A stretch of 64,000 nucleotides of DNA, taken from the NCBI GenBank assembly GCA_017993235.1, contig JAGONC010000005.1, forward strand, positions 1-64,000, given 5' to 3'. Origin of the DNA: Lentimicrobiaceae bacterium. Its GTDB lineage: Bacteria; Bacteroidota; Bacteroidia; Bacteroidales; JAGONC01. This document shows, in pieces, positions 1 to 64,000 of the stretch (positions are counted from its first letter, which is position 1; every line of letters begins with the position of its first letter). The notes under the pieces were generated by a model that worked only from the letters and a program-made list of their open reading frames with translations, was not told the origin of the DNA and made no database searches. The position numbers were made by a program, and so were the translations under genes.

Positions 1-2161
1 TTTTAACATAGAGCATGATCATGCACTGGATGACTCCCTCGTGGCTTTCCAGATGGAACGAACGGATGTTCAGGTCCAGATGATCGGAGATGATTTCGGT
101 GATCTCTTTGATCAGTCCCTTTTTATCCAGGGCAGTGATCTTCATGCCGGTTAAAAAACCGATGGGTTCGTGGGTTTTCCATTTGGCTTTGATGATCCGG
201 TTACCAAAGTTGGTCATAAAGTGTACTGCGGTCGGGCAGCTGGTTCGGTGAACGTCAATTCTGTGGCCTTCCGTAATAAGGCCGACAATGTCGTCGCCGG
301 GGATGGGATTGCAACAGGAAGCGATTTTGTATAAAATATTTTCCTGGTCCGAATGGATCACGAAAAGCTCTGGCTGCTTGCTGGCCTGTTCCGATAAGGT
401 CTCTGGCAGCACAGGGGGTTCAAGGGTTCTGGTTTTGGTAAAGGGCCGGGTGATGATCCCCAGCAATCCACCTCTTTCATTTGGCTGGCAGCATTCCCTG
501 AGTTCCTTCAGCCCGATTTCCTTGATCGCAATTTGATAATACAGGTCGACCATTCCGGGAAGATTAAAATACTTCTGGAGATAAAGAAGGTTCGCATTGC
601 CCATATCCAGATGCAACTGACGGAAATATTCCTGCAGAAGTTGTTTGCCCTTTTCACTGTATTGCTTTTTTTCCTCCTTCAGTGCCTCTTTGATATTGGA
701 TTTCGCTTTTGCCGTGACGACAAAATTGAGCCATTCCTCCTTGGGTTTTTGTTTCCTGGATGCCAGGATCTCCACCTGGTCACCGGTTTTGAGTTCTGAC
801 TGCAAAGCGACGAGCCTGTGGTTGACCTTTGCCCCGATACAATGGTTACCAAGCTCAGTATGAATCAAATAGGCAAAGTCCACCGCGGTCGCACCTACCG
901 GTAACGAGCGAAGGTGTCCCTTAGGGGTAAATACGGATATCTCGTCCGAAAAAAGGTCAAGTTTGAAGTTCTCAAGGAAGTCCAGCGTGTTGAGTTCTGG
1001 CGATTTGAGCATCCCGGAGATCTTTCCGAGCCATTGTTCCAATCCTGATGTGAAAGAGGTACTATCCTTGTATTTCCAATGGGCAGCATAGCCCTTCTCG
1101 GCTACCTCGTCCATTCTTTTTGACCGGATCTGAACCTCGACCCAATCTCCTGAGTCGCTCATCACCGTTGTATGCAATGATTCATACCCGTTCGGCTTGG
1201 GTGTGGATATCCAGTCGCGAAGCCGGTTTCGCAGGGGGGGATAGTGGTTGGTGATGAGTGTGTACACTTTCCAGCAGTCAATCTTTTCTGTTTCGATGGC
1301 CGTGTCAATGATGATCCGGATAGCGAAAAGGTCATACACTTCCTCGAAGGGTATTTCTTTCTTTTTCATTTTTTTCCAGATCGAGTAAACCGACTTGAGC
1401 CTTCCCTCGATTTCAAAGGTGAAATTTTGCTCGCGCAGTTCTTTTTTGATCGGATAAATGAAATGCGTGATGAATCGCTTCCTGTCTTTCTCCGACTCAA
1501 CGATTTTTTCGCTGATGTTCCAGAATATTTCGGGTTCTGTGTATTTCAGGGCAAGATCTTCCAGTTCACTCTTGATCGTATACAATCCCAGCCGGTGAGC
1601 AAGCGGTGCAAACCAGTAGATGGTCTCCGATGCCGTCTTCAATTGTTTCTCCTGGGGCATGGCATCCAGTGTCCGCATATTGTGCAACCGATCGGCCAGT
1701 TTGATGAGGATGACCCTGACATCATCGGAAAGGGTCAGCAGGATTTTCTTAAATGTCTCAGCCTGTGCAGAATAGGTAACTGCATCCGTTTTTGAATCAA
1801 AGATGTCCTTGATCTTGGTCAATCCATCAATGATGCGGGAAATCTCCTGTCCGAACACTTGCTCAACATCCGACAGGGTGTGCACGGTATCTTCCACTAC
1901 ATCATGCAACAGGGCGCATACAATGGATATCTCTCCCAGCCCGATCTCTCCGGTTACGATGCGGGCAACTTCCAGCGGATGATAGATATAGGGTTCGCCA
2001 GTCTGCCTCCGCTTATCTTTATGCGCAACCAGCGCATACCGGAAAGCTTTCTTGATCAGCCTGGTATCCTTTTTCCCCGTACCCGGGCGATAGGCTGACA
2101 ATAGCTGCCGGTAGCGTCTGAGTATTTCCTTATTCTCAGTATCATAATCGACCTGGAACAT
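1..2161 (-). CDS. RelA/SpoT-type (p)ppGpp synthetase/hydrolase, 3' end cut by window edge
   Basis: I translated this from the minus strand; it runs open from ATG at 2161 to the window edge (about 720 codons, perhaps 15-20 short of complete). It makes and probably degrades the alarmone (p)ppGpp. Domains in order: an HD hydrolase domain with LLHDVVEDT near residue 85, which argues for an active hydrolase; the synthetase domain with TPKPNGYESLHTTV near residue 310; a TGS domain (VFTPKGHLRSLPVGATAVDFAY); a conserved CCNPIPGD zinc-finger-like segment; and the beginning of an ACT domain at the edge. I chose ATG 2161 because a TAnnTTTG box lies about 40 nt upstream at 2201-2208. It is divergent from the surface protein at 2300. 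Whether it is Rel-type bifunctional or SpoT-like cannot be settled by eye, though the intact HD favours bifunctional. Confidence 0.93.
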   Translation of the reverse strand, partial: MFQVDYDTENKEILRRYRQLLSAYRPGTGKKDTRLIKKAFRYALVAHKDKRRQTGEPYIYHPLEVARIVTGEIGLGEISIVCALLHDVVEDTVHTLSDVEQVFGQEISRIIDGLTKIKDIFDSKTDAVTYSAQAETFKKILLTLSDDVRVILIKLADRLHNMRTLDAMPQEKQLKTASETIYWFAPLAHRLGLYTIKSELEDLALKYTEPEIFWNISEKIVESEKDRKRFITHFIYPIKKELREQNFTFEIEGRLKSVYSIWKKMKKKEIPFEEVYDLFAIRIIIDTAIETEKIDCWKVYTLITNHYPPLRNRLRDWISTPKPNGYESLHTTVMSDSGDWVEVQIRSKRMDEVAEKGYAAHWKYKDSTSFTSGLEQWLGKISGMLKSPELNTLDFLENFKLDLFSDEISVFTPKGHLRSLPVGATAVDFAYLIHTELGNHCIGAKVNHRLVALQSELKTGDQVEILASRKQKPKEEWLNFVVTAKAKSNIKEALKEEKKQYSEKGKQLLQEYFRQLHLDMGNANLLYLQKYFNLPGMVDLYYQIAIKEIGLKELRECCQPNERGGLLGIITRPFTKTRTLEPPVLPETLSEQASKQPELFVIHSDQENILYKIASCCNPIPGDDIVGLITEGHRIDVHRTSCPTAVHFMTNFGNRIIKAKWKTHEPIGFLTGMKITALDKKGLIKEITEIISDHLDLNIRSFHLESHEGVIQCMIMLYVK

Positions 2162-2200
2162 GGATGTGGAATTGGATGATTAATGTTTCATACCGTCTAA

Positions 2201-2208
2201 CAAAATTA
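2201..2208 (-). promoter_or_regulatory. Bacteroidota -7 box of the relA/spoT homologue
   Basis: The minus strand reads TAATTTTG, matching the phylum consensus TAnnTTTG. Transcription would start near 2197, giving a leader of about 36 nt before ATG 2161. No clear -33 TTG element is visible at the usual distance. Confidence 0.5.
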
Positions 2209-2267
2209 ATAAAAAGCTTCTTTTGCCCGATTACAAGGCTAAAAAACACTTTCAGGCAAGATTTTTG

Positions 2268-2275
2268 TAATTTTG
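2268..2275 (+). promoter_or_regulatory. Bacteroidota -7 box of the surface-protein gene
   Basis: The sequence TAATTTTG matches TAnnTTTG. It overlaps an in-frame TTG at 2273, so that TTG cannot be the start of translation. The first usable start is ATG 2300, about 21 nt after the predicted transcription start. Confidence 0.55.
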
Positions 2276-2299
2276 TCGCAACCCCTTTTGAACTACCAC

Positions 2300-4897
2300 A
2301 TGGTAAGATCATTGGTCACCTTCCTGTTGATGATTCTTACGCTCATCGCCACTGCCACCCATGAAAGAGCGGGCGAGATCACCTATCGCCATATCAGCGG
2401 ACTGACCTACGAGGTAAAAATCCTGACCTATACATTTGCACCCAGCCCTGCCGACCGTCCAGAATTAGAGATCCTCTGGGGTGACGGGACTGCCAGCATC
2501 CTGGAACGGGTTGAAAAGATCGACCTTGCCAACGATATACGACGGAATGTCTACATCGGGCAACATACGTACAGTGGCGCGTCAACGTATACGATTTCCA
2601 TGGAAGATCCCAACCGTAACTACGGGATCATCAATATCCCCAACTCGGTCAACGTTCCGTTTTATATTGAAACCAAACTGATCATCAATCCTTTCCTGGG
2701 CCCCAACGATTCCCCTGTGCTGCTGAATCCACCCATTGACCAGGGGTGCGTTGGCGTTCCGTTCATTCATAATGCCGGTGCCTTCGACGCCGAGGGTGAT
2801 AGTCTGTCGTACAAGTTTACCATTTGCAAAACGGTAGGGGGAAGTTACATTCCGGGATATGAGTATCCTAACGTCGCTGATCCGGATAATCCTCCCGGAG
2901 CATTTACCATTGATCCTGTCACAGGTGATATCGTATGGGATGCTCCCACTCTTCAGGGAGAGTATAATTTTGCCTTCCTGATCGAGGAATGGAGAAATGG
3001 AGTCCTGATCAGCACAGTCACACGGGACATGCAGGTGGAAATTGCCCCCTGCAACAATACGCCTCCGGTAATTCATGTGATTACGGACACCTGTGTAAGG
3101 GTTGGGACAACCCTCCGATTTGAGGTGGTGGCGACAGATGCGGATAACGATAACATCACCCTGACAGCAACAGGCGGCCCGCTGATCCTTGAAGATAGCC
3201 CTGCCCTGTTTGTACCGCCTGAAGATACCACCGGACTGGTATCCGCTCTCTTTACCTGGACCCCTGTGTGTGCCCATGTCAGGAAACGAGCCTATGCCGT
3301 CTATTTTAAAGCTGCGGATGATGGCTATCCGGTTAGGCTGGTCGATATGAAAACGACAAACATTACCGTAAACGCGCCACCTCCGGACAACCTTACTGCC
3401 TTACCTTCCGGCAGTACCATCCAGCTAAACTGGGAACGGAGCATTTGCTCCAATGCCACAGGCTATAAAATCTACCGGAGATTAGGATCTTCCGGGTTCA
3501 TTCCCGGCCCGTGTGAGACAGGAGTACCGGCATACACCGGATACTCCCTGATCGGTTCGCTAAGCTCGGTGGAAACGACATCTTTTATGGACGACAACAA
3601 CGGAGCCGGACTGCTGCATGGCTTACAGTACTGTTATCTGGTCATTGCATACTTCGCTGACGGTGCCGAAAGCTATGCCTCCAATGAAGCCTGCGCTTCC
3701 CTGAAAAAAGACGTACCTGTAATCACAAACGTCAGTGTCGAAGCAACGGGAACCACGGATGGCGCCGTCCGGGTGGTCTGGTCAAAACCCACCGAGATGG
3801 ATACGGTACAGGCACCAGGCCCGTACCGTTATATTATCAGCTATTCGCCCGACTTCGTCGGATCGGGTCTGATCCAGATCGCCTCCCTGGATGATCTGAA
3901 TGATACGATATTTCTTCACTCCGGGATCAACACGCGTGACCATCCCTCATCCTACATGATCGATCTGTATAATAACGGGCAGGACGACTATTTCCTGATC
4001 GGATCCTCCCAGCTGGCTTCCTCTGTTTACCTCAGCAGTGAACCCTCCGACAACAGTATCCTGCTGAACTGGTCGGAGAATGTGCCCTGGCAGAATGAGA
4101 AGTATTTCATCTATAAGTTAAATAAAGAAAGCCAGGCGTACGATTCGATTGGTTTCTCTGAATCCCGGTTCTTTGCCGATACGGGACTTATCAACGGCGT
4201 CAGCTACTGTTATTATGTTGAGAGCTTCGGGCATTACTCCTCTCCCGGTGTGATCGATCCCATTCTGAACAGTTCCCAGGTTGTTTGCGACGTCCCCCTC
4301 GACAATGTCGCGCCCTGTCCCCCCGAACTGACCGTGGATGTCGATTGTGACCTGGTGACCAATCACCTTGTCTGGACCAATCCCAATCATTTCTGTGCTG
4401 ATGACGTGATAAAATATTACCTCTACTTCACACCCATTCAGGGGGGTAATTATACCCTGCTGGATTCATTGCTCAGTTCCACCGACACAACCTATTCACA
4501 TCAGAACCTGTTGTCGATCTCCGGCTGTTACGCCGTTACGGCAATCGATACCATCGGCAACCAGAGTGCTTTCAGCAATGTGGTATGTGTCAGTATCGAC
4601 AGTTGCTCCCTCTACACGATTCCCAATGTTTTCACACCGAATTCGGATGGATTTAATGATTACCTGGTCCCCTTTCCCTATACTTCAGTAGAAAGTATTG
4701 AGCTCAAGATCTTTAACCGCTGGGGAACCGTGGTTTATGAAACGACGGATCCCGGGATCCACTGGGATGGGAAACATAAGGATACGGATCAGGAGTGCAG
4801 CGAAGGGGTTTATTTCTATGTCTGCGATGTTCATGAGATTACGCTGGCAGGAAGTCGTGTCAGGTCGCTGCAGGGGGTTGTGCACCTGTATCGGTAG
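2300..4897 (+). CDS. Secreted multidomain protein with gliding-motility-type (T9SS) C-terminal domain
   Basis: An 865-residue exported protein. The N-terminus has a signal peptide (hydrophobic VTFLLMILTLIATAT) followed by HERAGEITYRHISG, a beginning common in Bacteroidota surface proteins. The middle consists of beta-sandwich modules: a putative-Ig/cadherin-like module with DAEGDSLSYKF near residue 170, another with ATDADNDNITLTATGG near residue 290, then fibronectin-III-like modules (LPSGSTIQLNWERS). The last 90 residues are the CHU_C domain: NVFTPNSDGFNDY, then FNRWGTVVYE and WDGK, ending in VHLYR. In known members this domain directs passage through the type IX secretion system and attachment to the surface. 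ATG 2300 was chosen because the upstream TTG overlaps the -7 box. Its ligand is unknown; adhesion is likely. Confidence 0.87.
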   Translation: MVRSLVTFLLMILTLIATATHERAGEITYRHISGLTYEVKILTYTFAPSPADRPELEILWGDGTASILERVEKIDLANDIRRNVYIGQHTYSGASTYTISMEDPNRNYGIINIPNSVNVPFYIETKLIINPFLGPNDSPVLLNPPIDQGCVGVPFIHNAGAFDAEGDSLSYKFTICKTVGGSYIPGYEYPNVADPDNPPGAFTIDPVTGDIVWDAPTLQGEYNFAFLIEEWRNGVLISTVTRDMQVEIAPCNNTPPVIHVITDTCVRVGTTLRFEVVATDADNDNITLTATGGPLILEDSPALFVPPEDTTGLVSALFTWTPVCAHVRKRAYAVYFKAADDGYPVRLVDMKTTNITVNAPPPDNLTALPSGSTIQLNWERSICSNATGYKIYRRLGSSGFIPGPCETGVPAYTGYSLIGSLSSVETTSFMDDNNGAGLLHGLQYCYLVIAYFADGAESYASNEACASLKKDVPVITNVSVEATGTTDGAVRVVWSKPTEMDTVQAPGPYRYIISYSPDFVGSGLIQIASLDDLNDTIFLHSGINTRDHPSSYMIDLYNNGQDDYFLIGSSQLASSVYLSSEPSDNSILLNWSENVPWQNEKYFIYKLNKESQAYDSIGFSESRFFADTGLINGVSYCYYVESFGHYSSPGVIDPILNSSQVVCDVPLDNVAPCPPELTVDVDCDLVTNHLVWTNPNHFCADDVIKYYLYFTPIQGGNYTLLDSLLSSTDTTYSHQNLLSISGCYAVTAIDTIGNQSAFSNVVCVSIDSCSLYTIPNVFTPNSDGFNDYLVPFPYTSVESIELKIFNRWGTVVYETTDPGIHWDGKHKDTDQECSEGVYFYVCDVHEITLAGSRVRSLQGVVHLYR

Positions 4898-4923
4898 AAA
4901 GGCGAAAATTCCAACTCTGGGAA

Positions 4924-5496
4924 TCAGCTCGTCCGTCTTTTTATCAATCTTTTCCGCAAGAACACCAGGATGAAAACGATGAGCAGGAAAAAGAGAACGG
5001 CAACCAGAAAGGGGGCAACCAACGATAGTAGTGAAGAGCCGATGGCGGCGGCATGCTCGCCGGTAGCCACGACCGGATTCCCGGCACCGGCGGTCAGCTT
5101 GGAGGAGGCAAGTCGCGTAAGAACACTGCCGCCCTGAATGGTGGCAGCGGCACCCCCGCCGACAATCAATCCGGTGATCCATTTGAGAAAATCCTGATCG
5201 ATTGGCAATACAGAGGTCACCAGCAGAGTCCCTGCACCAATGGCCAGGGGCGTGGTAATGGTATCGAGAAGGTTATCCACAAAAGGAATATAATAGGCAA
5301 ATATTTCCACAAGGGTTGCAGTTCCGAAACTGATGATGGCAGGCCAGCTGGCCAGCCACGTAAAACTTTCATTCAGGGGAAAGACACCGGTCCGGGCAGC
5401 GATGCTTGCCACCAGAAGAGGAATAAAGATCCTGAATCCGCAACTTGCAGCCAGGCCGACACCCAGGGCAACTGCCGTGATGACTTCCTTTTCCAT
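4924..5496 (-). CDS. DUF4126 family membrane protein
   Basis: A 190-residue protein with about five hydrophobic segments and a glycine/alanine-rich loop (GLIVGGGAAATIQGG). The N-terminal ALGVGLAASCGFRIFIPLL and the central FVDNLLDTITTPLAIGAGTLL are typical of DUF4126. The C-terminus is a long hydrophobic helix followed by a basic tail (RKRLIKRRTS). The function of the family is not known. It ends 26 bp after the convergent surface-protein gene and is followed upstream by a methyltransferase gene in the same direction. Confidence 0.8.
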   Translation of the reverse strand: MEKEVITAVALGVGLAASCGFRIFIPLLVASIAARTGVFPLNESFTWLASWPAIISFGTATLVEIFAYYIPFVDNLLDTITTPLAIGAGTLLVTSVLPIDQDFLKWITGLIVGGGAAATIQGGSVLTRLASSKLTAGAGNPVVATGEHAAAIGSSLLSLVAPFLVAVLFFLLIVFILVFLRKRLIKRRTS

Positions 5497-5523
5497 GTCA
5501 GAGATAATTTAAAAGGACTGATT

Positions 5524-6285
5524 TCATTTCTGCGCAACGACCAGCATCTCGAAATCTTCCGTGGTCAGCCGGTCAGAGCGGGTGTACGCACCCAATTTCG
5601 CGCCAAAGATATCAATCGTCTTAAAATTAAGGGACTTGAGCAGCCAGGTGATCTCGGATGGTACATAATACCGTTCATTGCACTGCAGCTCCATTTCTGC
5701 GCCCGTGTCATCCTTCGTCTTCAGTGTACTATGATCGCGGAATGTCATCAGGTCAAAGGAAATATTCTCTTCCAACGCATTACCTTCCTCCCTGTTGGCA
5801 TCCATGAAATCCTTCACAGAGTGAAATAAGGGAAAAAGGCCGTTCAATGTGGTGAAGATAAATTTGCCGTTATCCTTAAGTGCATTGGCGGCATTCTGCA
5901 GTATAAGGAAATTCATCTCATCGGTTTCCATCAGAGGAAAAGCTCCTTCACAGAGCATGATCACCAGGTCAAATTCATTGCGAAAAGAAAGTTCCCGTGC
6001 ATCCTGAAGCTGGAAATCTATCTGAAGATTTTCCTGGAACGCTTTTTCCTTTGCCCTTTTCAGCTGAGACTCCGAAAGGTCGATTCCTGTCACCTGATAA
6101 CCGCGCCGGGTCATTTCAATGGCATGGCGTCCCGTACCGCAGCCGATATCCAGGATCCTGATGTCTTTGTCATACTGGATCTCCTTCTCAATAAAATCAC
6201 ATTCGCCCAGGGTTCCCCGGGTGAAAACCTCCCTATCGTACTGAAATGCGTAATTTTCAAATAAGGATTCGTACCATTGTTTCAT
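5524..6285 (-). CDS. Class I SAM-dependent methyltransferase
   Basis: A 253-residue Rossmann-fold methyltransferase. Motif I is ILDIGCGTGRHAIEM near residue 45, followed by the acidic end of strand 2 in GYQVTGIDLS, and LVIMLCEGAFPLM at the motif-IV position. This is a Methyltransf_25/11-type enzyme that would act on a small molecule. The substrate cannot be deduced. It lies 27 bp upstream of the DUF4126 gene and may be transcribed with it. Confidence 0.85.
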   Translation of the reverse strand: MKQWYESLFENYAFQYDREVFTRGTLGECDFIEKEIQYDKDIRILDIGCGTGRHAIEMTRRGYQVTGIDLSESQLKRAKEKAFQENLQIDFQLQDARELSFRNEFDLVIMLCEGAFPLMETDEMNFLILQNAANALKDNGKFIFTTLNGLFPLFHSVKDFMDANREEGNALEENISFDLMTFRDHSTLKTKDDTGAEMELQCNERYYVPSEITWLLKSLNFKTIDIFGAKLGAYTRSDRLTTEDFEMLVVAQK

Positions 6286-6578
6286 GGAAATAGATTTTGT
6301 CGGGCAACCTGCTTGCTTTTTTCATGTGCACTATTTCGATCCCTGCATTCTCCTGGTATTGGGATTCATTCGCTTCCCCTGTTTAGCGTATGATGCAGGA
6401 TTGCTCCCCTTCCCCTTCAGCGGGCCTGAAAAAGAACTTTTTCTGACCCTGGAGGGCTGGGCTTTGTTCTGTCTGTTGCTGATTCCTTTCATGTGGGATG
6501 AATTATACAATCCAAATGTACAAAATAAATTGAATGATCCACACGATGTTCCGGCGGGGATCTGCCATCCTACTGTTT
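6286..6578. other. Intergenic, no gene recognised
   Basis: This 293-bp gap separates the methyltransferase start from the end of hydE. Open frames cross it on both strands, but none resembles a protein family or shows a convincing start. No hairpin with a T-run was noticed. It could hold the promoter of the methyltransferase gene, but no TAnnTTTG box is obvious. Confidence 0.4.
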
Positions 6579-7640
6579 TCACCGGGTGTAATTTCTTGAA
6601 TCCCCCCAATCATCCAGATGGATCCTTGTGCCGTCGGGCAGTGCTGAGCTGATCCTGGCGATAAGCTCCGATGCTTCCAGCAGGACCGGTTTTCCCTGAT
6701 AGATCAGGTAATCCTCACGATACCGGACAGGGGTAATGTTCGGCATAAGAACGTTGGCCCCTGCCCTGAACGCCATTGACCTGGCATCCGGATTCAGCAC
6801 ATCCAGTGCAGTGGACGCAGCAATATTGATATTTTTCATGATCAGGCGCAGAACAGCGATCATCAGAAGGCTTTTTTCCAACCGTTTTTCTACCGGCCAC
6901 AAGCTGTCCTTCTCAGCATAGAGCGGTGTCATTTCATGCTCGACATAAGGTCCCATTCCCACCATGTCGACATCGATGTCCCTTAAAAACAGCAGGTCGT
7001 AAGCCAGGTCCCCGATGGTTTGACCGGGAAGTCCGATCATCACTCCGGTTCCCACCTGGTATCCGGTTTCTTTCAGAGCTTGAAGGGCATTGAGGCGGTT
7101 GTCGTAAAGATGGCTGCCATCGCGGGGATGGATCTTTCGGAACAGATCGCGGTTGGTGGTCTCAATCCTCAGCAGATAGCGATGCGCACCACTGTCGGCC
7201 CACCGGCGGTAGGTTTCCCGGTTCTGCTCCCCGCAGGATAAGGTGATCCTCATCCCATTACCGGATATATCCTGAATCTTCTTCAGTAAATGTTCAATGC
7301 GCTGGATGAAAACCCGGTCGGTCCGCTCCCCTGACTGGATGACCAGTGAAGTGTAACCTTCTGCCATGGCATGCCCTGCCAGTTCCAGAATTTCAGCATC
7401 GGGGATATCGTACCGGTGAACACCGCGGTTGCCTCTCCTGACACCGCAGTACAGGCAATTTTTCCTGCAGATGTTCGATAGTTCGATCAGACCCCTGACA
7501 TAGATCTTTTCTCCCGCATAAGTTTGTCTTATATCACAGGCTCTGGAAAAGACCTGTTCTTTCTCACGGTCTGTTTCCACTGAGAGTAACCGGATGATCT
7601 GATCCAGGGTAAGGTCATGATGATCAATGGTCTCATCCAT
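6579..7640 (-). CDS. hydE: [FeFe]-hydrogenase H-cluster radical SAM maturase HydE
   Basis: A radical SAM enzyme that helps make the 2Fe subcluster, probably acting on the product of HydG before assembly on HydF. The radical SAM cluster motif CRKNCLYC follows RGLIELSN near residue 55, then the family sequence GVRRGNRGVHRYD. ATG 7640 gives 353 residues, the usual HydE length, and overlaps the hydF stop by 8 bp. A further ATG at 7691 would add 17 residues and overlap hydF by 59 bp, which is less likely. It is the last gene of the hydrogenase operon. Confidence 0.93.
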   Translation of the reverse strand: MDETIDHHDLTLDQIIRLLSVETDREKEQVFSRACDIRQTYAGEKIYVRGLIELSNICRKNCLYCGVRRGNRGVHRYDIPDAEILELAGHAMAEGYTSLVIQSGERTDRVFIQRIEHLLKKIQDISGNGMRITLSCGEQNRETYRRWADSGAHRYLLRIETTNRDLFRKIHPRDGSHLYDNRLNALQALKETGYQVGTGVMIGLPGQTIGDLAYDLLFLRDIDVDMVGMGPYVEHEMTPLYAEKDSLWPVEKRLEKSLLMIAVLRLIMKNINIAASTALDVLNPDARSMAFRAGANVLMPNITPVRYREDYLIYQGKPVLLEASELIARISSALPDGTRIHLDDWGDSRNYTR

Positions 7641-8853
7641 TGGATCCCTGATGGGTTGTAAAGGGAGCTGTAACCCGGTGGAATATGCCATTCATATAGG
7701 CAATGGCCAGACCGTAGTTGGACACCGGTACCCCTGCATCAATGGCTGGTTTCAACCGGTTAAGAAGCTGTTTGCGGGTAACCATACATCCTCCGCACTG
7801 GATGATCAGGCTGTACTTCCTGATATCTCCCTGAATCGGTTCAAGCCCGGCCACGACGTCGACCTCAATGTTCTTCCCTGTGTAATCCCGAATCCAACGG
7901 GGGAGTTTATAACGGCCAATATCATCGCAATTCACCTGATGCGTACACGACTCCAGGATCAGCACCCGGTCACCGTCTTTCAGTTGATCCAGGTAAGGGG
8001 TGCCTTTCAGGTATTGAGTAAAATTCCCCTTCCTGCGTGCCATTAAGATACTGAAACTGGTCAGGGGAACCGTCTCCGGTACCATATCCTTCACTTTGCT
8101 GAATACCTGGCTGTCGGTGATGGCCAGTGCAGGTCGGATACCCGATGTCCGAAAGAATTGTTCGACCTGATTTTCCTTCAGCACAATGTTGATGGCATCA
8201 TGGTCAAGCACGTCCCTGATCACCATTACCTGAGGCAGGATCATCCTGCCGTCAGGCGCTTCCTCGTCAATGGGGGTGATGAGGACAATGTAGTCGTTTT
8301 TGTGAATCATATCGCCGATCAGCGTAGATTGCTGATAGGCTGTATCCGGGATGACAGCCCGCAGGGCTTCGATCACCTCCAGCAGGTTGTCGTTGTGAAA
8401 CGTGCTGAAGCGGATCACCCCTGATCCGGATTGTTCCTTTATCTGCTCCTGCGTCGCCGGGAGGATCGCATCCTTGTCTTCCTTGTTATGCACGATCAGG
8501 TAGGGAATTTCCCATTCACCGAACTGGCGGATCAGTTTCATTTCCTCCTCTCCAAACCGGTTCCCGTCGATCAGTAGGACTGCGCAGTCGACGGTCCTGA
8601 GCACTTCCATGGTTTTGCTGACCCGTTTACTTCCCAGTTCCCCAACATCGTCGATACCGGCGGTATCGATCACAATGGCGGGCCCGATTCCGAAGATCTC
8701 GATGGATTTCCTGACCGGATCGGTTGTAGTCCCTGCCTGATCCGACACAATGGCAATTTGCTGGTTTACCAGCGCGTTGATGAAGGAACTCTTACCCGTG
8801 TTCCGCCGCCCGAAGATCCCGATATGGGGTTTCGTTTCTCTGCCTCTGGTCAT
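7633..8853 (-). CDS. hydF: [FeFe]-hydrogenase H-cluster maturation GTPase HydF
   Basis: The scaffold GTPase that carries the 2Fe precursor to apo-HydA. The N-terminal GTPase domain shows P-loop GRRNTGKSS near residue 15, then GTTTDPV and DTAGIDD. The C-terminal iron-sulfur domain has CTH, a 47-residue spacer and CGGC, matching the family CxHx(46-53)...CxxC pattern. The residue just before CGGC is Gln where His is common. At 406 residues it is the normal length. It lies downstream of hydG after a 96-bp gap filled with two short tandem repeats, and overlaps hydE. Confidence 0.95.
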   Translation of the reverse strand: MTRGRETKPHIGIFGRRNTGKSSFINALVNQQIAIVSDQAGTTTDPVRKSIEIFGIGPAIVIDTAGIDDVGELGSKRVSKTMEVLRTVDCAVLLIDGNRFGEEEMKLIRQFGEWEIPYLIVHNKEDKDAILPATQEQIKEQSGSGVIRFSTFHNDNLLEVIEALRAVIPDTAYQQSTLIGDMIHKNDYIVLITPIDEEAPDGRMILPQVMVIRDVLDHDAINIVLKENQVEQFFRTSGIRPALAITDSQVFSKVKDMVPETVPLTSFSILMARRKGNFTQYLKGTPYLDQLKDGDRVLILESCTHQVNCDDIGRYKLPRWIRDYTGKNIEVDVVAGLEPIQGDIRKYSLIIQCGGCMVTRKQLLNRLKPAIDAGVPVSNYGLAIAYMNGIFHRVTAPFTTHQGSNG

Positions 8854-8870
8854 CTCAAATCCTTAATATC

Positions 8871-8894
8871 AAATTGTTAAATTGTCAAATTGTT
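8871..8894. repeat. Three tandem 8-mers AAATTGTY
   Basis: Three head-to-tail copies of AAATTGTT/AAATTGTC lie in the hydG-hydF gap, next to the 7-mer array. It is seen directly in the sequence. There is no coding or terminator signature. Confidence 0.85.
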
Positions 8895-8902
8895 ATTCTG
8901 CT

Positions 8903-8951
8903 GACTGTTGACTGCTGACTGTTGACTGTTGACTGCTGACTGCTGACTATT
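8903..8951. repeat. Seven tandem 7-mers GACTGYT
   Basis: Seven copies of a heptamer run head to tail: GACTGTT or GACTGCT six times and GACTATT last. The array abuts the stop codon of hydG and occupies most of the gap before hydF. Short simple arrays of this kind could vary in copy number by slippage and alter the spacing between the two maturase genes in the transcript. Confidence 0.9.
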
Positions 8952-10380
8952 AAAAGTAAAGATCCCTCTCTCCCTGCCTTATCCTTTCCATCCGTTCTTC
9001 CAGTTCCTTCTTCCCCTCTGATGCTTCCATGCCATCCAGGTTCTTTTGGATCAGCGCCCAGCCTTTTTCGCGGGTAGCGGGCGGAGCATAGTCGGACAGG
9101 TATTCGGCCAGGGTAAGCAGGGCATTGGGCGTACAGAAACGTTTGATGAACCCGGGCACCGAGAATTCCATAAAATGCTCACCGGTACGTCCTTTCCTGT
9201 AACAGGCCGTACAAAAGGAAGGGATATAATCCTTATGGATCAGCTCATTGATCACCTGGTTGAGCGAACGGTCGTCGTTGATCAGGAATTGCTCCAGGTT
9301 CAGGTTCTGTATGTTTTTACGCTCCTCTTCTGCATAGGCGCCCAGTTCGAGGCGTGTACCGCCGTCGATCTGGGAGCATCCGAACTGGAGCACCTCATCC
9401 CTTACATGGGCAGGTTCCCTCGCTGTGAGGATCATCCCGGTATAGGGCACTGCCAGCCGGAGAATGGCAATGAGCCGTACAAACTCCTCGTTAGATACCC
9501 TGAACCTTTCATCTATCTGATAATCCGATGCATCCTGCACTCTTGGGAAAGAAATGGTATGAGGCCCCACATTGAAACAGGCTTCCAGGTGGCTGGTATG
9601 CCGAACCAGTGCCATCACTTCAAAACGCCAGTCATAGAGCCCCAGCAATGCGCCGATACCCACGTCATCAATGCCGGCCTCCTGGGCGCGGTCAAGAGAT
9701 ACCAGCCGGTAGGTATAGTCCTTCTTCCTTCCGCTGGGATGGTACCAGGTGTATGCCTCCGGATGGTAGGTTTCCTGAAAGATCTGGTAGGTTCCGATCC
9801 CTGCCTGTTTGATCGTCCGGAATCCCTCAACATCCATCGGTGCTGCATTGATATTCACTCTGCGGATCTCACCGTTACCCTTTTTCACCTGGTAAACGGT
9901 CCGAACCGTGCTTGCAATATATTCCGGTGTGTAGGAAGGATGCTCTCCATAAACCAGGATCAGCCGTTTCTGTCCTTCATCTTCCAGGGCCTTCACATTT
10001 TCAATCAGCTCATCCTGGGTGAGGGTTCGCCTTACCGCTTGCCGGTTCGATGCCTTGAAACCGCAGTATTTGCAGTTGTTGATGCAGGAATTGCCCACAT
10101 ACAATGGGGCAAAGAGTACGATGCGCTGACCGTACACCATCTCCTTGAGCCTCCTTGCGCCTTCCTTGATGGCACCGATCATCTCAGGATCCTCTGCCTT
10201 GATGAGGAGGGCAACTTCTTCCAGGGATAAACGGTTCTTGCTCAGCGACCGGTCAATGATGTGCCTGACCTTTTCCAGGGTTGGCTGAGCTTGGTTGATA
10301 TATTCCCAGATCTCATCGGGATCAATGAAAGGTTTCCCTGATATATCCTCGATACGGTATTTTTCCGGAGTGAATTTCAT
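8950..10380 (-). CDS. hydG: [FeFe]-hydrogenase H-cluster radical SAM maturase HydG
   Basis: A tyrosine lyase that supplies the CO and CN ligands of the H-cluster. The radical SAM cysteines are C99, C103 and C106 in SCINNCKYC, next to the family sequence GFKASNR. The C-terminal auxiliary cluster motif is an exact CX2CX22C beginning CTACYRKGRTGEHFMEF, a hallmark of HydG that separates it from ThiH. At 476 residues it is the family length. Its ATG overlaps the stop of the upstream regulator gene by four bases (ATGA), suggesting translational coupling. Confidence 0.96.
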   Translation of the reverse strand: MKFTPEKYRIEDISGKPFIDPDEIWEYINQAQPTLEKVRHIIDRSLSKNRLSLEEVALLIKAEDPEMIGAIKEGARRLKEMVYGQRIVLFAPLYVGNSCINNCKYCGFKASNRQAVRRTLTQDELIENVKALEDEGQKRLILVYGEHPSYTPEYIASTVRTVYQVKKGNGEIRRVNINAAPMDVEGFRTIKQAGIGTYQIFQETYHPEAYTWYHPSGRKKDYTYRLVSLDRAQEAGIDDVGIGALLGLYDWRFEVMALVRHTSHLEACFNVGPHTISFPRVQDASDYQIDERFRVSNEEFVRLIAILRLAVPYTGMILTAREPAHVRDEVLQFGCSQIDGGTRLELGAYAEEERKNIQNLNLEQFLINDDRSLNQVINELIHKDYIPSFCTACYRKGRTGEHFMEFSVPGFIKRFCTPNALLTLAEYLSDYAPPATREKGWALIQKNLDGMEASEGKKELEERMERIRQGERDLYF

Positions 10381-11528
10381 TGGAGGAGGATTATGTCCGT
10401 TGTTTCTGCATTTTTCATCAACGTAACGGTAAAAGAGGTCCCCACATCGGGTTTACTGGTCACCTGGACTTCCCCGGCGTACAGATCCGCAAGCCTTTTC
10501 ACGATCGATAAGCCCAGGCCGCTTCCTGTGATGTTCTTGGTTTTTACATTCTTGATCCTGACAAACTCCTGGAACAGTTTTTCCTGGTCCTCTTCCGACA
10601 TCCCGATGCCGGTGTCTTCCACCTTGATCATGACCCTGTCGTCCGTTCCTTTAACATGAACATACACCTGCCCTCCCTCTTTGTTATATTTAACGGCATT
10701 GGAAAGGAGGTTGTTCAGGATGATCTCAATCTCAGCACTATCTCCATTAAGGTAACAGGGTTCTCCATTATCATAGTAGATCCTGACGTTTTTCTGGATC
10801 GCCATGGGCTCCATGGAATGAATGGCCATTTTGGTTATTTCCGACACATCGATCTTTTTGATTTCCCGCTGCTTCTTTCCAGATTCGAGTTTGGTCAGAT
10901 CCAGCAGGTCCATGATCAGGGTCCGCATCCCTTTCAATCGCTCGATGCTCCGGTTGATCATGACCTCATAATCATCGATCCTGTCGCCCACCTGCTTTTC
11001 CTTCATGATCTGAAGGTACCCTTCGATCGCATTGATCGGTGACTTGAGCTCGTGGGAAAGCACGGACAGGAACTGAAACCTGACCTCTTTTCCCTCTTTG
11101 TGCAACTGACGGGTCATCCGCTTGAGGAACAGGTGCTTGGTGATCCCTTCCATGGCCACCTTTAATTCATCAGGAGTAAAGGGTTTAGGGATAAAATTAT
11201 AGGCTCCGATATTAGTGGCCTTCACGGCCAGATCCAGAGAGGCATATGATGTGATCATCATGACCTGCACATCGTATTGCTTCTTGTTGATATATTCCAG
11301 CACATCAATGCCGTTGATACCCGGCAGTTTATTATCCAGCAGGATGATATCCACCGGCATGGATTCGATGATCTCAATGGCCTTTTCACCCGTTTCGGCA
11401 TCGATGAGCTCAAACTGGAAATCCTCTTCCATGAAAGGGTACCCGACAGAAAAATTCCGCAGGATCCTGTTGATTCCCGAACGGATTCCGGGTTCATCAT
11501 CAACGACCAGTACTTTTAACTTTTCCAT
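10377..11528 (-). CDS. Hybrid response regulator-histidine kinase (REC-HisKA-HATPase)
   Basis: A 383-residue cytoplasmic protein. Residues 1-125 are a receiver domain (VLVVDDEPG at the start, IILLDNKLPGINGIDVLEY with the phospho-acceptor Asp, FIPKPFTPDEL with the conserved Lys). It is joined directly to a HisKA domain with SVLSHELKSPINAIEGY near residue 160 and an HATPase domain with NNLLSNAVKYN and GSGLGLSIVKRL. There is no transmembrane or other sensor segment, so its input is probably a phosphoryl group passed to the receiver. It sits between the single-domain regulator and hydG, suggesting it belongs to the hydrogenase phosphorelay. Confidence 0.9.
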   Translation of the reverse strand: MEKLKVLVVDDEPGIRSGINRILRNFSVGYPFMEEDFQFELIDAETGEKAIEIIESMPVDIILLDNKLPGINGIDVLEYINKKQYDVQVMMITSYASLDLAVKATNIGAYNFIPKPFTPDELKVAMEGITKHLFLKRMTRQLHKEGKEVRFQFLSVLSHELKSPINAIEGYLQIMKEKQVGDRIDDYEVMINRSIERLKGMRTLIMDLLDLTKLESGKKQREIKKIDVSEITKMAIHSMEPMAIQKNVRIYYDNGEPCYLNGDSAEIEIILNNLLSNAVKYNKEGGQVYVHVKGTDDRVMIKVEDTGIGMSEEDQEKLFQEFVRIKNVKTKNITGSGLGLSIVKRLADLYAGEVQVTSKPDVGTSFTVTLMKNAETTDIILLQ

Positions 11529-11551
11529 GGTAAAACATATTTATTTCCGGA

Positions 11552-11938
11552 TCACAGCTGCAATAATTTATTGATCTCACGGTGGAGCTGGTCAGGCCTG
11601 ATGCCTTTCTCCAGGTAAAGATCCGCCTTGATCCAGTTCTTTTCCTCTTCTGTGTCCAGTCCGAAGATCATTCCGGTCTCTGCCGTAACGGCAGTGGCAA
11701 TGATGACCGGCACATCAGGGTATTTCATCTTGAATTTATAGCTCAGGATGAATCCGCTGTCTTTATTCTCCATCATCAGGTCGAAGATGGCAAGGTCAGG
11801 TTTCATCTGCTGGATGATCTCCTCTCCTTCCTTCTGACTTTCAGCGGTTATGGTTTCAAATCCAAAACTTTCCACATGGAATTTCATCAGGTTCAGTGAA
11901 TCGGGATCATCATCCACGATCAATACTTTTTTGGTCAT
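11552..11938 (-). CDS. Single-domain response regulator (REC)
   Basis: A 128-residue stand-alone receiver. The acidic pocket is in KVLIVDDDPDSLNL, the phospho-acceptor is in LAIFDLMMENKDSGF, and YLEKGI takes the position of the conserved Lys loop. There is an extra segment (TGMIFGLDTEEEKNWIKADL) before that loop. It has no output domain and so probably relays phosphate between the two kinases encoded on either side. It starts 6 bp after the hydrogenase-like kinase gene. Confidence 0.88.
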   Translation of the reverse strand: MTKKVLIVDDDPDSLNLMKFHVESFGFETITAESQKEGEEIIQQMKPDLAIFDLMMENKDSGFILSYKFKMKYPDVPVIIATAVTAETGMIFGLDTEEEKNWIKADLYLEKGIRPDQLHREINKLLQL

Positions 11939-11944
11939 GATAGG

Positions 11945-13969
11945 TTAATTTAATTGGTTTAACACGCGTGGTAACCGGATGGTAAAAGTGGTTCCTGTGG
12001 GGCCTTGGGCCGGGTCCGCATTGGATGCCACGGTGATCTGCCCACGGTGCATTTTTATGATTCCGTAAATCAAGGGTAAACCCAATCCTGTTCCTTTACC
12101 CAGTTTTTTTGTAGTAAAGAAAGGAGTAAAGATCTTCTCCATATTTTCCCGGGTGATTCCGGCGCCTGTGTCACTCACTTTAATTTCGATGGTTTCCTGG
12201 TCGCCCGACAGGACGATATTCAGCATCCCGCCATCGGGCATGGCTTCCACGGCATTCTTTTCCAGGTTGGTGAGTACCTGCATCATCTGATCCTGATCGA
12301 TCATGGATTCCGTGTCTTTTGCAGTGCATTCGAACGTAACTGTAATTCCGTCGGACTTGATGATGGACTGGATGCTTCGGTTAATGAAGTCCTTCATGTT
12401 GGTAGGCTCCAGTTTGACCTGGTTTTTCCGGGCAAAATTGAGCAATCCGCCAACGATGCTCTTGCATCGGCTGGCCTGTTCAGCGATCAGTTCAAGATCC
12501 TTACGGATCGGATCGTCGGGTCTTGACTCATCGATCAGGATATTGCTGTACATAGTAATCACACCCAGGGGATTATTGAGTTCGTGGGCGATTCCTGCCG
12601 ACAGTTGCCCCATAGTTGCCATTTTCTCGGACTGTTTCAGTGCCTGCTGCGCTGTCGCGAGCTTTTCGTTGGAGAAATTCAGTTCTTCGATCGACTTGTG
12701 CAATTTCTCAATGGTGTAGGGCAGGCACATTTCGGTCTCTGCCAGTCCTTCCAGGATCGCAATAGCGTGTTCTTCACAGGTATCATAGCCACAGGCTCCG
12801 CAATTCAGGTGATCGGCCGGGTCCTTTTTCCCCATGCGAAGGAGCACATTGTCGATTTCTTCCAGGTTGGGGAGAGGAATACGCCGGTCGGCCGGTTTGA
12901 AGGATTTGCTCAGATCGATCCCGCTGAACTCGTCCATATCTTTCATCCATTGTGCGTGTCGGATATCCGACATCTTTTTGCTGGCATACCGGCTGATCTC
13001 CTTTCGTCGGATATATCGCTGACCGTTTCGTGACATACCGGGTCCCATGATGCATCCTTCACAGCAAAGCAGCTGGAGGTGGTGGGTTTCCTTGAGCTCT
13101 TTCCCGAACTGGCGTATGGCATCCTTGAACTGAGGTTTTCCTTCGGCGATGAGTATGTTCCCGTTGCACAGGTCATCCTCCTTATTCATCGACTGGAGCA
13201 GTCCCCTGCTCAAGGGGAAAATGGCTCCCTTTCCGGCATGGGGAGGATCAAAATCGGAGGCAGCAGCCTGCTGAAGTTCATCCGGGTGAAGGTCAAAAAG
13301 CTTTCTGAGTTCCTCGAAGGTTATCACTTCATCCACTTCTGAAGTTTCTGCTTTTTTTGCGATACAGGGCCCGATAAAGACCAGTTTGATATGCTCTCTG
13401 AATTTCTTTCTGGCCACACGGACCGTGGCGACCATGGGTGAGACAACAGGTGCCAGGTAAGGTACCAATTCCGGATTATAGTGTCGGATGTAGTAAACAA
13501 TGGCAGGGCAATCGGAACTGATCATCATCGGGGTATCCTTCCTGTCGATCAATCGTGCATATTCCCGGGCAACGAGATCAGCCCCGAAAGCCACTTCCAT
13601 TACGTGGTCAAAGCCCAGTGCCCGAAGTCTCCCCACAAATTGCCTGTGGTCGCTGAATTCGGTGAACTCAGCCGGAAAACTGGGAGCCACAAGGGCAACC
13701 ACGGTTTCAGAAGAAGAAAGAAGATCCTGTACCTGACGGACCTGGTTCACATACACCTTTGCCTGCTGGCTGCACACCACAACACAGTTCCCACAACCGA
13801 TGCAGCGCTCACTGATCACTTCCGCCTGTCCGTTGATGATCCGGATCGCCTTCACAGGACATTCCCTTACGCACGTATAGCACACCCTGCACCTGTCCTT
13901 GACCGTATAGACCAACTTATCCCTCACCGGAGCACTCATAGGTAATATGGTTTCTTTCCCTTCCTTCAT
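11945..13969 (-). CDS. Hydrogenase-like Fe-S sensor histidine kinase
   Basis: A 674-residue fusion. Residues 25-68 hold a 2x[4Fe-4S] ferredoxin (CRVCYTCVRECP, CIGCGNCVVVC). Residues 88-330 are an [FeFe]-hydrogenase large-subunit-like domain in which the four H-cluster cysteines are kept (C154 in SSDCPA, C202 in FIGPC, C302 and C306 in LCCEGC). The neighbouring proton-transfer cysteine of TSCCP is D153, and the GGGQ end of L3 is changed. Residues 388-416 are an Fe-S domain (CGACGYDTC). After a coiled coil come HisKA (H462 in AHELNNPLG) and HATPase (GKGTGLGLPLIYGI). There are no membrane spans. It most likely senses H2 or redox state for the operon rather than catalysing turnover. It begins 2 bp after hydA. 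Confidence 0.9.
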   Translation of the reverse strand: MKEGKETILPMSAPVRDKLVYTVKDRCRVCYTCVRECPVKAIRIINGQAEVISERCIGCGNCVVVCSQQAKVYVNQVRQVQDLLSSSETVVALVAPSFPAEFTEFSDHRQFVGRLRALGFDHVMEVAFGADLVAREYARLIDRKDTPMMISSDCPAIVYYIRHYNPELVPYLAPVVSPMVATVRVARKKFREHIKLVFIGPCIAKKAETSEVDEVITFEELRKLFDLHPDELQQAAASDFDPPHAGKGAIFPLSRGLLQSMNKEDDLCNGNILIAEGKPQFKDAIRQFGKELKETHHLQLLCCEGCIMGPGMSRNGQRYIRRKEISRYASKKMSDIRHAQWMKDMDEFSGIDLSKSFKPADRRIPLPNLEEIDNVLLRMGKKDPADHLNCGACGYDTCEEHAIAILEGLAETEMCLPYTIEKLHKSIEELNFSNEKLATAQQALKQSEKMATMGQLSAGIAHELNNPLGVITMYSNILIDESRPDDPIRKDLELIAEQASRCKSIVGGLLNFARKNQVKLEPTNMKDFINRSIQSIIKSDGITVTFECTAKDTESMIDQDQMMQVLTNLEKNAVEAMPDGGMLNIVLSGDQETIEIKVSDTGAGITRENMEKIFTPFFTTKKLGKGTGLGLPLIYGIIKMHRGQITVASNADPAQGPTGTTFTIRLPRVLNQLN

Positions 13970-13971
13970 GG

Positions 13972-15696
13972 TTACAACATCACATCACGTTTATTATAGC
14001 TTGTATGAAGCAATTCATGACTTTTATGTCCGAGGGGTTCTCCAAGGAACTCCTGGTATAATTCGATCACTTCAGGATTCTTGTGCGACATTTTGATGGT
14101 TTCCTGGTCGTCGATGGCATAGAGCGACCTCATACGGGCAAGGATATCCGACTCTCCGCAGCCGACACGCTGACCTCCTCCGGCCACGCATCCACCCGGA
14201 CAGGCCATCACTTCAATGAAATGAATGTCGTTCCGGCCGCCGTGGATCTCCTCCAGTAAAAGATGAGCATTCTTCAGACCGCTGACCACCGCCACACCCA
14301 GCTCCAGATCACCGATACGGATACGGGTTTCCTTCCTTCCCCTGAATCCCCTTATTTCAGGGATCCGGAAACTGACCAGGTCCTTTCCCGTAAGCTTAAA
14401 ATAGGCTGTGCGGATGGCAGCTTCCATCACACCGCCCGTGTTGCCGAAAAGTTTCCCGGCAGAGCTTCTCACCCCCAGGGGCGAGTCGGCGGTTTCGGGA
14501 TTCAGCTTCTCGATCTCTATCCCATAAAGCCTGATCAGCCGGATGAGCTCCCGCGTCGACAATACGGCGTCAACGTCGGTGATCCCGCGGTGTGTCATAT
14601 TCTCCCGCTGTGCCTCGAATTTCTTGGCCACGCACGGCATGATCGACACCGAATAGATCTGATGGGGATCCTTTTGTTCCTTTTCGCTGATATAGCTCTT
14701 GACCACGGCTCCCAGCATCTGCTGCGGCGATTTGCACGTCGAAAGGTTGGGGAGCATGTCATGGGCAAATTCCTCTGCATACTTGATCCAGGCAGGGCAG
14801 CAGCTGGTGATCATCGGCAATACACCGTTGTTCTGAATGCGGTGGATCAGTTCAGCCGATTCTTCCATGATCGTAAGGTCAGCCGAGAAAGAAGTATCAT
14901 ACACCCTGTCGAACCCTATCTTGCGGAGCGCTGCATTGAGCAGGCCGTTGAGGTCGGCACCTGGTTCCAGACCAAACGCCTCTGCAATCGAAACCGTTAC
15001 CGCCGGGGCATACTGCACGATCACCATCTTATCCTTATCATTCAACGCCATCTGGACTTCATTGATGTGCGGTTTTTCCGACAGGGCTCCCGTCGGGCAT
15101 ACCAGGATGCACTGCCCGCAGTTCACGCAGCTGGAAACGTTCAATCCCTTGTTGAAAGCCGTGCCGATGACCGACCGGCTTCCCCGGTTGATGTAATCAA
15201 TGGCCGAGACATCCATCACTTCTTCGCAGACTCTTACACATCTGCCGCAAAGGATGCATTTGTCAGGATCGCGGACAATGCTGAGGCTGGAAAGGTCTTT
15301 GTGGTGATCATTTTTCTTTCCGCTGATCCTGCGTTCCACCACATTATGTTCACCGGCAAGATCCTGAAGGGTGCACTTTCCGTTTCGTACGCAGTAAAGA
15401 CAATCATCAGGATGATTCGATAAAAGCAGTTCCACGATCACCTTCCTGGATTCCACCACCCGGGGTGAGTTTGTCTGTATTTTCATCCCTTCTTCCACAG
15501 GATAGGAGCAGGAGGTAATCAATTTTCCGTTCGACTGGTTTTCCACCACGCACATCCGGCAGGAGCCGGATGGCAGATAATTCTTCATATGGCACAGTGT
15601 GGGTACCCTGATCCCATTCCTGGAAAGGACGTCGATCAGCAGTTCGCCCTTACTCGCCTCTATCTTCTTGTTGTTGATTTCAATTGTGCAATCCAT
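13972..15696 (-). CDS. hydA: [FeFe]-hydrogenase catalytic subunit HydA
   Basis: A 574-residue M3-type catalytic subunit. Residues 1-80 form a [2Fe-2S] domain (CHMKNYLPSGSCRMC). A His-ligated cluster motif follows (HPDDCLYCVRNGKC, H95), then two [4Fe-4S] motifs (CILCGRCVRVC, CVNCGQCILVC). The H domain has all three signatures: L1 TSCCPAW with C299 and C300, L2 MPCVAKK with C355, L3 MACPGGCVAGGGQ with C499 and C503. All catalytic residues are intact. With HydB and HydC it would form a cytoplasmic NAD-linked, possibly electron-bifurcating, complex interconverting H2 with NADH and reduced ferredoxin. Bifurcation is inferred from family and gene order and is not proven by sequence. Confidence 0.97.
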   Translation of the reverse strand: MDCTIEINNKKIEASKGELLIDVLSRNGIRVPTLCHMKNYLPSGSCRMCVVENQSNGKLITSCSYPVEEGMKIQTNSPRVVESRKVIVELLLSNHPDDCLYCVRNGKCTLQDLAGEHNVVERRISGKKNDHHKDLSSLSIVRDPDKCILCGRCVRVCEEVMDVSAIDYINRGSRSVIGTAFNKGLNVSSCVNCGQCILVCPTGALSEKPHINEVQMALNDKDKMVIVQYAPAVTVSIAEAFGLEPGADLNGLLNAALRKIGFDRVYDTSFSADLTIMEESAELIHRIQNNGVLPMITSCCPAWIKYAEEFAHDMLPNLSTCKSPQQMLGAVVKSYISEKEQKDPHQIYSVSIMPCVAKKFEAQRENMTHRGITDVDAVLSTRELIRLIRLYGIEIEKLNPETADSPLGVRSSAGKLFGNTGGVMEAAIRTAYFKLTGKDLVSFRIPEIRGFRGRKETRIRIGDLELGVAVVSGLKNAHLLLEEIHGGRNDIHFIEVMACPGGCVAGGGQRVGCGESDILARMRSLYAIDDQETIKMSHKNPEVIELYQEFLGEPLGHKSHELLHTSYNKRDVML

Positions 15697-15723
15697 AGTT
15701 CCATTGTATTAATTGATGGAGCA

Positions 15724-17673
15724 TTATTCCCTGATAAAAATAGCACCGAATTTACAGGCTTCCTCGCAGCTGCCGCAACCGATGCATTTCTCCTCCACGA
15801 TGAAATGAGCTGTTTTTTTAGCACCGATGATGGCGCCTGTGGGACATTTCTTCGAACATACGGTACACCCGGTGCATTTATCCACATCAATCCAGAAGGT
15901 CCGCAGGTCAGTGCAGACTCCTGCCGGGCATTTGCGTTCATAGATATGGGATTCATACTCATCCCTGAACCAGCGCAGTGTGCTCAGTACGGGATTGGGA
16001 GCCGTTTGGCCCAGTCCGCAGAGAGAGGTTTCCCGGATCACCTTCCCCAGCTTTTCCAGCTGGATGATGCCACGAAACCGCGTCAGTGGCTGGTTGCCCG
16101 AGTTGACTGGTTTGGAGGTGATGCTTTCCAGGATCTCCAGCATACGGCGAGTCCCTTCACGACAGGGAATGCATTTCCCGCAGCTTTCGCGCTGGATAAA
16201 ATCCATAAAAAACTTGGCCACATCCACCATGCATGTATCTTCATCCATAACCACCAAGCCCCCGCTTCCCATCATAGCTCCGGCACGGATCAGCGATTCG
16301 TAGTCGATCTCGATGTCGAGGTTGGCCTCCGTGATACAACCACCCGAAGGACCCCCTATCTGAACAGCTTTGAATTTCTTTCCGTTGCGAACGCCACCGG
16401 CGATCGTATAAATAATATCGCGTAGCTTCGTCCCCATCGGTATCTCCACAAGTCCGGTACGACTAATCTTCCCCGACAGGGCGAACACCTTGGTTCCCTT
16501 GCTGGTAGTGGTACCCATTGAACTAAACCATTCCTCTCCCTTCTCTATAAGGGTGGACAGGTTGGCCAGGGTTTCCACGTTGTTGATCACAGTAGGCTTT
16601 CCGAAGAGGCCGCTGACAGCCGGGAAGGGAGGTCTGGGACGTGGCATCCCGCGCTTGCCTTCGATGCTGTGCATCAGTGCTGTTTCTTCTCCGCAAACAA
16701 AAGCCCCCGCACCCATCTTGATGATGATGTCAAAATCGAATCCTGTACCGGCAATGTCCTTACCCAGCAATCCATACTGGCGGGCATGGTCCAAGGCGAT
16801 TCGCAGCCTTTGGATGGCCAGCGGGTATTCGGCACGGATGTACACATACCCTTTGGAAGCGCCGATACCGTATGCAGCTATGGCCATCCCTTCGATCAAC
16901 CGGTAAGGATCCCCCTCGATCACTGCTCTGTCCATGAAAGCACCGGGGTCTCCTTCATCCGCGTTGCAGATCAGGTACTTCTGATCCGCCTGGGTCTTGT
17001 TGGCAAACTTCCACTTTCTGCCGGTGGGGAAACCACCACCGCCACGTCCACGCAAGCCGCTGATCTCCACCTTGTTGCATACCTCCAGCGGTGTATACGT
17101 ATGCAGAACCTTCAGCAGGCTCTGATATCCGCCGTGGGCAATGTATTCCTTGATGCTGACCGGGTCAATGACGCCGCAATTCTTCAGTACAACCCGTGTC
17201 TGATGTGCAAAGAACGGATGCTCATCCAGGTAAGGGACGCTATCCCATTCTCCGGCCGACTCGCCCCTGAATTGCCCCAGGATATCATCTTCCACAGGCT
17301 CTCCGTTCCAAACGGAATCAAGCAGAGGATTTACCTTATCGGCAGTGACCTTCTGAAAGCACAGACGGTTCCTGCCAGGCAGCTGAACATCCAGCAGAGG
17401 CTCCGCCGAGCACATGCCAATACAGCCTACCTGTACAATGTCCGCATCGATTTCTTTTTCCTTTATATATTGTCGAACCGCCTGCAGGGTCTTACCAGCT
17501 CCCGCACCCAGCCCGCACGTCCCCGAACCGATGAAGATCACCGGCTTAAGAAGGTGTTCCCTCCGCAAGGAACCGAATAGTTCCTTCCCGGGAACGGAAT
17601 GAAGAGCCGGTTCCTGGCTCAGCAGCCTGTCCAGCAACAATTGCCGGACATCTGTTATTGTTTCGCTGATCAT
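15724..17673 (-). CDS. hydB: NADH-binding hydrogenase subunit HydB (NuoF-like)
   Basis: A 649-residue flavoprotein subunit that links the hydrogenase to NAD(H). It begins with a thioredoxin-like [2Fe-2S] domain (GTCGLGAG near residue 52, GCIGMCSAEPL near residue 83). A NuoF core follows, with FMN/NADH loop GLRGRGGGGFPTGRKW near residue 206 and AGAFVCGEETALMHSIEG, an SLBB domain, and the cluster motif SCGKCIPCREGTRRM. It ends with two [4Fe-4S] motifs (CTGCTVCSKKC, CIGCGSCEEAC). The extra N- and C-terminal clusters are the signature of HydB rather than respiratory NuoF. It overlaps hydC by four bases. Confidence 0.96.
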   Translation of the reverse strand: MISETITDVRQLLLDRLLSQEPALHSVPGKELFGSLRREHLLKPVIFIGSGTCGLGAGAGKTLQAVRQYIKEKEIDADIVQVGCIGMCSAEPLLDVQLPGRNRLCFQKVTADKVNPLLDSVWNGEPVEDDILGQFRGESAGEWDSVPYLDEHPFFAHQTRVVLKNCGVIDPVSIKEYIAHGGYQSLLKVLHTYTPLEVCNKVEISGLRGRGGGGFPTGRKWKFANKTQADQKYLICNADEGDPGAFMDRAVIEGDPYRLIEGMAIAAYGIGASKGYVYIRAEYPLAIQRLRIALDHARQYGLLGKDIAGTGFDFDIIIKMGAGAFVCGEETALMHSIEGKRGMPRPRPPFPAVSGLFGKPTVINNVETLANLSTLIEKGEEWFSSMGTTTSKGTKVFALSGKISRTGLVEIPMGTKLRDIIYTIAGGVRNGKKFKAVQIGGPSGGCITEANLDIEIDYESLIRAGAMMGSGGLVVMDEDTCMVDVAKFFMDFIQRESCGKCIPCREGTRRMLEILESITSKPVNSGNQPLTRFRGIIQLEKLGKVIRETSLCGLGQTAPNPVLSTLRWFRDEYESHIYERKCPAGVCTDLRTFWIDVDKCTGCTVCSKKCPTGAIIGAKKTAHFIVEEKCIGCGSCEEACKFGAIFIRE

Positions 17674-18140
17674 ATCGTTTCCTCCCTTTTTCTGTACTGC
17701 TCAATAATTTCCGCCACTTTGGCCTCGCTGACCTGTGCATGGAATTCGCCGCTGACATTGATTACCGGCGCCAGTCCGCAGGCACCGATGCAGGCGACGA
17801 TCTCTATGCTGAACAGGCCATCACGTGTGGTCTGCCCTGCCTTGATGTGCAATAATTTTTCCAGGTGCTCAAGAACCGTGGCGGAACCCAGCACGTGGCA
17901 GGCGGTTCCGCGGCAGACCTGGATGTGATACCTGCCGGTGGGCTGAAACCTGAACTGATTATAAAATGTTGCAACACCATAAATGCGGCTCGATGGAATA
18001 CCCAGGTGCCTTCCTACTTCCACAACGGCTTCTTCCGATAGATACCCCTCTTTCTCCTGGATCTCCTGGAGAATCGGGATCAGGCTGTCATGCCTTCCTT
18101 TTTCATGAATTTCCAGTACTTCTGCAATTCCGGGTTTCAT
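17670..18140 (-). CDS. hydC: Hydrogenase [2Fe-2S] subunit HydC (NuoE-like)
   Basis: A 156-residue NuoE-type thioredoxin-fold protein that carries electrons in the HydABC complex. The N-terminal helical part (LIPILQEIQEKEGYLSEEAV, then GIPSSRIYGVATFYNQF) and the cluster ligands in CRGTACHVLGS and CIGACGLAPV are as expected. Its stop overlaps the hydB start (ATGA). It lies 62 bp below the first regulator gene of the operon; that gap is AT-rich with repeated TTGATT-like words. Confidence 0.95.
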   Translation of the reverse strand: MKPGIAEVLEIHEKGRHDSLIPILQEIQEKEGYLSEEAVVEVGRHLGIPSSRIYGVATFYNQFRFQPTGRYHIQVCRGTACHVLGSATVLEHLEKLLHIKAGQTTRDGLFSIEIVACIGACGLAPVINVSGEFHAQVSEAKVAEIIEQYRKREETI

Positions 18141-18202
18141 GGATTTGTTGATTTATTGATTGATTAATTGGAAAAGATTTCGTCCGGCCGGATCCTGCCA
18201 TA

Positions 18203-18715
18203 TCATGACTTAGCTATCTGTCTGCCCATGTGCAGTTTAATCTCACTGAGGAGTTTCTTGGCATCGACCGGTTTCCTGAGAAATCCGCTGACCGGCAGCC
18301 AGATCGACCTTCCGTCTTTTGCACGGTAATCCACTCCCGCTTTCCCGCTGATCACATCCCTGAGTAGGATCACCTGCAGTTCCCTGTACCGTGCATCCGA
18401 TCTGAACTCGCGTGCCATTTCCCTGACACTCTCCTTGGTGGTCTCCAGTACATCAATGGAAGTCTGCATCAACACCGGGATCTTCTTCAGCGCTTCATCC
18501 TCACTCAGTTCCTTGGCTAACTCAAAACCTTCGTAATGCGTGGTCATCATCACATCCAGGATCGCCATATCGGGTTTTTCGTTATGGGCCAGCTTCAGGC
18601 CTTCCTTTTTATCAAAGGCCGACAGAACCTCATACCCTTCATTTTCCAGAATGGTGGTAAGAACATTGATCACATCGATATCATCATCGACGATTAAAAT
18701 TTTTTGTGCTTTCAT
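18203..18715 (-). CDS. Single-domain response regulator heading the hydrogenase operon
   Basis: A 170-residue receiver-only protein. Acidic residues lie in KILIVDDDIDVINV, the phospho-acceptor in MAILDVMMTTHYEGF, and the Lys in FLRKPVDAKKLL. It is longer than a standard receiver (about 120) because of a roughly 40-residue segment between helix 4 and the Lys loop (from SVREMAREF to RSIWLPV). It is the first gene after the operon promoter and precedes hydC. It could receive phosphate from the hydrogenase-like kinase. There is no DNA-binding domain, so any transcriptional effect must be indirect. Confidence 0.88.
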   Translation of the reverse strand: MKAQKILIVDDDIDVINVLTTILENEGYEVLSAFDKKEGLKLAHNEKPDMAILDVMMTTHYEGFELAKELSEDEALKKIPVLMQTSIDVLETTKESVREMAREFRSDARYRELQVILLRDVISGKAGVDYRAKDGRSIWLPVSGFLRKPVDAKKLLSEIKLHMGRQIAKS

Positions 18716-18767
18716 GGCTTGTTCCGTTTAAAAATTCATTTGTACCTGGTTCAAAATTTAGACGACA

Positions 18768-18799
18768 AAAGTATCCCTGCAAAACAACAGCGACAAGAG
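18768..18799 (-). promoter_or_regulatory. Probable promoter of the hydrogenase operon
   Basis: On the minus strand a TTG-type -33 element (CTTG, 18796-18799) is followed after 20 nt by TACTTTTG (18768-18775), a full match to the TAnnTTTG -7 box. Transcription would start near 18764, leaving a leader of about 48 nt before ATG 18715. It is the best-formed promoter in the window. Confidence 0.65.
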
Positions 18800-19040
18800 T
18801 GTATTGCTCCCGTGTAAAACAGGTAAAAACACCTGTTTTATTAAAGAAAAGTGTTGATTATCAGCTATCTAATAAGAAAGCCGGTAAGAAAAAATTTTTA
18901 CTCATGAACCACAAGAGACTGAAAATCAACTGTATTGAACCAGAAAAAGATTAAAAAAAAGGAATCTTTTTTTTCAGACAGGTGTTTTCCACACGCTGAT
19001 CCTACTCACCCTGCCAGCGTAAATCCCCCAACATTCCAGC

Positions 19041-19100
19041 GTTTGGAATTTGAATTTTGTGATTTGTTTGGATTTTGGATCCAGGAATTTGGATTTTGCG
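19041..19100. repeat. Low-complexity GGAATTTG/GGATTTTG repeat block
   Basis: Degenerate copies of TTTGGAATTTG, ATTTTGTGATTTG and GGATTTTGG follow one another. A longer block of the same words is found at 23200-23280, so this appears to be a dispersed intergenic repeat family. Confidence 0.6.
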
Positions 19101-19105
19101 CAGGA

Positions 19106-19744
19106 TTATGTCCTGACCAGTCCATTCTTCACCGCATAAAGCACCAGATTCGGTGCATTCTTAGCTCCTGTTTTTTCAAAGAGGTGCGCGCGGTGTCCAT
19201 CCACAGTACGCTGACTGACTCCCAGAAATCTGGCGATTTCTACATTGGAATAGCCCTTGCAGATCAGGTCAAGAACTTCCAGTTCCCGTTCCGACAGCCT
19301 TACATCAGGATCCTTTGGCCTGGTCTTCTGGTATTTGGTGGCGGAGGCGATGAATTCCTCCGAAAAATAGGTATCATCATTCAGGACGGTTTCAATGGCC
19401 CTTTTCAGCTCCTCTGTGGTGGTTTTTTTGAGCAGGAAGCCTGCCGCTCCGGCCTCGATCATCTCATTGAAATAGGTCACCTCCTCGAACATGGTCAGTG
19501 CGATGATCTTAATGGCAGGATATTTTTCGGTCACTTTTTTGGTGGCTTCGATGCCATCCATCACGGGCATACGGATATCCATAAAAATGATGTCCGTTTG
19601 CACCCTTTTGAGCAGATCCAGCAGCTCATTACCGTTGGAGGCTTCTGCCACAACCTTCACTTCATCGATCTCATTCAGGATGGTGCGGAGTCCCTTGCGG
19701 AAGATGATGTGATCATCCACGATCATTACTTTGACGATTTCCAT
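19106..19744 (-). CDS. LuxR/NarL-family response regulator
   Basis: A 212-residue DNA-binding regulator. The receiver domain has KVMIVDDHIIFRKGL, the phospho-acceptor in IIFMDIRMPVMDGIEA, and FLLKKTTTEEL with the Lys. The output domain is a GerE-type helix-turn-helix, LSERELEVLDLICKGYSNVEIARFL followed by VSQRTVDGHRAHLFEK (the two parts together form the recognition unit near residues 150-195). It is the partner of the kinase encoded 1 bp upstream. Its targets are unknown; the hydrogenase operon promoter lies immediately downstream in the same direction. Confidence 0.93.
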   Translation of the reverse strand: MEIVKVMIVDDHIIFRKGLRTILNEIDEVKVVAEASNGNELLDLLKRVQTDIIFMDIRMPVMDGIEATKKVTEKYPAIKIIALTMFEEVTYFNEMIEAGAAGFLLKKTTTEELKRAIETVLNDDTYFSEEFIASATKYQKTRPKDPDVRLSERELEVLDLICKGYSNVEIARFLGVSQRTVDGHRAHLFEKTGAKNAPNLVLYAVKNGLVRT

Positions 19745-19745
19745 G

Positions 19746-21857
19746 CTACCGATTATTGTCCGGGATCCTTACCGATGCGATCAGGAACATTCCCTTGCCC
19801 GGCTCTGAATTAATGTCGCAGGATCCCTTGATGGTTTTCATTTTGTTGATGATGTTGTTAAGACCGTACCCGGCATTTCTCTTTAACTCGGCGTTCAGGT
19901 CAAATCCTATACCGTTATCACGGTAATAAAGGATGATCTGATTGTCGAAGCTCTTCAGGTCGATCTTGATATGATCGGCCCTGGAATGCTTCAGTGTGTT
20001 GTTGATCAATTCCTGGACTGACTGGTAGAGGATGGTTTCCTCAAGGCCGCGGTGATCGATGGTGTATTGCTGGGTATTCACTTCGATCTCAACGGCATTC
20101 GTTGCTCTGATATACGAAGTGAATTCATGGATAGCGGCGGCCAGCCCGAAATCCTGCAATAATGAAGGCCGGATGTTGTTGGAGATCTCCCGTGTAGATT
20201 TAATGGCCATGTCCACCAGCTCTTCCACATTACCGATGGCCTCTTCATTGCTGATTTTCTTAAAATTAGCTTTTTTCAGGATATCGGTGTACAGTTTTAT
20301 GGTGGACAGGATGGGGGCCAGCCCGTCGTGCAGGTCAGCCGCGAAACGCTTGCGCTCCCTCTCTTCCGTCTGGACGATCGCACGCAGGATCTTTTCTTCG
20401 ATCTCCTTTCGTTCAGAGATATCCCGGGCAATGGTAAGGATAGCCTTTTCCCCCCTGTATTCGATGATCCGGCTCTTCATTTCCACCGGGATCACCTTGC
20501 CGTTTTTCGCCACATTCTCCGACTCATAACGGTACCTGCCCAGCATGCGTATGGTCTCCAGGTTTCGTTCAACCTTATCCAGGTATTTTGGAGTCTTGAT
20601 ATCCCTGAAATTCATCTCCTTGAATTCCGCTGGGCAATAGCCAAGGTTATCGCAGGCTACCTGATTCACTTCCAGGAAGTTACCCTCCATGTCGATGACG
20701 AATATATCATCGCTGCTGTTGTTGAACAGGGTTTTGAAATGTTGTTCCGACTGAGCCAGGGCGCTTCTGGTGCTGTCGAGCTGGGCCTGGGATGTATCCA
20801 GTTTTGCCAGGAATTTTTTGACATTTTCAATGGTAAGATAATAGACAAAGATGGAAAAGGCAATGATGATGGTGAAGGAGAGGATCAGCGAGTTGAGGAT
20901 GATCTTGTTAAGGACCTGTGCGGTCTCTTCTTTTACAGGTAAGCTGGCTCCCACATAGAATTTGAAGTCCTCATAGTAATCAAAGGCGGTCATATATTTC
21001 GACCGGTCAGGATTGTCCCTGTCGACGATAAGCCCTTCCTTCAGACGGGTAATCCTGTCAAACCATTCCTTGTTGCTGCATTTTTCTCCCTGAAGCGAAG
21101 GATGGATGATATAGTTTCCCTGTTCATCCATCACGAATGGAAATCCGGATTTGCCGATTTTCAGGCTCAGCAGAATGTCACGCAGTTTATCCAGATCTTT
21201 CTCCTTATCTCCCACGTACAGCATGCCAATGACTTCACCGTGGGCGATGATGGGCTCATAGGCAGTGATGTACCAGTCGTGCACCACAAATGACCTTCCG
21301 AAATAGATTCTTTGGTTGCGGATCGTGTCGGCCACGCTGGAATCAAGGGGGATATAGGTCCCCACAGCCCTTGTGCCATCCGACTGAAGAACGTTGGTGG
21401 CGATCCTTACGAATCCGCTGTCGATTTTCTGGAAAAGGGTCACGGTGGCGTCTGTCAGCAAATGCACGCGGTCGATGAAAGCGTCGTTCTGAAACAGCTC
21501 CTGACCATCGAGTGACCATTTCTGAAGCTTGGCCTGATGGATGGCATGGGTAACCTGGTTGGTGACAGGGATCACAGATTCCTCAGGGCTTATCTCCAGC
21601 GAGTCCCGGTAAAACAACTCATGGGCAACCTTCAGGTCGCGGTAAACCTTATCCAGCTTCAGGGCGCGCTCGCGTTCAAACATCCTGACGATGGTCTGTA
21701 CCTCGGTGGTCAGATTGCGTTCCAGGGAGCGGTACATGTTGCGCCGTGTCATCCCGACCGTGATGAGGGTGATGACCATCGCCATAAGGATGATACCTGT
21801 CACAATTGGAACATAAAAACGGGTCTTGACCGGTATACGGTTCCACAGAAAAGACAT
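19746..21857 (-). CDS. Membrane sensor histidine kinase (Cache-PAS-HisKA_3)
   Basis: A 703-residue membrane kinase. A transmembrane helix at residues 14-36 is followed by an extracytoplasmic Cache-type domain of about 280 residues (GRSFVVHDWYITAYEPI, GEVIGMLYVGD, FPFVMDEQGNYIIHPSL) and a second helix near residue 320. Then come a PAS domain (DDIFVIDMEGNFLEVNQ), a PAC motif and a HisKA_3 dimerisation segment with the phospho-accepting His in RFAADLHDGLAPILS. The HATPase domain ends in GYGLNNIINKMK. It would sense a small extracellular or periplasmic molecule and phosphorylate the LuxR-type regulator next to it. Confidence 0.93.
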   Translation of the reverse strand: MSFLWNRIPVKTRFYVPIVTGIILMAMVITLITVGMTRRNMYRSLERNLTTEVQTIVRMFERERALKLDKVYRDLKVAHELFYRDSLEISPEESVIPVTNQVTHAIHQAKLQKWSLDGQELFQNDAFIDRVHLLTDATVTLFQKIDSGFVRIATNVLQSDGTRAVGTYIPLDSSVADTIRNQRIYFGRSFVVHDWYITAYEPIIAHGEVIGMLYVGDKEKDLDKLRDILLSLKIGKSGFPFVMDEQGNYIIHPSLQGEKCSNKEWFDRITRLKEGLIVDRDNPDRSKYMTAFDYYEDFKFYVGASLPVKEETAQVLNKIILNSLILSFTIIIAFSIFVYYLTIENVKKFLAKLDTSQAQLDSTRSALAQSEQHFKTLFNNSSDDIFVIDMEGNFLEVNQVACDNLGYCPAEFKEMNFRDIKTPKYLDKVERNLETIRMLGRYRYESENVAKNGKVIPVEMKSRIIEYRGEKAILTIARDISERKEIEEKILRAIVQTEERERKRFAADLHDGLAPILSTIKLYTDILKKANFKKISNEEAIGNVEELVDMAIKSTREISNNIRPSLLQDFGLAAAIHEFTSYIRATNAVEIEVNTQQYTIDHRGLEETILYQSVQELINNTLKHSRADHIKIDLKSFDNQIILYYRDNGIGFDLNAELKRNAGYGLNNIINKMKTIKGSCDINSEPGKGMFLIASVRIPDNNR

Positions 21858-21866
21858 AGGACATTC

Positions 21867-21907
21867 AGCTTTGCGGATGCAAAGCTACGCATAATTTAAA
21901 TAACCAA
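21867..21907 (-). promoter_or_regulatory. Promoter with overlapping inverted repeat upstream of the Cache kinase
   Basis: On the minus strand a TTG at 21905-21907 is followed after 17 nt by TAGCTTTG (21880-21887), matching TAnnTTTG. A perfect inverted repeat, AGCTTTGC-4 nt-GCAAAGCT, spans 21867-21886. It covers the box and the expected transcription start, so it is a candidate operator, possibly for autoregulation by the LuxR-type partner. Confidence 0.5.
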
Positions 21908-22048
21908 CATACGAACATACGAAGGCGAAGTAGAAGGGTAAGTTGAATGCGAATTACGATTGGAAAGAAGAATTCAGACTTCTTCCATCGAATCTAAAAT
22001 CACCTTCGCCTTTCACTTCTACTTCGCCTTCGTATGCTCGTATGTTGG
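21904..22048. repeat. 33-bp near-perfect inverted repeat pair
   Basis: The left arm (21904-21936) begins CCAACATACGA and ends GCGAAGTAGAAG. The right arm (22016-22048) is its reverse complement with one mismatch. The 79-bp loop contains more GAAGG/CCTTC words. It fills the gap between the end of gap and the Cache kinase promoter. A transcript leaving gap could fold into a very stable hairpin here, but there is no T-run. Confidence 0.85.
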
Positions 22049-22056
22049 ATATTCAG

Positions 22057-23061
22057 TTAAAACGCTCTCTCGATGAGATCAACGACTCTGACGGAGTATC
22101 CCCATTCGTTGTCGTACCAGGAAAGGATCTTGGCGGTTTTGCCCATGACCATTGTGCTCTGAGCATCGAAAATGGAGGAATGGGGATTATGGATGACATC
22201 AACCGAAACGATCGGGTCTTCCGTATATTCAAGGATCCCTTTCATGGGGCCTTCAGCTGCTTCTTTGATGGCCTTGTTGATCTCATCTCTGGTGACTTCC
22301 ACCTTCAGGTTGACGACCAGGTCGACGACGGATCCGGTGGGGGTGGGCACGCGGATGGCCATACCGTCGAGTTTGCCCTTCAATGCCGGTAATACCTTGC
22401 CCACCGCCCTGGCAGCGCCAGTGGTGGTAGGAATCTGCGAGATGGCGGCCGAGCGGGCGCGACGCAGGTCTGAATGGGGCCCGTCAAGGATCACCTGGTC
22501 ATTGGTATAGGAATGGATCGTGGTCATGAAACCATTCTCTATGCCGAAATGGTCGTTGAGTACCTTGGCGACCGGCGCCAGGCAGTTGGTGGTGCAGGAA
22601 GCGTTGGATATGCACTGATCGGTCTCTTTCAGGTCATTGTCGTTCACACCCAGCACGATCATCCGGTCAATATCATCTTTCGCCGGAACAGTGAGGATCA
22701 CTTTCTTTGCTCCATTCTTCAGGTGGTCACCATATCCTCCCTTTGCACTCTCTTTGGAGCGGAAAACACCCGTGGACTCCACCACCACATCCGGTGCCGT
22801 GGCCCAGCGTATGTCAATTGGGTTTCGCTCAGCCGTTACTGGAACCTTTACTCCGTTAATGATCAGGTTTGTATCATCAAAGGAGACCGTTCCGTTGAAC
22901 TTCCCCTGTGTGGAATCATATTTTAACAGGTGGGCCAGCACGCTGGTGCTGGTCAGGTCATTGATGCCGATGATCTCGATATTGTCGCGCTCCAGTGCGA
23001 TTTTCATTACATTTCTGCCAATTCTCCCAAAACCGTTAATACCAACTTTAATCTTATTCAT
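22057..23061 (-). CDS. gap: Type I glyceraldehyde-3-phosphate dehydrogenase
   Basis: A 334-residue glycolytic enzyme that oxidises glyceraldehyde 3-phosphate to 1,3-bisphosphoglycerate. The NAD-binding loop is INGFGRIGRNV. The catalytic Cys is in SNASCTTNCLAP near residue 150, and DGPHSDLRRARSAA and PTPTGSVVDLV follow as in GapA. IGINDL near residue 33 keeps the Asp expected for NAD rather than NADP preference. A TAnnTTTG box (TATTTTTG, 23125-23132) lies about 60 nt upstream. It is transcribed away from the PPDK-like gene. Confidence 0.96.
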   Translation of the reverse strand: MNKIKVGINGFGRIGRNVMKIALERDNIEIIGINDLTSTSVLAHLLKYDSTQGKFNGTVSFDDTNLIINGVKVPVTAERNPIDIRWATAPDVVVESTGVFRSKESAKGGYGDHLKNGAKKVILTVPAKDDIDRMIVLGVNDNDLKETDQCISNASCTTNCLAPVAKVLNDHFGIENGFMTTIHSYTNDQVILDGPHSDLRRARSAAISQIPTTTGAARAVGKVLPALKGKLDGMAIRVPTPTGSVVDLVVNLKVEVTRDEINKAIKEAAEGPMKGILEYTEDPIVSVDVIHNPHSSIFDAQSTMVMGKTAKILSWYDNEWGYSVRVVDLIERAF

Positions 23062-23124
23062 GGTTTTAATATTTTGGTTTACAATTACTTGATTTAAAAT
23101 TTATGTCTTCAAACTTAGCGGGTG

Positions 23125-23132
23125 CAAAAATA
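23125..23132 (-). promoter_or_regulatory. -7 box of gap
   Basis: The minus strand reads TATTTTTG, a full match to TAnnTTTG, with a predicted leader of about 60 nt to ATG 23061. The -33 element is not clear. Confidence 0.45.
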
Positions 23133-23199
23133 GGGTTTATTTTAGATACATAACGCAGGAAAGTGAATTTTATGAAGCCAGCAGTCAGTAGTCATGGAA

Positions 23200-23281
23200 T
23201 TTAAATTCTGGAATTTGTTTGGGATTTGAATCATGGGATTTAGTATTTGTTTGGAATTTGGTGCTTGGGATTTGGAATTTG
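23200..23281. repeat. Low-complexity GGAATTTG/GGGATTTG repeat block
   Basis: Degenerate GGAATTT, GGGATTTGAA, GTTTGGAATTTGG and GGGATTTGGAATTTG words lie between the divergent gap and PPDK-like promoters. They resemble the block at 19041-19100. The block also falls inside an open frame upstream of the PPDK-like gene, but upstream of its -7 box. Confidence 0.65.
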
Positions 23282-23305
23282 CCTCCCCCCTGTGGCAAAA
23301 TCGCT

Positions 23306-23313
23306 TACTTTTG
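23306..23313 (+). promoter_or_regulatory. -7 box of the PPDK-like gene
   Basis: TACTTTTG matches TAnnTTTG. Transcription would begin near 23317, giving a leader of about 14 nt before ATG 23331. This excludes the in-frame ATG at 23247 as the true start. Confidence 0.55.
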
Positions 23314-23330
23314 CATTAATAATTTACCCT

Positions 23331-26300
23331 ATGGACCAGCAATTCGTATCCAAAGCCCTGGAGGCCAACCTGGCAGAAACACGGTATAAGAACATCGTGA
23401 TTCCGGAAGATCACCAGTACTTCATCCAGCTATCATCATCCTATTACGGCATCCATAAAAGGGCAAGCGAGTGCCTGATTGAGTACTCCCACCCTTTCTC
23501 AAACCGCAAGTTCGTAGTCGAGGAGCTGCGCCAGATCCTGCTTGGCGATCTGTGGTTCTATTCAGGCCTCTCCGAAGCGGAGAAAGCATGGGATATCATC
23601 CTGTCGGTGATGGACACCCTGTTGGTCGCTGATCTGAAAAAGGACCTGGATGTCCAGATCGTACAGACCATGGCCGAGTTCATCGAACAGCTCAACAAGC
23701 AGCAGACAAAGCCGGTCAATACCCTCCGCAAGACCCTGGAGATCCTTGACCTCAACCTTGCGCAGAACGAGGAAAGCTATATCGAATGCTCCAGGTTCCT
23801 GATCCGACATCTGACCGATACTTCCCATGATTTGGCGTTCCAGCAACAAATCTTTCAATTGCTCCGCGATGTGCTGGGCCGAACGGTCAACTTCTGGGAA
23901 CGAACATCCCGTATCGAGGACTGGTACCATGGCAGACAGAATGCCTTTAACAGGGACTACAGCAGCGATGTGGATACGATCGGGCATACCTATTACGCCG
24001 ATCTGAAGACCAAACTGCAGCAGATCACCACCTTACAGGAGCTCACCGACCAGATCCCGACCTATGATGACATCGCTGACCGCTTTATCCGGTTCATAGA
24101 TCAGTGGGAAACTTTCATTGCAAAATTCTATTATTCGTTCTACCTGCTCAACCTCCCGGGGATGGCACAGCAGAAAGAACGCCTGATCTGGAACATCAAC
24201 AAGCTGCTGCGCAGTGCCATTGATGAGGTACCCTTCCATGACCTGAGGGATTTTACCGATAACATCTTCGAACTTTCCCAACAGCTCAGGAAAGAACATA
24301 TTTCATCGGTTCTGGATTGCCTGCTGACCCTTGGTAAACGGCTGATCGATATCGACAATACAGAAGATCAGCACCTGGTAAGCAACTTTGAAACACACCT
24401 GATCCATTTCGGATTTGAAAATCCGGGGATGGTCTTTGTCGACCAGGACTGGCAGATCAATGTGAACGAAAACCACATCAAGAACATCCGCGTGTGGCTT
24501 GAGCTGATCGAATACCCGCACACCATTCTCGAGAACCTGCTGTCGACCCTGATCGTCAACCTGCGGCTGGGGGGAATATTCATCAACGATACCGACCTGT
24601 TTCAGCGCGACATCACCCGGATCCTCAACTCCAACATCTCCCCTTTCTTTAAAAAAGTAAAACAGCTCACCCGCATTTTTCCCGTGTACTTCAATGAGAT
24701 TGGCGCGGAAGGAGAGATCCGTAACGTGACCACCTCCATGGATGAACTCACCAAACGGCAGGACCGCCTGATCCATTTTTTAAGAAAACAGGTACATACC
24801 GAAAGCAACAATACACTCATCGAACTGGCCCATAAGATCTTTAATTTCTGGTACGACGGTGAACTGAAAGCCCTTGAGCCCATCCTTCCCGGGGATGTAT
24901 ATGAATCCATCGATCTGCAGGGTGAATATTTTGCTCCGGTCCATCAGATCATCCAAAAAGCATGTGCCATCGTCTCCTGTGATTACCATGACCTGCTGGA
25001 TATTGAGACCAGCCGCTTCTACCAGCTGATTGATGAAGCGGCAGGCGACAACCAGCGGGATAAGGAACGGATCAAGTACCTCCACCAGCTTTATTTTTTA
25101 CTCAAGGAAAAATATTCGTTCGATACGGTGGATATTGTCGCCATCCTGAAACGTTATTCCTTCCTTGAAGCCAAGGAAATTGAAAAATTCGGCAAGGCAC
25201 TGAAGAGCACCAACGTTGAACGGTCACTCAAGATGATCTACGGCTTCATGGAGAAACTCAAACAGATCATCTTCAACCCTGAGCCAAGCGAAGGCTGGGA
25301 AAACATCTACCACAAACGCCATATTGCCATTGGCATCCCTTCGATGTACGGAGTGTACCGCGAAAGCAAATTCGAAGCGCTGGGGCTCACCTTCCGGCTG
25401 GAAAAAGTGGCCACACGACTCATGGAAAAAGTGGTGAACAACATCAACCTGGATTATATTTCTGCCACCACCCTCTTGCGCATTCATGACATCCTGGAAT
25501 ATTTCCGGGAGGGAATGGAACTGGACGGTGTCCATAGCCAGGGATTCAACTCCAACCTCCAGATGCTGAAGTACAGCCTCACTTCCCGAAGTTTTTCCCT
25601 GGATCAGTATATCAATATCTTCCAGTTTATTGCCGAGGATGTCAAGGGTAGTATTGACAAATATTTCATTAAATCTTACGAACAGTCCCTGGAGATCGTC
25701 ATCCGCCAGTTGTATGATCCCAAAGGAAAGCTGGGTGAGAAGGAGTTTCAGCACCTGGTGAATAAAAAGTCGGAGGAGTTCTTCAGGGATATCATTGCTT
25801 CGGCCTTCCTGGTACAACCCCTGGATAACCTGATCACCAAGGTGCTGAATTCTTTGAGGAACATGGTAGATAACCTGCCGCAAAATATGATCAGCGATGT
25901 CATGTCGTATAACTCCGATCTGGTCATCAGCCCGGTCTATGATGAAACCGTGGAGATGGACAACCAGGTCTTCCTTGGCTCAAAAGGGTATTTCCTTAAA
26001 AAGCTTTTCCTTTCGGGATTTCCTGTACCGGAAGGATTTGTGCTGACGACGGAGGTTTTCCGCAGAAGGTTTACGATTTCCAACCATCCTGAAATAAGCC
26101 AGGAATTCGATAAAATGATGATGGATCAGATCCGTCGCATCGAGAAGATGTCGGGGCGACAGTTCGGCAATCCCAAAAATCCCCTGTTGCTTTCCGTGCG
26201 TTCAGGAACAGCCATTTCCATGCCGGGAGCCATGAACACATTCCTGGATGTAGGCATGAACGATGAGCTTACCGAAGAACTGAGCAAGCAATTCAACTAC

Positions 26301-27446
26301 GGGTGGACATCCTGGGATTCCTACCGCCGGTTGGTTCAATGCTGGGGAATGGCCCATGGGGTAAGCCGTGATGTGTTTGATCAGACCATGCAGGACTATA
26401 AAAAGAAATACAACGTCGACCAGAAAGCCAATTTTGAGCCCTGGCACATGAAACAGATTGCCATGGCGTACAAGAAGATCCTGGAGGACAATCAGATCGT
26501 TTTCGAACAGGATCTGTTTCAACAGCTCAAGAAAACCATCCAGTTTGTCTTTGATTCCTGGTACTCGGAAAGGGCCAAAGTGTACCGCGAGCATCTGCAA
26601 ATCGCCGATGAATGGGGCACGGCCGTTATCGTACAGCGGATGATCCTGGGGAACCTCCATAAGCATGCAGGCACCGGGGTGGTATTCACGCATGATCCAA
26701 AATCACAAAAACCCGGAGTCAGCCTCTATGGCGATTTTACTTTCTGCAGTCAGGGAGAAGACATCGTTTCCGGTCTTGTGAATACTCTGCCGATTTCGGA
26801 AAATCAACGCAAGCTGGCACGATTGAAAAAACGTTCCCTTGAAGCTTCCATGCCACAGATTTACAAGCGCATCCGTCAGATAGCCGAAGATATGATCGAA
26901 AACCACGGGTACAGTCCTCAGGAAATTGAGTTTACCTTTGAATCGGACAGGCCGGAGGATGTTTATCTTTTACAGACCAGGGAGCTCTTTGTCAAAAAGC
27001 GCCATAAGGTGAATGTTTTCACTACCCCTCCCCATCAGATGCAGCTTGTGGGAAGAGGCATCGGCATCGGTGGTGGAGCCATCAACGGCCTGCTGGCTTT
27101 CGACATGGAAGACCTGAACGCACTGGCAAAAAGTAATCCGGATGATAACCATATCCTCGTCAGACCCGACACGGTACCGGATGATATCGGGATGATCTTT
27201 GAGTGCCATGGATTGATCACGGCCAAGGGAGGTGCTACATCCCATGCGGCGGTCACTGCAGCGCGCCTGGGAAAGGTCTGCGTGGTGAACTGCTCGGAGC
27301 TCAGGGTGAATGAAGCCCGAAAAACCTGCCTGATCAACGGGGTCAGTTTCAAAACGGGCGACAAAATAGCCATTGATGGTCACCTGGGCAATATTTACAT
27401 CGGCAATTACCTCATCGAACTGTCGGAGACCGTACCTGGGACGTAA
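23331..27446 (+). CDS. PPDK-like PEP/pyruvate phosphotransfer protein lacking the PEP/pyruvate barrel
   Basis: A 1371-residue protein. The first ~870 residues are helical-looking with no motif I recognise. Residues ~890-1225 are a PPDK-type ATP-grasp domain ([61 protein letters not shown], and the EFTFE/LLQTREL end). Residues ~1235-1371 are a swivelling phosphohistidine domain with the catalytic His in [24 protein letters not shown]. The TIM-barrel that binds PEP or pyruvate in PpdK and PpsA is absent; the protein ends soon after the swivel. It can therefore pick up phosphate from ATP on His but must pass it to another acceptor or another protein. ATG 23331 fits the -7 box. Confidence 0.85.
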
Positions 27447-27471
27447 GTGCTTAAAAAGTAAGATTTATTAC

Positions 27472-27479
27472 TATTTTTG
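27472..27479 (+). promoter_or_regulatory. -7 box of lepA, four bases before the start codon
   Basis: TATTTTTG matches TAnnTTTG and ends 4 nt before ATG 27484. In this phylum the start of transcription is about 4 nt after the box, so a transcript from here would have no leader. Confidence 0.45.
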
Positions 27480-27483
27480 CCGC

Positions 27484-29271
27484 ATGGAATCGATCCGTAA
27501 TTTCTGCATCATCGCCCATATTGACCACGGAAAGAGCACCCTGGCCGACCGGTTGCTTCAATTCACCGATACCCTCTCCGACCGGGAATTCCAAAACCAA
27601 GTTCTGGATAACATGGATCTTGAGCGTGAACGGGGCATTACCATTAAAAGCCACGCCATACAGATGCGGCACATGTTCGAGGGAAAAACCTATAAACTGA
27701 ACCTGATCGACACACCGGGACATGTTGACTTCTCCTATGAAGTCTCACGTGCCATCGCGGCCTGCGAAGGTGCATTGCTGGTGATTGACGCCACACAGGG
27801 AATCCAGGCCCAGACCATCTCCAACCTCTACCAGGCGCTGGATCATGACCTGGAAGTGATCCCCGTGCTGAATAAAATGGACATGGACAATGCCATGCCG
27901 GACGAAGTGAAAGAGCAGATCGTGGACCTGATCGGATGCAGGGAGGAAGACATCATCGAAGCAAGCGCCAAGACCGGTTACGGAGTTGACAGGATCATTG
28001 AGGAGATCATCCGTCGCATTCCCCCTCCGAAAGGAGATTCCACAGCACCCCTGCAGGCACTTATCTTTGATTCTGTCTTTAACTCTTTCCGGGGTATCTA
28101 CGCCTATTTCCGGATCCTCAACGGACAGTTGAGAAAAGGGGATCATGTCAAGTTCATATCGACAGGAAGTGATTATATCGCTGACGAGATTGGCGTACTG
28201 AAAATGAAATTTGAACCTGTCGACATGCTGGAAGCCGGTGATGTAGGGTATATCATTTCCGGCATCAAGTCTTCCAAAGAGGTGAAAGTGGGCGACACCA
28301 TTACAGGATACGATCGTCCAAGCCTAACGGCCATCGAAGGATTTAAAAATGTCAAACCGATGGTCTTTGCCGGTGTTTACCCGGTGGATGCGGATGAGTA
28401 CGAGGAATTAAGGGCTTCCCTCGAGAAACTACAGCTGAACGATGCTTCTCTTTTTTATGAGCCTGAATCCTCTGCGGCCCTGGGTTTTGGTTTCCGGTGC
28501 GGTTTTCTGGGATTGCTGCATATGGAAATTGTGCAGGAGCGTCTCGACAGGGAGTTTGACATGGATGTGATCACCACCGTTCCCAATGTCTCCTTTAAAG
28601 TGATCACGCCCAAGGGCGATACGATCGAAGTGCACAATCCATCAGGGATGCCGGAACAGAAGTATATACACCATGTGGAAGAACCTTACATCACAGCGCA
28701 GGTCATTTCCAAGACGGAATACACAGGCGCAATCATGAAATTATGCATCGATAAGCGGGGTACACTCAAAAACCAGGTCTACCTGACCACCGACCGTGTG
28801 GAGATCACGTTTGAAATGCCCCTGAGCGAGATTGTTTTTGATTTTTACGATAAGCTGAAAAGCATCTCAAAAGGCTATGCTTCGTTCGATTATTACATGT
28901 CGGGATATAAACCTGCAGAACTGATCAAACTGGATATCCTGCTCAACGGGGAGCCGGTAGACGCCCTGTCGACATTGATCCACCGCGACCATGGCTATGA
29001 TTTCGGGCGCAAAATGTGTGAAAAACTGAAAGAACTCATCCCGCGGCAGCAGTATGATGTCGCCATCCAGGCAGCCATTGGTGCAAAGATTATCGCCAGG
29101 GAAACCGTGAAGGCCTTCCGTAAGGATGTGACCGCCAAATGCTATGGGGGTGATATCACCCGTAAACGAAAGCTCCTGGAAAAACAGAAAAAAGGCAAAA
29201 AACGAATGCGCCAGGTGGGGAACGTTGAAGTGCCGCAGAGTGCCTTCCTGGCCATATTGAAAATGGATTGA
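27484..29271 (+). CDS. lepA: Elongation factor 4 (LepA) GTPase
   Basis: A 595-residue translation GTPase that back-translocates or remodels stalled ribosomes. G1 is [13 protein letters not shown]2 sits in [10 protein letters not shown]3 is [11 protein letters not shown] and G4 is LNKMDMD. The LepA-specific C-terminal part is present ([25 protein letters not shown] near residue 555, in two adjoining stretches). The start [14 protein letters not shown] aligns with other LepA proteins; the upstream extension to 27373 lies inside the preceding gene and is rejected. Confidence 0.97.
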
Positions 29272-29362
29272 TTTTTTGCCGGCGCTGTAACATTTACCTT
29301 CACCGGTCGTCTTAGGATCAGTACTCATCTGAATGATTCCGCAACCCACTGATACGGATTGA

Positions 29363-29848
29363 ATGACCATCTCAGAATATAACCGGTGCGTTGACCAATA
29401 TGCGGATGGCATCTTTCGTTTTATCCTGAAGAACTTCAGGGATGAAGATGCTTCGAAGGATATTGTTCAGGACTCCTTTATGAAATTATGGGAAAAGGTA
29501 TCAGAGGTAAGCTTCGAGAAGGCGAAATCCTATCTTTTCACCTCGGCTTACCATTCCCTGATCGACTGGATCCGGAAAGAAAAATACAGGGAGGAGTTCC
29601 GGCCTTCCTTCCATCCGGGACAAATCGTTGAGACCGGTTTCAGTGACCTGAAGGAGGTGCTCGATCAGGCGATTCGACTGCTTCCTGAAATTCAGCGAAC
29701 GGTGATCCTGCTCAGGGACTATGAAGGATATTCCTATCAGGAGATTGGGGATATAACGCAACTGAATGAATCCCAGGTGAAAGTATATATTTACCGGGCA
29801 AGGGTTTTTTTGAAAAATTATATCGGCAAACCCGAAAACGTGATTTAA
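29363..29848 (+). CDS. ECF-type RNA polymerase sigma factor
   Basis: A 161-residue sigma-70 family protein. Region 2 includes EDASKDIVQDSFMKLWE near residue 30. Region 4 includes LPEIQRTVILLRDYEGYSYQEIG, split across residues ~107-130, then LNESQVKVYIYRARVFLK, the DNA-reading helix-turn-helix. Only regions 2 and 4 are present, as in ECF factors. It is followed 15 bp later by a predicted anti-sigma gene, the usual arrangement in Bacteroidota. Confidence 0.93.
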   Translation: MTISEYNRCVDQYADGIFRFILKNFRDEDASKDIVQDSFMKLWEKVSEVSFEKAKSYLFTSAYHSLIDWIRKEKYREEFRPSFHPGQIVETGFSDLKEVLDQAIRLLPEIQRTVILLRDYEGYSYQEIGDITQLNESQVKVYIYRARVFLKNYIGKPENVI

Positions 29849-29863
29849 GGATTCTACCAGACC

Positions 29864-31021
29864 ATGAAAATAAACCGTGACAACTACGAAGCCTATTTCA
29901 TCGATTATCTCGATGGGAACCTGTCGCAGGCAATGGTCAGCGAGTTGTTGCTGTTTCTTGACAACAACCCGGACCTCCAGGAAGAACTCGACGATCTGGA
30001 TGCTGCTCCTCTCATGGCAGACATGACGATCCGGTACACCGGCAAATCCTTGCTGAAAAAGAATACCATCGTCTCGGTCGGCCCAATCCAGGAACTGAAC
30101 TACCAGGACTACCTGATCGGATTCATTGAAGGCGACCTATCCGTACCGGAGAAGAGGTTGCTGGAACGTTTCCTTCTGAGAAATCCACAGGCAAACCAGG
30201 AACTGGAAAAATTCCGTGCGGCCAGGCTCTACCCCGACCCTGAAGTGGTCTTCCCAGGGAAAAATAAACTCAAAAAATATCCTTTCGGGATTCAGGCTAA
30301 AAAAGCAATGTATTATATCTCCGGAGCTGCTGCGATCATTTTCATCGCCTTCATGGTGATCAGACCTTTCCGTGGAGAAGAACCTGCCATGGTGGAATCA
30401 AAACAGCATGTACCGCAAATGATCCAGGATACTTTACCCCCAGGGGATCCTATGCCTGAGCCATTGTATGCTGCTTCACTGCCACAAATTCCGCGGGAAA
30501 AAAAGATTCAACCTTCAGGCGGAACCCATACAGCAGTTGCTTTTTCAATGACTCCCTCCGATGGGGCGATCTCTGCGATCCGGCCCATTCACAGGGGCAT
30601 CCAGTACCAGCTCATCAATACCGATTTCCAGCCTGGGGGTGAAATCGGATTGACCAAAGAACGGAACCTGTACTCCCAGGCTCTGCCCTATCTGACGGAA
30701 AGCGACCGATACCTCCTGTCACCCCATTCCTCCGGTAAAAAGAAATCCAACAACGCTTTCGGTGCAGTTGCCCTGGGTAAAATCAAGGAGATCTTTTCGG
30801 GGAATCCGTCCAATATGAAAGGCTTACAAAACATAACCCTGTGGACATTTGCCGATCTGGGAGTGGCAGGGCTCAACCAGATTACCAACAGTGACCTTCA
30901 TATCCAACGGATAAAAAATGAAGAAGGCACAATCATTGCCTATGCGCTGGTCAATGAAAAACATGAGATCACCCGGATGAGGATGAAAAATAACACCATC
31001 AGGGCAGAAAACCTCAAATAA
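29864..31021 (+). CDS. Predicted membrane anti-sigma factor
   Basis: A 385-residue protein with two copies of an N-terminal acidic helical motif: AYFIDYLDGNLSQAMVSELL near residue 10 and DYLIGFIEGDLSVPEKRLLE near residue 80, each followed by a DNNPDLQEELD/RNPQANQELEK stretch. One transmembrane helix (YISGAAAIIFIAFMVIRPF, about residue 150) separates this cytoplasmic part from a C-terminal extracytoplasmic region with no known fold. The layout and position right after the ECF gene suggest it sequesters that sigma factor and releases it on an envelope signal. This is inferred from context. Confidence 0.75.
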   Translation: MKINRDNYEAYFIDYLDGNLSQAMVSELLLFLDNNPDLQEELDDLDAAPLMADMTIRYTGKSLLKKNTIVSVGPIQELNYQDYLIGFIEGDLSVPEKRLLERFLLRNPQANQELEKFRAARLYPDPEVVFPGKNKLKKYPFGIQAKKAMYYISGAAAIIFIAFMVIRPFRGEEPAMVESKQHVPQMIQDTLPPGDPMPEPLYAASLPQIPREKKIQPSGGTHTAVAFSMTPSDGAISAIRPIHRGIQYQLINTDFQPGGEIGLTKERNLYSQALPYLTESDRYLLSPHSSGKKKSNNAFGAVALGKIKEIFSGNPSNMKGLQNITLWTFADLGVAGLNQITNSDLHIQRIKNEEGTIIAYALVNEKHEITRMRMKNNTIRAENLK

Positions 31022-31116
31022 GCTACCTCAACGACACCCCGGCTGTAACAAATATCTCCTTTTATTCGTCCTACTGTCGATTCACAAAACCTTTTATCCA
31101 TTTTATCCTTAATACC

Positions 31117-32667
31117 ATGAAACGAGTTGACCTGATATCCGTAATGTTATGCGTTGCAGTACTGACTGCGGGATGTGCTTTTCCGACGTTTGCCCAGTGG
31201 CAGAAAGGCAGTGGGAATGTTATTCAGGAAGCCAGAGAACTGCCTGCTTTTGATAAAATTAAAGTCGGGGGGATCCTCGAGTTACAACTTAGCCAGGGCT
31301 CTGTGCAAAAGGTCATGGTTGAAGTGGACGATAACCTGTTGTCCAATATAAAGACCGTTGTCGAAGATCAGACCCTGACCATTTCCACAGAAAAGATCCA
31401 TGATTTTTCGAAGCTGCTCGTTCATGTCACCCTACCCGATCTGACTTACCTTAACGCTTCAGGGGCTTCTCAGGTCAGTGGTGCTACACCCCTTGAAGTT
31501 CAATACCTGATGATCGATGGGAGCGGAGCTGCTGAGATCGATCTGGAGCTGTTGGTTCAGGTGCTGGAATCCAAACTTTCAGGAGCTGCTCAAATGCATC
31601 TCACCGGCTCAGCCGACAGTCATAAAAGCGACCTGAGCGGAGCTGCTTCCCTGGAAGCTTTCGACCTGGAAACACAGACGACGATCATTACTGCATCGGG
31701 GGCCACCACCGGAGAAGTGTCGGGTATCAAGGAACTGACCATCGATACCAGTGGTGCCGGGGAGGTAAAGTACAACAAGGAACCCGAAACTCTCATCACC
31801 AATCCATCGAAAGGGATCGTGAAAGAGCCTTCTTCCAAAGGGGTGGTCATCATTCGTGCCGATGACTGGAACGAAACGACCGAAGTGAAGGTGGGCGGTA
31901 TTTCCGTGGATGTCAGGGAAGATGATACCGTTAGGATCACGCTCGGGGACAGGGAACTGGTCATTAGTGATGACGGGCACGTCGAACTCCTGAAAGAGGA
32001 AAAAGAAAGATTCAGGGGGCATTGGGGCGGACTTCATTTAGGGATCAACGGGTACGTAGATCGTGACTTCAGCACGCAGGTGCCGAAGGAATACGATTTT
32101 TTGGATCTGAAGTACGAAAAATCCTTCAATGTCCAGCTGAATATTTACGAACAGAATTTCAACCTTTATCGAAACCACCTGGGATTGATCACCGGGATCG
32201 GATTCAACTGGAGCATATATAATTATGCCAAAGACCTTCATTTTGTGGCCGATTCAGCTGAAATCTACGCCTATCACGGCAAGGAAGGCAACGAGTATGC
32301 GCAGCCCCACCCGGAAAGGAATTATATAAAAAGCAAACTGATGATTCCCTACCTTACGATTCCCCTTTTGCTTGAATATCAGACCAATCATTACTGCAAA
32401 ACCAACAGTTTCCATCTGACTGCCGGTGTAGTGGGAGGAGTACGGTTAGGAACAAAAGCCAGGGTTAAATGGGATGATTCCGGTAAAAGCAAGGAAAAAC
32501 ACTGGGATAGTTATCACATGAATCCTTTCCGCTGGGATGCCTATGCCGGTATGGGCTGGGGGATCATCAACCTCTATGCTACCTATTCGCTCAACCCGTT
32601 GTTCCAAAAGGACGAAGGTCCCGAAGAGTATCCTTTTACACTGGGCATTACGCTGCTTCCCTGGTAA
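31117..32667 (+). CDS. Exported DUF2807 (head GIN) protein with C-terminal outer-membrane-like part
   Basis: A 516-residue exported protein. The signal peptide ends at a possible lipobox (LTAGC) or at a later SPI site (TFAQ); I cannot choose between them. Residues 30-240 are a DUF2807 adhesin-like right-handed beta repeat, starting with GNVIQEARELPAFDKIKVGG and showing recurrent SGA/SGAA turns. Residues ~300-516 look like a small outer-membrane beta-barrel (GLHLGINGYVDRDF, alternating aromatic strands, ending YPFTLGITLLPW). It follows the sigma/anti-sigma pair and may be their target or partner in envelope stress sensing. Confidence 0.78.
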   Translation: MKRVDLISVMLCVAVLTAGCAFPTFAQWQKGSGNVIQEARELPAFDKIKVGGILELQLSQGSVQKVMVEVDDNLLSNIKTVVEDQTLTISTEKIHDFSKLLVHVTLPDLTYLNASGASQVSGATPLEVQYLMIDGSGAAEIDLELLVQVLESKLSGAAQMHLTGSADSHKSDLSGAASLEAFDLETQTTIITASGATTGEVSGIKELTIDTSGAGEVKYNKEPETLITNPSKGIVKEPSSKGVVIIRADDWNETTEVKVGGISVDVREDDTVRITLGDRELVISDDGHVELLKEEKERFRGHWGGLHLGINGYVDRDFSTQVPKEYDFLDLKYEKSFNVQLNIYEQNFNLYRNHLGLITGIGFNWSIYNYAKDLHFVADSAEIYAYHGKEGNEYAQPHPERNYIKSKLMIPYLTIPLLLEYQTNHYCKTNSFHLTAGVVGGVRLGTKARVKWDDSGKSKEKHWDSYHMNPFRWDAYAGMGWGIINLYATYSLNPLFQKDEGPEEYPFTLGITLLPW

Positions 32668-32699
32668 CCGGATCAGCAATCTGAATTATATCATATTTC

Positions 32700-32752
32700 C
32701 TGGATCCTTTCACACCTCTCTTTCTACTTCTCCTTCCACCTCTACCTGAGTA
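32700..32752. repeat. CT-rich CTTCTACTTCTCCTTC-type intergenic repeat
   Basis: Pyrimidine-rich words (CTTTCTACTTCTCCTTCCACCTC) lie between the DUF2807 gene and yebC. Related words occur in the inverted repeat at 21904-22048, and their complement at 39549-39590, always between genes. Confidence 0.5.
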
Positions 32753-32811
32753 ATCAGCTATCGTTATTCATTTTTTTTGCGTCCCTGCCCCGTGAAATCC
32801 GTCTCATTTTA

Positions 32812-32819
32812 TATCTTTG
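32812..32819 (+). promoter_or_regulatory. -7 box of yebC
   Basis: TATCTTTG matches TAnnTTTG. The predicted transcript starts near 32823, with a leader of about 38 nt to ATG 32861. The box lies inside the upstream part of the open frame and so excludes the longer start at 32777. Confidence 0.5.
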
Positions 32820-32860
32820 TACCCCCAAAAAAAATTGAATATCCATCAAAACAGAACCTT

Positions 32861-33601
32861 ATGTCAGGTCATAGCAAATGGTCGACCATCAAACGGAAAA
32901 AGGGAGCTGCCGATGCAAAGCGGTCCAAGATCTTCTCCAAGATCATCAAGGAAATCACCGTAGCGGTGAAAGAAAGCGGTTCCGATCCCGACGGCAATCC
33001 CAGGCTGCGGCTGGCCATCTCCAATGCAAAAGGAGCCCACATGCCGAAGGAAAACATCATGAGGGCCATCAACAAAGGTGCAGACAAGGATGCTGCCGCA
33101 TTTGTGGAAACCACCTATGAAGGGTATGCTCCCCATGGAATCGCTGTCTTTATTGAAGCGACGACCGATAACCAGCAAAGAACGATCAGCAATGTGCGCT
33201 CTATTTTTAACAAATACGGAGGTGCACTGAGCACAAACGGATCGTTGAGCTTTGTATTCGACCGGAAAGGGATCTTCGAAATCCCGCAGGGTACGCTGGA
33301 TCCGGATGAGTTTCAAATGGAGATCATCGATGCAGGAGCCGAGGACATTGAACTGGAGGAGGGATATTTTACCATCTCTACAGCCATGGAGGATTTTGGT
33401 CCGATGATGAAAAAACTCGAAGAACTGAAAGTCCAGCCTGAAAGTGCTGAATTGCAGCGCTTACCCAGAACGACGGTCAAGCTGGAGAAAGAAGCGGCCC
33501 AGAAAGTCCTGAGGCTTATCGAGATCTTTGAAGAGGATGACGATGTGCAAAATGTATATCACAACCTGGAAATGACCGATGAGCTGATGGCTGACATGTA
33601 G
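32861..33601 (+). CDS. yebC: YebC/PmpR-family DNA-binding/translation factor
   Basis: A 246-residue protein of the YebC family, whose members bind DNA as regulators or act on ribosomes at polyproline sites. The start MSGHSKWSTIKRKKGAADAKR and the following IFSKIIKEITVAV are diagnostic. NPRLRLAISNAKGAHMPKENI and the C-terminal FEEDDDVQNVYHN complete the family signature. It ends one base before the convergent ackA gene. Confidence 0.95.
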   Translation: MSGHSKWSTIKRKKGAADAKRSKIFSKIIKEITVAVKESGSDPDGNPRLRLAISNAKGAHMPKENIMRAINKGADKDAAAFVETTYEGYAPHGIAVFIEATTDNQQRTISNVRSIFNKYGGALSTNGSLSFVFDRKGIFEIPQGTLDPDEFQMEIIDAGAEDIELEEGYFTISTAMEDFGPMMKKLEELKVQPESAELQRLPRTTVKLEKEAAQKVLRLIEIFEEDDDVQNVYHNLEMTDELMADM

Positions 33602-33602
33602 A

Positions 33603-34811
33603 TCACGATCCCCCGGATCCTACCAGCCTATAGGTTTCACTGGCAATGACAAGCTCTTCGTTGGTTGGGATCACCATGACCCGGGTTTTTGAATTTTTTG
33701 CAGAGATCACTCCCTCCCTTCCCTTGAGTCTGTTGTTTTCTTCATGGTCAAGCTCAATTCCCAGAAAAGTGAGATCCGTCAGGATACGTTCCCGCGTTTG
33801 TGTATCATTTTCGCCAATCCCTCCCGTAAAAACGACCAGGTCAAGGCCATCCATCGCAGCTGCATAGGCTCCAATATATTTTTTTACACGATAGGCGAAC
33901 ATGTTCAGCGCCAGTTCGGCCTGATGGTTACCCTGGGCAGCGGCGTGCCCAACATCCCTCATATCCGATGAAATGCCGGAAATGCCCAGCATGCCGCTTT
34001 TTTTATTGATCAGGTCATTTACCTGGCCGATGCTCAGATCCTCCTTATCGGCTATCTTCAGCAAAACACCCGGATCGAGATCACCGCTGCGGGTTCCCAT
34101 CATCAGCCCTTCAGCAGGTGTCATCCCCATGGAGGTATCCACCGAAACACCGTGGCGGATGGCGGCCAGGGATGAGCCGTTTCCCAGATGACAGGTGATG
34201 ATCTTCATCTGGCCGATATCTTCCCCAAAGAGGTTGCAGGCACGCTGGGAAACATACCGGTGGCTGGTGCCATGAAAGCCGTAACGTCTGATCCGGTATT
34301 TTTCATAGTATTCAAAGGGCAGCCCGTAAAGATAGGCATGAGCAGGCATGGTCTGATGAAAAGCCGTATCAAAGACACCGGCCTGAGGTACCTGTGGAAG
34401 GTACTGACTGATGGCGTCGATTCCCGCAAGGTTAGGTGGATTATGCAACGGCGCCAGGTCAGTGCAAACCTGCAGCGCTTCGATCACATCATGGTCAATC
34501 AGCACACTCCCGGTAAAGAATTCGCCTCCATGTACAACGCGATGGCCCACAGCATCAATGGTTTCAATCGATGGAATGATAGCCAGGGATGGTCGTGTCA
34601 ATATCTCAAACATCGCTTGTATCCCCTCGCCGTGAGTGGAAATCTCCTTTTTTTCTTCCACCTCCATACCCGACGGCAGGATAAGCTTCAGCCTCCCCCC
34701 CTGCAGACCAACCTTCTCAATCAGTCCCCTTACCAGAACGTTATGCTCGGGCATCCCGAACAATTGAAACTTAATCGAGGAACTGCCACAATTCAATACC
34801 AGTATGATCAT
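33603..34811 (-). CDS. ackA: Acetate kinase
   Basis: A 402-residue ASKHA-fold kinase that converts acetyl phosphate and ADP to acetate and ATP, or the reverse. It starts MIILVLNCGSSSIKFQLF (phosphate loop), with HRVVHGGEFF, FDTAFHQTMP, RRYGFHGTSHRYVS, CHLGNGSSLAAI and VFTGGIGEND in order. ATG 34811 is chosen because the next 17 upstream codons are not conserved. No phosphotransacetylase gene is adjacent. It is the first of three acetate-activating systems within 11 kb. Confidence 0.96.
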   Translation of the reverse strand: MIILVLNCGSSSIKFQLFGMPEHNVLVRGLIEKVGLQGGRLKLILPSGMEVEEKKEISTHGEGIQAMFEILTRPSLAIIPSIETIDAVGHRVVHGGEFFTGSVLIDHDVIEALQVCTDLAPLHNPPNLAGIDAISQYLPQVPQAGVFDTAFHQTMPAHAYLYGLPFEYYEKYRIRRYGFHGTSHRYVSQRACNLFGEDIGQMKIITCHLGNGSSLAAIRHGVSVDTSMGMTPAEGLMMGTRSGDLDPGVLLKIADKEDLSIGQVNDLINKKSGMLGISGISSDMRDVGHAAAQGNHQAELALNMFAYRVKKYIGAYAAAMDGLDLVVFTGGIGENDTQTRERILTDLTFLGIELDHEENNRLKGREGVISAKNSKTRVMVIPTNEELVIASETYRLVGSGGS

Positions 34812-34950
34812 ATGTGAAGAATTTTTCAGAAAATCAGCTTTGTAGCGCTGCAAATGTCGCAATCTTTTTTGAATGTTTAGATTTAATATAAATTAACCTG
34901 GTGAATATTCAAAAGAGGGGATACCATGCCTTGTATTCAGGAGAAAATTT

Positions 34951-34958
34951 TAAATTTG
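34951..34958 (+). promoter_or_regulatory. -7 box upstream of the porin-like gene
   Basis: TAAATTTG matches TAnnTTTG, with TTG 17 nt further upstream at 34931-34933. A leader of about 70 nt would precede ATG 35032. Confidence 0.45.
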
Positions 34959-35031
34959 CGCTTTTTGGAGATGGCGGGTTAACGCGTTAATAATCACCGA
35001 TTTTCGTATGAGTATACTTACTGTCTAACGT

Positions 35032-36297
35032 ATGATCTACAAAAGATTCAGTTTACTGTTCATTATCCTGCTGCCTGCCATGGTCATTGCCCAGGATTTT
35101 GGGATTAAATTGTCAGGATATGTTAAAAATGACATCCTTTACGATTCCCGGCAAACCATATCCCTCAGGCAGGGTCATTACCTTCTGTATCCCGACAAGG
35201 TATTGCCCGATAAGAATGGTGAGGATATCAATGCCAAATCCAGCTTTCATATCCTTTCGATTCAAACCAGGATCAAGGCTGACATAACGGCTCCTGAAGT
35301 GCTGGGGGCAAAACCGACAGGGCTGATCGAAGCCGAGTTCTTTGGCAACATCGAACAAAACATTAATTCGTTCCGTCTGCGTCATGCCTACATCATGCTA
35401 AGCTGGCCGACGACAGAGCTGATGATCGGCCAGTACTGGCATGCCATGTTCATCACCGAGTGTTTTCCGAATGTGGTGTCCTTCAATACGGGAGCCCCTT
35501 TTCAGCCCTTTGCCCGTAATCCGCAGATCCGTCTGACGCAGAAGATCGGTAACCTCAGGGTGATCGGAACAGCCATGTCGGAGATCGATTTTATGGATAA
35601 CGGTCCTGACGGAGCCAGTTCCAAATACATCCGCAATGCCGCGTTTCCGGAACTGAACCTGAAGCTGACCTATTCCCGGAAGAATGAAACCACGGGGCAT
35701 GAAATCTTTGCCGGCATTGGCGGTGATTACAAAAAGATCATGCCCCGGCTGGTGACATCGACTCAATATAAAGACAATGAGATGGTTTCAAGCCTGGCAT
35801 GGATGGCTTTTTTTAAATACAGGATCCCGGCTGTAACCTTCAGCCTTGAATATGTTTACGGCGAAAATTTCCACAGCCTGACCATGCTGGGTGGATATGC
35901 CGTGGAGGAAGTGACCGATACGGAAAAGGATTTCCGAACCTATACTCCTGTCCGGACGTTATCGCTTTGGGGTGATATCCAGACCAATGGCAAAACCTGG
36001 CAGGTGGGTCTGTTTGGAGGCTATTCCCGTAACGCGGGCTCACCGGATATCATTAATCCCATCGAACAGCCGGGTACTGACAGTCCAAAGCCGATCTACT
36101 ACAGCAGGGGATCTGATATTGATTATCTGTACCGTGTTGCTCCTCGTTTACTGTTCAATTCAGGTCGGTTCCGGGTGGCTGCAGAGATCGAATACACGGT
36201 GGCTGCCTATGGTCAGCCCGATCTCAGAGGCCAGGTACAGAATGCCGAAGAAGTGGGAAATTTCAGATTTTTACTGGGAACTTATCTTTTCTTTTAA
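35032..36297 (+). CDS. Porin-like outer-membrane beta-barrel protein
   Basis: A 421-residue protein with a signal peptide (FSLLFIILLPAMVIAQ, cleavage after AQ). The mature part is rich in alternating aromatic/polar strands (IKLSGYVKNDILYDSR, LRHAYIMLSWPTTELMIGQYW, VTFSLEYVYGENF), and the protein ends in an aromatic FLLGTYLFF, as outer-membrane barrels do. It resembles DcaP-type or generic Bacteroidota porins. It precedes acs by 40 bp in the same direction, so it may admit acetate or another carboxylate. This substrate is an inference from context. Confidence 0.7.
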   Translation: MIYKRFSLLFIILLPAMVIAQDFGIKLSGYVKNDILYDSRQTISLRQGHYLLYPDKVLPDKNGEDINAKSSFHILSIQTRIKADITAPEVLGAKPTGLIEAEFFGNIEQNINSFRLRHAYIMLSWPTTELMIGQYWHAMFITECFPNVVSFNTGAPFQPFARNPQIRLTQKIGNLRVIGTAMSEIDFMDNGPDGASSKYIRNAAFPELNLKLTYSRKNETTGHEIFAGIGGDYKKIMPRLVTSTQYKDNEMVSSLAWMAFFKYRIPAVTFSLEYVYGENFHSLTMLGGYAVEEVTDTEKDFRTYTPVRTLSLWGDIQTNGKTWQVGLFGGYSRNAGSPDIINPIEQPGTDSPKPIYYSRGSDIDYLYRVAPRLLFNSGRFRVAAEIEYTVAAYGQPDLRGQVQNAEEVGNFRFLLGTYLFF

Positions 36298-36337
36298 TGA
36301 AGCTTCATTTCAATTAATCACCTTAATTTCAACTACT

Positions 36338-38251
36338 ATGACCAAGCAGATCAACAGTTTTAGAGAGTACCTGGAGACCTACGAAAGAAGTATTACCGAT
36401 CCGGAAGGTTTCTGGGGAGAACAGGCAGATACCTTCTTTTGGAGAAAGAAATGGGATAAAGTATTAGAATGGAATTTTAAAGATCCGGATATTAAGTTTT
36501 TCATGAACGGGAAACTCAATATTACCGAGAATATCTTTGAGCGGCATCTTCCGCAAAGAAAAGATCAAATCGCTCTTATCTGGGAACCCAATCATCCCTC
36601 CTCGCCCAACCGCACCCTTACCTACGGTGAACTTTTCGAAGAAGTAGGCCGGTTTGCCAATGCATTGCTGAAGCTGGGCATCAGGAAGGGCGATCGGGTG
36701 GCCATCTATCTTCCTATGGTTCCCGAACTGCCCATCGCCATGCTGGCGTGCGCCCGCATCGGAGCCATCCATTCCATCGTTTTTGCAGGCTTTTCCTCTT
36801 CGTCGCTTGCCGACCGTATCATCGACGCCAAATCGAACCTGGTGATCACCTCCGACGGAGCATACCGTGGCTCCAAGGACATTAACCTTAAGAACATCGT
36901 GGATGAGGCACTGCAATCCTGCCCGACAATCGAGCATGTGGTCGTGCTGAAACACACCGGTGTTCATATCAATATGGTTCCCGGCAGGGATATCTGGTGG
37001 GATGACTTCCTTGCAGGTGTTCCCTGCGAAAATACGGCTGAGGTCATGGATGCAGAAGATACGCTCTTTATCCTTTATACCTCCGGTTCGACCGGCAAAC
37101 CCAAGGGGGTGCTCCACACCATCGGCGGCTACATGGTCTTTGCCGAGTATACATTCCTCAACGTATTCCAGTATAAGGAGGGAGATATTTTCTGGTGCAC
37201 GGCCGATATCGGTTGGGTAACCGGTCACACCTACATCGTATACGGCCCGCTGCTTGCCGGGGCCACCTCGGTCATGTTCGAAGGCGTGCCTACATTTCCC
37301 GATGCAGGACGTTTCTGGGATGTGGTCGACAAATACAAGGTAAAACAATTCTACACTGCACCGACAGCCATCCGGGCACTGCTGGCTCAGGGCAACGAGC
37401 ATGTCACCAGCCGTGACCTGAGCTCGCTCAGGGTGCTGGGTTCGGTGGGCGAGCCTATCAATGAGGAAGCCTGGAGATGGTATCACGATGTGGTAGGAAA
37501 AGGAAAATGCCCGGTGGTGGATACCTGGTGGCAGACCGAGACCGGAGGCATCCTGATCACACCGCTGGCAGGGATCACACCCACCAAACCATCCTTCGCC
37601 ACCCTTCCTTTTCCTGGCGTCCAACCCATACTGGTTGACAACGAAGGCAATGTTCTGGAAGGTAATAATGTTCAGGGAAATCTTTGCATCAAATTCCCCT
37701 GGCCGGGAATGATCCGCACTACCTACGGAGATCATGAGCGCTGCAGATTGAATTACTTCAGCACCTACCGGGGCTATTATTTTACGGGCGACGGAGCGAA
37801 ACGGGATGAAGAAGGCTACTACCGCATCATGGGTCGGGTCGACGATGTGATCAATGTATCCGGACACCGCCTGGGAACCGCCGAGATCGAGGATGCCATC
37901 AACCAGCATCCGAAGGTAAACGAATCAGCTGTTGTCGGGTATCCTCATAATATCAAGGGACAGGGGATCTATGCCTACGTTACCTGTGATGAACTGACCG
38001 AATTGGAAGAAAGGACCATCGAGAACGATATCAAGGACATGGTGGCAAGGATCATCGGGCCCATTGCCCGACCTGACATGGTACAGATCGTCAGCGGATT
38101 GCCCAAGACGCGGTCAGGTAAGATCATGCGCCGTATCCTCCGTAAGATCGGTGAAGGGGATGCGACCAGCCTGGGCGATACCTCCACCCTGCTGGATCCC
38201 GGTGTGGTTGATGAGATCATCCGCGGGGCAAAGGTCGAAGTGAAACGTTAA
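36338..38251 (+). CDS. acs: AMP-forming acetyl-CoA synthetase
   Basis: A 637-residue enzyme that makes acetyl-CoA from acetate, CoA and ATP. The adenylate-forming signature is LYTSGSTGKPKGVLH near residue 250; WWQTETGG, YYFTGDGAKRDEEGYY and GRVDDVINVSGHR follow. The C-terminal PKTRSGKIMRR holds the Lys that is acetylated to switch off Acs in other bacteria. ATG 36338 is right for the family; the open frame continues upstream into the porin gene. Nearby genes for an acetyltransferase fusion and a Sir2 deacetylase suggest control by reversible acetylation. Confidence 0.95.
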   Translation: MTKQINSFREYLETYERSITDPEGFWGEQADTFFWRKKWDKVLEWNFKDPDIKFFMNGKLNITENIFERHLPQRKDQIALIWEPNHPSSPNRTLTYGELFEEVGRFANALLKLGIRKGDRVAIYLPMVPELPIAMLACARIGAIHSIVFAGFSSSSLADRIIDAKSNLVITSDGAYRGSKDINLKNIVDEALQSCPTIEHVVVLKHTGVHINMVPGRDIWWDDFLAGVPCENTAEVMDAEDTLFILYTSGSTGKPKGVLHTIGGYMVFAEYTFLNVFQYKEGDIFWCTADIGWVTGHTYIVYGPLLAGATSVMFEGVPTFPDAGRFWDVVDKYKVKQFYTAPTAIRALLAQGNEHVTSRDLSSLRVLGSVGEPINEEAWRWYHDVVGKGKCPVVDTWWQTETGGILITPLAGITPTKPSFATLPFPGVQPILVDNEGNVLEGNNVQGNLCIKFPWPGMIRTTYGDHERCRLNYFSTYRGYYFTGDGAKRDEEGYYRIMGRVDDVINVSGHRLGTAEIEDAINQHPKVNESAVVGYPHNIKGQGIYAYVTCDELTELEERTIENDIKDMVARIIGPIARPDMVQIVSGLPKTRSGKIMRRILRKIGEGDATSLGDTSTLLDPGVVDEIIRGAKVEVKR

Positions 38252-38271
38252 GAAAATCAACAAAGATTAAG

Positions 38272-39546
38272 ATGAAAAAAGAAAAAGCTCAACACAGAAG
38301 CCTTGTCATTGTAGGAGCCATTTTGATCCAGCTGGCACTGGGTGCCATATACGCATGGTCAGTGTACACCAAACCTCTGGTGGATGAAGGCTGGACGAAA
38401 ACACAGACGCAGATGGTATTTTCTGCCGGTCTGGCCTTCTTTGCTGTCGTTATGGTCATTGCAGGACGGCTCCTGCCAAAAGTCGGGCCACGCAAACTCG
38501 CCATAGCAAGCGGATTTACTTTAGGATTGGGCTATATCCTCGCCGGTTTGCTGGGTGCAAAAGACTTCATTACCACCTTCATTTGCATCGGCATCATTGG
38601 CGGTAGCGGTATCGGACTTGGATATGTAGTACCCATTGCTGTGGGGATGCGCTGGTACCCTGATAAAAAGGGATTGGTTACCGGACTTGCGGTTGCAGGA
38701 TTTGGTTTTGGCGCTACCATCTGGATGGCACTGGCCCATTCACTTGGATCCCTGGGTGGAGGGCAGTTACTGAAGCATATAGGGATTTCAAACACCTTTA
38801 TTACGTTTGGTATTGTCTATCTGGTCCTTATCCTCATTGGAAGCATCTGGATGATCTTTCCTCCGGAAGGATGGAAACCCGCCGGATGGAATCCTGCTGT
38901 GGCAAAAGGTAAAAAATCCACCCCCATTGCTGTGGAATTAACGTCAGGTGAGATGCTTAAAACATGGCAATTCTACCTGATTCTCCTCACGTTTGCCTTT
39001 GGAGCAAGTGCCGGATTGATGAGCATTGGACTGATGAAGCTATGGCCTATGCATGCTTTACAATCGAAAGGAGTCTCTGAAGAAGTGGCCAGTGCTGCTG
39101 CAACACTGGCAATGGCCGTGTTCTTCGCCCTTTTCAACGGGCTGGGACGTATTCTGTGGGGTACGATCAGCGACAGGATCGGGCGTAAACTATCGATCAT
39201 CATCATGATGGCCACTCAGGGTGTTTTTGTTATCCTTTTCCAATGGATGGCAGGGAGCCAGGCGACACTCTTTCTGTTTGCGATGCTGATCGGGTTTGAC
39301 TTTGGTGGAAACTTTGCACTTTTCCCGACGATGACAGCCGATACTTTTGGTCCAAAACACATCGGCCAGAATTATGGCTGGGTATTTCTGGCATATGCGA
39401 TCGGAGGGATCTTCGGCCCGATCCTGGGTGGTAAACTGGGTGATCTGGGCAATTTCCCGCTGGCATTTACTATCTGTGGAATTTTGTGTCTTATTGCAGT
39501 ATTGACTATCGCGTTTGTGCGGGCTCCACACAAAGCCACAGCCTGA
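38272..39546 (+). CDS. OFA-family MFS transporter
   Basis: A 424-residue, 12-helix major facilitator protein of the oxalate/formate antiporter group. LGAIYAWSVYTKPL in helix 1 is the family signature, and FNGLGRILWGTISDRIGRK is the conserved loop between helices 8 and 9. It lies 20 bp after acs, so acetate or another monocarboxylate is the likely cargo. That cargo is inferred from neighbours and not visible in the protein. Confidence 0.85.
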   Translation: MKKEKAQHRSLVIVGAILIQLALGAIYAWSVYTKPLVDEGWTKTQTQMVFSAGLAFFAVVMVIAGRLLPKVGPRKLAIASGFTLGLGYILAGLLGAKDFITTFICIGIIGGSGIGLGYVVPIAVGMRWYPDKKGLVTGLAVAGFGFGATIWMALAHSLGSLGGGQLLKHIGISNTFITFGIVYLVLILIGSIWMIFPPEGWKPAGWNPAVAKGKKSTPIAVELTSGEMLKTWQFYLILLTFAFGASAGLMSIGLMKLWPMHALQSKGVSEEVASAAATLAMAVFFALFNGLGRILWGTISDRIGRKLSIIIMMATQGVFVILFQWMAGSQATLFLFAMLIGFDFGGNFALFPTMTADTFGPKHIGQNYGWVFLAYAIGGIFGPILGGKLGDLGNFPLAFTICGILCLIAVLTIAFVRAPHKATA

Positions 39547-39548
39547 TA

Positions 39549-39590
39549 GGGGGAGGTGAAGGAGAAGGTGACGGGCCGGTAGAAGGATGA
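39549..39590. repeat. GA-rich GGTGAAGGAGAAGGTGA-type intergenic repeat
   Basis: A purine-rich run of GGAGGTGAAGGAGAAGGTGA followed by GGTAGAAGG lies between convergent genes. It is related, on the opposite strand, to the repeats at 21904-22048 and 32700-32752. Confidence 0.5.
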
Positions 39591-39630
39591 AATAAGCGAT
39601 CTGACTTAAGATTAAATCTTACTCCTGCCA

Positions 39631-41184
39631 TTAGTCCCATCCCTTCAATTGATCAGAAATAACAAGCGTATTTGTATCAGCAGCCATGTATTCAGGTAAT
39701 GCACATCCGGGAGGCAAGAATATGGCTGCTTTTCGTCCCTTTCGCATCATATCCCTGTACTGCTCCTCAGAAGGAACAAAATTATAAGCAGGGAATCCGG
39801 TGTGGAACATGGCTTCAATGTAGTGCCTGCCTTTAACATTGAACAGCACGGTACCGGGCGGAAGTTCAAGGCTTTCAAATACCTGCCGGTTGTGGGTCAG
39901 CCACTGGGTGTAGATATTGTCCTGCTTCCGCAGGGTATGCTTATCCCGGATGGTTTGTAAATCAAACCTCCAAACGATGATGACCAGAAAAGCTGCAAGG
40001 ATGAAACACTGATAAAGGATAACGGGCATGTTGATCTTTTTCAGTAAATCCAGGCAAAGATCGATCAAACCTGCCAGGACAATGAAGACCAGCATGCCGG
40101 TTATCAGTGTGAAAGACGGCATCTTGGTGGTGGCAAACGAAAAAAACAAATAAACCGCAATGACCATGATCAGAATGGCAATACATAGTTTCCTGTTTCC
40201 TGAACGGAAAAATAAAACGACCCAGGCAGGGACCATCAGGTACGGGGTAAGCCGGCCGTAGATCGTTCCGATCTGCCGGAAATGGTACCCGAAATCACCC
40301 CGATGTCCATCAATGGATTCGAAAAAATGACGGGAATTCATCCCCAGTGCTGTTCTGGCCTCTTCCGGGAATTGTATCAACGCAAAAACCTGCCACGGTA
40401 ATGCAACGATCACGGTTACCAGCAGTGCCTGCAGTAGAAGTATCCATTGCCTGTACCCTGATTTCCATTCCTGGAGAATAAGGATCATCCATCCCAGGTA
40501 AACCAGCAGTCCTGTAAGCCATTTGCACAGAACAGCCATCCCGCTGAAAAGCCCTATAAGCCATATCCATCCTTTTCTGCGCGAACTGTGGTATTCCATG
40601 AGTGCCCAGATGCTCAGGGAAACATAGGTGACGAATGAAACATCATTGTGGTCAACCTCCTGCCGGCCGGCAATCAGTTCCATCCAGTACGGGCAAGTCA
40701 TGATCAGCAAACCGGTAATGAATCCTGCCCTTTTACTGACCAATAACCGGCCGCTTCGATACCCGGCCAGTACAAGGAATGCCCCCAGAATGACTGAGGG
40801 AATGCGAAGCGTAAATTCCGATACCCCGAAGATCTTAAAACTCAGGGCAATCTGCCAGAGAAATAGAGGCTGCTTGTGAAGCCAGATGTTATACCGGTCC
40901 CACCGGTCATACGCCATGTCAACTACCGGATCATCGTATAGCGTGGGCCTGAAAGGGTGATTCATCAGGTTTTTGGCCACCAGTGCATGGAAACGTTCAT
41001 CCCACAGGTTCAGGAAAGGATCCAGGGTGGCCGAGAAAAGGTTGACGAAAAGTGCAGCAATAACCAATAATAGAACAGCTACTTTCTCCCTTTCCTTTAT
41101 GTGAAAAAACATGCTGATGATCAAACAGATGCCTCCGGACATCAGCAGTAAAAGTTGCAGGGTGTTGAAATCGTTTTTATCCAT
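39631..41184 (-). CDS. GT39/ArnT-like membrane glycosyltransferase
   Basis: A 517-residue protein with about 11 hydrophobic helices and a soluble C-terminal part. The first large loop has the GT39-type Asp-Glu in LNLWDERFHALVAKNLMNHPF near residue 50, in two adjacent stretches. It then shows RIPSVILGAFLVLAGYRSGRLL and GRQEVDHNDVS. Such enzymes transfer a sugar or aminoarabinose from a polyprenyl phosphate to an envelope acceptor. I chose ATG 41184; another ATG at 41202 would add six residues. It is a single gene between the acs and pat-like units, on the opposite strand. Confidence 0.82.
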   Translation of the reverse strand: MDKNDFNTLQLLLLMSGGICLIISMFFHIKEREKVAVLLLVIAALFVNLFSATLDPFLNLWDERFHALVAKNLMNHPFRPTLYDDPVVDMAYDRWDRYNIWLHKQPLFLWQIALSFKIFGVSEFTLRIPSVILGAFLVLAGYRSGRLLVSKRAGFITGLLIMTCPYWMELIAGRQEVDHNDVSFVTYVSLSIWALMEYHSSRRKGWIWLIGLFSGMAVLCKWLTGLLVYLGWMILILQEWKSGYRQWILLLQALLVTVIVALPWQVFALIQFPEEARTALGMNSRHFFESIDGHRGDFGYHFRQIGTIYGRLTPYLMVPAWVVLFFRSGNRKLCIAILIMVIAVYLFFSFATTKMPSFTLITGMLVFIVLAGLIDLCLDLLKKINMPVILYQCFILAAFLVIIVWRFDLQTIRDKHTLRKQDNIYTQWLTHNRQVFESLELPPGTVLFNVKGRHYIEAMFHTGFPAYNFVPSEEQYRDMMRKGRKAAIFLPPGCALPEYMAADTNTLVISDQLKGWD

Positions 41185-41298
41185 ACAGGATCTTTCAGGC
41201 ATTAAAATTAGCAGAAAAAAGAATGAGATACCGGATCGAAGGTTAGCCTTTGGTTAAGTTTTTCATTATAAAATCTTATGATATAGCTATAACTTTAA

Positions 41299-41306
41299 TA
41301 CCTTTG
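41299..41306 (+). promoter_or_regulatory. -7 box of the acyl-CoA synthetase/GNAT gene
   Basis: TACCTTTG matches TAnnTTTG. The predicted transcript starts near 41310, giving a leader of about 59 nt to ATG 41369. Confidence 0.5.
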
Positions 41307-41368
41307 CACCGTCATTTTAAAAATCCAAAAAATTCATTTCATTTTCTAATCCATAAAATCTTAGCATC

Positions 41369-44110
41369 ATGGGAGTCAGTCATTTAAGCAGTATCTTCAA
41401 ACCACAGCGGATTGCCCTGATCGGTGTGAAGAACGACCCAAACAGTGTGGGTGGAATTACGTTGAAAAATTTAGTGGGTGGCGGATTCAACGGGGTCGTT
41501 TATCCTGTCAATCCAAAACATGAAGCTGTTCTTGGTATTCAGTGCTATCCGAATGTCAGGAGCCTTCCTAAGACCCCGGATCTGGCCGTGATCACCACCG
41601 GTGCCCAGTTGGTGCCGGGGCTGGTGCAGGAATGCGGGGAAGCGGGAATCAACGGTATCATCATCATGACCGCCGGATTCAAGGAAACAGGAGCTGCTGG
41701 CAAGGTTCTGGAGGATGAATTGAAAAAAGTGGTGGCCAGTTTTCCGGAAATGCGGGTCATCGGGCCCAACTGCCTCGGAGTCATTGTTCCCAGGCTGAAA
41801 ATGAATGTAAGCTTTGCTTCCGGGATGCCAAAAGACGGACACGTAGCCTTCATTTCCCAGTCAGGAGCCCTGTGCACGTCGATCCTTGACTGGTCGTACG
41901 AGGAAAATATCGGATTCTCCTATTTTGTTTCCATCGGTAACAGCATGGATGTTGAGTTTGGTGACCTGATCGACTATTTCGGGATGGATCCCCAGACCAA
42001 ATCGATCGTGCTCTATGTTGAATCCATCAGCCAGGCCCGCAAGTTCATGACCGCTGCGCGTGCGTTTGCCCGTAAAAAACCCATCATTGTTTACAAAGCG
42101 GGTCGTTTCCCCGAATCAGCCAAAGCGGCTGCATCCCATACGGGTGCCATGGCATCGGAAGACTCCATTTACGACGCAGTCTTCCAGAGAGCAGGCATCG
42201 CCCGCGTCTACAATATCGGTGACATCTTCGATTTCACGGATCTCATCTCCCGCCGTCGTATCCCCAAAGGGGCCAACCTGGCTATCGTAACCAATGCAGG
42301 GGGGCCAGGGGTTATGGCAACCGATACACTGATCGCCAGCAAGGGAGAACTGGTCAAGCTCACAGAGGATACGATGAAAAAACTGAACGACTATCTGCCT
42401 CCCTTCTGGTCACACGGCAACCCGGTTGATGTTCTCGGAGACGCCACTCCTGAACGGTATGCGGTTGCGACTGAAATTGTCCTGCAGGATCCGGGTGTTG
42501 ACGCCGTGCTGGCCATCCTGACCCCTCAGGCTATGACCGATCCTACATCCATCGCCATTGAGATCAGCAAGCTTACGGAAAAAACGACCAAGCCGATCCT
42601 GACTGCATGGCTGGGAGGAAAAGAGATGCGCGAAGGCATTCAGATCTTCAACAAGCATAACATCGCTAATTATGCGACACCTGAACAGGCGATCTCAGCC
42701 TTTATGACTCTGGCAGATTATTCGCATAACCTGGATGCATTGTTTGAAACCCCGCAGGATATTCCCGTGTCATTCGCCTACGACCGCAATACCACCCGGG
42801 AACAGGTCACTGCACGTCTCCGCCATGAACTGGAACACACCGACCTGGGAAAAAGCCGGACCATGTCGGAAGATGCCTCCAAGGAACTGCTGGAGATTTA
42901 CGGTATACCCACCACACGGCCCATCCTTGCCAAAAACAAGGACGAAGCGGTCAAAATCGCCGAAGAGCTGGGTTATCCCGTTGTACTCAAGATCCATTCA
43001 CCCGATATCACACACAAGACCGATGTAGGTGGCGTATCGCTGAACAACCGTACCAAGGAATCCCTGCTGGGAAGCTGGGACAGGATGATGGCGCGCGTGA
43101 AGGAAAAAATGCCCCAGGCCCGCATCGACGGGATCACCGTTCAGAAAATGATCCAGGAAAAGGACGCGGTGGAACTCATCCTGGGCATCAAAAAAGACCC
43201 GATCTTCGGGACCTGTATCCTGATCGGCATGGGAGGCGTGGTGGCTGAACTGTTCAAGGACAAAGCCCTGGGATTCCCGCCGCTGAACGAAGCCCTGGCC
43301 GATAACATGCTCAAATCACTGAAAATCTATCCGCTGCTGACCGGTTACCGCGGAGCATCCCCCAGGAATATCAAGAAACTGATCGAAATCATGATCCGCA
43401 TGTCGTACCTTTCAGCCGATTACCCCGAAATCACCGAGCTGGACATCAATCCTCTGCTGGTGGGTCAGGAAAATGTGATCGCACTGGATGCACGCATCGT
43501 GATTGATGAAGAGATCGTTAAAAATCCCATTCCCAAATACTCGCACCTGATCCTGCACCCTTACCCGGAAGAATACGTCACTCCGCTGACACTGGCCGAT
43601 GGTTCTACCATCACGCTGCGCCCGATCAAGCCGGAAGACGAGCCGTTATGGCTGGATATGCTGGGAAGCTGCTCCAAAGAATCGATCTATTCGCGGTTCC
43701 GTTATGATTTCCACTATGCTGCCCACGAAATTGCCACTCAGTTCTGCGTGATCGACTATTCCAGGGAGATCGCCATCGTTGCGGAAGTTATCGAGGAAGG
43801 CACTAAAAAGCTCGTTGGAGTCGGCAGGCTGATTGCCAACCTGGATCTGGATACCGTGGAATATGCCATCCTGATCAGGGATGCCTGGCAGCGGAAGGAC
43901 CTGGGGAATATCCTGACGAAATACTCCATGGATGTTGCCAAACACTGGGGATTAAACCGTATTGTGGCTGAAACCACCGTGGATAACAAACCCATGATTG
44001 CTGTTTTCAAGAAATATGGATTCAACATTCATTTCAATTCCGATGGATCTGTCCATGTCACGAAAGATATGGCAGATTATGAACAGACCTACTTTTTTGA
44101 TTCTAAATAG
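41369..44110 (+). CDS. ADP-forming acyl-CoA synthetase fused to a GNAT acetyltransferase (Pat-like)
   Basis: A 913-residue fusion. Residues 1-460 are the CoA-binding and ligase parts of ADP-forming acetyl-CoA synthetase (VVYPVNPKHEAVLGI, GPNCLGV, FISQSGAL) with the phosphohistidine in AAASHTGAMA near residue 255. Residues ~490-720 are an ATP-grasp_5 domain (GYPVVLKIHSPDITHKTDVGGV, ELDINPLLV). Residues ~745-900 are a GNAT domain (ITLRPIKPEDEPLW, AWQRKDLGNIL). The plan is that of protein acetyltransferase Pat, but the His, lost in enterobacterial PatZ, is kept, so ligase activity is probably retained. It may acetylate Acs. The sir2 gene follows 42 bp downstream. Confidence 0.9.
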   Translation: MGVSHLSSIFKPQRIALIGVKNDPNSVGGITLKNLVGGGFNGVVYPVNPKHEAVLGIQCYPNVRSLPKTPDLAVITTGAQLVPGLVQECGEAGINGIIIMTAGFKETGAAGKVLEDELKKVVASFPEMRVIGPNCLGVIVPRLKMNVSFASGMPKDGHVAFISQSGALCTSILDWSYEENIGFSYFVSIGNSMDVEFGDLIDYFGMDPQTKSIVLYVESISQARKFMTAARAFARKKPIIVYKAGRFPESAKAAASHTGAMASEDSIYDAVFQRAGIARVYNIGDIFDFTDLISRRRIPKGANLAIVTNAGGPGVMATDTLIASKGELVKLTEDTMKKLNDYLPPFWSHGNPVDVLGDATPERYAVATEIVLQDPGVDAVLAILTPQAMTDPTSIAIEISKLTEKTTKPILTAWLGGKEMREGIQIFNKHNIANYATPEQAISAFMTLADYSHNLDALFETPQDIPVSFAYDRNTTREQVTARLRHELEHTDLGKSRTMSEDASKELLEIYGIPTTRPILAKNKDEAVKIAEELGYPVVLKIHSPDITHKTDVGGVSLNNRTKESLLGSWDRMMARVKEKMPQARIDGITVQKMIQEKDAVELILGIKKDPIFGTCILIGMGGVVAELFKDKALGFPPLNEALADNMLKSLKIYPLLTGYRGASPRNIKKLIEIMIRMSYLSADYPEITELDINPLLVGQENVIALDARIVIDEEIVKNPIPKYSHLILHPYPEEYVTPLTLADGSTITLRPIKPEDEPLWLDMLGSCSKESIYSRFRYDFHYAAHEIATQFCVIDYSREIAIVAEVIEEGTKKLVGVGRLIANLDLDTVEYAILIRDAWQRKDLGNILTKYSMDVAKHWGLNRIVAETTVDNKPMIAVFKKYGFNIHFNSDGSVHVTKDMADYEQTYFFDSK

Positions 44111-44123
44111 ACGTTCAGAAGGC

Positions 44124-44139
44124 GCTAATCCTGATTAGC
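44124..44139. promoter_or_regulatory. Perfect palindrome between pat-like and sir2 genes
   Basis: GCTAATC-CT-GATTAGC is a perfect 7-bp inverted repeat in the 42-bp gap between the two genes. It has no T-run, so it is not a standard terminator. It may be an RNA hairpin or an operator. Confidence 0.4.
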
Positions 44140-44152
44140 ATGCATTCAACCT

Positions 44153-44923
44153 ATGCCTGAGGAAGTTCAAGATACCCTATGGAAGGATGACATTGAAAAA
44201 GCGGTAGCCATTCTTCGGAATGCGAAGTATGGTGTTGTCTTTACGGGTGCAGGCATTTCGGTCGAAAGCGGAATACCACCCTTCCGGGGTGAGAATGGGA
44301 TATGGAACTATGTGGATCCTGTTTATCTTGAGCTGGGTTTTTTTCTTAAGAAACCACTTGCCTCCTGGCAGAAAATAAAGGAGATCTTTTACGATACCTT
44401 TGGCCAGGCTGAGCCGAACTATGCACACTATTTTATTTCCAGACTTGAAAAACGGGGTATCATCGAAACGGTGATCACCCAGAATATCGACAACCTGCAT
44501 CAGATTGCCGGCAGCAAAAAAGTCCTCGAGCTGCACGGCACATCCAAAACACTGGTGTGCACCGATTGTGGCTCTGAATACGATATCAGTTTCACCGACC
44601 TGAATTTTTTACCCCCGACCTGTTACATCTGCAAGGGTATCCTCAAACCGAAGATCGTTTTCTTCAATGAGGAGCCGCCCCTTGGGGAGTTGGAACAATC
44701 CTTCCGGGAAGCTGAAAAAGCCGATGTTATGCTGATCATTGGCGCTGACGGTGAAGTGCTGCCAGCATCACAGATCCCTTTTACTGCCAGGGAAAACCAA
44801 GCCACGATCATTGAAATCAATATCGCCCGATCGCGCTATACGGATACCATCACGGATATTTTCCTTCAGGGAAGTGCGGTGGAGATGTCTAAAAAAATGG
44901 GTAAATTACTGATGATTGAATGA
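44153..44923 (+). CDS. Sir2-family NAD-dependent protein deacylase
   Basis: A 256-residue sirtuin. It has GAGISVESGIPPFRG for NAD binding, TQNIDNLHQIAG with the conserved Gln-Asn-Ile-Asp, the catalytic His in LELHGTSK, and the zinc site CTDCGSEYD followed by CYICKG. The usual GTS motif near residue 200 is replaced by GAD (LIIGADGEVLPAS). It would reverse lysine acetylation, and its place next to the GNAT fusion and near acs points to Acs as a target. Its stop overlaps the start of the DUF4271 gene (ATGA). Confidence 0.92.
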   Translation: MPEEVQDTLWKDDIEKAVAILRNAKYGVVFTGAGISVESGIPPFRGENGIWNYVDPVYLELGFFLKKPLASWQKIKEIFYDTFGQAEPNYAHYFISRLEKRGIIETVITQNIDNLHQIAGSKKVLELHGTSKTLVCTDCGSEYDISFTDLNFLPPTCYICKGILKPKIVFFNEEPPLGELEQSFREAEKADVMLIIGADGEVLPASQIPFTARENQATIIEINIARSRYTDTITDIFLQGSAVEMSKKMGKLLMIE

Positions 44924-45792
44924 ACCAGGACAGCCTTTTAATCCCATTTCTGCCTGATTCCGTGCCGGTACAACCGGTCACCCACCCTATGGATGAGGTC
45001 CATATCGCAAAGGACTTCCCTGATCTGATCCGCTACCATACTGCTGTCCTGACAGCCCAGGGAATACAGCCTGCATCGAAGGCAACCACTTCCTATTTCC
45101 AGACGCAACCCTTTGCGAAAAAAGAATTCACTCCGGAAGTCAGGTTGGAGGTCCTTAACGACTGGATCTTTCCGGTTTTACTGATCTGCTTCGCTATTTT
45201 TGCCTGGATCAGGACCTCCTACCGCAAAAGGTTTACTCAGCTGGTGCAGGCATCTTACTCCAAACAGTATATGAACCTGCTCATGCGTGAAGGGGGAGGC
45301 GGGTACGACCTGATCAATCTATCGCTCGGATTTATCTTCATCTGTGCGACTGCTCTCCTGATCTTTCAATTCAGCGAATCCCTTTCCGGTCCTTCTGCAT
45401 CCGGCTCCCTTCGATTCCTTCTTTTTCTGGCTATCGCCGGAGGCATTGTCCTGTGGCTGCTGTTCAGGTTATTCCTGATTCGAATGCTGGGCTGGACTTT
45501 CCGGAATTTTGAGGTTACTTCCCAGTACCTTATGAGTTCAATGGCGTATAATTTCCTGACCGGAATTATCCTTCTGCCATTCCTGGTGATCAACGCCTAT
45601 TCCCGCTCCTCGTTTTTTCTTTACATCAGCCTGGGAATCATTGGCATATTTTTCCTTCTGCGACTCTTCAGAGGCATTGTCATTGGACTGTCAGATACAA
45701 AGTTTTCAATATTTTATTTATTTTTTTATCTTTGCACCGTCGAAATTTTACCCATACTGACCATCGTAAAACTAGCTAAAGACAACCTTTAA
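44920..45792 (+). CDS. DUF4271 family membrane protein
   Basis: A 290-residue protein with a soluble N-terminal third and about seven hydrophobic helices. The linker KRFTQLVQASYSKQYMNLLMREGG and the later RLFRGIVIGLSDTKFSIFYLFFYLCTVEILP (two stretches) are typical of DUF4271, a Bacteroidota family usually found beside a uroporphyrinogen-III-synthase-like gene, as here. Its function is unknown; the constant partnership suggests a role linked to that neighbour. The start codon overlaps the sir2 stop. Confidence 0.85.
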   Translation: MNQDSLLIPFLPDSVPVQPVTHPMDEVHIAKDFPDLIRYHTAVLTAQGIQPASKATTSYFQTQPFAKKEFTPEVRLEVLNDWIFPVLLICFAIFAWIRTSYRKRFTQLVQASYSKQYMNLLMREGGGGYDLINLSLGFIFICATALLIFQFSESLSGPSASGSLRFLLFLAIAGGIVLWLLFRLFLIRMLGWTFRNFEVTSQYLMSSMAYNFLTGIILLPFLVINAYSRSSFFLYISLGIIGIFFLLRLFRGIVIGLSDTKFSIFYLFFYLCTVEILPILTIVKLAKDNL

Positions 45793-45844
45793 TCATTGAA
45801 TATCAGGCTTTTTGTACATTGTCGAACTTTTAAAACTATACGAT

Positions 45845-46597
45845 TTGAAAGTCAAGAACATTCTCGTATCACAACCTCCACCACCCGAGCTGGATAAATC
45901 ACCATACGGACAATTAGCTAAAAAGCACAATGTGACCATCGATTTTTATAATTTCATCCAGATTGAAGGAGTAAGTGCAAAAGAATTCCGGCAATCCAAA
46001 GTGCATATTCTGGATTATTCTGCCATCATTCTGACCAGCAGGAATGCTGTGGATCATTTTTTCAGGCTGGCAAAGGATCTCAGGGTGGAAATCCCCGACG
46101 ACATGAAGTATTTCTGCATCAGCGAAGCCACGGCTTTTTACCTCCAAAAATACATACAGTACCGTAAAAGGAAAATTTTCTACAGCAAGCAGAATTTTGC
46201 CGATTTACTCGAAATAATAAAAAAACACCGGGAGGAAAAGTTCCTGCTGCCCTGCTCTAGTATTCATAAACACGAAATAACAAAGCTGCTTCAGGAAAAT
46301 AACATTCAGTATACAAAGGCGGTAATCTATAAAACACTGGCAAGTGATCTTCAAGACATTTGCATCGAAAAATATGATCTGCTGGTTTTTTTCAGTCCCG
46401 CCGGCATCAAGTCACTGATGAAAAACTTTCCTGACTTTCAACAGGGAGAAAAACTGATTGGTGCCTTTGGTCCAACCACCTCCAAAGCCGTTAAAGATGC
46501 CGGACTCATGCTCAATATCAGTGCTCCCACCAAAACCGCCCCTTCAATGACCATGGCCATTGAAGAATTCCTGGAGAAAAACAATAGAAAAAAATAA
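45845..46597 (+). CDS. hemD: Uroporphyrinogen-III synthase-like protein (HemD family)
   Basis: A 250-residue HemD-fold protein that would close the tetrapyrrole ring in heme/corrin synthesis. It has VKNILVSQPPPPELDKSPY at the N-terminus, ILTSRNAVDHFF near residue 60, and the C-terminal FFSPAGIKSLM and IGAFGPTTSKAVKDAGL typical of the family. There is no ATG; I prefer TTG 45845 because homologous proteins begin near this point. A TTG at 45812 would add 11 residues of doubtful origin. No other heme genes are nearby, so a divergent role tied to DUF4271 cannot be excluded. Confidence 0.8.
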   Translation: MKVKNILVSQPPPPELDKSPYGQLAKKHNVTIDFYNFIQIEGVSAKEFRQSKVHILDYSAIILTSRNAVDHFFRLAKDLRVEIPDDMKYFCISEATAFYLQKYIQYRKRKIFYSKQNFADLLEIIKKHREEKFLLPCSSIHKHEITKLLQENNIQYTKAVIYKTLASDLQDICIEKYDLLVFFSPAGIKSLMKNFPDFQQGEKLIGAFGPTTSKAVKDAGLMLNISAPTKTAPSMTMAIEEFLEKNNRKK

Positions 46598-46603
46598 GAG
46601 GCA

Positions 46604-47017
46604 TTGTCCGGAATCAATCCGCTCCTCAGAAAGACGTTCTCCAAACAGGAACGTCTGTGTAACCGCAAACTGATCGATGCCCTGTTCACCCGGGGCCATC
46701 GTTTCACGATCTATCCCATCCGCGTATACTGGATAGCCGAAGCTGCAGAACAGTCCTCTGATGTGCAGGTGGTCATTCAGGTTCAGCGAAAACGCATTGT
46801 CCATGCTGTGAAGCGAAACCTGCTGAAAAGGCGCATCCGGGAAGCCTATCGCCAGCATAAGGTGTTATTATCTGAAAACCTGAAAAAACAAAAGGGCAGG
46901 CTAATGTTTGCTATGGTTTACTATGGTGATTCAATTCTGCCGTACCGGCAACTGGAAGCGATAATAATACTAATTTTACAGCGTTTAAGCAGAGAATATG
47001 ACAAAAGTACTGGGTAA
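46604..47017 (+). CDS. rnpA: Ribonuclease P protein component
   Basis: A 137-residue basic protein that assists the RNase P RNA in maturing tRNA 5' ends. [18 protein letters not shown] near residue 11 and the central [19 protein letters not shown] (the RNR region) are diagnostic. No ATG is available in the right place; the start is probably TTG 46604, just 6 bp after the HemD-like gene. It overlaps the yidD gene by 20 bp, the order found in many bacteria. Confidence 0.93.
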
Positions 47018-47219
47018 ATTCATGATCCTCCTGATTCGTTTCTATCAGGCAGCCATCTCACCCTACCTGTTACCTTCCTGCAGATATACGCCCACCTGTT
47101 CGGCATACGGGGTGGAAGCGATCAGGAAATACGGACCCTTCAAAGGTGGTTGGCTGACCCTGAAAAGAGTTCTGTCGTGCCACCCCTGGGGTGGAAGCGG
47201 ATATGACCCGGTACCCTGA
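46998..47219 (+). CDS. yidD: YidD membrane protein insertion efficiency factor
   Basis: A 73-residue protein with an amphipathic N-terminal helix ([16 protein letters not shown]) and the conserved Cys-rich core [16 protein letters not shown], then [23 protein letters not shown]. This is the complete family signature. It helps insertion of membrane proteins with YidC. It overlaps rnpA and so is probably translated from the same message. Confidence 0.96.
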
Positions 47220-47275
47220 AATTTTTAAACTGACGAATTCGACCCCGATCCAAATAACTCAACCCTTTACCTGAA

Positions 47276-48961
47276 ATGAAAATATTGCAAAACACTGTTG
47301 TTTTCTGTATGATGGTCTTCCTGACGACGACCTCTTTTTTACTGAAGGGTCAGAACGGCAAAGACTTTGAAATATCAAGGAACCTTGATATTTATGTCAC
47401 CCTGTTCAGGGAACTGAACCTTAATTATGTTGATGAACTTAAACCGGGTGACCTGATGAAGACCGGTATTACTGCAATGCTTGAATCACTGGATCCTTAT
47501 ACAAATTATATCCCGGAATCCGACATAGAGGATTATGAATTCATGACAACCGGACAGTACGGGGGGATCGGAGCCCTGATCCACAGGCAGGGTGAGTACG
47601 TCGTCATTTCTGAGCCCTATGAAAATTCACCTGCAGATAAGACGGGACTGAAAGCAGGTGATAAAATTCTGTCAATCAACGGTCAATCCGCACTGGGTAA
47701 AACTACCGATGAGGTCAGTACGATCCTGAAAGGCCAACCCAACACGACCCTTAACCTGATGATTGAACGAACCGGCAATCCGCAGCCATTACCCTTTTCC
47801 ATCACCCGTGAACAGATTACAGTTGCCAACATACCCTATTACGGCATACTGGATAGCGGAGCCGGTTATATAAAACTGAGCGGATTTACACAAAATGCCG
47901 GCGCTGAAGTGCGTAATGCTTTTGTTGAAATGAGAGAAAAACAGCCATTGAACGGTTTAATCCTCGATCTGCGGGGTAATGGAGGAGGCCTTCTCCAGGA
48001 AGCCGTCAATATCACGAATATTTTTGTGGATAAAGGAGAACTGGTCGTCAGTACGAAAGGGAAACTTCCGGACCGGAACCGTTCCTACAGCACTGAAAAT
48101 ACAGCAATCGACACACAAATTCCCCTCATCGTGCTGGTCGACAATACCAGTGCATCCGCCTCTGAAATCGTGGCAGGTGCCATCCAGGATATTGACCGCG
48201 GGATCATCATCGGACAAAGAACCTTTGGTAAAGGCCTGGTTCAAAATGTCGTCCCCCTTTCTTATAATTCAAAAATGAAAGTCACGGTTGCCAAGTATTA
48301 CATTCCCAGCGGAAGGTGTATCCAGGCGATCGATTATTCCCACAAGGATGAAAACGGACGGTTTACCAAAATTCCCGATTCCCTTATCTCCGAGTTTAAG
48401 ACCAGGAATGGCAGATCGGTTTATGACGGAGGCGGAATTGAACCCGACATCGAAATCGACATCCCTCAACTCAGCAGTATCAGTTATGCCCTTTATACCA
48501 AATTCCTGATTTTTGACTATGCCACTCACTATTTCTGGAGCCATCCGTCGATTCCTCCTGCAAATCAGTTTGAGATCAATGATTCCATTTATCAGGATTT
48601 CCTGTCTTTCCTTTCCGGTAAGGATTACACCTATACAACCAGTAGCGAAAAGGTGATGAATGACTTGAAGGCGATAGCTGAAAAAGAGGAAGTTTATGAT
48701 GACATTACAGCAGAATACGAGGCGCTTGAGGCTAAGATCCAGAAAAGCAAACTGGATGACCTCCAGGAAAGCAGAAATGAGCTGGAAACCATCCTCAGAC
48801 AGGAGATCGTAACGCGGTATTACTATGAAGTGGGCAGGATCATTTCTTCCCTGAAAGACGATCCTGAGATCAAAAAAGCAAACGAGCTCCTTCTCAGGGG
48901 TGAGATCTACAGGTCTATCCTGGATGGCACCTATACCGGCCAGGATCAAACCGACGAATAA
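47276..48961 (+). CDS. S41 family carboxy-terminal processing protease
   Basis: A 561-residue exported serine protease of the CtpA/Prc group. The signal peptide (VVFCMMVFLTTTSFLLKGQ) is followed by a PDZ domain at residues ~85-170 (YGGIGALIHRQGEYVV, AGDKILSINGQSA) and the S41 core LILDLRGNGGGLLQEAVN. The nucleophile Ser is in NTSASASEIVAGA and the Lys in RTFGKGLVQ. The C-terminal 200 residues are helical and family-typical. It would trim periplasmic or secreted proteins. It lies 57 bp after yidD. Confidence 0.93.
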   Translation: MKILQNTVVFCMMVFLTTTSFLLKGQNGKDFEISRNLDIYVTLFRELNLNYVDELKPGDLMKTGITAMLESLDPYTNYIPESDIEDYEFMTTGQYGGIGALIHRQGEYVVISEPYENSPADKTGLKAGDKILSINGQSALGKTTDEVSTILKGQPNTTLNLMIERTGNPQPLPFSITREQITVANIPYYGILDSGAGYIKLSGFTQNAGAEVRNAFVEMREKQPLNGLILDLRGNGGGLLQEAVNITNIFVDKGELVVSTKGKLPDRNRSYSTENTAIDTQIPLIVLVDNTSASASEIVAGAIQDIDRGIIIGQRTFGKGLVQNVVPLSYNSKMKVTVAKYYIPSGRCIQAIDYSHKDENGRFTKIPDSLISEFKTRNGRSVYDGGGIEPDIEIDIPQLSSISYALYTKFLIFDYATHYFWSHPSIPPANQFEINDSIYQDFLSFLSGKDYTYTTSSEKVMNDLKAIAEKEEVYDDITAEYEALEAKIQKSKLDDLQESRNELETILRQEIVTRYYYEVGRIISSLKDDPEIKKANELLLRGEIYRSILDGTYTGQDQTDE

Positions 48962-48976
48962 CAAAATACGTACATC

Positions 48977-50653
48977 ATGACCAATGAATCAGCCTGGTCA
49001 CTTTTTGTAAAGTACACGTGCTATTTTGGTCTGGCGTTGATGTTGGCCGCCCTTCCGTTATCCCGATTTTTCATGAGTATCGCCCAGTTTATCCTGGCGG
49101 GTGTTTTTATTGTGGATGGAATAAAAACACAGGATATTTCATCCTGCTATAAAAAGAACAGGGGTTCAGCCAGGATCCTGATGCTGATCCCCATCACACT
49201 CAAAGAAACATTCCTGAACCTGACCGCGAAATTTGGCCGTTTCTTTCAAAACAAACCTGCCCTGGTCTTCAGTTCCCTTTTGATGATTGATGTCATCGGA
49301 CTTGTCTATACACATGATCTACATTATGGATTTAAAGTATTGCGGAATAACCTGCCCTTATTCTTATTGCCGCTTTTTTTATCTTCAATCGGGAAAATCC
49401 CGGTTAAACTGTTCAGGCTTTTTCTGTTCATTTTTGTTGCCGCAGTGTTCGCTGGCTCGTTAAACAGCACCTATCTGCTTATCAATCAAGACATAACAGA
49501 TCCACGCCAGATTTCTTCCTTCATTCACCATATCCGTTTCAGCCTGATGACCTGCATGGGGATCTTTATTCTGGCCTATTATGGTTTCCGTAAAGACGAA
49601 TTTCCATTGCGGATCCGCCTGGCCATAATCCCCCTGCTGCTTTGGCTGCTGATCTTTCTGTTCCTGCTCCGTTCCCTTTCCGGTATTCTTGCCTTCTTCA
49701 TTACCCTGGGTGTAATCCTTCTCTGGTTATCCCTCCAATCATCCGTCAAACAGCTTAAAGTACTGTTCATTACGCTGTTGATCGCTATTCCGGCCGTGAT
49801 GGTCATCTATGTTCACCAAACCGTTAAGAATTACCTGAATGTCGCACCGCTCCATGTCGAACAATTAGATCCGTACACCTCAAGAGGGTCTGCATACATC
49901 CATGACACGACCCTGGGCATTGAAAACGGCAACTATGTAGGCATATACCTGTGCTGGTCCGAGCTGGAACAGGGATGGAATGCCAGGAGCAGCATACCGT
50001 TCAACAGCCTTGACATGAAAGGGCAGGAGATCAGGTATACGCTGATACGCTACCTAGGATCGAAAAACCTGAGGAAAGATTATGACGGCGTCGCCCGTCT
50101 GACCGATGCGGATGTTCATTATATCGAACATGGGGTGGCCAATATCCATGATCTTAAGAAGTTCAGCCTGAAGAACCGCATTCATCACATCATCATGGCG
50201 TACCAGGCTTACCGCAGATCAGGGATCCATTCGGGATCGTCAGCCATGGAACGTATTGAACAGGCCAAAGCTGCGATCAACATCATCCGGGATCAGGGAA
50301 TCATGGGAGTGGGGACAGGAGATGTGCATGCCCGTTTCCGGGAAGAGCTGAACCGGATGAATTCACCGCTGCAGACGGCAAAAGAAGGGATGTTCAGTGC
50401 CCACAACCAGTTCCTGACCTACCTGGTTGCCTATGGATGGCCGGGATTGCTCTGGTTTCTTTTTGCAATCCTCTACCCTGCCCTGAAGAACAGATCTTTT
50501 CATAATTACTTCTTTATCATCTTCTTTACCATTTCCGTCGTTTCCTTCCTGGGCGACGACACCCTGAATACCCAGGCAGGGGTGACCTTTTTTGCATTTT
50601 TCTATTCGCTGTTTGTGCTCAATAAACCCATAACCACGCATGAAACAATTTGA
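48977..50653 (+). CDS. O-antigen ligase-like polytopic membrane protein
   Basis: A 558-residue membrane protein with about 12 hydrophobic helices and one large extracytoplasmic loop (~residues 290-450, starting after VMVIYVHQTVKNYLNV). The end of that loop, GIMGVGTGDVHARFREEL then SAHNQFLTYLVAYGWPGLLWF, carries the conserved His/Gly pattern of the Wzy_C/WaaL superfamily. It would join or polymerise envelope glycans. It starts 15 bp after the S41 protease and overlaps cdd by 14 bp. Confidence 0.82.
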   Translation: MTNESAWSLFVKYTCYFGLALMLAALPLSRFFMSIAQFILAGVFIVDGIKTQDISSCYKKNRGSARILMLIPITLKETFLNLTAKFGRFFQNKPALVFSSLLMIDVIGLVYTHDLHYGFKVLRNNLPLFLLPLFLSSIGKIPVKLFRLFLFIFVAAVFAGSLNSTYLLINQDITDPRQISSFIHHIRFSLMTCMGIFILAYYGFRKDEFPLRIRLAIIPLLLWLLIFLFLLRSLSGILAFFITLGVILLWLSLQSSVKQLKVLFITLLIAIPAVMVIYVHQTVKNYLNVAPLHVEQLDPYTSRGSAYIHDTTLGIENGNYVGIYLCWSELEQGWNARSSIPFNSLDMKGQEIRYTLIRYLGSKNLRKDYDGVARLTDADVHYIEHGVANIHDLKKFSLKNRIHHIIMAYQAYRRSGIHSGSSAMERIEQAKAAINIIRDQGIMGVGTGDVHARFREELNRMNSPLQTAKEGMFSAHNQFLTYLVAYGWPGLLWFLFAILYPALKNRSFHNYFFIIFFTISVVSFLGDDTLNTQAGVTFFAFFYSLFVLNKPITTHETI

Positions 50654-51134
50654 AATCATCAATCGCTTCAGGGAATTCAATACACTGGAAGAACTCGGTG
50701 AAGATGACAGGATCCTGCTTGAACAGGCAATCGAGTCAGGGAAGGATGCCTATGCTCCCTACTCTCAATATTATGTGGGTGCGGCTGTCCGTTTGGCCAA
50801 TGGCAGCATCGTGAAAGGGAATAACCAGGAAAATGTGGCCTACCCATCGGGGCTCTGCGCTGAAAGGGTGGCGCTTTTCGCTGCCTCCGCCCTGTACCCA
50901 GGCGTACCCGTCACAGCCATCGCTATTGCCGGACATGCGAAGCATTTCCTGATCACTGACCCGGTGACCCCCTGCGGAGCCTGCCGGCAGGTGATCGCAG
51001 AATATGAACAGCTATATGATCACCCGGTGCGACTGGTCATGAAGGGTGAAAAAAGCAAGATCTGGATCGCCGAGAGTATCACCCACCTGCTGCCGATGAT
51101 GTTCCGCGCAGATGAATTACGAAAAAAACGTTAA
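50640..51134 (+). CDS. cdd: Cytidine deaminase
   Basis: A 164-residue zinc enzyme that deaminates cytidine and deoxycytidine in pyrimidine salvage. AYAPYSQYYVGAAVRLANG is the substrate loop. The zinc ligands and proton shuttle are in SGLCAERVAL (Cys and Glu) and TPCGACRQV (two Cys). The length is that of the homodimeric/tetrameric type. It overlaps the previous gene and converges with the GtrA gene. Confidence 0.95.
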   Translation: MKQFEIINRFREFNTLEELGEDDRILLEQAIESGKDAYAPYSQYYVGAAVRLANGSIVKGNNQENVAYPSGLCAERVALFAASALYPGVPVTAIAIAGHAKHFLITDPVTPCGACRQVIAEYEQLYDHPVRLVMKGEKSKIWIAESITHLLPMMFRADELRKKR

Positions 51135-51139
51135 TGACT

Positions 51140-51538
51140 TTATCCCTGGAAAGTAAAAAAATAGTTGGCCAGAAAATTCCAGATCATCACCACAGCGACT
51201 GCAAAAAGTTTTGACACGTAAAAGCGACCGTGATACTTGCTGACCAGTATCCAGAGTACCAGGGTATTGATGCCGAGGCCGATCAGTGAAATCATCAGAA
51301 ACTTTGAATATTGCAGGAAAATAGCAGGGTCGGTACTCTCAAAAGTCCAGATCCGGTTAAGGATATAATTTGTGGAAGCCGCCGTCGTAAATCCTATTGC
51401 ATTGGATACATATTTCTGAATCTTCAGGATCTCTTTGCACAGGTAGGTGATGCCAAAATCAACGGCTATACCGGATACCCCAACCACACCAAACTTGATG
51501 AATTTTAGCAGACCCTCCCATTTCAGCAATTCAGACAT
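51140..51538 (-). CDS. GtrA family membrane protein
   Basis: A 132-residue protein with four transmembrane helices. KFIKFGVVGVSGIAVDFGITYL in helix 1 (two adjacent stretches), NAIGFTTAASTNYILNRIWTF and WNFLANYFFTF are the GtrA signature. Members help move polyprenyl-linked sugars or take part in cell-surface polysaccharide synthesis. It lies 46 bp after the M28 peptidase gene in the same direction. Confidence 0.9.
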   Translation of the reverse strand: MSELLKWEGLLKFIKFGVVGVSGIAVDFGITYLCKEILKIQKYVSNAIGFTTAASTNYILNRIWTFESTDPAIFLQYSKFLMISLIGLGINTLVLWILVSKYHGRFYVSKLFAVAVVMIWNFLANYFFTFQG

Positions 51539-51584
51539 GATCTCAGTCTTACGAATTCGTTCCCGAATCCGGATTATCTTTTTG

Positions 51585-53354
51585 TTAAAGCTGGACCAGC
51601 AGGATCAGCCTTATCCCCTCGCGAATCACCTCAACAGCAGCCACCTGTCCGGTTTCCAGCTCCTTCAGTCGCGCCATGTAATCATAGATATTGGTGACCG
51701 TTTTTCCGTTGAGGGCAACGATCCTGTCGCCTTTCAGCAGTCCTCCCTGATCAGCCGGGCCGCCCTTCCGGACAGCATCGATGCGTAAACCTGTGTTGTC
51801 GGTCGAAGCAAAATCGGGTAAAATGCCCAGGGTCACCTTGAAACCGCGTCCGGAGCGTGGAGGTTCTTTGGGGCCTGCTTCCTGGAAAGTCAAAGCGGAT
51901 TCCCTTTCATCCATGACCATCATCAGATCGTACAGGAACGCAACGATCTGCTGAATTCCTGCATAGTGAATCCGGTCGGCATCATCCTCAGGCATATGAT
52001 AATCATCATGGGCTCCGCTGGTGATGAAAAAGACCGGTATATCCACGGCATAAAAGCTCGAATGATCCGATGCGCCATAACCTTCCGGAGAGTATGCCAG
52101 CTTGAAATCCAGGTCCGCAGCAACCTGATCCAGCAGGGTCTCCGACTCGGCGGATGTACCGGTCCCGCTGATCAGCAGCGGTTTTTCTTCAGGATAGAAC
52201 CTGCCGATCATATCCATATTGATCATGGCATCCGTTTTATCCATCATCTCTTTTGACTGATCCACAAAATATTTTGATCCCAGCAAGCCCATTTCTTCGG
52301 CATCAAATGCCACAAACAGTACGCTCCGCCTGATTTTATCCCTGTTCAGCGTCAACTCTTCAGCCAGTCCGAGCATCCCGGCCACACCCGATGCATTATC
52401 ATCGGCACCGTTATGGACGGCCACCGTGTCCAGGGCCCGGGAGTTCGATCCGGGTCCTCCCATGCCCAGATGATCGTAATGGGCTCCAACAACAATGTAC
52501 TCCCCGGCCAGGGCGGGATCCGAGCCCCTGAGGATGGCCACGACATTCTGGGTTCGCGCTTTCTGATAGATGACATTCACCGTGGCGCTCACTTTGACCG
52601 GTATCCGGAAAGAACCGGGTTGATGGCCTGCGTTCAGCCCGCTCTCGAGTTCCCCGATGGTCTTTCCCATGGATGAGAGCATCCGGTCGGCTGTTTTTCG
52701 CGACAAGTGGATCACGGGGATTCCTGCCCGGGATGTGCTTCTTTCCAACTGCAACCCGGTGAGTATATCGTTCTTTTCCATCTTTACCGGTGTGACGAAA
52801 AAGATGCCGGCCGCACCATGATCCCTGGCTTTCAGGATCTTCCCCCAGGTGTCACCGTAGGATGCGAACACACTTCCGGGATTGTCCGTTTCGGGATCGC
52901 TCAGCAAAATCATGACCCATTGACCACTGACATCCATACCCTCATAATCATCCCACACAACGGAATCGGCAGAAAAATCAAATCCATATCCCACAAAATT
53001 AACGGTCGATGTCAAGGTACCATTCCCCGAATAGCTAAAAGGTATGAAATCGATCCCCGGCTCACCGGTAACAGATTCAAAGGAAAGTGTGTTGGGCGTG
53101 CCCAATTTTGCGTCCGTAACGATCTCAAAGTACTGAAATCCCTCATCCCCCATCAATTCAAGACCATAACTCCTGAACTGATCCCTGATATAGGTTGCGG
53201 CCATCCATCCACCCGTTGTTCCGGATCGTCGCCCCTGAAGCGAATCAGAGGCCAGGTAATCAACATGCTGTTTCAGCTCTGGAATGGTGATATCCTGTGC
53301 AATCGCCCAGAAAGGAAAGATATTCAGGATGATGAAGATCAGGTGGTATTTCAT
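51585..53354 (-). CDS. Exported M28 family metallopeptidase with PA and PDZ domains
   Basis: A 589-residue zinc aminopeptidase-type enzyme. It has a signal peptide (YHLIFIILNIFPFWAIAQ). The catalytic domain contains GAHYDHLGMGG, GADDNASGVAGML, FDAEEMGLLGS, MDMIGRF and SGAHDDYHMPEDD, which carry the metal ligands and catalytic Glu. A PA domain is inserted at residues ~115-250, and a C-terminal PDZ domain has GLRIDAVRKGGPADQGGLLKG. I use ATG 53354 because the ATG at 53363 overlaps the -7 box, so a transcript would hardly include it. Confidence 0.93.
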   Translation of the reverse strand: MKYHLIFIILNIFPFWAIAQDITIPELKQHVDYLASDSLQGRRSGTTGGWMAATYIRDQFRSYGLELMGDEGFQYFEIVTDAKLGTPNTLSFESVTGEPGIDFIPFSYSGNGTLTSTVNFVGYGFDFSADSVVWDDYEGMDVSGQWVMILLSDPETDNPGSVFASYGDTWGKILKARDHGAAGIFFVTPVKMEKNDILTGLQLERSTSRAGIPVIHLSRKTADRMLSSMGKTIGELESGLNAGHQPGSFRIPVKVSATVNVIYQKARTQNVVAILRGSDPALAGEYIVVGAHYDHLGMGGPGSNSRALDTVAVHNGADDNASGVAGMLGLAEELTLNRDKIRRSVLFVAFDAEEMGLLGSKYFVDQSKEMMDKTDAMINMDMIGRFYPEEKPLLISGTGTSAESETLLDQVAADLDFKLAYSPEGYGASDHSSFYAVDIPVFFITSGAHDDYHMPEDDADRIHYAGIQQIVAFLYDLMMVMDERESALTFQEAGPKEPPRSGRGFKVTLGILPDFASTDNTGLRIDAVRKGGPADQGGLLKGDRIVALNGKTVTNIYDYMARLKELETGQVAAVEVIREGIRLILLVQL

Positions 53355-53360
53355 GGGATG

Positions 53361-53368
53361 CAAAAGTA
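53361..53368 (-). promoter_or_regulatory. -7 box of the M28 peptidase gene
   Basis: The minus strand reads TACTTTTG. The predicted transcription start near 53357 is about 3 nt before ATG 53354, so the message would be almost leaderless. Confidence 0.5.
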
Positions 53369-53420
53369 AAAGATATTATGATTTGTTTCTTCATGAACCG
53401 GACCGTTTAGCGGAAATTAG

Positions 53421-53428
53421 TAACTTTG
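53421..53428 (+). promoter_or_regulatory. -7 box of the Mut7-C gene
   Basis: TAACTTTG matches TAnnTTTG. It overlaps the TTG at 53426, so translation must start later, at ATG 53447, after a leader of about 15 nt. Confidence 0.5.
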
Positions 53429-53446
53429 AGTTCATACATCCATGAA

Positions 53447-54205
53447 ATGCCAGGGACCATCCACATACGTTTTTACGAAGAATTAAATGATTTCTTACCG
53501 TGTGAAAGGAGGAAAACAACGTTTAACCATTCATTCTCCGGGCAACCCACGATAAAGGATATCATCGAATCTCTCGGCATCCCCCACGTTGAAGTGGACC
53601 TGATCCTGGCCAATGGGCAGTCGGTGGACTTCAATTTCAAACCCGGCGCCAATGACCTGATCTCGGTCTACCCTGTCTTTGAAAGTCTCGATATCAGCCA
53701 GGTGACCAGGTTACGCCCCAAGCCATTGCGGAACATCCGGCTTATCCTGGATGTGCATCTGGGTAAACTGGCTCGCTACCTGCGGCTTCTTGGTTTTGAT
53801 TCGCTGTATGAAACTGACCTGAAGGATGAACAGATCGTTACCATCTCTTCAAAAGAAAAACGGATCGTGCTGACAAGAGACATCCAGTTGCTGAAGAATG
53901 GCCTTGTTACCCATGGATACTGGATCCGGTCACAAAATCCGGTTGAGCAGTTGAAAGAGGTGATCCAGCGTCTGGATCTGTCAAAAAAGGTCCGGCCTTT
54001 CCACCGCTGCATGGAATGCAACGGGATCATCCGGCATGTCGACAAAACGGAGATCATTGATGATCTGCAGCCTAAAACAAAGGCTCATTACAAGGACTTC
54101 TACCGGTGCGGACAATGCCGGCACATTTACTGGAACGGAAGCCACTACCAGCGGATGGTCTCCATGCTTGAAACCCTCGATATCATCATATCAGCTCCCA
54201 AATAA
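53447..54205 (+). CDS. Mut7-C RNase domain protein with ubiquitin-like N-terminus
   Basis: A 252-residue two-domain protein. Residues 1-85 are a ThiS/MoaD/ubiquitin-like fold (TIHIRFYEELNDFLP, PTIKDIIESLGIPHVEVDLI). Residues ~95-245 are the Mut7-C PIN-like nuclease: LILDVHLGKLARYLRLLGFD, IVTISSKEKRIVLTRDIQLL with the acidic residues, and a C-terminal zinc ribbon (CMECNGII, CGQCRHIYW). Members are predicted RNases. It begins at ATG 53447, downstream of its -7 box, and is divergent from the M28 gene. Confidence 0.9.
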   Translation: MPGTIHIRFYEELNDFLPCERRKTTFNHSFSGQPTIKDIIESLGIPHVEVDLILANGQSVDFNFKPGANDLISVYPVFESLDISQVTRLRPKPLRNIRLILDVHLGKLARYLRLLGFDSLYETDLKDEQIVTISSKEKRIVLTRDIQLLKNGLVTHGYWIRSQNPVEQLKEVIQRLDLSKKVRPFHRCMECNGIIRHVDKTEIIDDLQPKTKAHYKDFYRCGQCRHIYWNGSHYQRMVSMLETLDIIISAPK

Positions 54206-54259
54206 CCATGAATGACTATGAATGACCCCATAGCAATCCCTTACCCAAGGAAAGCCTCA

Positions 54260-55069
54260 TCACACAAACAACAACAGGCTCACCGCCATAACAGCCATTC
54301 CAGCCACAAGTCCGTAAATGGACAGATGATGTTCACCATATTCCTCAGCAGCAGGCAGGAGTTCATCCAGTGAAATAAAGACCATGATCCCTGCTACGCC
54401 AGCGAAAAGAATTCCGAATAAAACCGGGGACAGGAACGGCATGAGGATCAGGTATCCGATCAGTGCCCCGACAGGTTCTGAAAATCCGGACAGGAAAGAG
54501 TGCAGGAAGGCTTTCCGCCTGCTCCCTGTCGCAAAATATATCGGAACCGAAACCGCAATCCCCTCCGGGATGTTGTGGATGGCGATGGCGACAGCAATGG
54601 CGATGCCAAGTTTTGGCTCTGTCAGCGCTGCCATGAACGTGGCCAGACCTTCCGGGAAATTGTGGATTCCGATGGCCAGTGCCGTCAGGATCCCCATTCG
54701 CATCAACTTCTGGTTCCTGTCGGCATGATCCTGCTGAATCTCTTCTATTCTTCGAAATTCATGCGGATTCTCAAACGATGGAATCAGCTTGTCGATCACG
54801 GCGATCAGCAGCATGCCGGCAAAAAAAGCCGCTACTGTGAGCCAGTAACCGGGCCGCGTACCCAGGTCAGCCACCAGCTGTTCTTTTGCCTTGGCAAAGA
54901 TCTCCACCAGGGAAATATAGATCATGACCCCTGCCGAAAAGCCCAGGGCCACCGAAAGGAATTTGGTGTTGGTCCGCTTCGTAAAGAAGGCAAGCGCACT
55001 TCCAATACCGGTTGATAACCCCGCAAAAAGGGTCATCGCGAATGCAAACAATAGCGTCCCGTTATCCAT
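54260..55069 (-). CDS. ZIP family metal transporter (ZupT-like)
   Basis: A 269-residue protein with eight transmembrane helices. The metal-binding motifs are [12 protein letters not shown] in helix 4 and [18 protein letters not shown] in helix 5, with [14 protein letters not shown] next to them. This is the ZupT/GufA group, which takes up zinc, iron and other divalent metals. It lies 27 bp after the CDF exporter gene in the same direction. Confidence 0.92.
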
Positions 55070-55096
55070 TATCCTGTTTTAACAATCCACCCTCCT

Positions 55097-56068
55097 TCAA
55101 TTAATTTCTCCTTTCTCCTTTCTCCTCTCTCCTCTCTCCTCTCTATGAATCATCTCTTTGTCATCACAGCTACGGTATTCGAACTGAACGGTCAGATGCG
55201 AAATCCTGAATTTTTCCCATAGGATTTGCTCCATTTGTTTCCGGATAGTTCCGGTTTGTTCAACCGTCAGATTCTCCTGAAGTTCCACGTGGCCTTCAAA
55301 ATGGATCTGCTGATCCGTAAGGTTCCAGATATGGACATGGTGAATGTTATTGACGGAAGGTAGCGACTCCAGCAGGCGGCATAATTCGGCAAGGTGGATG
55401 TTCCTGGGGCCTGACTGCATGAGTATGTCAACGGCTTCCCGCAGGATCATCCAGGCATGCTTCAGGATGTAAACACCTACGATCATGGTGACAACCGGGT
55501 CAATCCAGTACAGTTTGAAGAAATAGATAAGGATACTGCCTGCAATAACTGCAACAGAAGATAAAGAATCTCCCAGCAGGTGCAGGTAAGCAGCCCTGAC
55601 ATTCATATTCTGCCCCGCGTCCCTCCTGAGGATAAAGACGGCTACCACGTTGGCCAGCAATCCGATGACAGCCGTGAGGAACATCACCGATCCCGTTACA
55701 GGCGCTGGTTCACGGAGCCGCTGGTATGCAGCATAAAACAGGTATATGGTAACAACTATCAGGATCAGCGCATTGATGAGTGCTGCAAGGATCTCAGCTC
55801 TCTTAAAGCCAAAGGTCATCCTGTGGTCAGGCTGCTTGCTGCTGATGTTACCCGCAATATAGGCGATCAACACTGCAACCGCATCGCTCAGATTATGCAG
55901 GGCATCGGAAAGTAGTGCAAGGCTGCCCGAAATAAAGCCACCGGCGATCTCAACAGTTGAGATAATAAAATTTAACAGTGTGGTAATCAATAGATTACGC
56001 TGTCTACGGTCTTTATGGTGAGTTGATTCCACTCCTTTACGACTGCTTTTATCCCTGTAAAAGTACAA
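55097..56068 (-). CDS. Cation diffusion facilitator (CzcD/ZitB-like) metal exporter
   Basis: An exporter of zinc or similar ions. The protein has six helices with the metal sites LLSDALHNLSDA in helix 2 and LHLLGDSLSSVA in helix 5, and a C-terminal metallochaperone-like domain (HHVHIWNLTDQQIHFEGHVEL). The start is uncertain: TTG 56068 would give 323 residues, whereas a GTG at 56029 preceded by AAAGGA may be used. The last ~15 codons are a CT-rich stretch encoding REERGERRKEKGE, which looks like a recent tandem expansion. Its pairing with a ZIP importer suggests shared metal control. Confidence 0.9.
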   Translation of the reverse strand: MYFYRDKSSRKGVESTHHKDRRQRNLLITTLLNFIISTVEIAGGFISGSLALLSDALHNLSDAVAVLIAYIAGNISSKQPDHRMTFGFKRAEILAALINALILIVVTIYLFYAAYQRLREPAPVTGSVMFLTAVIGLLANVVAVFILRRDAGQNMNVRAAYLHLLGDSLSSVAVIAGSILIYFFKLYWIDPVVTMIVGVYILKHAWMILREAVDILMQSGPRNIHLAELCRLLESLPSVNNIHHVHIWNLTDQQIHFEGHVELQENLTVEQTGTIRKQMEQILWEKFRISHLTVQFEYRSCDDKEMIHREERGERRKEKGEIN

Positions 56069-56077
56069 AACGGGGTG

Positions 56078-56094
56078 CAGATATCGGATATCTG
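56078..56094. promoter_or_regulatory. Candidate operator upstream of the CDF/ZIP genes
   Basis: CAGATATC-G-GATATCTG is a perfect 8-bp inverted repeat with a one-base centre. It is placed about 10 bp before the first possible start of the CDF gene. Weaker GATATT words follow at 56105-56135. The size suits a dimeric repressor; the protein that binds is unknown. Confidence 0.5.
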
Positions 56095-56297
56095 ATTAAC
56101 GGTATTCGATATTTGATTTTTGCTTTTTGATATTCTGTTCGGTATTGTACATTTTTGTAGGAAAGTGAACACTTTCACAGTTTCTTGCAAGAAACAAATA
56201 ACTCATAAATTATTGATTAGAAATTAGTTGAGAATCATGGCATGCATTTCGCAGAATGGTTTCCATATTTTGATCAACTTTTTAAGTACAACGTGCC

Positions 56298-56810
56298 ATG
56301 AAAACAGTAAGGATTTTAATGCTTGCCTTGTTGATGATGACAGGTATGCTTGTGAAGGCCGAGAACAAGCCGTTGAATTTTAACCTGACAGAAGAAGCTT
56401 ACATTGACGACATTCCATTTGATACAGAACAGATTGCGGGAACCGCCTCTCCTGCAGCTGACCTCACACAGTTTGCACTGAAGGAAGAGGAATACATTGA
56501 TGATATACCCTTTAATACCGAAGAAATCGTACAGTCACTCCAGCAGGGTGTTGATCAGGATAGAGCCATGGCTGAGATCTTTCCGCTTGATGATGAACCG
56601 TATATTGACGACATTTCTTTCAATACCGGACAGATCGCAATGGCAGCCGTCCAGATCAGGGAGGCAGCAGGGAACGAAACCGCCAGATCAGCCATAACAC
56701 CGCTACCAGCCAGGGAAAATTCCATTGTCGGAGTCCTTGAAATTCTTATTCCGGTCATGGTCATTCTGGGTACACTTACCTATGCGGTTTATGAGTACAT
56801 ATTAAACTGA
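56298..56810 (+). CDS. Small exported protein with three YIDDI[PS]F repeats and a C-terminal membrane anchor
   Basis: A 170-residue protein I do not recognise. Residues 1-21 are a signal peptide ending VKA. Three copies of one motif lie at residues 35-47 (YIDDIPFDTEQIA), 66-78 (YIDDIPFNTEEIV) and 102-114 (YIDDISFNTGQIA), each preceded by acidic residues and separated by 18-23 residues. Residues 143-163 form a hydrophobic helix near the C-terminus. The motif could be a docking peptide displayed on the periplasmic side of the membrane. It is followed by a good terminator and is the last ordinary gene before the Rhs array. Confidence 0.7.
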   Translation: MKTVRILMLALLMMTGMLVKAENKPLNFNLTEEAYIDDIPFDTEQIAGTASPAADLTQFALKEEEYIDDIPFNTEEIVQSLQQGVDQDRAMAEIFPLDDEPYIDDISFNTGQIAMAAVQIREAAGNETARSAITPLPARENSIVGVLEILIPVMVILGTLTYAVYEYILN

Positions 56811-56853
56811 AAGCCTCATTTTTTATATAGTTTTAGGTTAGTACAACAAAAAG

Positions 56854-56887
56854 AGGCTGTCTCATACTTCGAGGCAGCCTTCTTTTT
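56854..56887 (+). terminator. Rho-independent terminator
   Basis: AGGCTGTCTC pairs with GAGGCAGCCT (one G-U) around a 7-nt loop and is followed by TCTTTTT. It lies 44 bp after the YIDDI-repeat gene and also marks the left end of the Rhs cassette array. Confidence 0.8.
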
Positions 56888-56888
56888 G

Positions 56889-56972
56889 TAGCTCCTTCCG
56901 CAGAACCTCAAATAATACTCTGCGGGGAATAAAAGCCTTTTTTGGTTAGGGGGCAAGATGCATCAGGCCGAA
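56889..56972. repeat. Partial copy (tail) of the Rhs cassette repeat
   Basis: The stretch from CTCCTTCCGCAGAACC to GATGCATCAGGCCGAAGGC matches the tail of the repeats at 58241-58778, 60311-60784 and 62262-62799 with few changes. The hairpin, REP-like pair and Rhs core that accompany the other copies are missing here, so this is where the array ends or has been cut. Confidence 0.85.
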
Positions 56973-56981
56973 GGCTTACCT

Positions 56982-57833
56982 TTAATCATCACTTCTACCC
57001 GGTAAAAGCTTTTTCGTGTCATTCCCTATATGTTTATAATAACCCGGCCCATCCGGCCCAGTTTCATTAAAGTCTTTACTTGGACTTACCCAGTAGTTTT
57101 CTCCTGTATCAGGGTCGTGAACATATTCCATACCGAGCTGCATATTATAACCTGATTCAACTTCTTTATCTTCGAAACTCTCTGGATTATTACTGCCACT
57201 TGATTGAAATTGCACAACACTACGAATTGAAAGACATACAGAAACCACCTGTGCTCCTTTGCTCCTCCAGAATTGTTTTACTGTTTTAGCAATACGGATA
57301 GCAATAATATATCCATATGGATCACCTGAAACAGCCCAGACTTTATAAAAAACAACACCTGTAACAGCAGGTGATCCTTCAATTTCGAATGGAAGCATAG
57401 TGTATCCATAGACGTCTCGGACCGGTTCCCCATATGATACAGCTTTTTCCCCATTTTCTGAAATAATGTAGCTGAGATATGTTTCAGGCGTGGCATATAT
57501 TTGACTATAATACCCGGTAGCTAAACTGCCTTGTACACCAAGAATCAGGTAACCTGCACACATATTCCTGTCTGCGCTGCAAATATCTAGAGCATCTCCT
57601 TCACGCCTGCATCCGGTAATTTCCCAATTAGCCGGAGCAAATGCATAACAATTTCCGTATTGAGTAAAATATTTCTGGACAGGCTGAATACCCTCCGAAT
57701 ATGAGGAAATGCCCAGTGTGGTTGAAATTTTCATCTCCGAGTTGTCATAGTATTGTGCTGATGTTGAAATAAAAAATGAAATAAGAAAAATTGTCAATAT
57801 AAGAAATCTAAATTGAAGTATTTTTACTTTCAT
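56982..57833 (-). CDS. Exported protein of unknown function at the end of the Rhs array
   Basis: A 283-residue protein with a signal peptide (FLILTIFLISFFISTSAQ). The mature part has four cysteines in the first third (GNCYAF, GCRREGD, ICSADRNMCAG). A C-terminal segment, GMEYVHDPDTGENYWVSPS then GPDGPGYYKHIGNDTKK, looks like a small conserved module. I do not recognise the family. It lies just after an IS21 remnant and before the truncated repeat tail, which is the position held by the putative immunity genes in the other units. Confidence 0.65.
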   Translation of the reverse strand: MKVKILQFRFLILTIFLISFFISTSAQYYDNSEMKISTTLGISSYSEGIQPVQKYFTQYGNCYAFAPANWEITGCRREGDALDICSADRNMCAGYLILGVQGSLATGYYSQIYATPETYLSYIISENGEKAVSYGEPVRDVYGYTMLPFEIEGSPAVTGVVFYKVWAVSGDPYGYIIAIRIAKTVKQFWRSKGAQVVSVCLSIRSVVQFQSSGSNNPESFEDKEVESGYNMQLGMEYVHDPDTGENYWVSPSKDFNETGPDGPGYYKHIGNDTKKLLPGRSDD

Positions 57834-57899
57834 AATCCCTCTATATTTTTAGAATTTTTATTTAGTGAAATTACTTAACATTACCCTAAAACCAATAAC

Positions 57900-58179
57900 T
57901 GTAAATTCTGGTGATATTGCCCCCCGTTATTGATGATACTGACCCCTCCCCGAAGGGCCCTTTTCTGTTTTTATGTTTTTGTCAATCCGCATGGGAGTTT
58001 GTTCAAAATTATAACTTTTTTCTCATGGACTCTCCTTTGAGATTTATTTTATGAGATCCGTTGATCAACCGGTCAAGGATCGCATCAGCCAGTGTATTTT
58101 CCCCGATGATATCATACGATAATACTCCCCTAAATTCAGACCACTGGTTAAGTTGAAAAATACCTTTAAATTTACCAGT
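57900..58179 (-). mobile_element. Remnant of an IS21-family element (istB 3' end and terminus)
   Basis: On the minus strand the end of the preceding reading frame encodes YDIIGENTLADAILDRL and SHKINLKGESMRKK, the conserved C-terminus of IstB, the ATPase helper of IS21 elements. After its stop come two related direct words, GGGGTCAGTATCA and GGGGGCAATATCA (57911-57946), like the multiple terminal repeats of IS21 family ends. A likely outer end is the TGT at 57900. The istA gene and most of istB are missing, so this is a deletion remnant. Confidence 0.65.
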
Positions 58180-58446
58180 GTCAATGAAAATTAATGGATT
58201 ATTAGCCACATACGCATAAGTCGAGATGTTTGGATAGTCTTCCGCCATCGGGTCCACCATGTGCCACCTCCCAATTTGCGGGTCATAGAACCTTGCGCCG
58301 TAATCATACCACTGCAGATCAGCTTCCGTATGCAGTTCCTTCCGCCCCCTCCCGACCTCCCCCACCCGGGGGAGGAGTGGTGGCTCAGCGTGATTGCATG
58401 AGTTCATGTACTGCGGATAGGCCTCTCCCCCACTCATTTTAACCAT
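58009..58446 (-). pseudogene. Orphan Rhs cassette A: Rhs core fused to an IstB fragment
   Basis: A 145-codon frame. Residues 1-89 repeat the cassette start seen in the other units: MVKMSGGEAYPQYMNS, the REP-encoded [15 protein letters not shown], then [26 protein letters not shown] and a short NNPLIFID end. From about residue 90 the frame changes, and residues 111-145 are the IstB C-terminus. The original toxin-like tip has thus been replaced or deleted by an IS21 element, leaving an accidental fusion. It is unlikely to have Rhs activity. I mark it as a pseudogene, although the frame is open. Confidence 0.75.
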
Positions 58447-58778
58447 ATCATCCCATTTTATCTTCGAAATTAATGAAATAAATCATCCATCATATATCCT
58501 GAATCGTTAATCACTCTATCAAGACTCCTCCCCCGAATGGGGGAGGTTGGGAGGGGGCGGATCATACTTCCTGAAAGCAGAAGCTTTCAGGAAGTATCCG
58601 TCATCCCGGACCACTCCATCCAGCAGCTGGAAGAACTCCTTCCTCAGAACCACAAATGATACTCTGCGGGGAATAAGAGCCTTTTTGGTTAGGGAGCAAG
58701 ATGCATCAGGTCGAAGGCTTACCATCACACTGAAGGCTTACGTATTTATTTTCTGTCCAGTTTTTTAAGACCTCTGCA
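58241..58778. repeat. Rhs cassette repeat, copy A
   Basis: This is one of three full copies (others 60311-60784 and 62262-62799). In plus-strand order it holds the Rhs core coding part, a REP-like palindrome (58342-58380), the start region of the cassette gene, an inverted second palindrome (58522-58560), a 15-bp perfect hairpin with a 4-nt loop (58564-58597), and a tail ending GACCTCTGCA. Copies A and C are alike to the end; copy B ends earlier, at the MazF-like fragment. The conserved frame on the minus strand of the tail is broken by an indel between copies, so the tail is not coding. Confidence 0.9.
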
Positions 58779-58940
58779 TGAAGGCCGCTGTAAATTTTCT
58801 TCTGGTCTTTTTCATAATGGACAGGTTTACGTTTTTATTCAACTTAGTTACCTGTCCTAATTTCTCAGACCACCTCACTGGGCTTGGTGACCTCTCACGT
58901 TCATATTATCATTATACCATAGTTAAGATGCCGAACGCTT
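58447..58940. other. Non-coding part of repeat A and spacer
   Basis: This 494-bp stretch between cassette A and the membrane protein gene contains the upstream half of repeat A (palindrome, hairpin, tail). It is followed by about 160 bp of AT-rich spacer with an inverted pair GGACAGGT...ACCTGTCC (58819-58826 and 58850-58857). No gene is supported. Confidence 0.7.
58564..58597. repeat. 15-bp perfect hairpin, copy A
   Basis: ATACTTCCTGAAAGC and GCTTTCAGGAAGTAT are exact complements separated by AGAA. The same element, with loop AGGA, is at 60634-60667 (one G-U pair) and 62585-62618. No T-run follows in either direction. Confidence 0.85.
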
Positions 58941-59471
58941 TCATTCGTAATTTATAAACTGCTTAAATACTTTACTTGAGAAAAATAAATATATCCCTGT
59001 CCCTATTATACCGAAAAATAAAAGGATAAATAATAAAAACCGGTCCGCAAAATTGTATTGATAATTCTCGACAAAAAACCTATAAATATCAATACAATCA
59101 GATATCCATGCTAATGGGATGATTATATACAATAATTTCAGTGCTTTATGACTTCTAATTAATAATAGAATAGATATGCAAATCATCGTAATAGCAATAA
59201 CTAGAGTGATGAAATAGGAAGAAATGTTGATGATAGGAGTTAGTCTTCCAAGTTCAATATATAATTTTTCACTGAATGAATTATAATTATGAATTATCCA
59301 TAAGATCTTTTTATAAAGAATATTGAAATGATATTCAAAAAGTGCAAAACAAATTATCGGATTAAGAATTTTCACTAAAGTATTCCTTGATTGATCTCTT
59401 CGATAATTTATTTTGAGAATAGGAATAATAATTAAAATAAATAGAAAAAAGGATATAATATTGTGGATCAA
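58941..59471 (-). CDS. Multi-pass membrane protein, candidate immunity gene of cassette B
   Basis: A 176-residue very hydrophobic protein with about five transmembrane helices (IISFFLFILIIIPIL at the start, then ITLVIAITMICISILLLI, LLYIIIPLAWISDCI and FLLFILLFFGIIGTGIYLF). It is not a recognised family. The gene is much more AT-rich than the core genome, a sign of transfer. It follows the cassette B gene on the same strand after 160 bp, the place where Rhs immunity genes usually lie. A membrane immunity protein would suit a tip that acts at the membrane. This is an inference. Confidence 0.6.
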   Translation of the reverse strand: MIHNIISFFLFILIIIPILKINYRRDQSRNTLVKILNPIICFALFEYHFNILYKKILWIIHNYNSFSEKLYIELGRLTPIINISSYFITLVIAITMICISILLLIRSHKALKLLYIIIPLAWISDCIDIYRFFVENYQYNFADRFLLFILLFFGIIGTGIYLFFSSKVFKQFINYE

Positions 59472-59631
59472 TGGATTAAAATTTTTATGATTATATGTTA
59501 TAAATAGAAAATCTGTAATTAAGAAAATCTTAAGAACTAGTTATGTTACTGCATTTTTAATCTATTCAACCTTCTTAGGCGACAGCTCACTTTACAAATT
59601 ATCACTGAACATCATAACATGCAACAGTTAA

Positions 59632-60516
59632 TTAATTATTATATGGCCACTTAGGAGCCCAAGGTACTGGTTCTGGTTTGGGAATTGGTACTGGTATTGG
59701 ATCAGGTTCAGGATTGGGATATGGTTCCTGGTTTGGATCAGGTTCAGGATTGGGTTCTGGTTCAGGTTTTGAACTTGGGTCAGGATTCGGATTTTGATCA
59801 AGCTCTTTTTTTTGTGAAGACTCAGATCCACAAGGAACAGTTTTAGCAGATTCAACCCCCTTAAGATTCAATAGAATAAAAAATAATTCGATTAGACTTT
59901 CTTCTGATGTTGTTGGTAATTTGGGATCAGCACCAGGGGGATATAATAATTTTGATGCAATTAAGGAAGTGAATAGAAATGTCCTAGGAAATTTTATTGA
60001 TGCATATTTCAACATTTCAGGTGTTAGGGCTAAGGAAGTCATCAGTTCAAAATTACCTTCTGCAAGAACAGTACTATAAGTCAATGCAGTAGTTGTGATT
60101 ACCGATGAACTCAGAATCGCTATACTTAAATATCCTCCTATATCTTGCGTTTTACTATAAGCAGCCCAAAATTCTTCTTTTTCTGCTTGGGTATTTCCTT
60201 TTAATGATGTTCTTAAAATTTGATACTCCCAACCATCACGTCCATCAAGATCAATAAATAAAATTGGATTATTAAGGACATAAGAATACGGTGTGTAATC
60301 AAAGTGTTTCTCCGCCATCGGGTCCACCACATGCCACCTCCCTATCTGCGGGTCATAGAACCGTGCCCCGTAATCATACCACTTCAAACCAGCATCCGTT
60401 TGCAGCTCCTTCCGCCCCCTCCCGACCTCCCCCACCCGGGGGAGGAGTGGTGGCTCAGCATGATTGCCTGAGTTCATGTACTGCGGATAGTCCTCTCCTC
60501 CACTCATTTTAATCAT
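59632..60516 (-). CDS. Orphan Rhs cassette B with hydrophobic and NPEPDP-repeat tip
   Basis: A 294-residue protein. Residues 1-95 are the shared start: [30 protein letters not shown], then [27 protein letters not shown] in two stretches and [14 protein letters not shown]. The tip is unique. It has one or two hydrophobic segments ([36 protein letters not shown]) and ends in about 55 residues of proline/acidic repeats ([19 protein letters not shown] and similar), closing WAPKWPYNN. The shared part is the last piece of an Rhs/YD-repeat shell without the repeats themselves. Its toxicity is unproven; no catalytic motif is visible. Confidence 0.72.
59656..59790. repeat. Internal repeats encoding NPEPDP-type tail of cassette B
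   Basis: Short direct repeats built on GGTTCAGGATTGGG and GGTTCTGGTTCAGG encode alternating Pro, Glu, Asp and Asn residues at the C-terminus of cassette B. Such arrays can change length by slippage. Confidence 0.75.
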
Positions 60517-60784
60517 ATCATCCCATTTTATCCTCGAAATTAATGAAATAAATCATCCATCATATATCCTGAATCGTTAATCACTCTATCAAGACTCCTC
60601 CCCCGAGTGGGGGAGGTTGGGAGGGGGCTGATCATATTTCCTGAAAGCAGGAGCTTTCAGGAAGTATCCGTCATCCCGGATCACACTATCCAACAGTTGG
60701 AGGAACTCCTTCCTCAGAACCACAAATAATACTCTGCGGGGAATAAAAGCCCTTTTTTGGTTAGGAAGCAAGATGCATCAGGCC
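60311..60784. repeat. Rhs cassette repeat, copy B
   Basis: It has the same order as copy A: palindrome 60412-60450, start region, inverted palindrome 60592-60630, hairpin 60634-60667, then the tail. The tail stops at GATGCATCAGGCCG, about 75 bp earlier than in A and C, where a MazF-like fragment begins. Confidence 0.9.
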
Positions 60785-60994
60785 GCAAATTACTGGCATG
60801 CGTTTATCGTTCTGAAAGATACTCCCGAAGGCCGACAAATGGGACTGACCTTCGATTCGCTGATCGTGCTGGACCGTATCGCCCAGTTTAAAAAAATCAG
60901 GCTGGTTGCCTGCATTGGCTCATGCCCCGAATCGGTTATTGATAAAATCGAGGAGCTGTTGCAGAAAATGAAAGAGGATGGGGTAATTGTTTAG
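60773..60994 (+). pseudogene. Truncated MazF/PemK-type toxin remnant
   Basis: A plus-strand frame whose first few codons lie in repeat B and whose remaining ~70 residues look like the C-terminal part of a MazF/PemK mRNA interferase: YWHAFIVLKDTPEGRQ, GLTFDSLIVLDRIAQFKKIR and CIGSCPESVIDKIEELLQKM, matching the family pattern ...D.I....K.RL...IG.......D.v...L. The N-terminal half, with the catalytic Arg, is missing, and no antitoxin gene is seen. Base use is like the core genome, unlike the AT-rich tips. It marks a recombination joint. Confidence 0.5.
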
Positions 60995-61004
60995 ATCCAT
61001 TGAA

Positions 61005-61547
61005 TTATTCAATAAATTGAAATTGCTGTATTCCCTCCAAGAAAGAATCGAGCTTTTTCGGATAAATGTTAACTAATAGAATCGTTGCGGTCCCTCTTTG
61101 CATTATAATATGCTTCCTATTGTCAAGTACTGGAATTTCTATTAAATTATAGCGTCGGTCATTGCTAGTTTGAGCATGATCAAGAACTTCCAATATTTGT
61201 TCTCGAGTAGGCTGATAAATTGTATCTGCAACAGGCATCTTATTTTCTAAATCAATTTTGATAAAAATAATCTGTTTCCCCCTGTAGTAAAATCCAAAAT
61301 CAGAAGAATTAATTGATTCATAATATTTTATGTTGCATGGAACTCGTATCCAAAAATGTTTTGGAATGAGTGTTTCATTATCTCGAGTCAATTGAATGTT
61401 AGAATTATATGTATAAATAAAGTCCTTATTAATAGGTTTAAAATTATTTTCCGCGACTTGGGGGGAGCGTGCAAAATCATGATTGCATGAACAGGAGTAC
61501 ATTACAATCGAGACAAAATATAGGAAACATAAGTTCAGGGTCTTCAT
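61005..61547 (-). CDS. Predicted lipoprotein, candidate immunity gene of cassette C
   Basis: A 180-residue protein with a lipoprotein-type signal (LCFLYFVSIVMYSCSC; lipobox-like MYSC). The mature part is polar and not recognised (PKHFWIRVPCNIKYYES, YYRGKQIIFIKIDLE, RRYNLIEIPVLDNRKHIIM). The gene is AT-rich. It begins 2 bp after the JAMM-tip cassette, the spacing of a toxin/immunity pair. An immunity protein anchored in the envelope would block a toxin that arrives in the periplasm. This role is inferred from position only. Confidence 0.6.
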   Translation of the reverse strand: MKTLNLCFLYFVSIVMYSCSCNHDFARSPQVAENNFKPINKDFIYTYNSNIQLTRDNETLIPKHFWIRVPCNIKYYESINSSDFGFYYRGKQIIFIKIDLENKMPVADTIYQPTREQILEVLDHAQTSNDRRYNLIEIPVLDNRKHIIMQRGTATILLVNIYPKKLDSFLEGIQQFQFIE

Positions 61548-61549
61548 AT

Positions 61550-62467
61550 CTAATTCCCATTTGCTTTATTAATCTTCTTAACAGTTTGAACGAATTTATT
61601 GAAATTGATAGATCCTTTATGAATTGGTCCTGATGTATTATAAAATCCGATACTTCGGACATATTCAATATTTCGTTGTCCTCCGATAGTGTTAAAATCT
61701 GTTTTATCAATTGCAGTATAGCCCCCAACAATAGAAGGTTGGGAATATCCAATATTATTTTTTGGATCTTTATCGGCATCAGATGGCTGTGGTAGTCCGT
61801 AGCTAGTCACATTACCATCAGCATCTTTGTGTAACGGATGAATATGGGCGTCACTTACAGGTTGATCTCCTTTTGAAGCTAAATCAGCACTGGCATCTGC
61901 CCATTCTTTTGGGCCAATATTTCCCTCAGTTCCTTCAACAATCTTAGAGTTCTCCCCATTTTTGCCCATCATAAAACCATGTTCATTGCCTTTTTTTTCA
62001 CTCTCTGAGAAGGATTGAGTTAATAAATCAACGGTTTCATTAGATGGTACATCAACTACACTTCCACCATCAATTGCTTTTTGAATAGCAGCGTCGGTGT
62101 TATTAGAAGTTAATACTAGCTTTTGGTCCATTTTTCCGTCTTCAACATGAGTTTTTTTACCATTTAAATTCCAATAATCCGTCATTGCCATCCCATCCGG
62201 ATCGATAAACCGGATCGGGTTGTTCATACAGTAGGTATAGGGTGACCATTTGCGGGATTTCTCCGCCATCGGGTCCAGCACATGCCACCTGCCTATCTGC
62301 GGGTCATAGAACCTTGCCCCGTAATCATACCACTTCAGACCAGCTTCCGTTTGCAGCTCCTTCCGCCCCCTCCCGACCTCCCCCACCCGGGGGAGGAGTG
62401 GTGGCTCAGCGTGATTGCATAAGTTCATGTACTGCGGATAGTCCTCTCCTCCACTCATTTTAATCAT
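61550..62467 (-). CDS. Orphan Rhs cassette C with JAMM/MPN-type metallopeptidase tip
   Basis: A 305-residue protein. Residues 1-92 are the shared core ([67 protein letters not shown]). The tip has a candidate JAMM zinc site: E162 in NEHGFMMG, H208 and H210 in DAHIHPL, and S229-x-x-D232 in [11 protein letters not shown], in the order E...HxHP...SxxD of JAB/MPN+ deubiquitinase-like peptidases. JAB domains are known tips of polymorphic toxins. The lipoprotein gene 2 bp downstream is the likely immunity partner. It lacks the Rhs repeats and a secretion signal. Confidence 0.75.
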
Positions 62468-62799
62468 ATCATCCCATTTTATCCTCGAAATTAATGAAAT
62501 AAATCATCCATCATATATCCTGAATCGTTAATCACCCTATCAAGACTCCTCCCCCGAGTGGGGGAGGTTGGGAGGGGGCGGATCATACTTCCTGAAAGCA
62601 GGAGCTTTCAGGAAGTATCCGTCATCCCGGACCACTCCATCCAGCAGCTGGAAGAACTCCTTCCTCAGAACCTCAAATAAACTCTGCGGGGAATAAAAGC
62701 CTTTTTGGGTTACAAAGCAAGATGCATCAGGCCGAAGGCTTACCATCACACTGAAGGCTTACGTATTTATTTTCTGTCCAGTTTTTCAAGACCTCTGCA
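62262..62799. repeat. Rhs cassette repeat, copy C
   Basis: It has the same order as copy A: palindrome 62363-62401, start region, inverted palindrome 62543-62581, hairpin 62585-62618, and the full tail to GACCTCTGCA. The tail has a 1-base loss relative to A and B within the AAATAA region. Confidence 0.9.
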
Positions 62800-62834
62800 A
62801 AAGTGATTCTTTTTCAGATTATTGATATTAAAAG
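62468..62834. other. Non-coding part of repeat C and spacer
   Basis: This 367-bp stretch between cassette C and the next exported-protein gene consists of the upstream half of repeat C, then about 35 bp of AT-rich sequence. No gene is supported. Confidence 0.7.
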
Positions 62835-63293
62835 TTAATACGATTTATAAATTTTAATATTGTCAAGAATATTATCAAATAACTTTATATTAGGACATGA
62901 AACGTTTTCATATAAGATTGATAAATTATATCTTGAATAACTCTCCTCTCTAAAATAGTATACATTTTTCAAATGTTTTGCAGTATTTGTACAAATACCT
63001 TTTATTATTTTTATTTCTTCATCTAGAACAAATTCACTTAATATTTGACATGAATCTGTTGAAGTTAACGGTTTCTGGACCATTGGACCATATTGAATTG
63101 TTATAATAGAACTGTCAAGAAATGAAAAAGTTATAAAAAATCCTTCCTCATAACTAGTAAAAGTTTTTGTATTTGGCTCAAATATCTTAATTAACAAGTA
63201 GTAATTTCCAAAGAAAATAGTGTCAACTTTTTCTTGGGCAAAGGAATACATTGAATAACAAACACATGTAATTATAAATACTAACCGTTTCAT
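62835..63293 (-). CDS. Exported small protein, candidate immunity gene of cassette D
   Basis: A 152-residue protein with a signal peptide ([17 protein letters not shown]). The mature part is not recognised ([36 protein letters not shown]) and has cysteines that may pair. The gene is strongly AT-rich. Its ATG overlaps the stop of cassette D (ATGA), indicating coupled translation as in many toxin/immunity pairs. The function is inferred from position. Confidence 0.62.
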
Positions 63294-64000
63294 TTTATTT
63301 TTCTTTTTCGTAAGTTTATTTTTGTTTCATCTCGCACTGTTTTTATTTGTTTGTCAAGCTTTATATTTTGATCTTCTCTGCCAAAATTTGGAACCATAAC
63401 TTCAAATTCCGAATCCCACTCATATCCTAAAAAAACAGTCTTATAATCATGGAAGGGACTAAAATCCTTATTTCCTGCCTGATTTATATCATAAAAAAAG
63501 GCATGTCCATATGCTTCCTCAGCTAAATTTTGCGCTTGTCTTTCTTCACTCAGTTCATTACTTGTAATTATATAAACATTATCATCTGGGGAAGGTGAGT
63601 CCTCAGCACCAGGTATCATTGTTACTCCTTTCGTTCCATTTTCATCATCGCCGACCAATGGCTCAGATTTTCCCTTATCAGTATATTCCGAAGCTGTTGA
63701 AATAAAATAAATTATTTCGCTGTTAGCTAATGTTTTCAACGCAGTAAAGTTTGCCGATGAACCCTTGTACCTATTTAGTTTTGATACCCTAATTTCACCA
63801 TTCCGGTTGAATTTAATATATCTGGATTCTTTTTCTGTAAGTGTATTATTAATATTTCTTTTAGAGTCATCATCTTTAGCGATAACTCTCATCCCATCCG
63901 GATCGATAAACCGGATCGGGTTGTTCATGCAGTACGTGTAAGGAGACCATCTGCGGGATTTCTCCACCATTGGATCCACCACATGCCACCTCCCAATCTG
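63290..64000 (-). CDS. Rhs C-terminal cassette D, 5' part beyond window edge
   Basis: The frame is open to the window edge (236 codons visible). It begins in the shared core ([35 protein letters not shown]) and then becomes unique. The tip is about 200 residues: [20 protein letters not shown], a segment with a possible metallopeptidase-like [12 protein letters not shown] near its middle, and a basic end (INLRKRKIK). The upstream part outside the window will show whether this is another orphan or the end of a full-length Rhs protein. The tip function is unknown. Confidence 0.7.

Follow-up and report, generated by a model that had tools for sequence, protein, structure and literature searches.

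Aspartate at the proton-relay position of a predicted kinase-fused sensory [FeFe]-hydrogenase throughout Bacteroidales

The hydS gene of a Lentimicrobiaceae bacterium encodes a histidine kinase fused to an [FeFe]-hydrogenase domain in which the proton-relay cysteine is replaced by aspartate (D153), and this aspartate is kept across nearly all homologues sampled in the order Bacteroidales. By its motif and domain features, HydS falls among the group C-like sensory hydrogenases that are fused to a histidine kinase. We consider it reasonably probable that HydS senses H2 or redox state in the cytoplasm and, as a kinase, either controls the NADH-dependent trimeric hydrogenase encoded in its operon or reports on that enzyme, with D153 taking the place of the relay cysteine (C299 of CpI) as proton donor.

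Results

In the window (the whole 64,000-nucleotide stretch of contig JAGONC010000005.1 that was analyzed), hydS is an open reading frame with exact coordinates 11945-13969 on the minus strand, with an ATG start and a product of 674 aa. Pfam places Fer4 motifs at residues 21-70, the H-domain (Fe_hyd_lg_C) at residues 89-310 (13040-13705; E = 8e-44, in agreement with structure matches), a PF04060 FeS domain at residues 388-417, HisKA at residues 453-516 (12422-12613) and HATPase_c at residues 558-668 (11966-12298), and the same scan detected no PAS domain; the fusion to HisKA/HATPase claimed from the letters alone is thereby confirmed. The cysteines of the two N-terminal [4Fe-4S] motifs (C27, C30, C33, C37 and C56, C59, C62, C66; 13772-13891) are kept in 79 of 81 homologues, the other two being gapped, and those of the C-terminal FeS motif Cx2Cx4Cx16C (C390, C393, C398, C415; 12725-12802) are invariant in all 81. 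As expected of a sensor histidine kinase, the HisKA domain carries a phospho-acceptor histidine, H462, and the ATPase domain has N, G1, F and G2 boxes, all of which are conserved across the family. An AlphaFold model of HydS built with 70 sequences (mean pLDDT 87.7) matches solved [FeFe]-hydrogenases, best of all CbA5H, and separately the ZraS kinase; among CpI-type PDB entries the H-domain is matched best by 6GLZ, the C299D variant.

HydS was aligned to CpI and to the HydA protein of the window, whose numbering equals that of CpI in the aligned relay and ligand region. The alignment pairs C154 (13508-13510) with C300, C202 (13364-13366) with C355, C303 and C306 (motif C303-E-G-C306, 13052-13063) with C499 and C503, and D153 (13511-13513) with C299, so that both claims of the sequence-only reading about this pocket, four H-cluster ligands present and the relay cysteine exchanged for aspartate, held. 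The four ligand cysteines are invariant in the 81 family members and in all 113 aligned members of the order. The third ligand motif is CxGC throughout the HydS family, one residue shorter than the CPGGC of group A. At other CpI positions the pocket has diverged: M353 is replaced by Gly (G200), M497 by Leu, S319 by Ala (A173) and R286 by Leu, and E279 falls in a gap of the HydS alignment, the mapping of the E279-R286 stretch being uncertain because the loop is shorter in HydS. The group A residues E279, S319, R286 and M353 are not kept. At the position of CpI E495, HydS residue 299 (13073-13075) is Gln in the genus of the window and Glu in most relatives; exchange of the matching E289 in TamHydS lowers activity (PMC10407848). 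Asp occupies residue 299 in six of eight sequences with Ser or Asn at the relay position, a clade-bound pattern that is suggestive of covariation between the two positions.

The distribution of the relay residue was followed at two scales. Homologous loci were collected with scan patterns that avoided the relay position, which gave 80 loci, from Bacteroidota as well as numerous other phyla, and 393 genomes of the order Bacteroidales were surveyed, from which 119 distinct HydS sequences were read. The nearest named relative, a Bacteroidota MAG, shows 93% identity, and the aspartate is present in two other genomes of the genus. In the order as a whole the relay residue is Asp in 110 sequences, Ser in five and Asn in four, never Ala or Pro; Asp thus accounts for 92% of the sequences, down to approximately 50% identity, and is the only residue in 49 of 53 families of the aligned order set. 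Such wide sharing (110 of 119) rules out that D153 is accidental or a sequencing error. Conservation of the relay column is 93%, compared with a domain median of 70%, and lies above that of 75% of the domain. Elsewhere in Bacteroidota the 25 members from other orders have Pro (14), Ala (8) or Ser (3) and none has Asp. In other phyla the residue is mostly Thr or Ser, with Ala, Pro or Ser in Ignavibacteria-type members, and Asp was absent from the 34 Thr/Ser-type and 14 Ignavibacteria-type rows; Cys was not seen at this position among the HydS relatives from the scanned loci. In a HydS tree built without the relay column, one change between Asp and non-Asp suffices and the Asp clade has fair, not strong, support (SH-aLRT 92), which fits a single origin of the aspartate within the sampled sequences.

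The gene lies in an operon of one direction with the order nuoE-nuoF-hydA-hydS-RR-RR/HK-hydG-hydF-hydE, all on the minus strand and with short gaps or overlaps between genes. Profile searches identify the nuoE-like hydC (17670-18140) and the nuoF-like hydB (15724-17673), and hydA (13972-15696) encodes a canonical group A enzyme with a full proton path that scores above the cut-off for the NADH-dependent group A6 (NF040763; 786 bits, cut-off 765). Its end is separated from the start of hydS by 2 bp, as the sequence-only reading had it in placing hydS directly after hydA. Downstream follow a single-domain response regulator of 128 aa (11552-11938; Pfam) with D53 as its likely phospho-acceptor, a response regulator-histidine kinase hybrid (RR/HK; 10377-11528; Pfam), and the H-cluster maturase genes hydG (8950-10380; TIGR03955), hydF (7633-8853; TIGR03918) and hydE (6579-7691; TIGR03956), each over its cut-off. 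This arrangement recurs: hydA is directly upstream in 59 of the 71 kinase-fused loci with enough flank, and RR/HK and the small regulator lie downstream of hydS in 66 of 66 and 50 of 66 loci, respectively. In the small regulator D10, D11, D53 and K111 are invariant across the 50 homologues detected, and the receiver Asp and Lys and the kinase His are invariant except for one gapped row. The genome encodes only two PF02906 proteins, HydA and HydS, with no third, and one [NiFe]-type PF00374 protein. No gene for a DNA-binding output was found adjoining hydS.

Discussion

Assignment of HydS to the group C kind is based on the four H-cluster cysteines, the two N-terminal [4Fe-4S] motifs, the Cx2Cx4Cx16C motif, the non-cysteine residue at C299 (D153), the glycine at M353 (G200), the kinase link and the operon link to a group A enzyme. 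HydDB includes both kinase-linked and phosphatase-linked group C classes (PMC5037454). Of the two classes to which the sequence-only reading pointed for comparison, groups C and D, only the former agrees. Group D (M2e) was rejected on L257, Q299 and G200, which occupy the positions of the group D path residues E252 and E289 and of Ser/Thr (at M353), positions that we infer from PMC10407848 and PMC11803613. The M2f subtype of TmHydS was set aside given that no PAS domain follows the FeS motif. Group A is excluded by D153 at C299, the gap at E279, A173 at S319, G200 at M353 and a TIGR02512 score of 100 bits (cut-off 406), and group B, considered on account of a TIGR04105 match, by a score of 187.7 bits (cut-off 450).

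Several known systems resemble HydS in part. TmHydS of Thermotoga maritima (group C, M2f) shares the two [4Fe-4S] clusters, the H-domain, the C-terminal Cx2Cx4Cx16C motif, Gly at M353, the lack of Cys at C299 and an operon with a group A enzyme, but has a PAS domain, Ala131 and, at M497, Ser267, where HydS has HisKA/HATPase without PAS, Asp153 and Leu. TamHydS (group D, M2e) has the C-terminal FeS motif, Leu at M497 and likewise no Cys at C299, and differs at the three positions on which group D was rejected. BfuT of Hydrogenedentota is an H-domain-histidine kinase fusion adjoining genes for trimeric A3-type hydrogenases and is filed as HydDB group C3 (PMC11406978). One surveyed locus (L070) comes from the Hydrogenedentota genome given there as the BfuT example (PMC11406978); the best-matching proteins of three sampled Hydrogenedentota loci have Thr, Ser or Asn rather than Asp, and the accessible text on BfuT neither discusses the relay residue nor describes RR and RR/HK genes. 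The pairing of a kinase-fused sensor with a trimeric hydrogenase is thus already known, as is loss of the relay cysteine in sensors, where it is usual. What we did not find described is the combination of an aspartate fixed across an order with a hydS-RR-RR/HK cassette. The regulatory [NiFe]-hydrogenase with its kinase HoxJ, a slow H2 sensor feeding a two-component system that controls hydrogenase, works as we propose for HydS, although its metal site is unrelated and its kinase is a separate protein.

In the proposed mechanism, H2 would react at an H-cluster built by HydE, HydF and HydG of the operon. The state of this cluster and of the N-terminal clusters would bring about a conformational change in the H-domain and in the FeS linker domain, and a long helix would relay the change to HisKA/HATPase, altering phosphorylation of H462. 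From there, as conserved residues and synteny suggest, the phosphoryl group would pass to D53 of the 128-aa regulator and to the receiver of RR/HK. D153, placed at C299 by alignment, would act as proton donor and acceptor of the adt amine by analogy with engineered enzymes, and we read it as a selected, tuned proton donor for the H-cluster, a reading in which the exact effect of the residue is something we infer. A further and more tentative proposal, which we regard as plausible rather than probable, is that the carboxylate introduced by this natural, order-wide Cys-to-Asp change fixes the pKa of the H-cluster and its resting state such that switching of the kinase occurs at a defined H2 level, making these proteins a sensor subgroup tuned via its proton donor.

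The engineered enzymes in question are CpI C299D (PDB 6GLZ, 8PVM), CaHydA C298D and CrHydA1 C169D, which likewise place Asp beside the same ligand cysteine; they retain the whole group A path, whereas HydS lacks the other path residues and its substitution is natural and fixed. In saturation mutagenesis of CaHydA, Asp alone of 19 replacements retained high activity, with kcat down 2-fold (PMC3485046), and CpI C299D and CrHydA1 C169D kept 30-80% of H2 release without accumulating Hhyd, the carboxylate of the former hydrogen-bonding the adt amine (PMC6226526). Uptake was 1-2% of wild type in CrHydA1 C169D (PMC6226526) and 0.02% in CpII C169D, within a range of 0.02-4% for Cys-to-Asp enzymes, in which the bias shifts to evolution (PMC9563086); for CaHydA the uptake figures disagree, a 2-fold loss (PMC3485046) standing against 4% in a later table (PMC9563086). 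Among sensory sequences in HydDB, Cys is at the relay position in only 17% (PMC10055695), so that its replacement is ordinary, and the characterized enzymes of groups C and D, which have Ala there, are slow. The TmHydS A131C exchange lowers activity (PMC10055695), and by analogy the relay position may lie outside the proton path that group C enzymes use. The main texts of the open-access literature yielded no description of a natural Asp at this position.

These data bear on what the aspartate signifies. The sequence-only reading took it as the mark of a sensor that binds H2 and hardly turns it over, a claim of which one half stands: turnover by HydS is probably slow, since HydS lacks the onward part of the group A proton path and since TmHydS and TamHydS are slow. 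That the aspartate itself signals near-inability to turn over H2 we hold to be unlikely, despite the slowness of the sensory hydrogenases studied so far, the lost path residues and the low uptake of the CrHydA1 and CpII variants, because Asp alone does not amount to a dead relay in published enzymes that keep their activity, CaHydA, CpI and CrHydA1 among them. Moreover, Ala, Pro and Thr, common in relatives, would serve equally if loss of turnover were selected, yet Asp is kept order-wide. Somewhat less probable again is that the relay position drifts freely in sensory hydrogenases and that Asp is a neutral founder state of the order. The variety of residues across the family (Thr, Ser, Ala, Pro, Asn), the sufficiency of one change on the tree and the good conservation of the flanking ligand-motif columns are all compatible with drift; the persistence of Asp down to approximately 50% identity, the restriction of exceptions to Ser and Asn and the conservation of the column relative to the domain argue for selection.

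Two other possibilities concern the protein as a whole, and both appear improbable. HydS might lack an H-cluster and be a redox or iron-sulfur sensor kinase on a hydrogenase fold, given that the shortened third motif and Gly at M353 alter the pocket and that ligands are missing from divergent paralogues of related genomes; against this, the four ligand cysteines are invariant in both alignments, and slow enzymes of groups C and D whose pockets are similar do acquire an H-cluster. Alternatively, HydS could be an accessory subunit bound to the HydABC trimer that gates or measures the enzyme instead of sensing H2 freely. While the tight linkage to nuoE-nuoF-hydA and the frequency of hydA directly upstream would suit such a role, no evidence of fusion or of an interface was found, and the complete kinase with conserved receiver partners favors two-component signaling.

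It is not yet settled how sensory [FeFe]-hydrogenases move protons and transmit signals, and the characterized members have no known partners (PMC13104023). In HydS the kinase is part of the same chain and conserved receivers adjoin it, so that H2-dependent phosphorylation can be assayed directly. At the relay position, members of the family naturally carry Asp, Thr, Ser, Ala, Pro or Asn. It has been proposed that the pKa of the relay residue determines the bias of the H-cluster, a model that these variants make testable in natural proteins; the order-wide swap is the same Cys-to-Asp change that, made by engineering, keeps protons moving.

Other Observations at Related Loci

Operons of the window's type have a gene for a 170-aa receiver-domain protein (RR170; 18203-18715, minus strand) preceding nuoE, which is missing where a second HydS-like gene occurs; RR170 might be an additional partner of the sensor cassette. 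A gene pair on the same strand immediately precedes the hydrogenase operon (19106-21857); it encodes a response regulator of the LuxR type and a sensor kinase of the membrane type, and could possibly provide a DNA-binding output for the operon.

The partner HydA differs between two sets of Asp-type loci. Where RR170 is present, as in the window, the proton path of HydA is intact in 11 of 11 loci, and where a second, divergent HydS-like gene is present it is changed in 14 of 15 with all four ligands kept, a contrast that represents a lineage difference rather than independent events because the tree places the window-type loci in one clade. The changed HydA proteins of these Bacteroidales operons (L045, L050, L051, L053, L054, L055, L056, L059, L094 and others) have Ala, Asp or Ser at the relay position and altered E279/E282, and judged by these residues HydA may be a slow, sensor-like subunit wherever such a second gene is present. 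The divergent HydS-like paralogue (L035, L039, L040, L043, L048, L050, L051, L054, L055, L058, L083, L094) is absent from the window genome, which has only its two PF02906 proteins. It lacks a kinase, lies on the minus strand at about 2.2-5.7 kb and mostly has Asn at the relay position; a PAS domain was detected in one of two copies scanned, and several copies have lost H-cluster ligands (YDEGC, GPVIAS).
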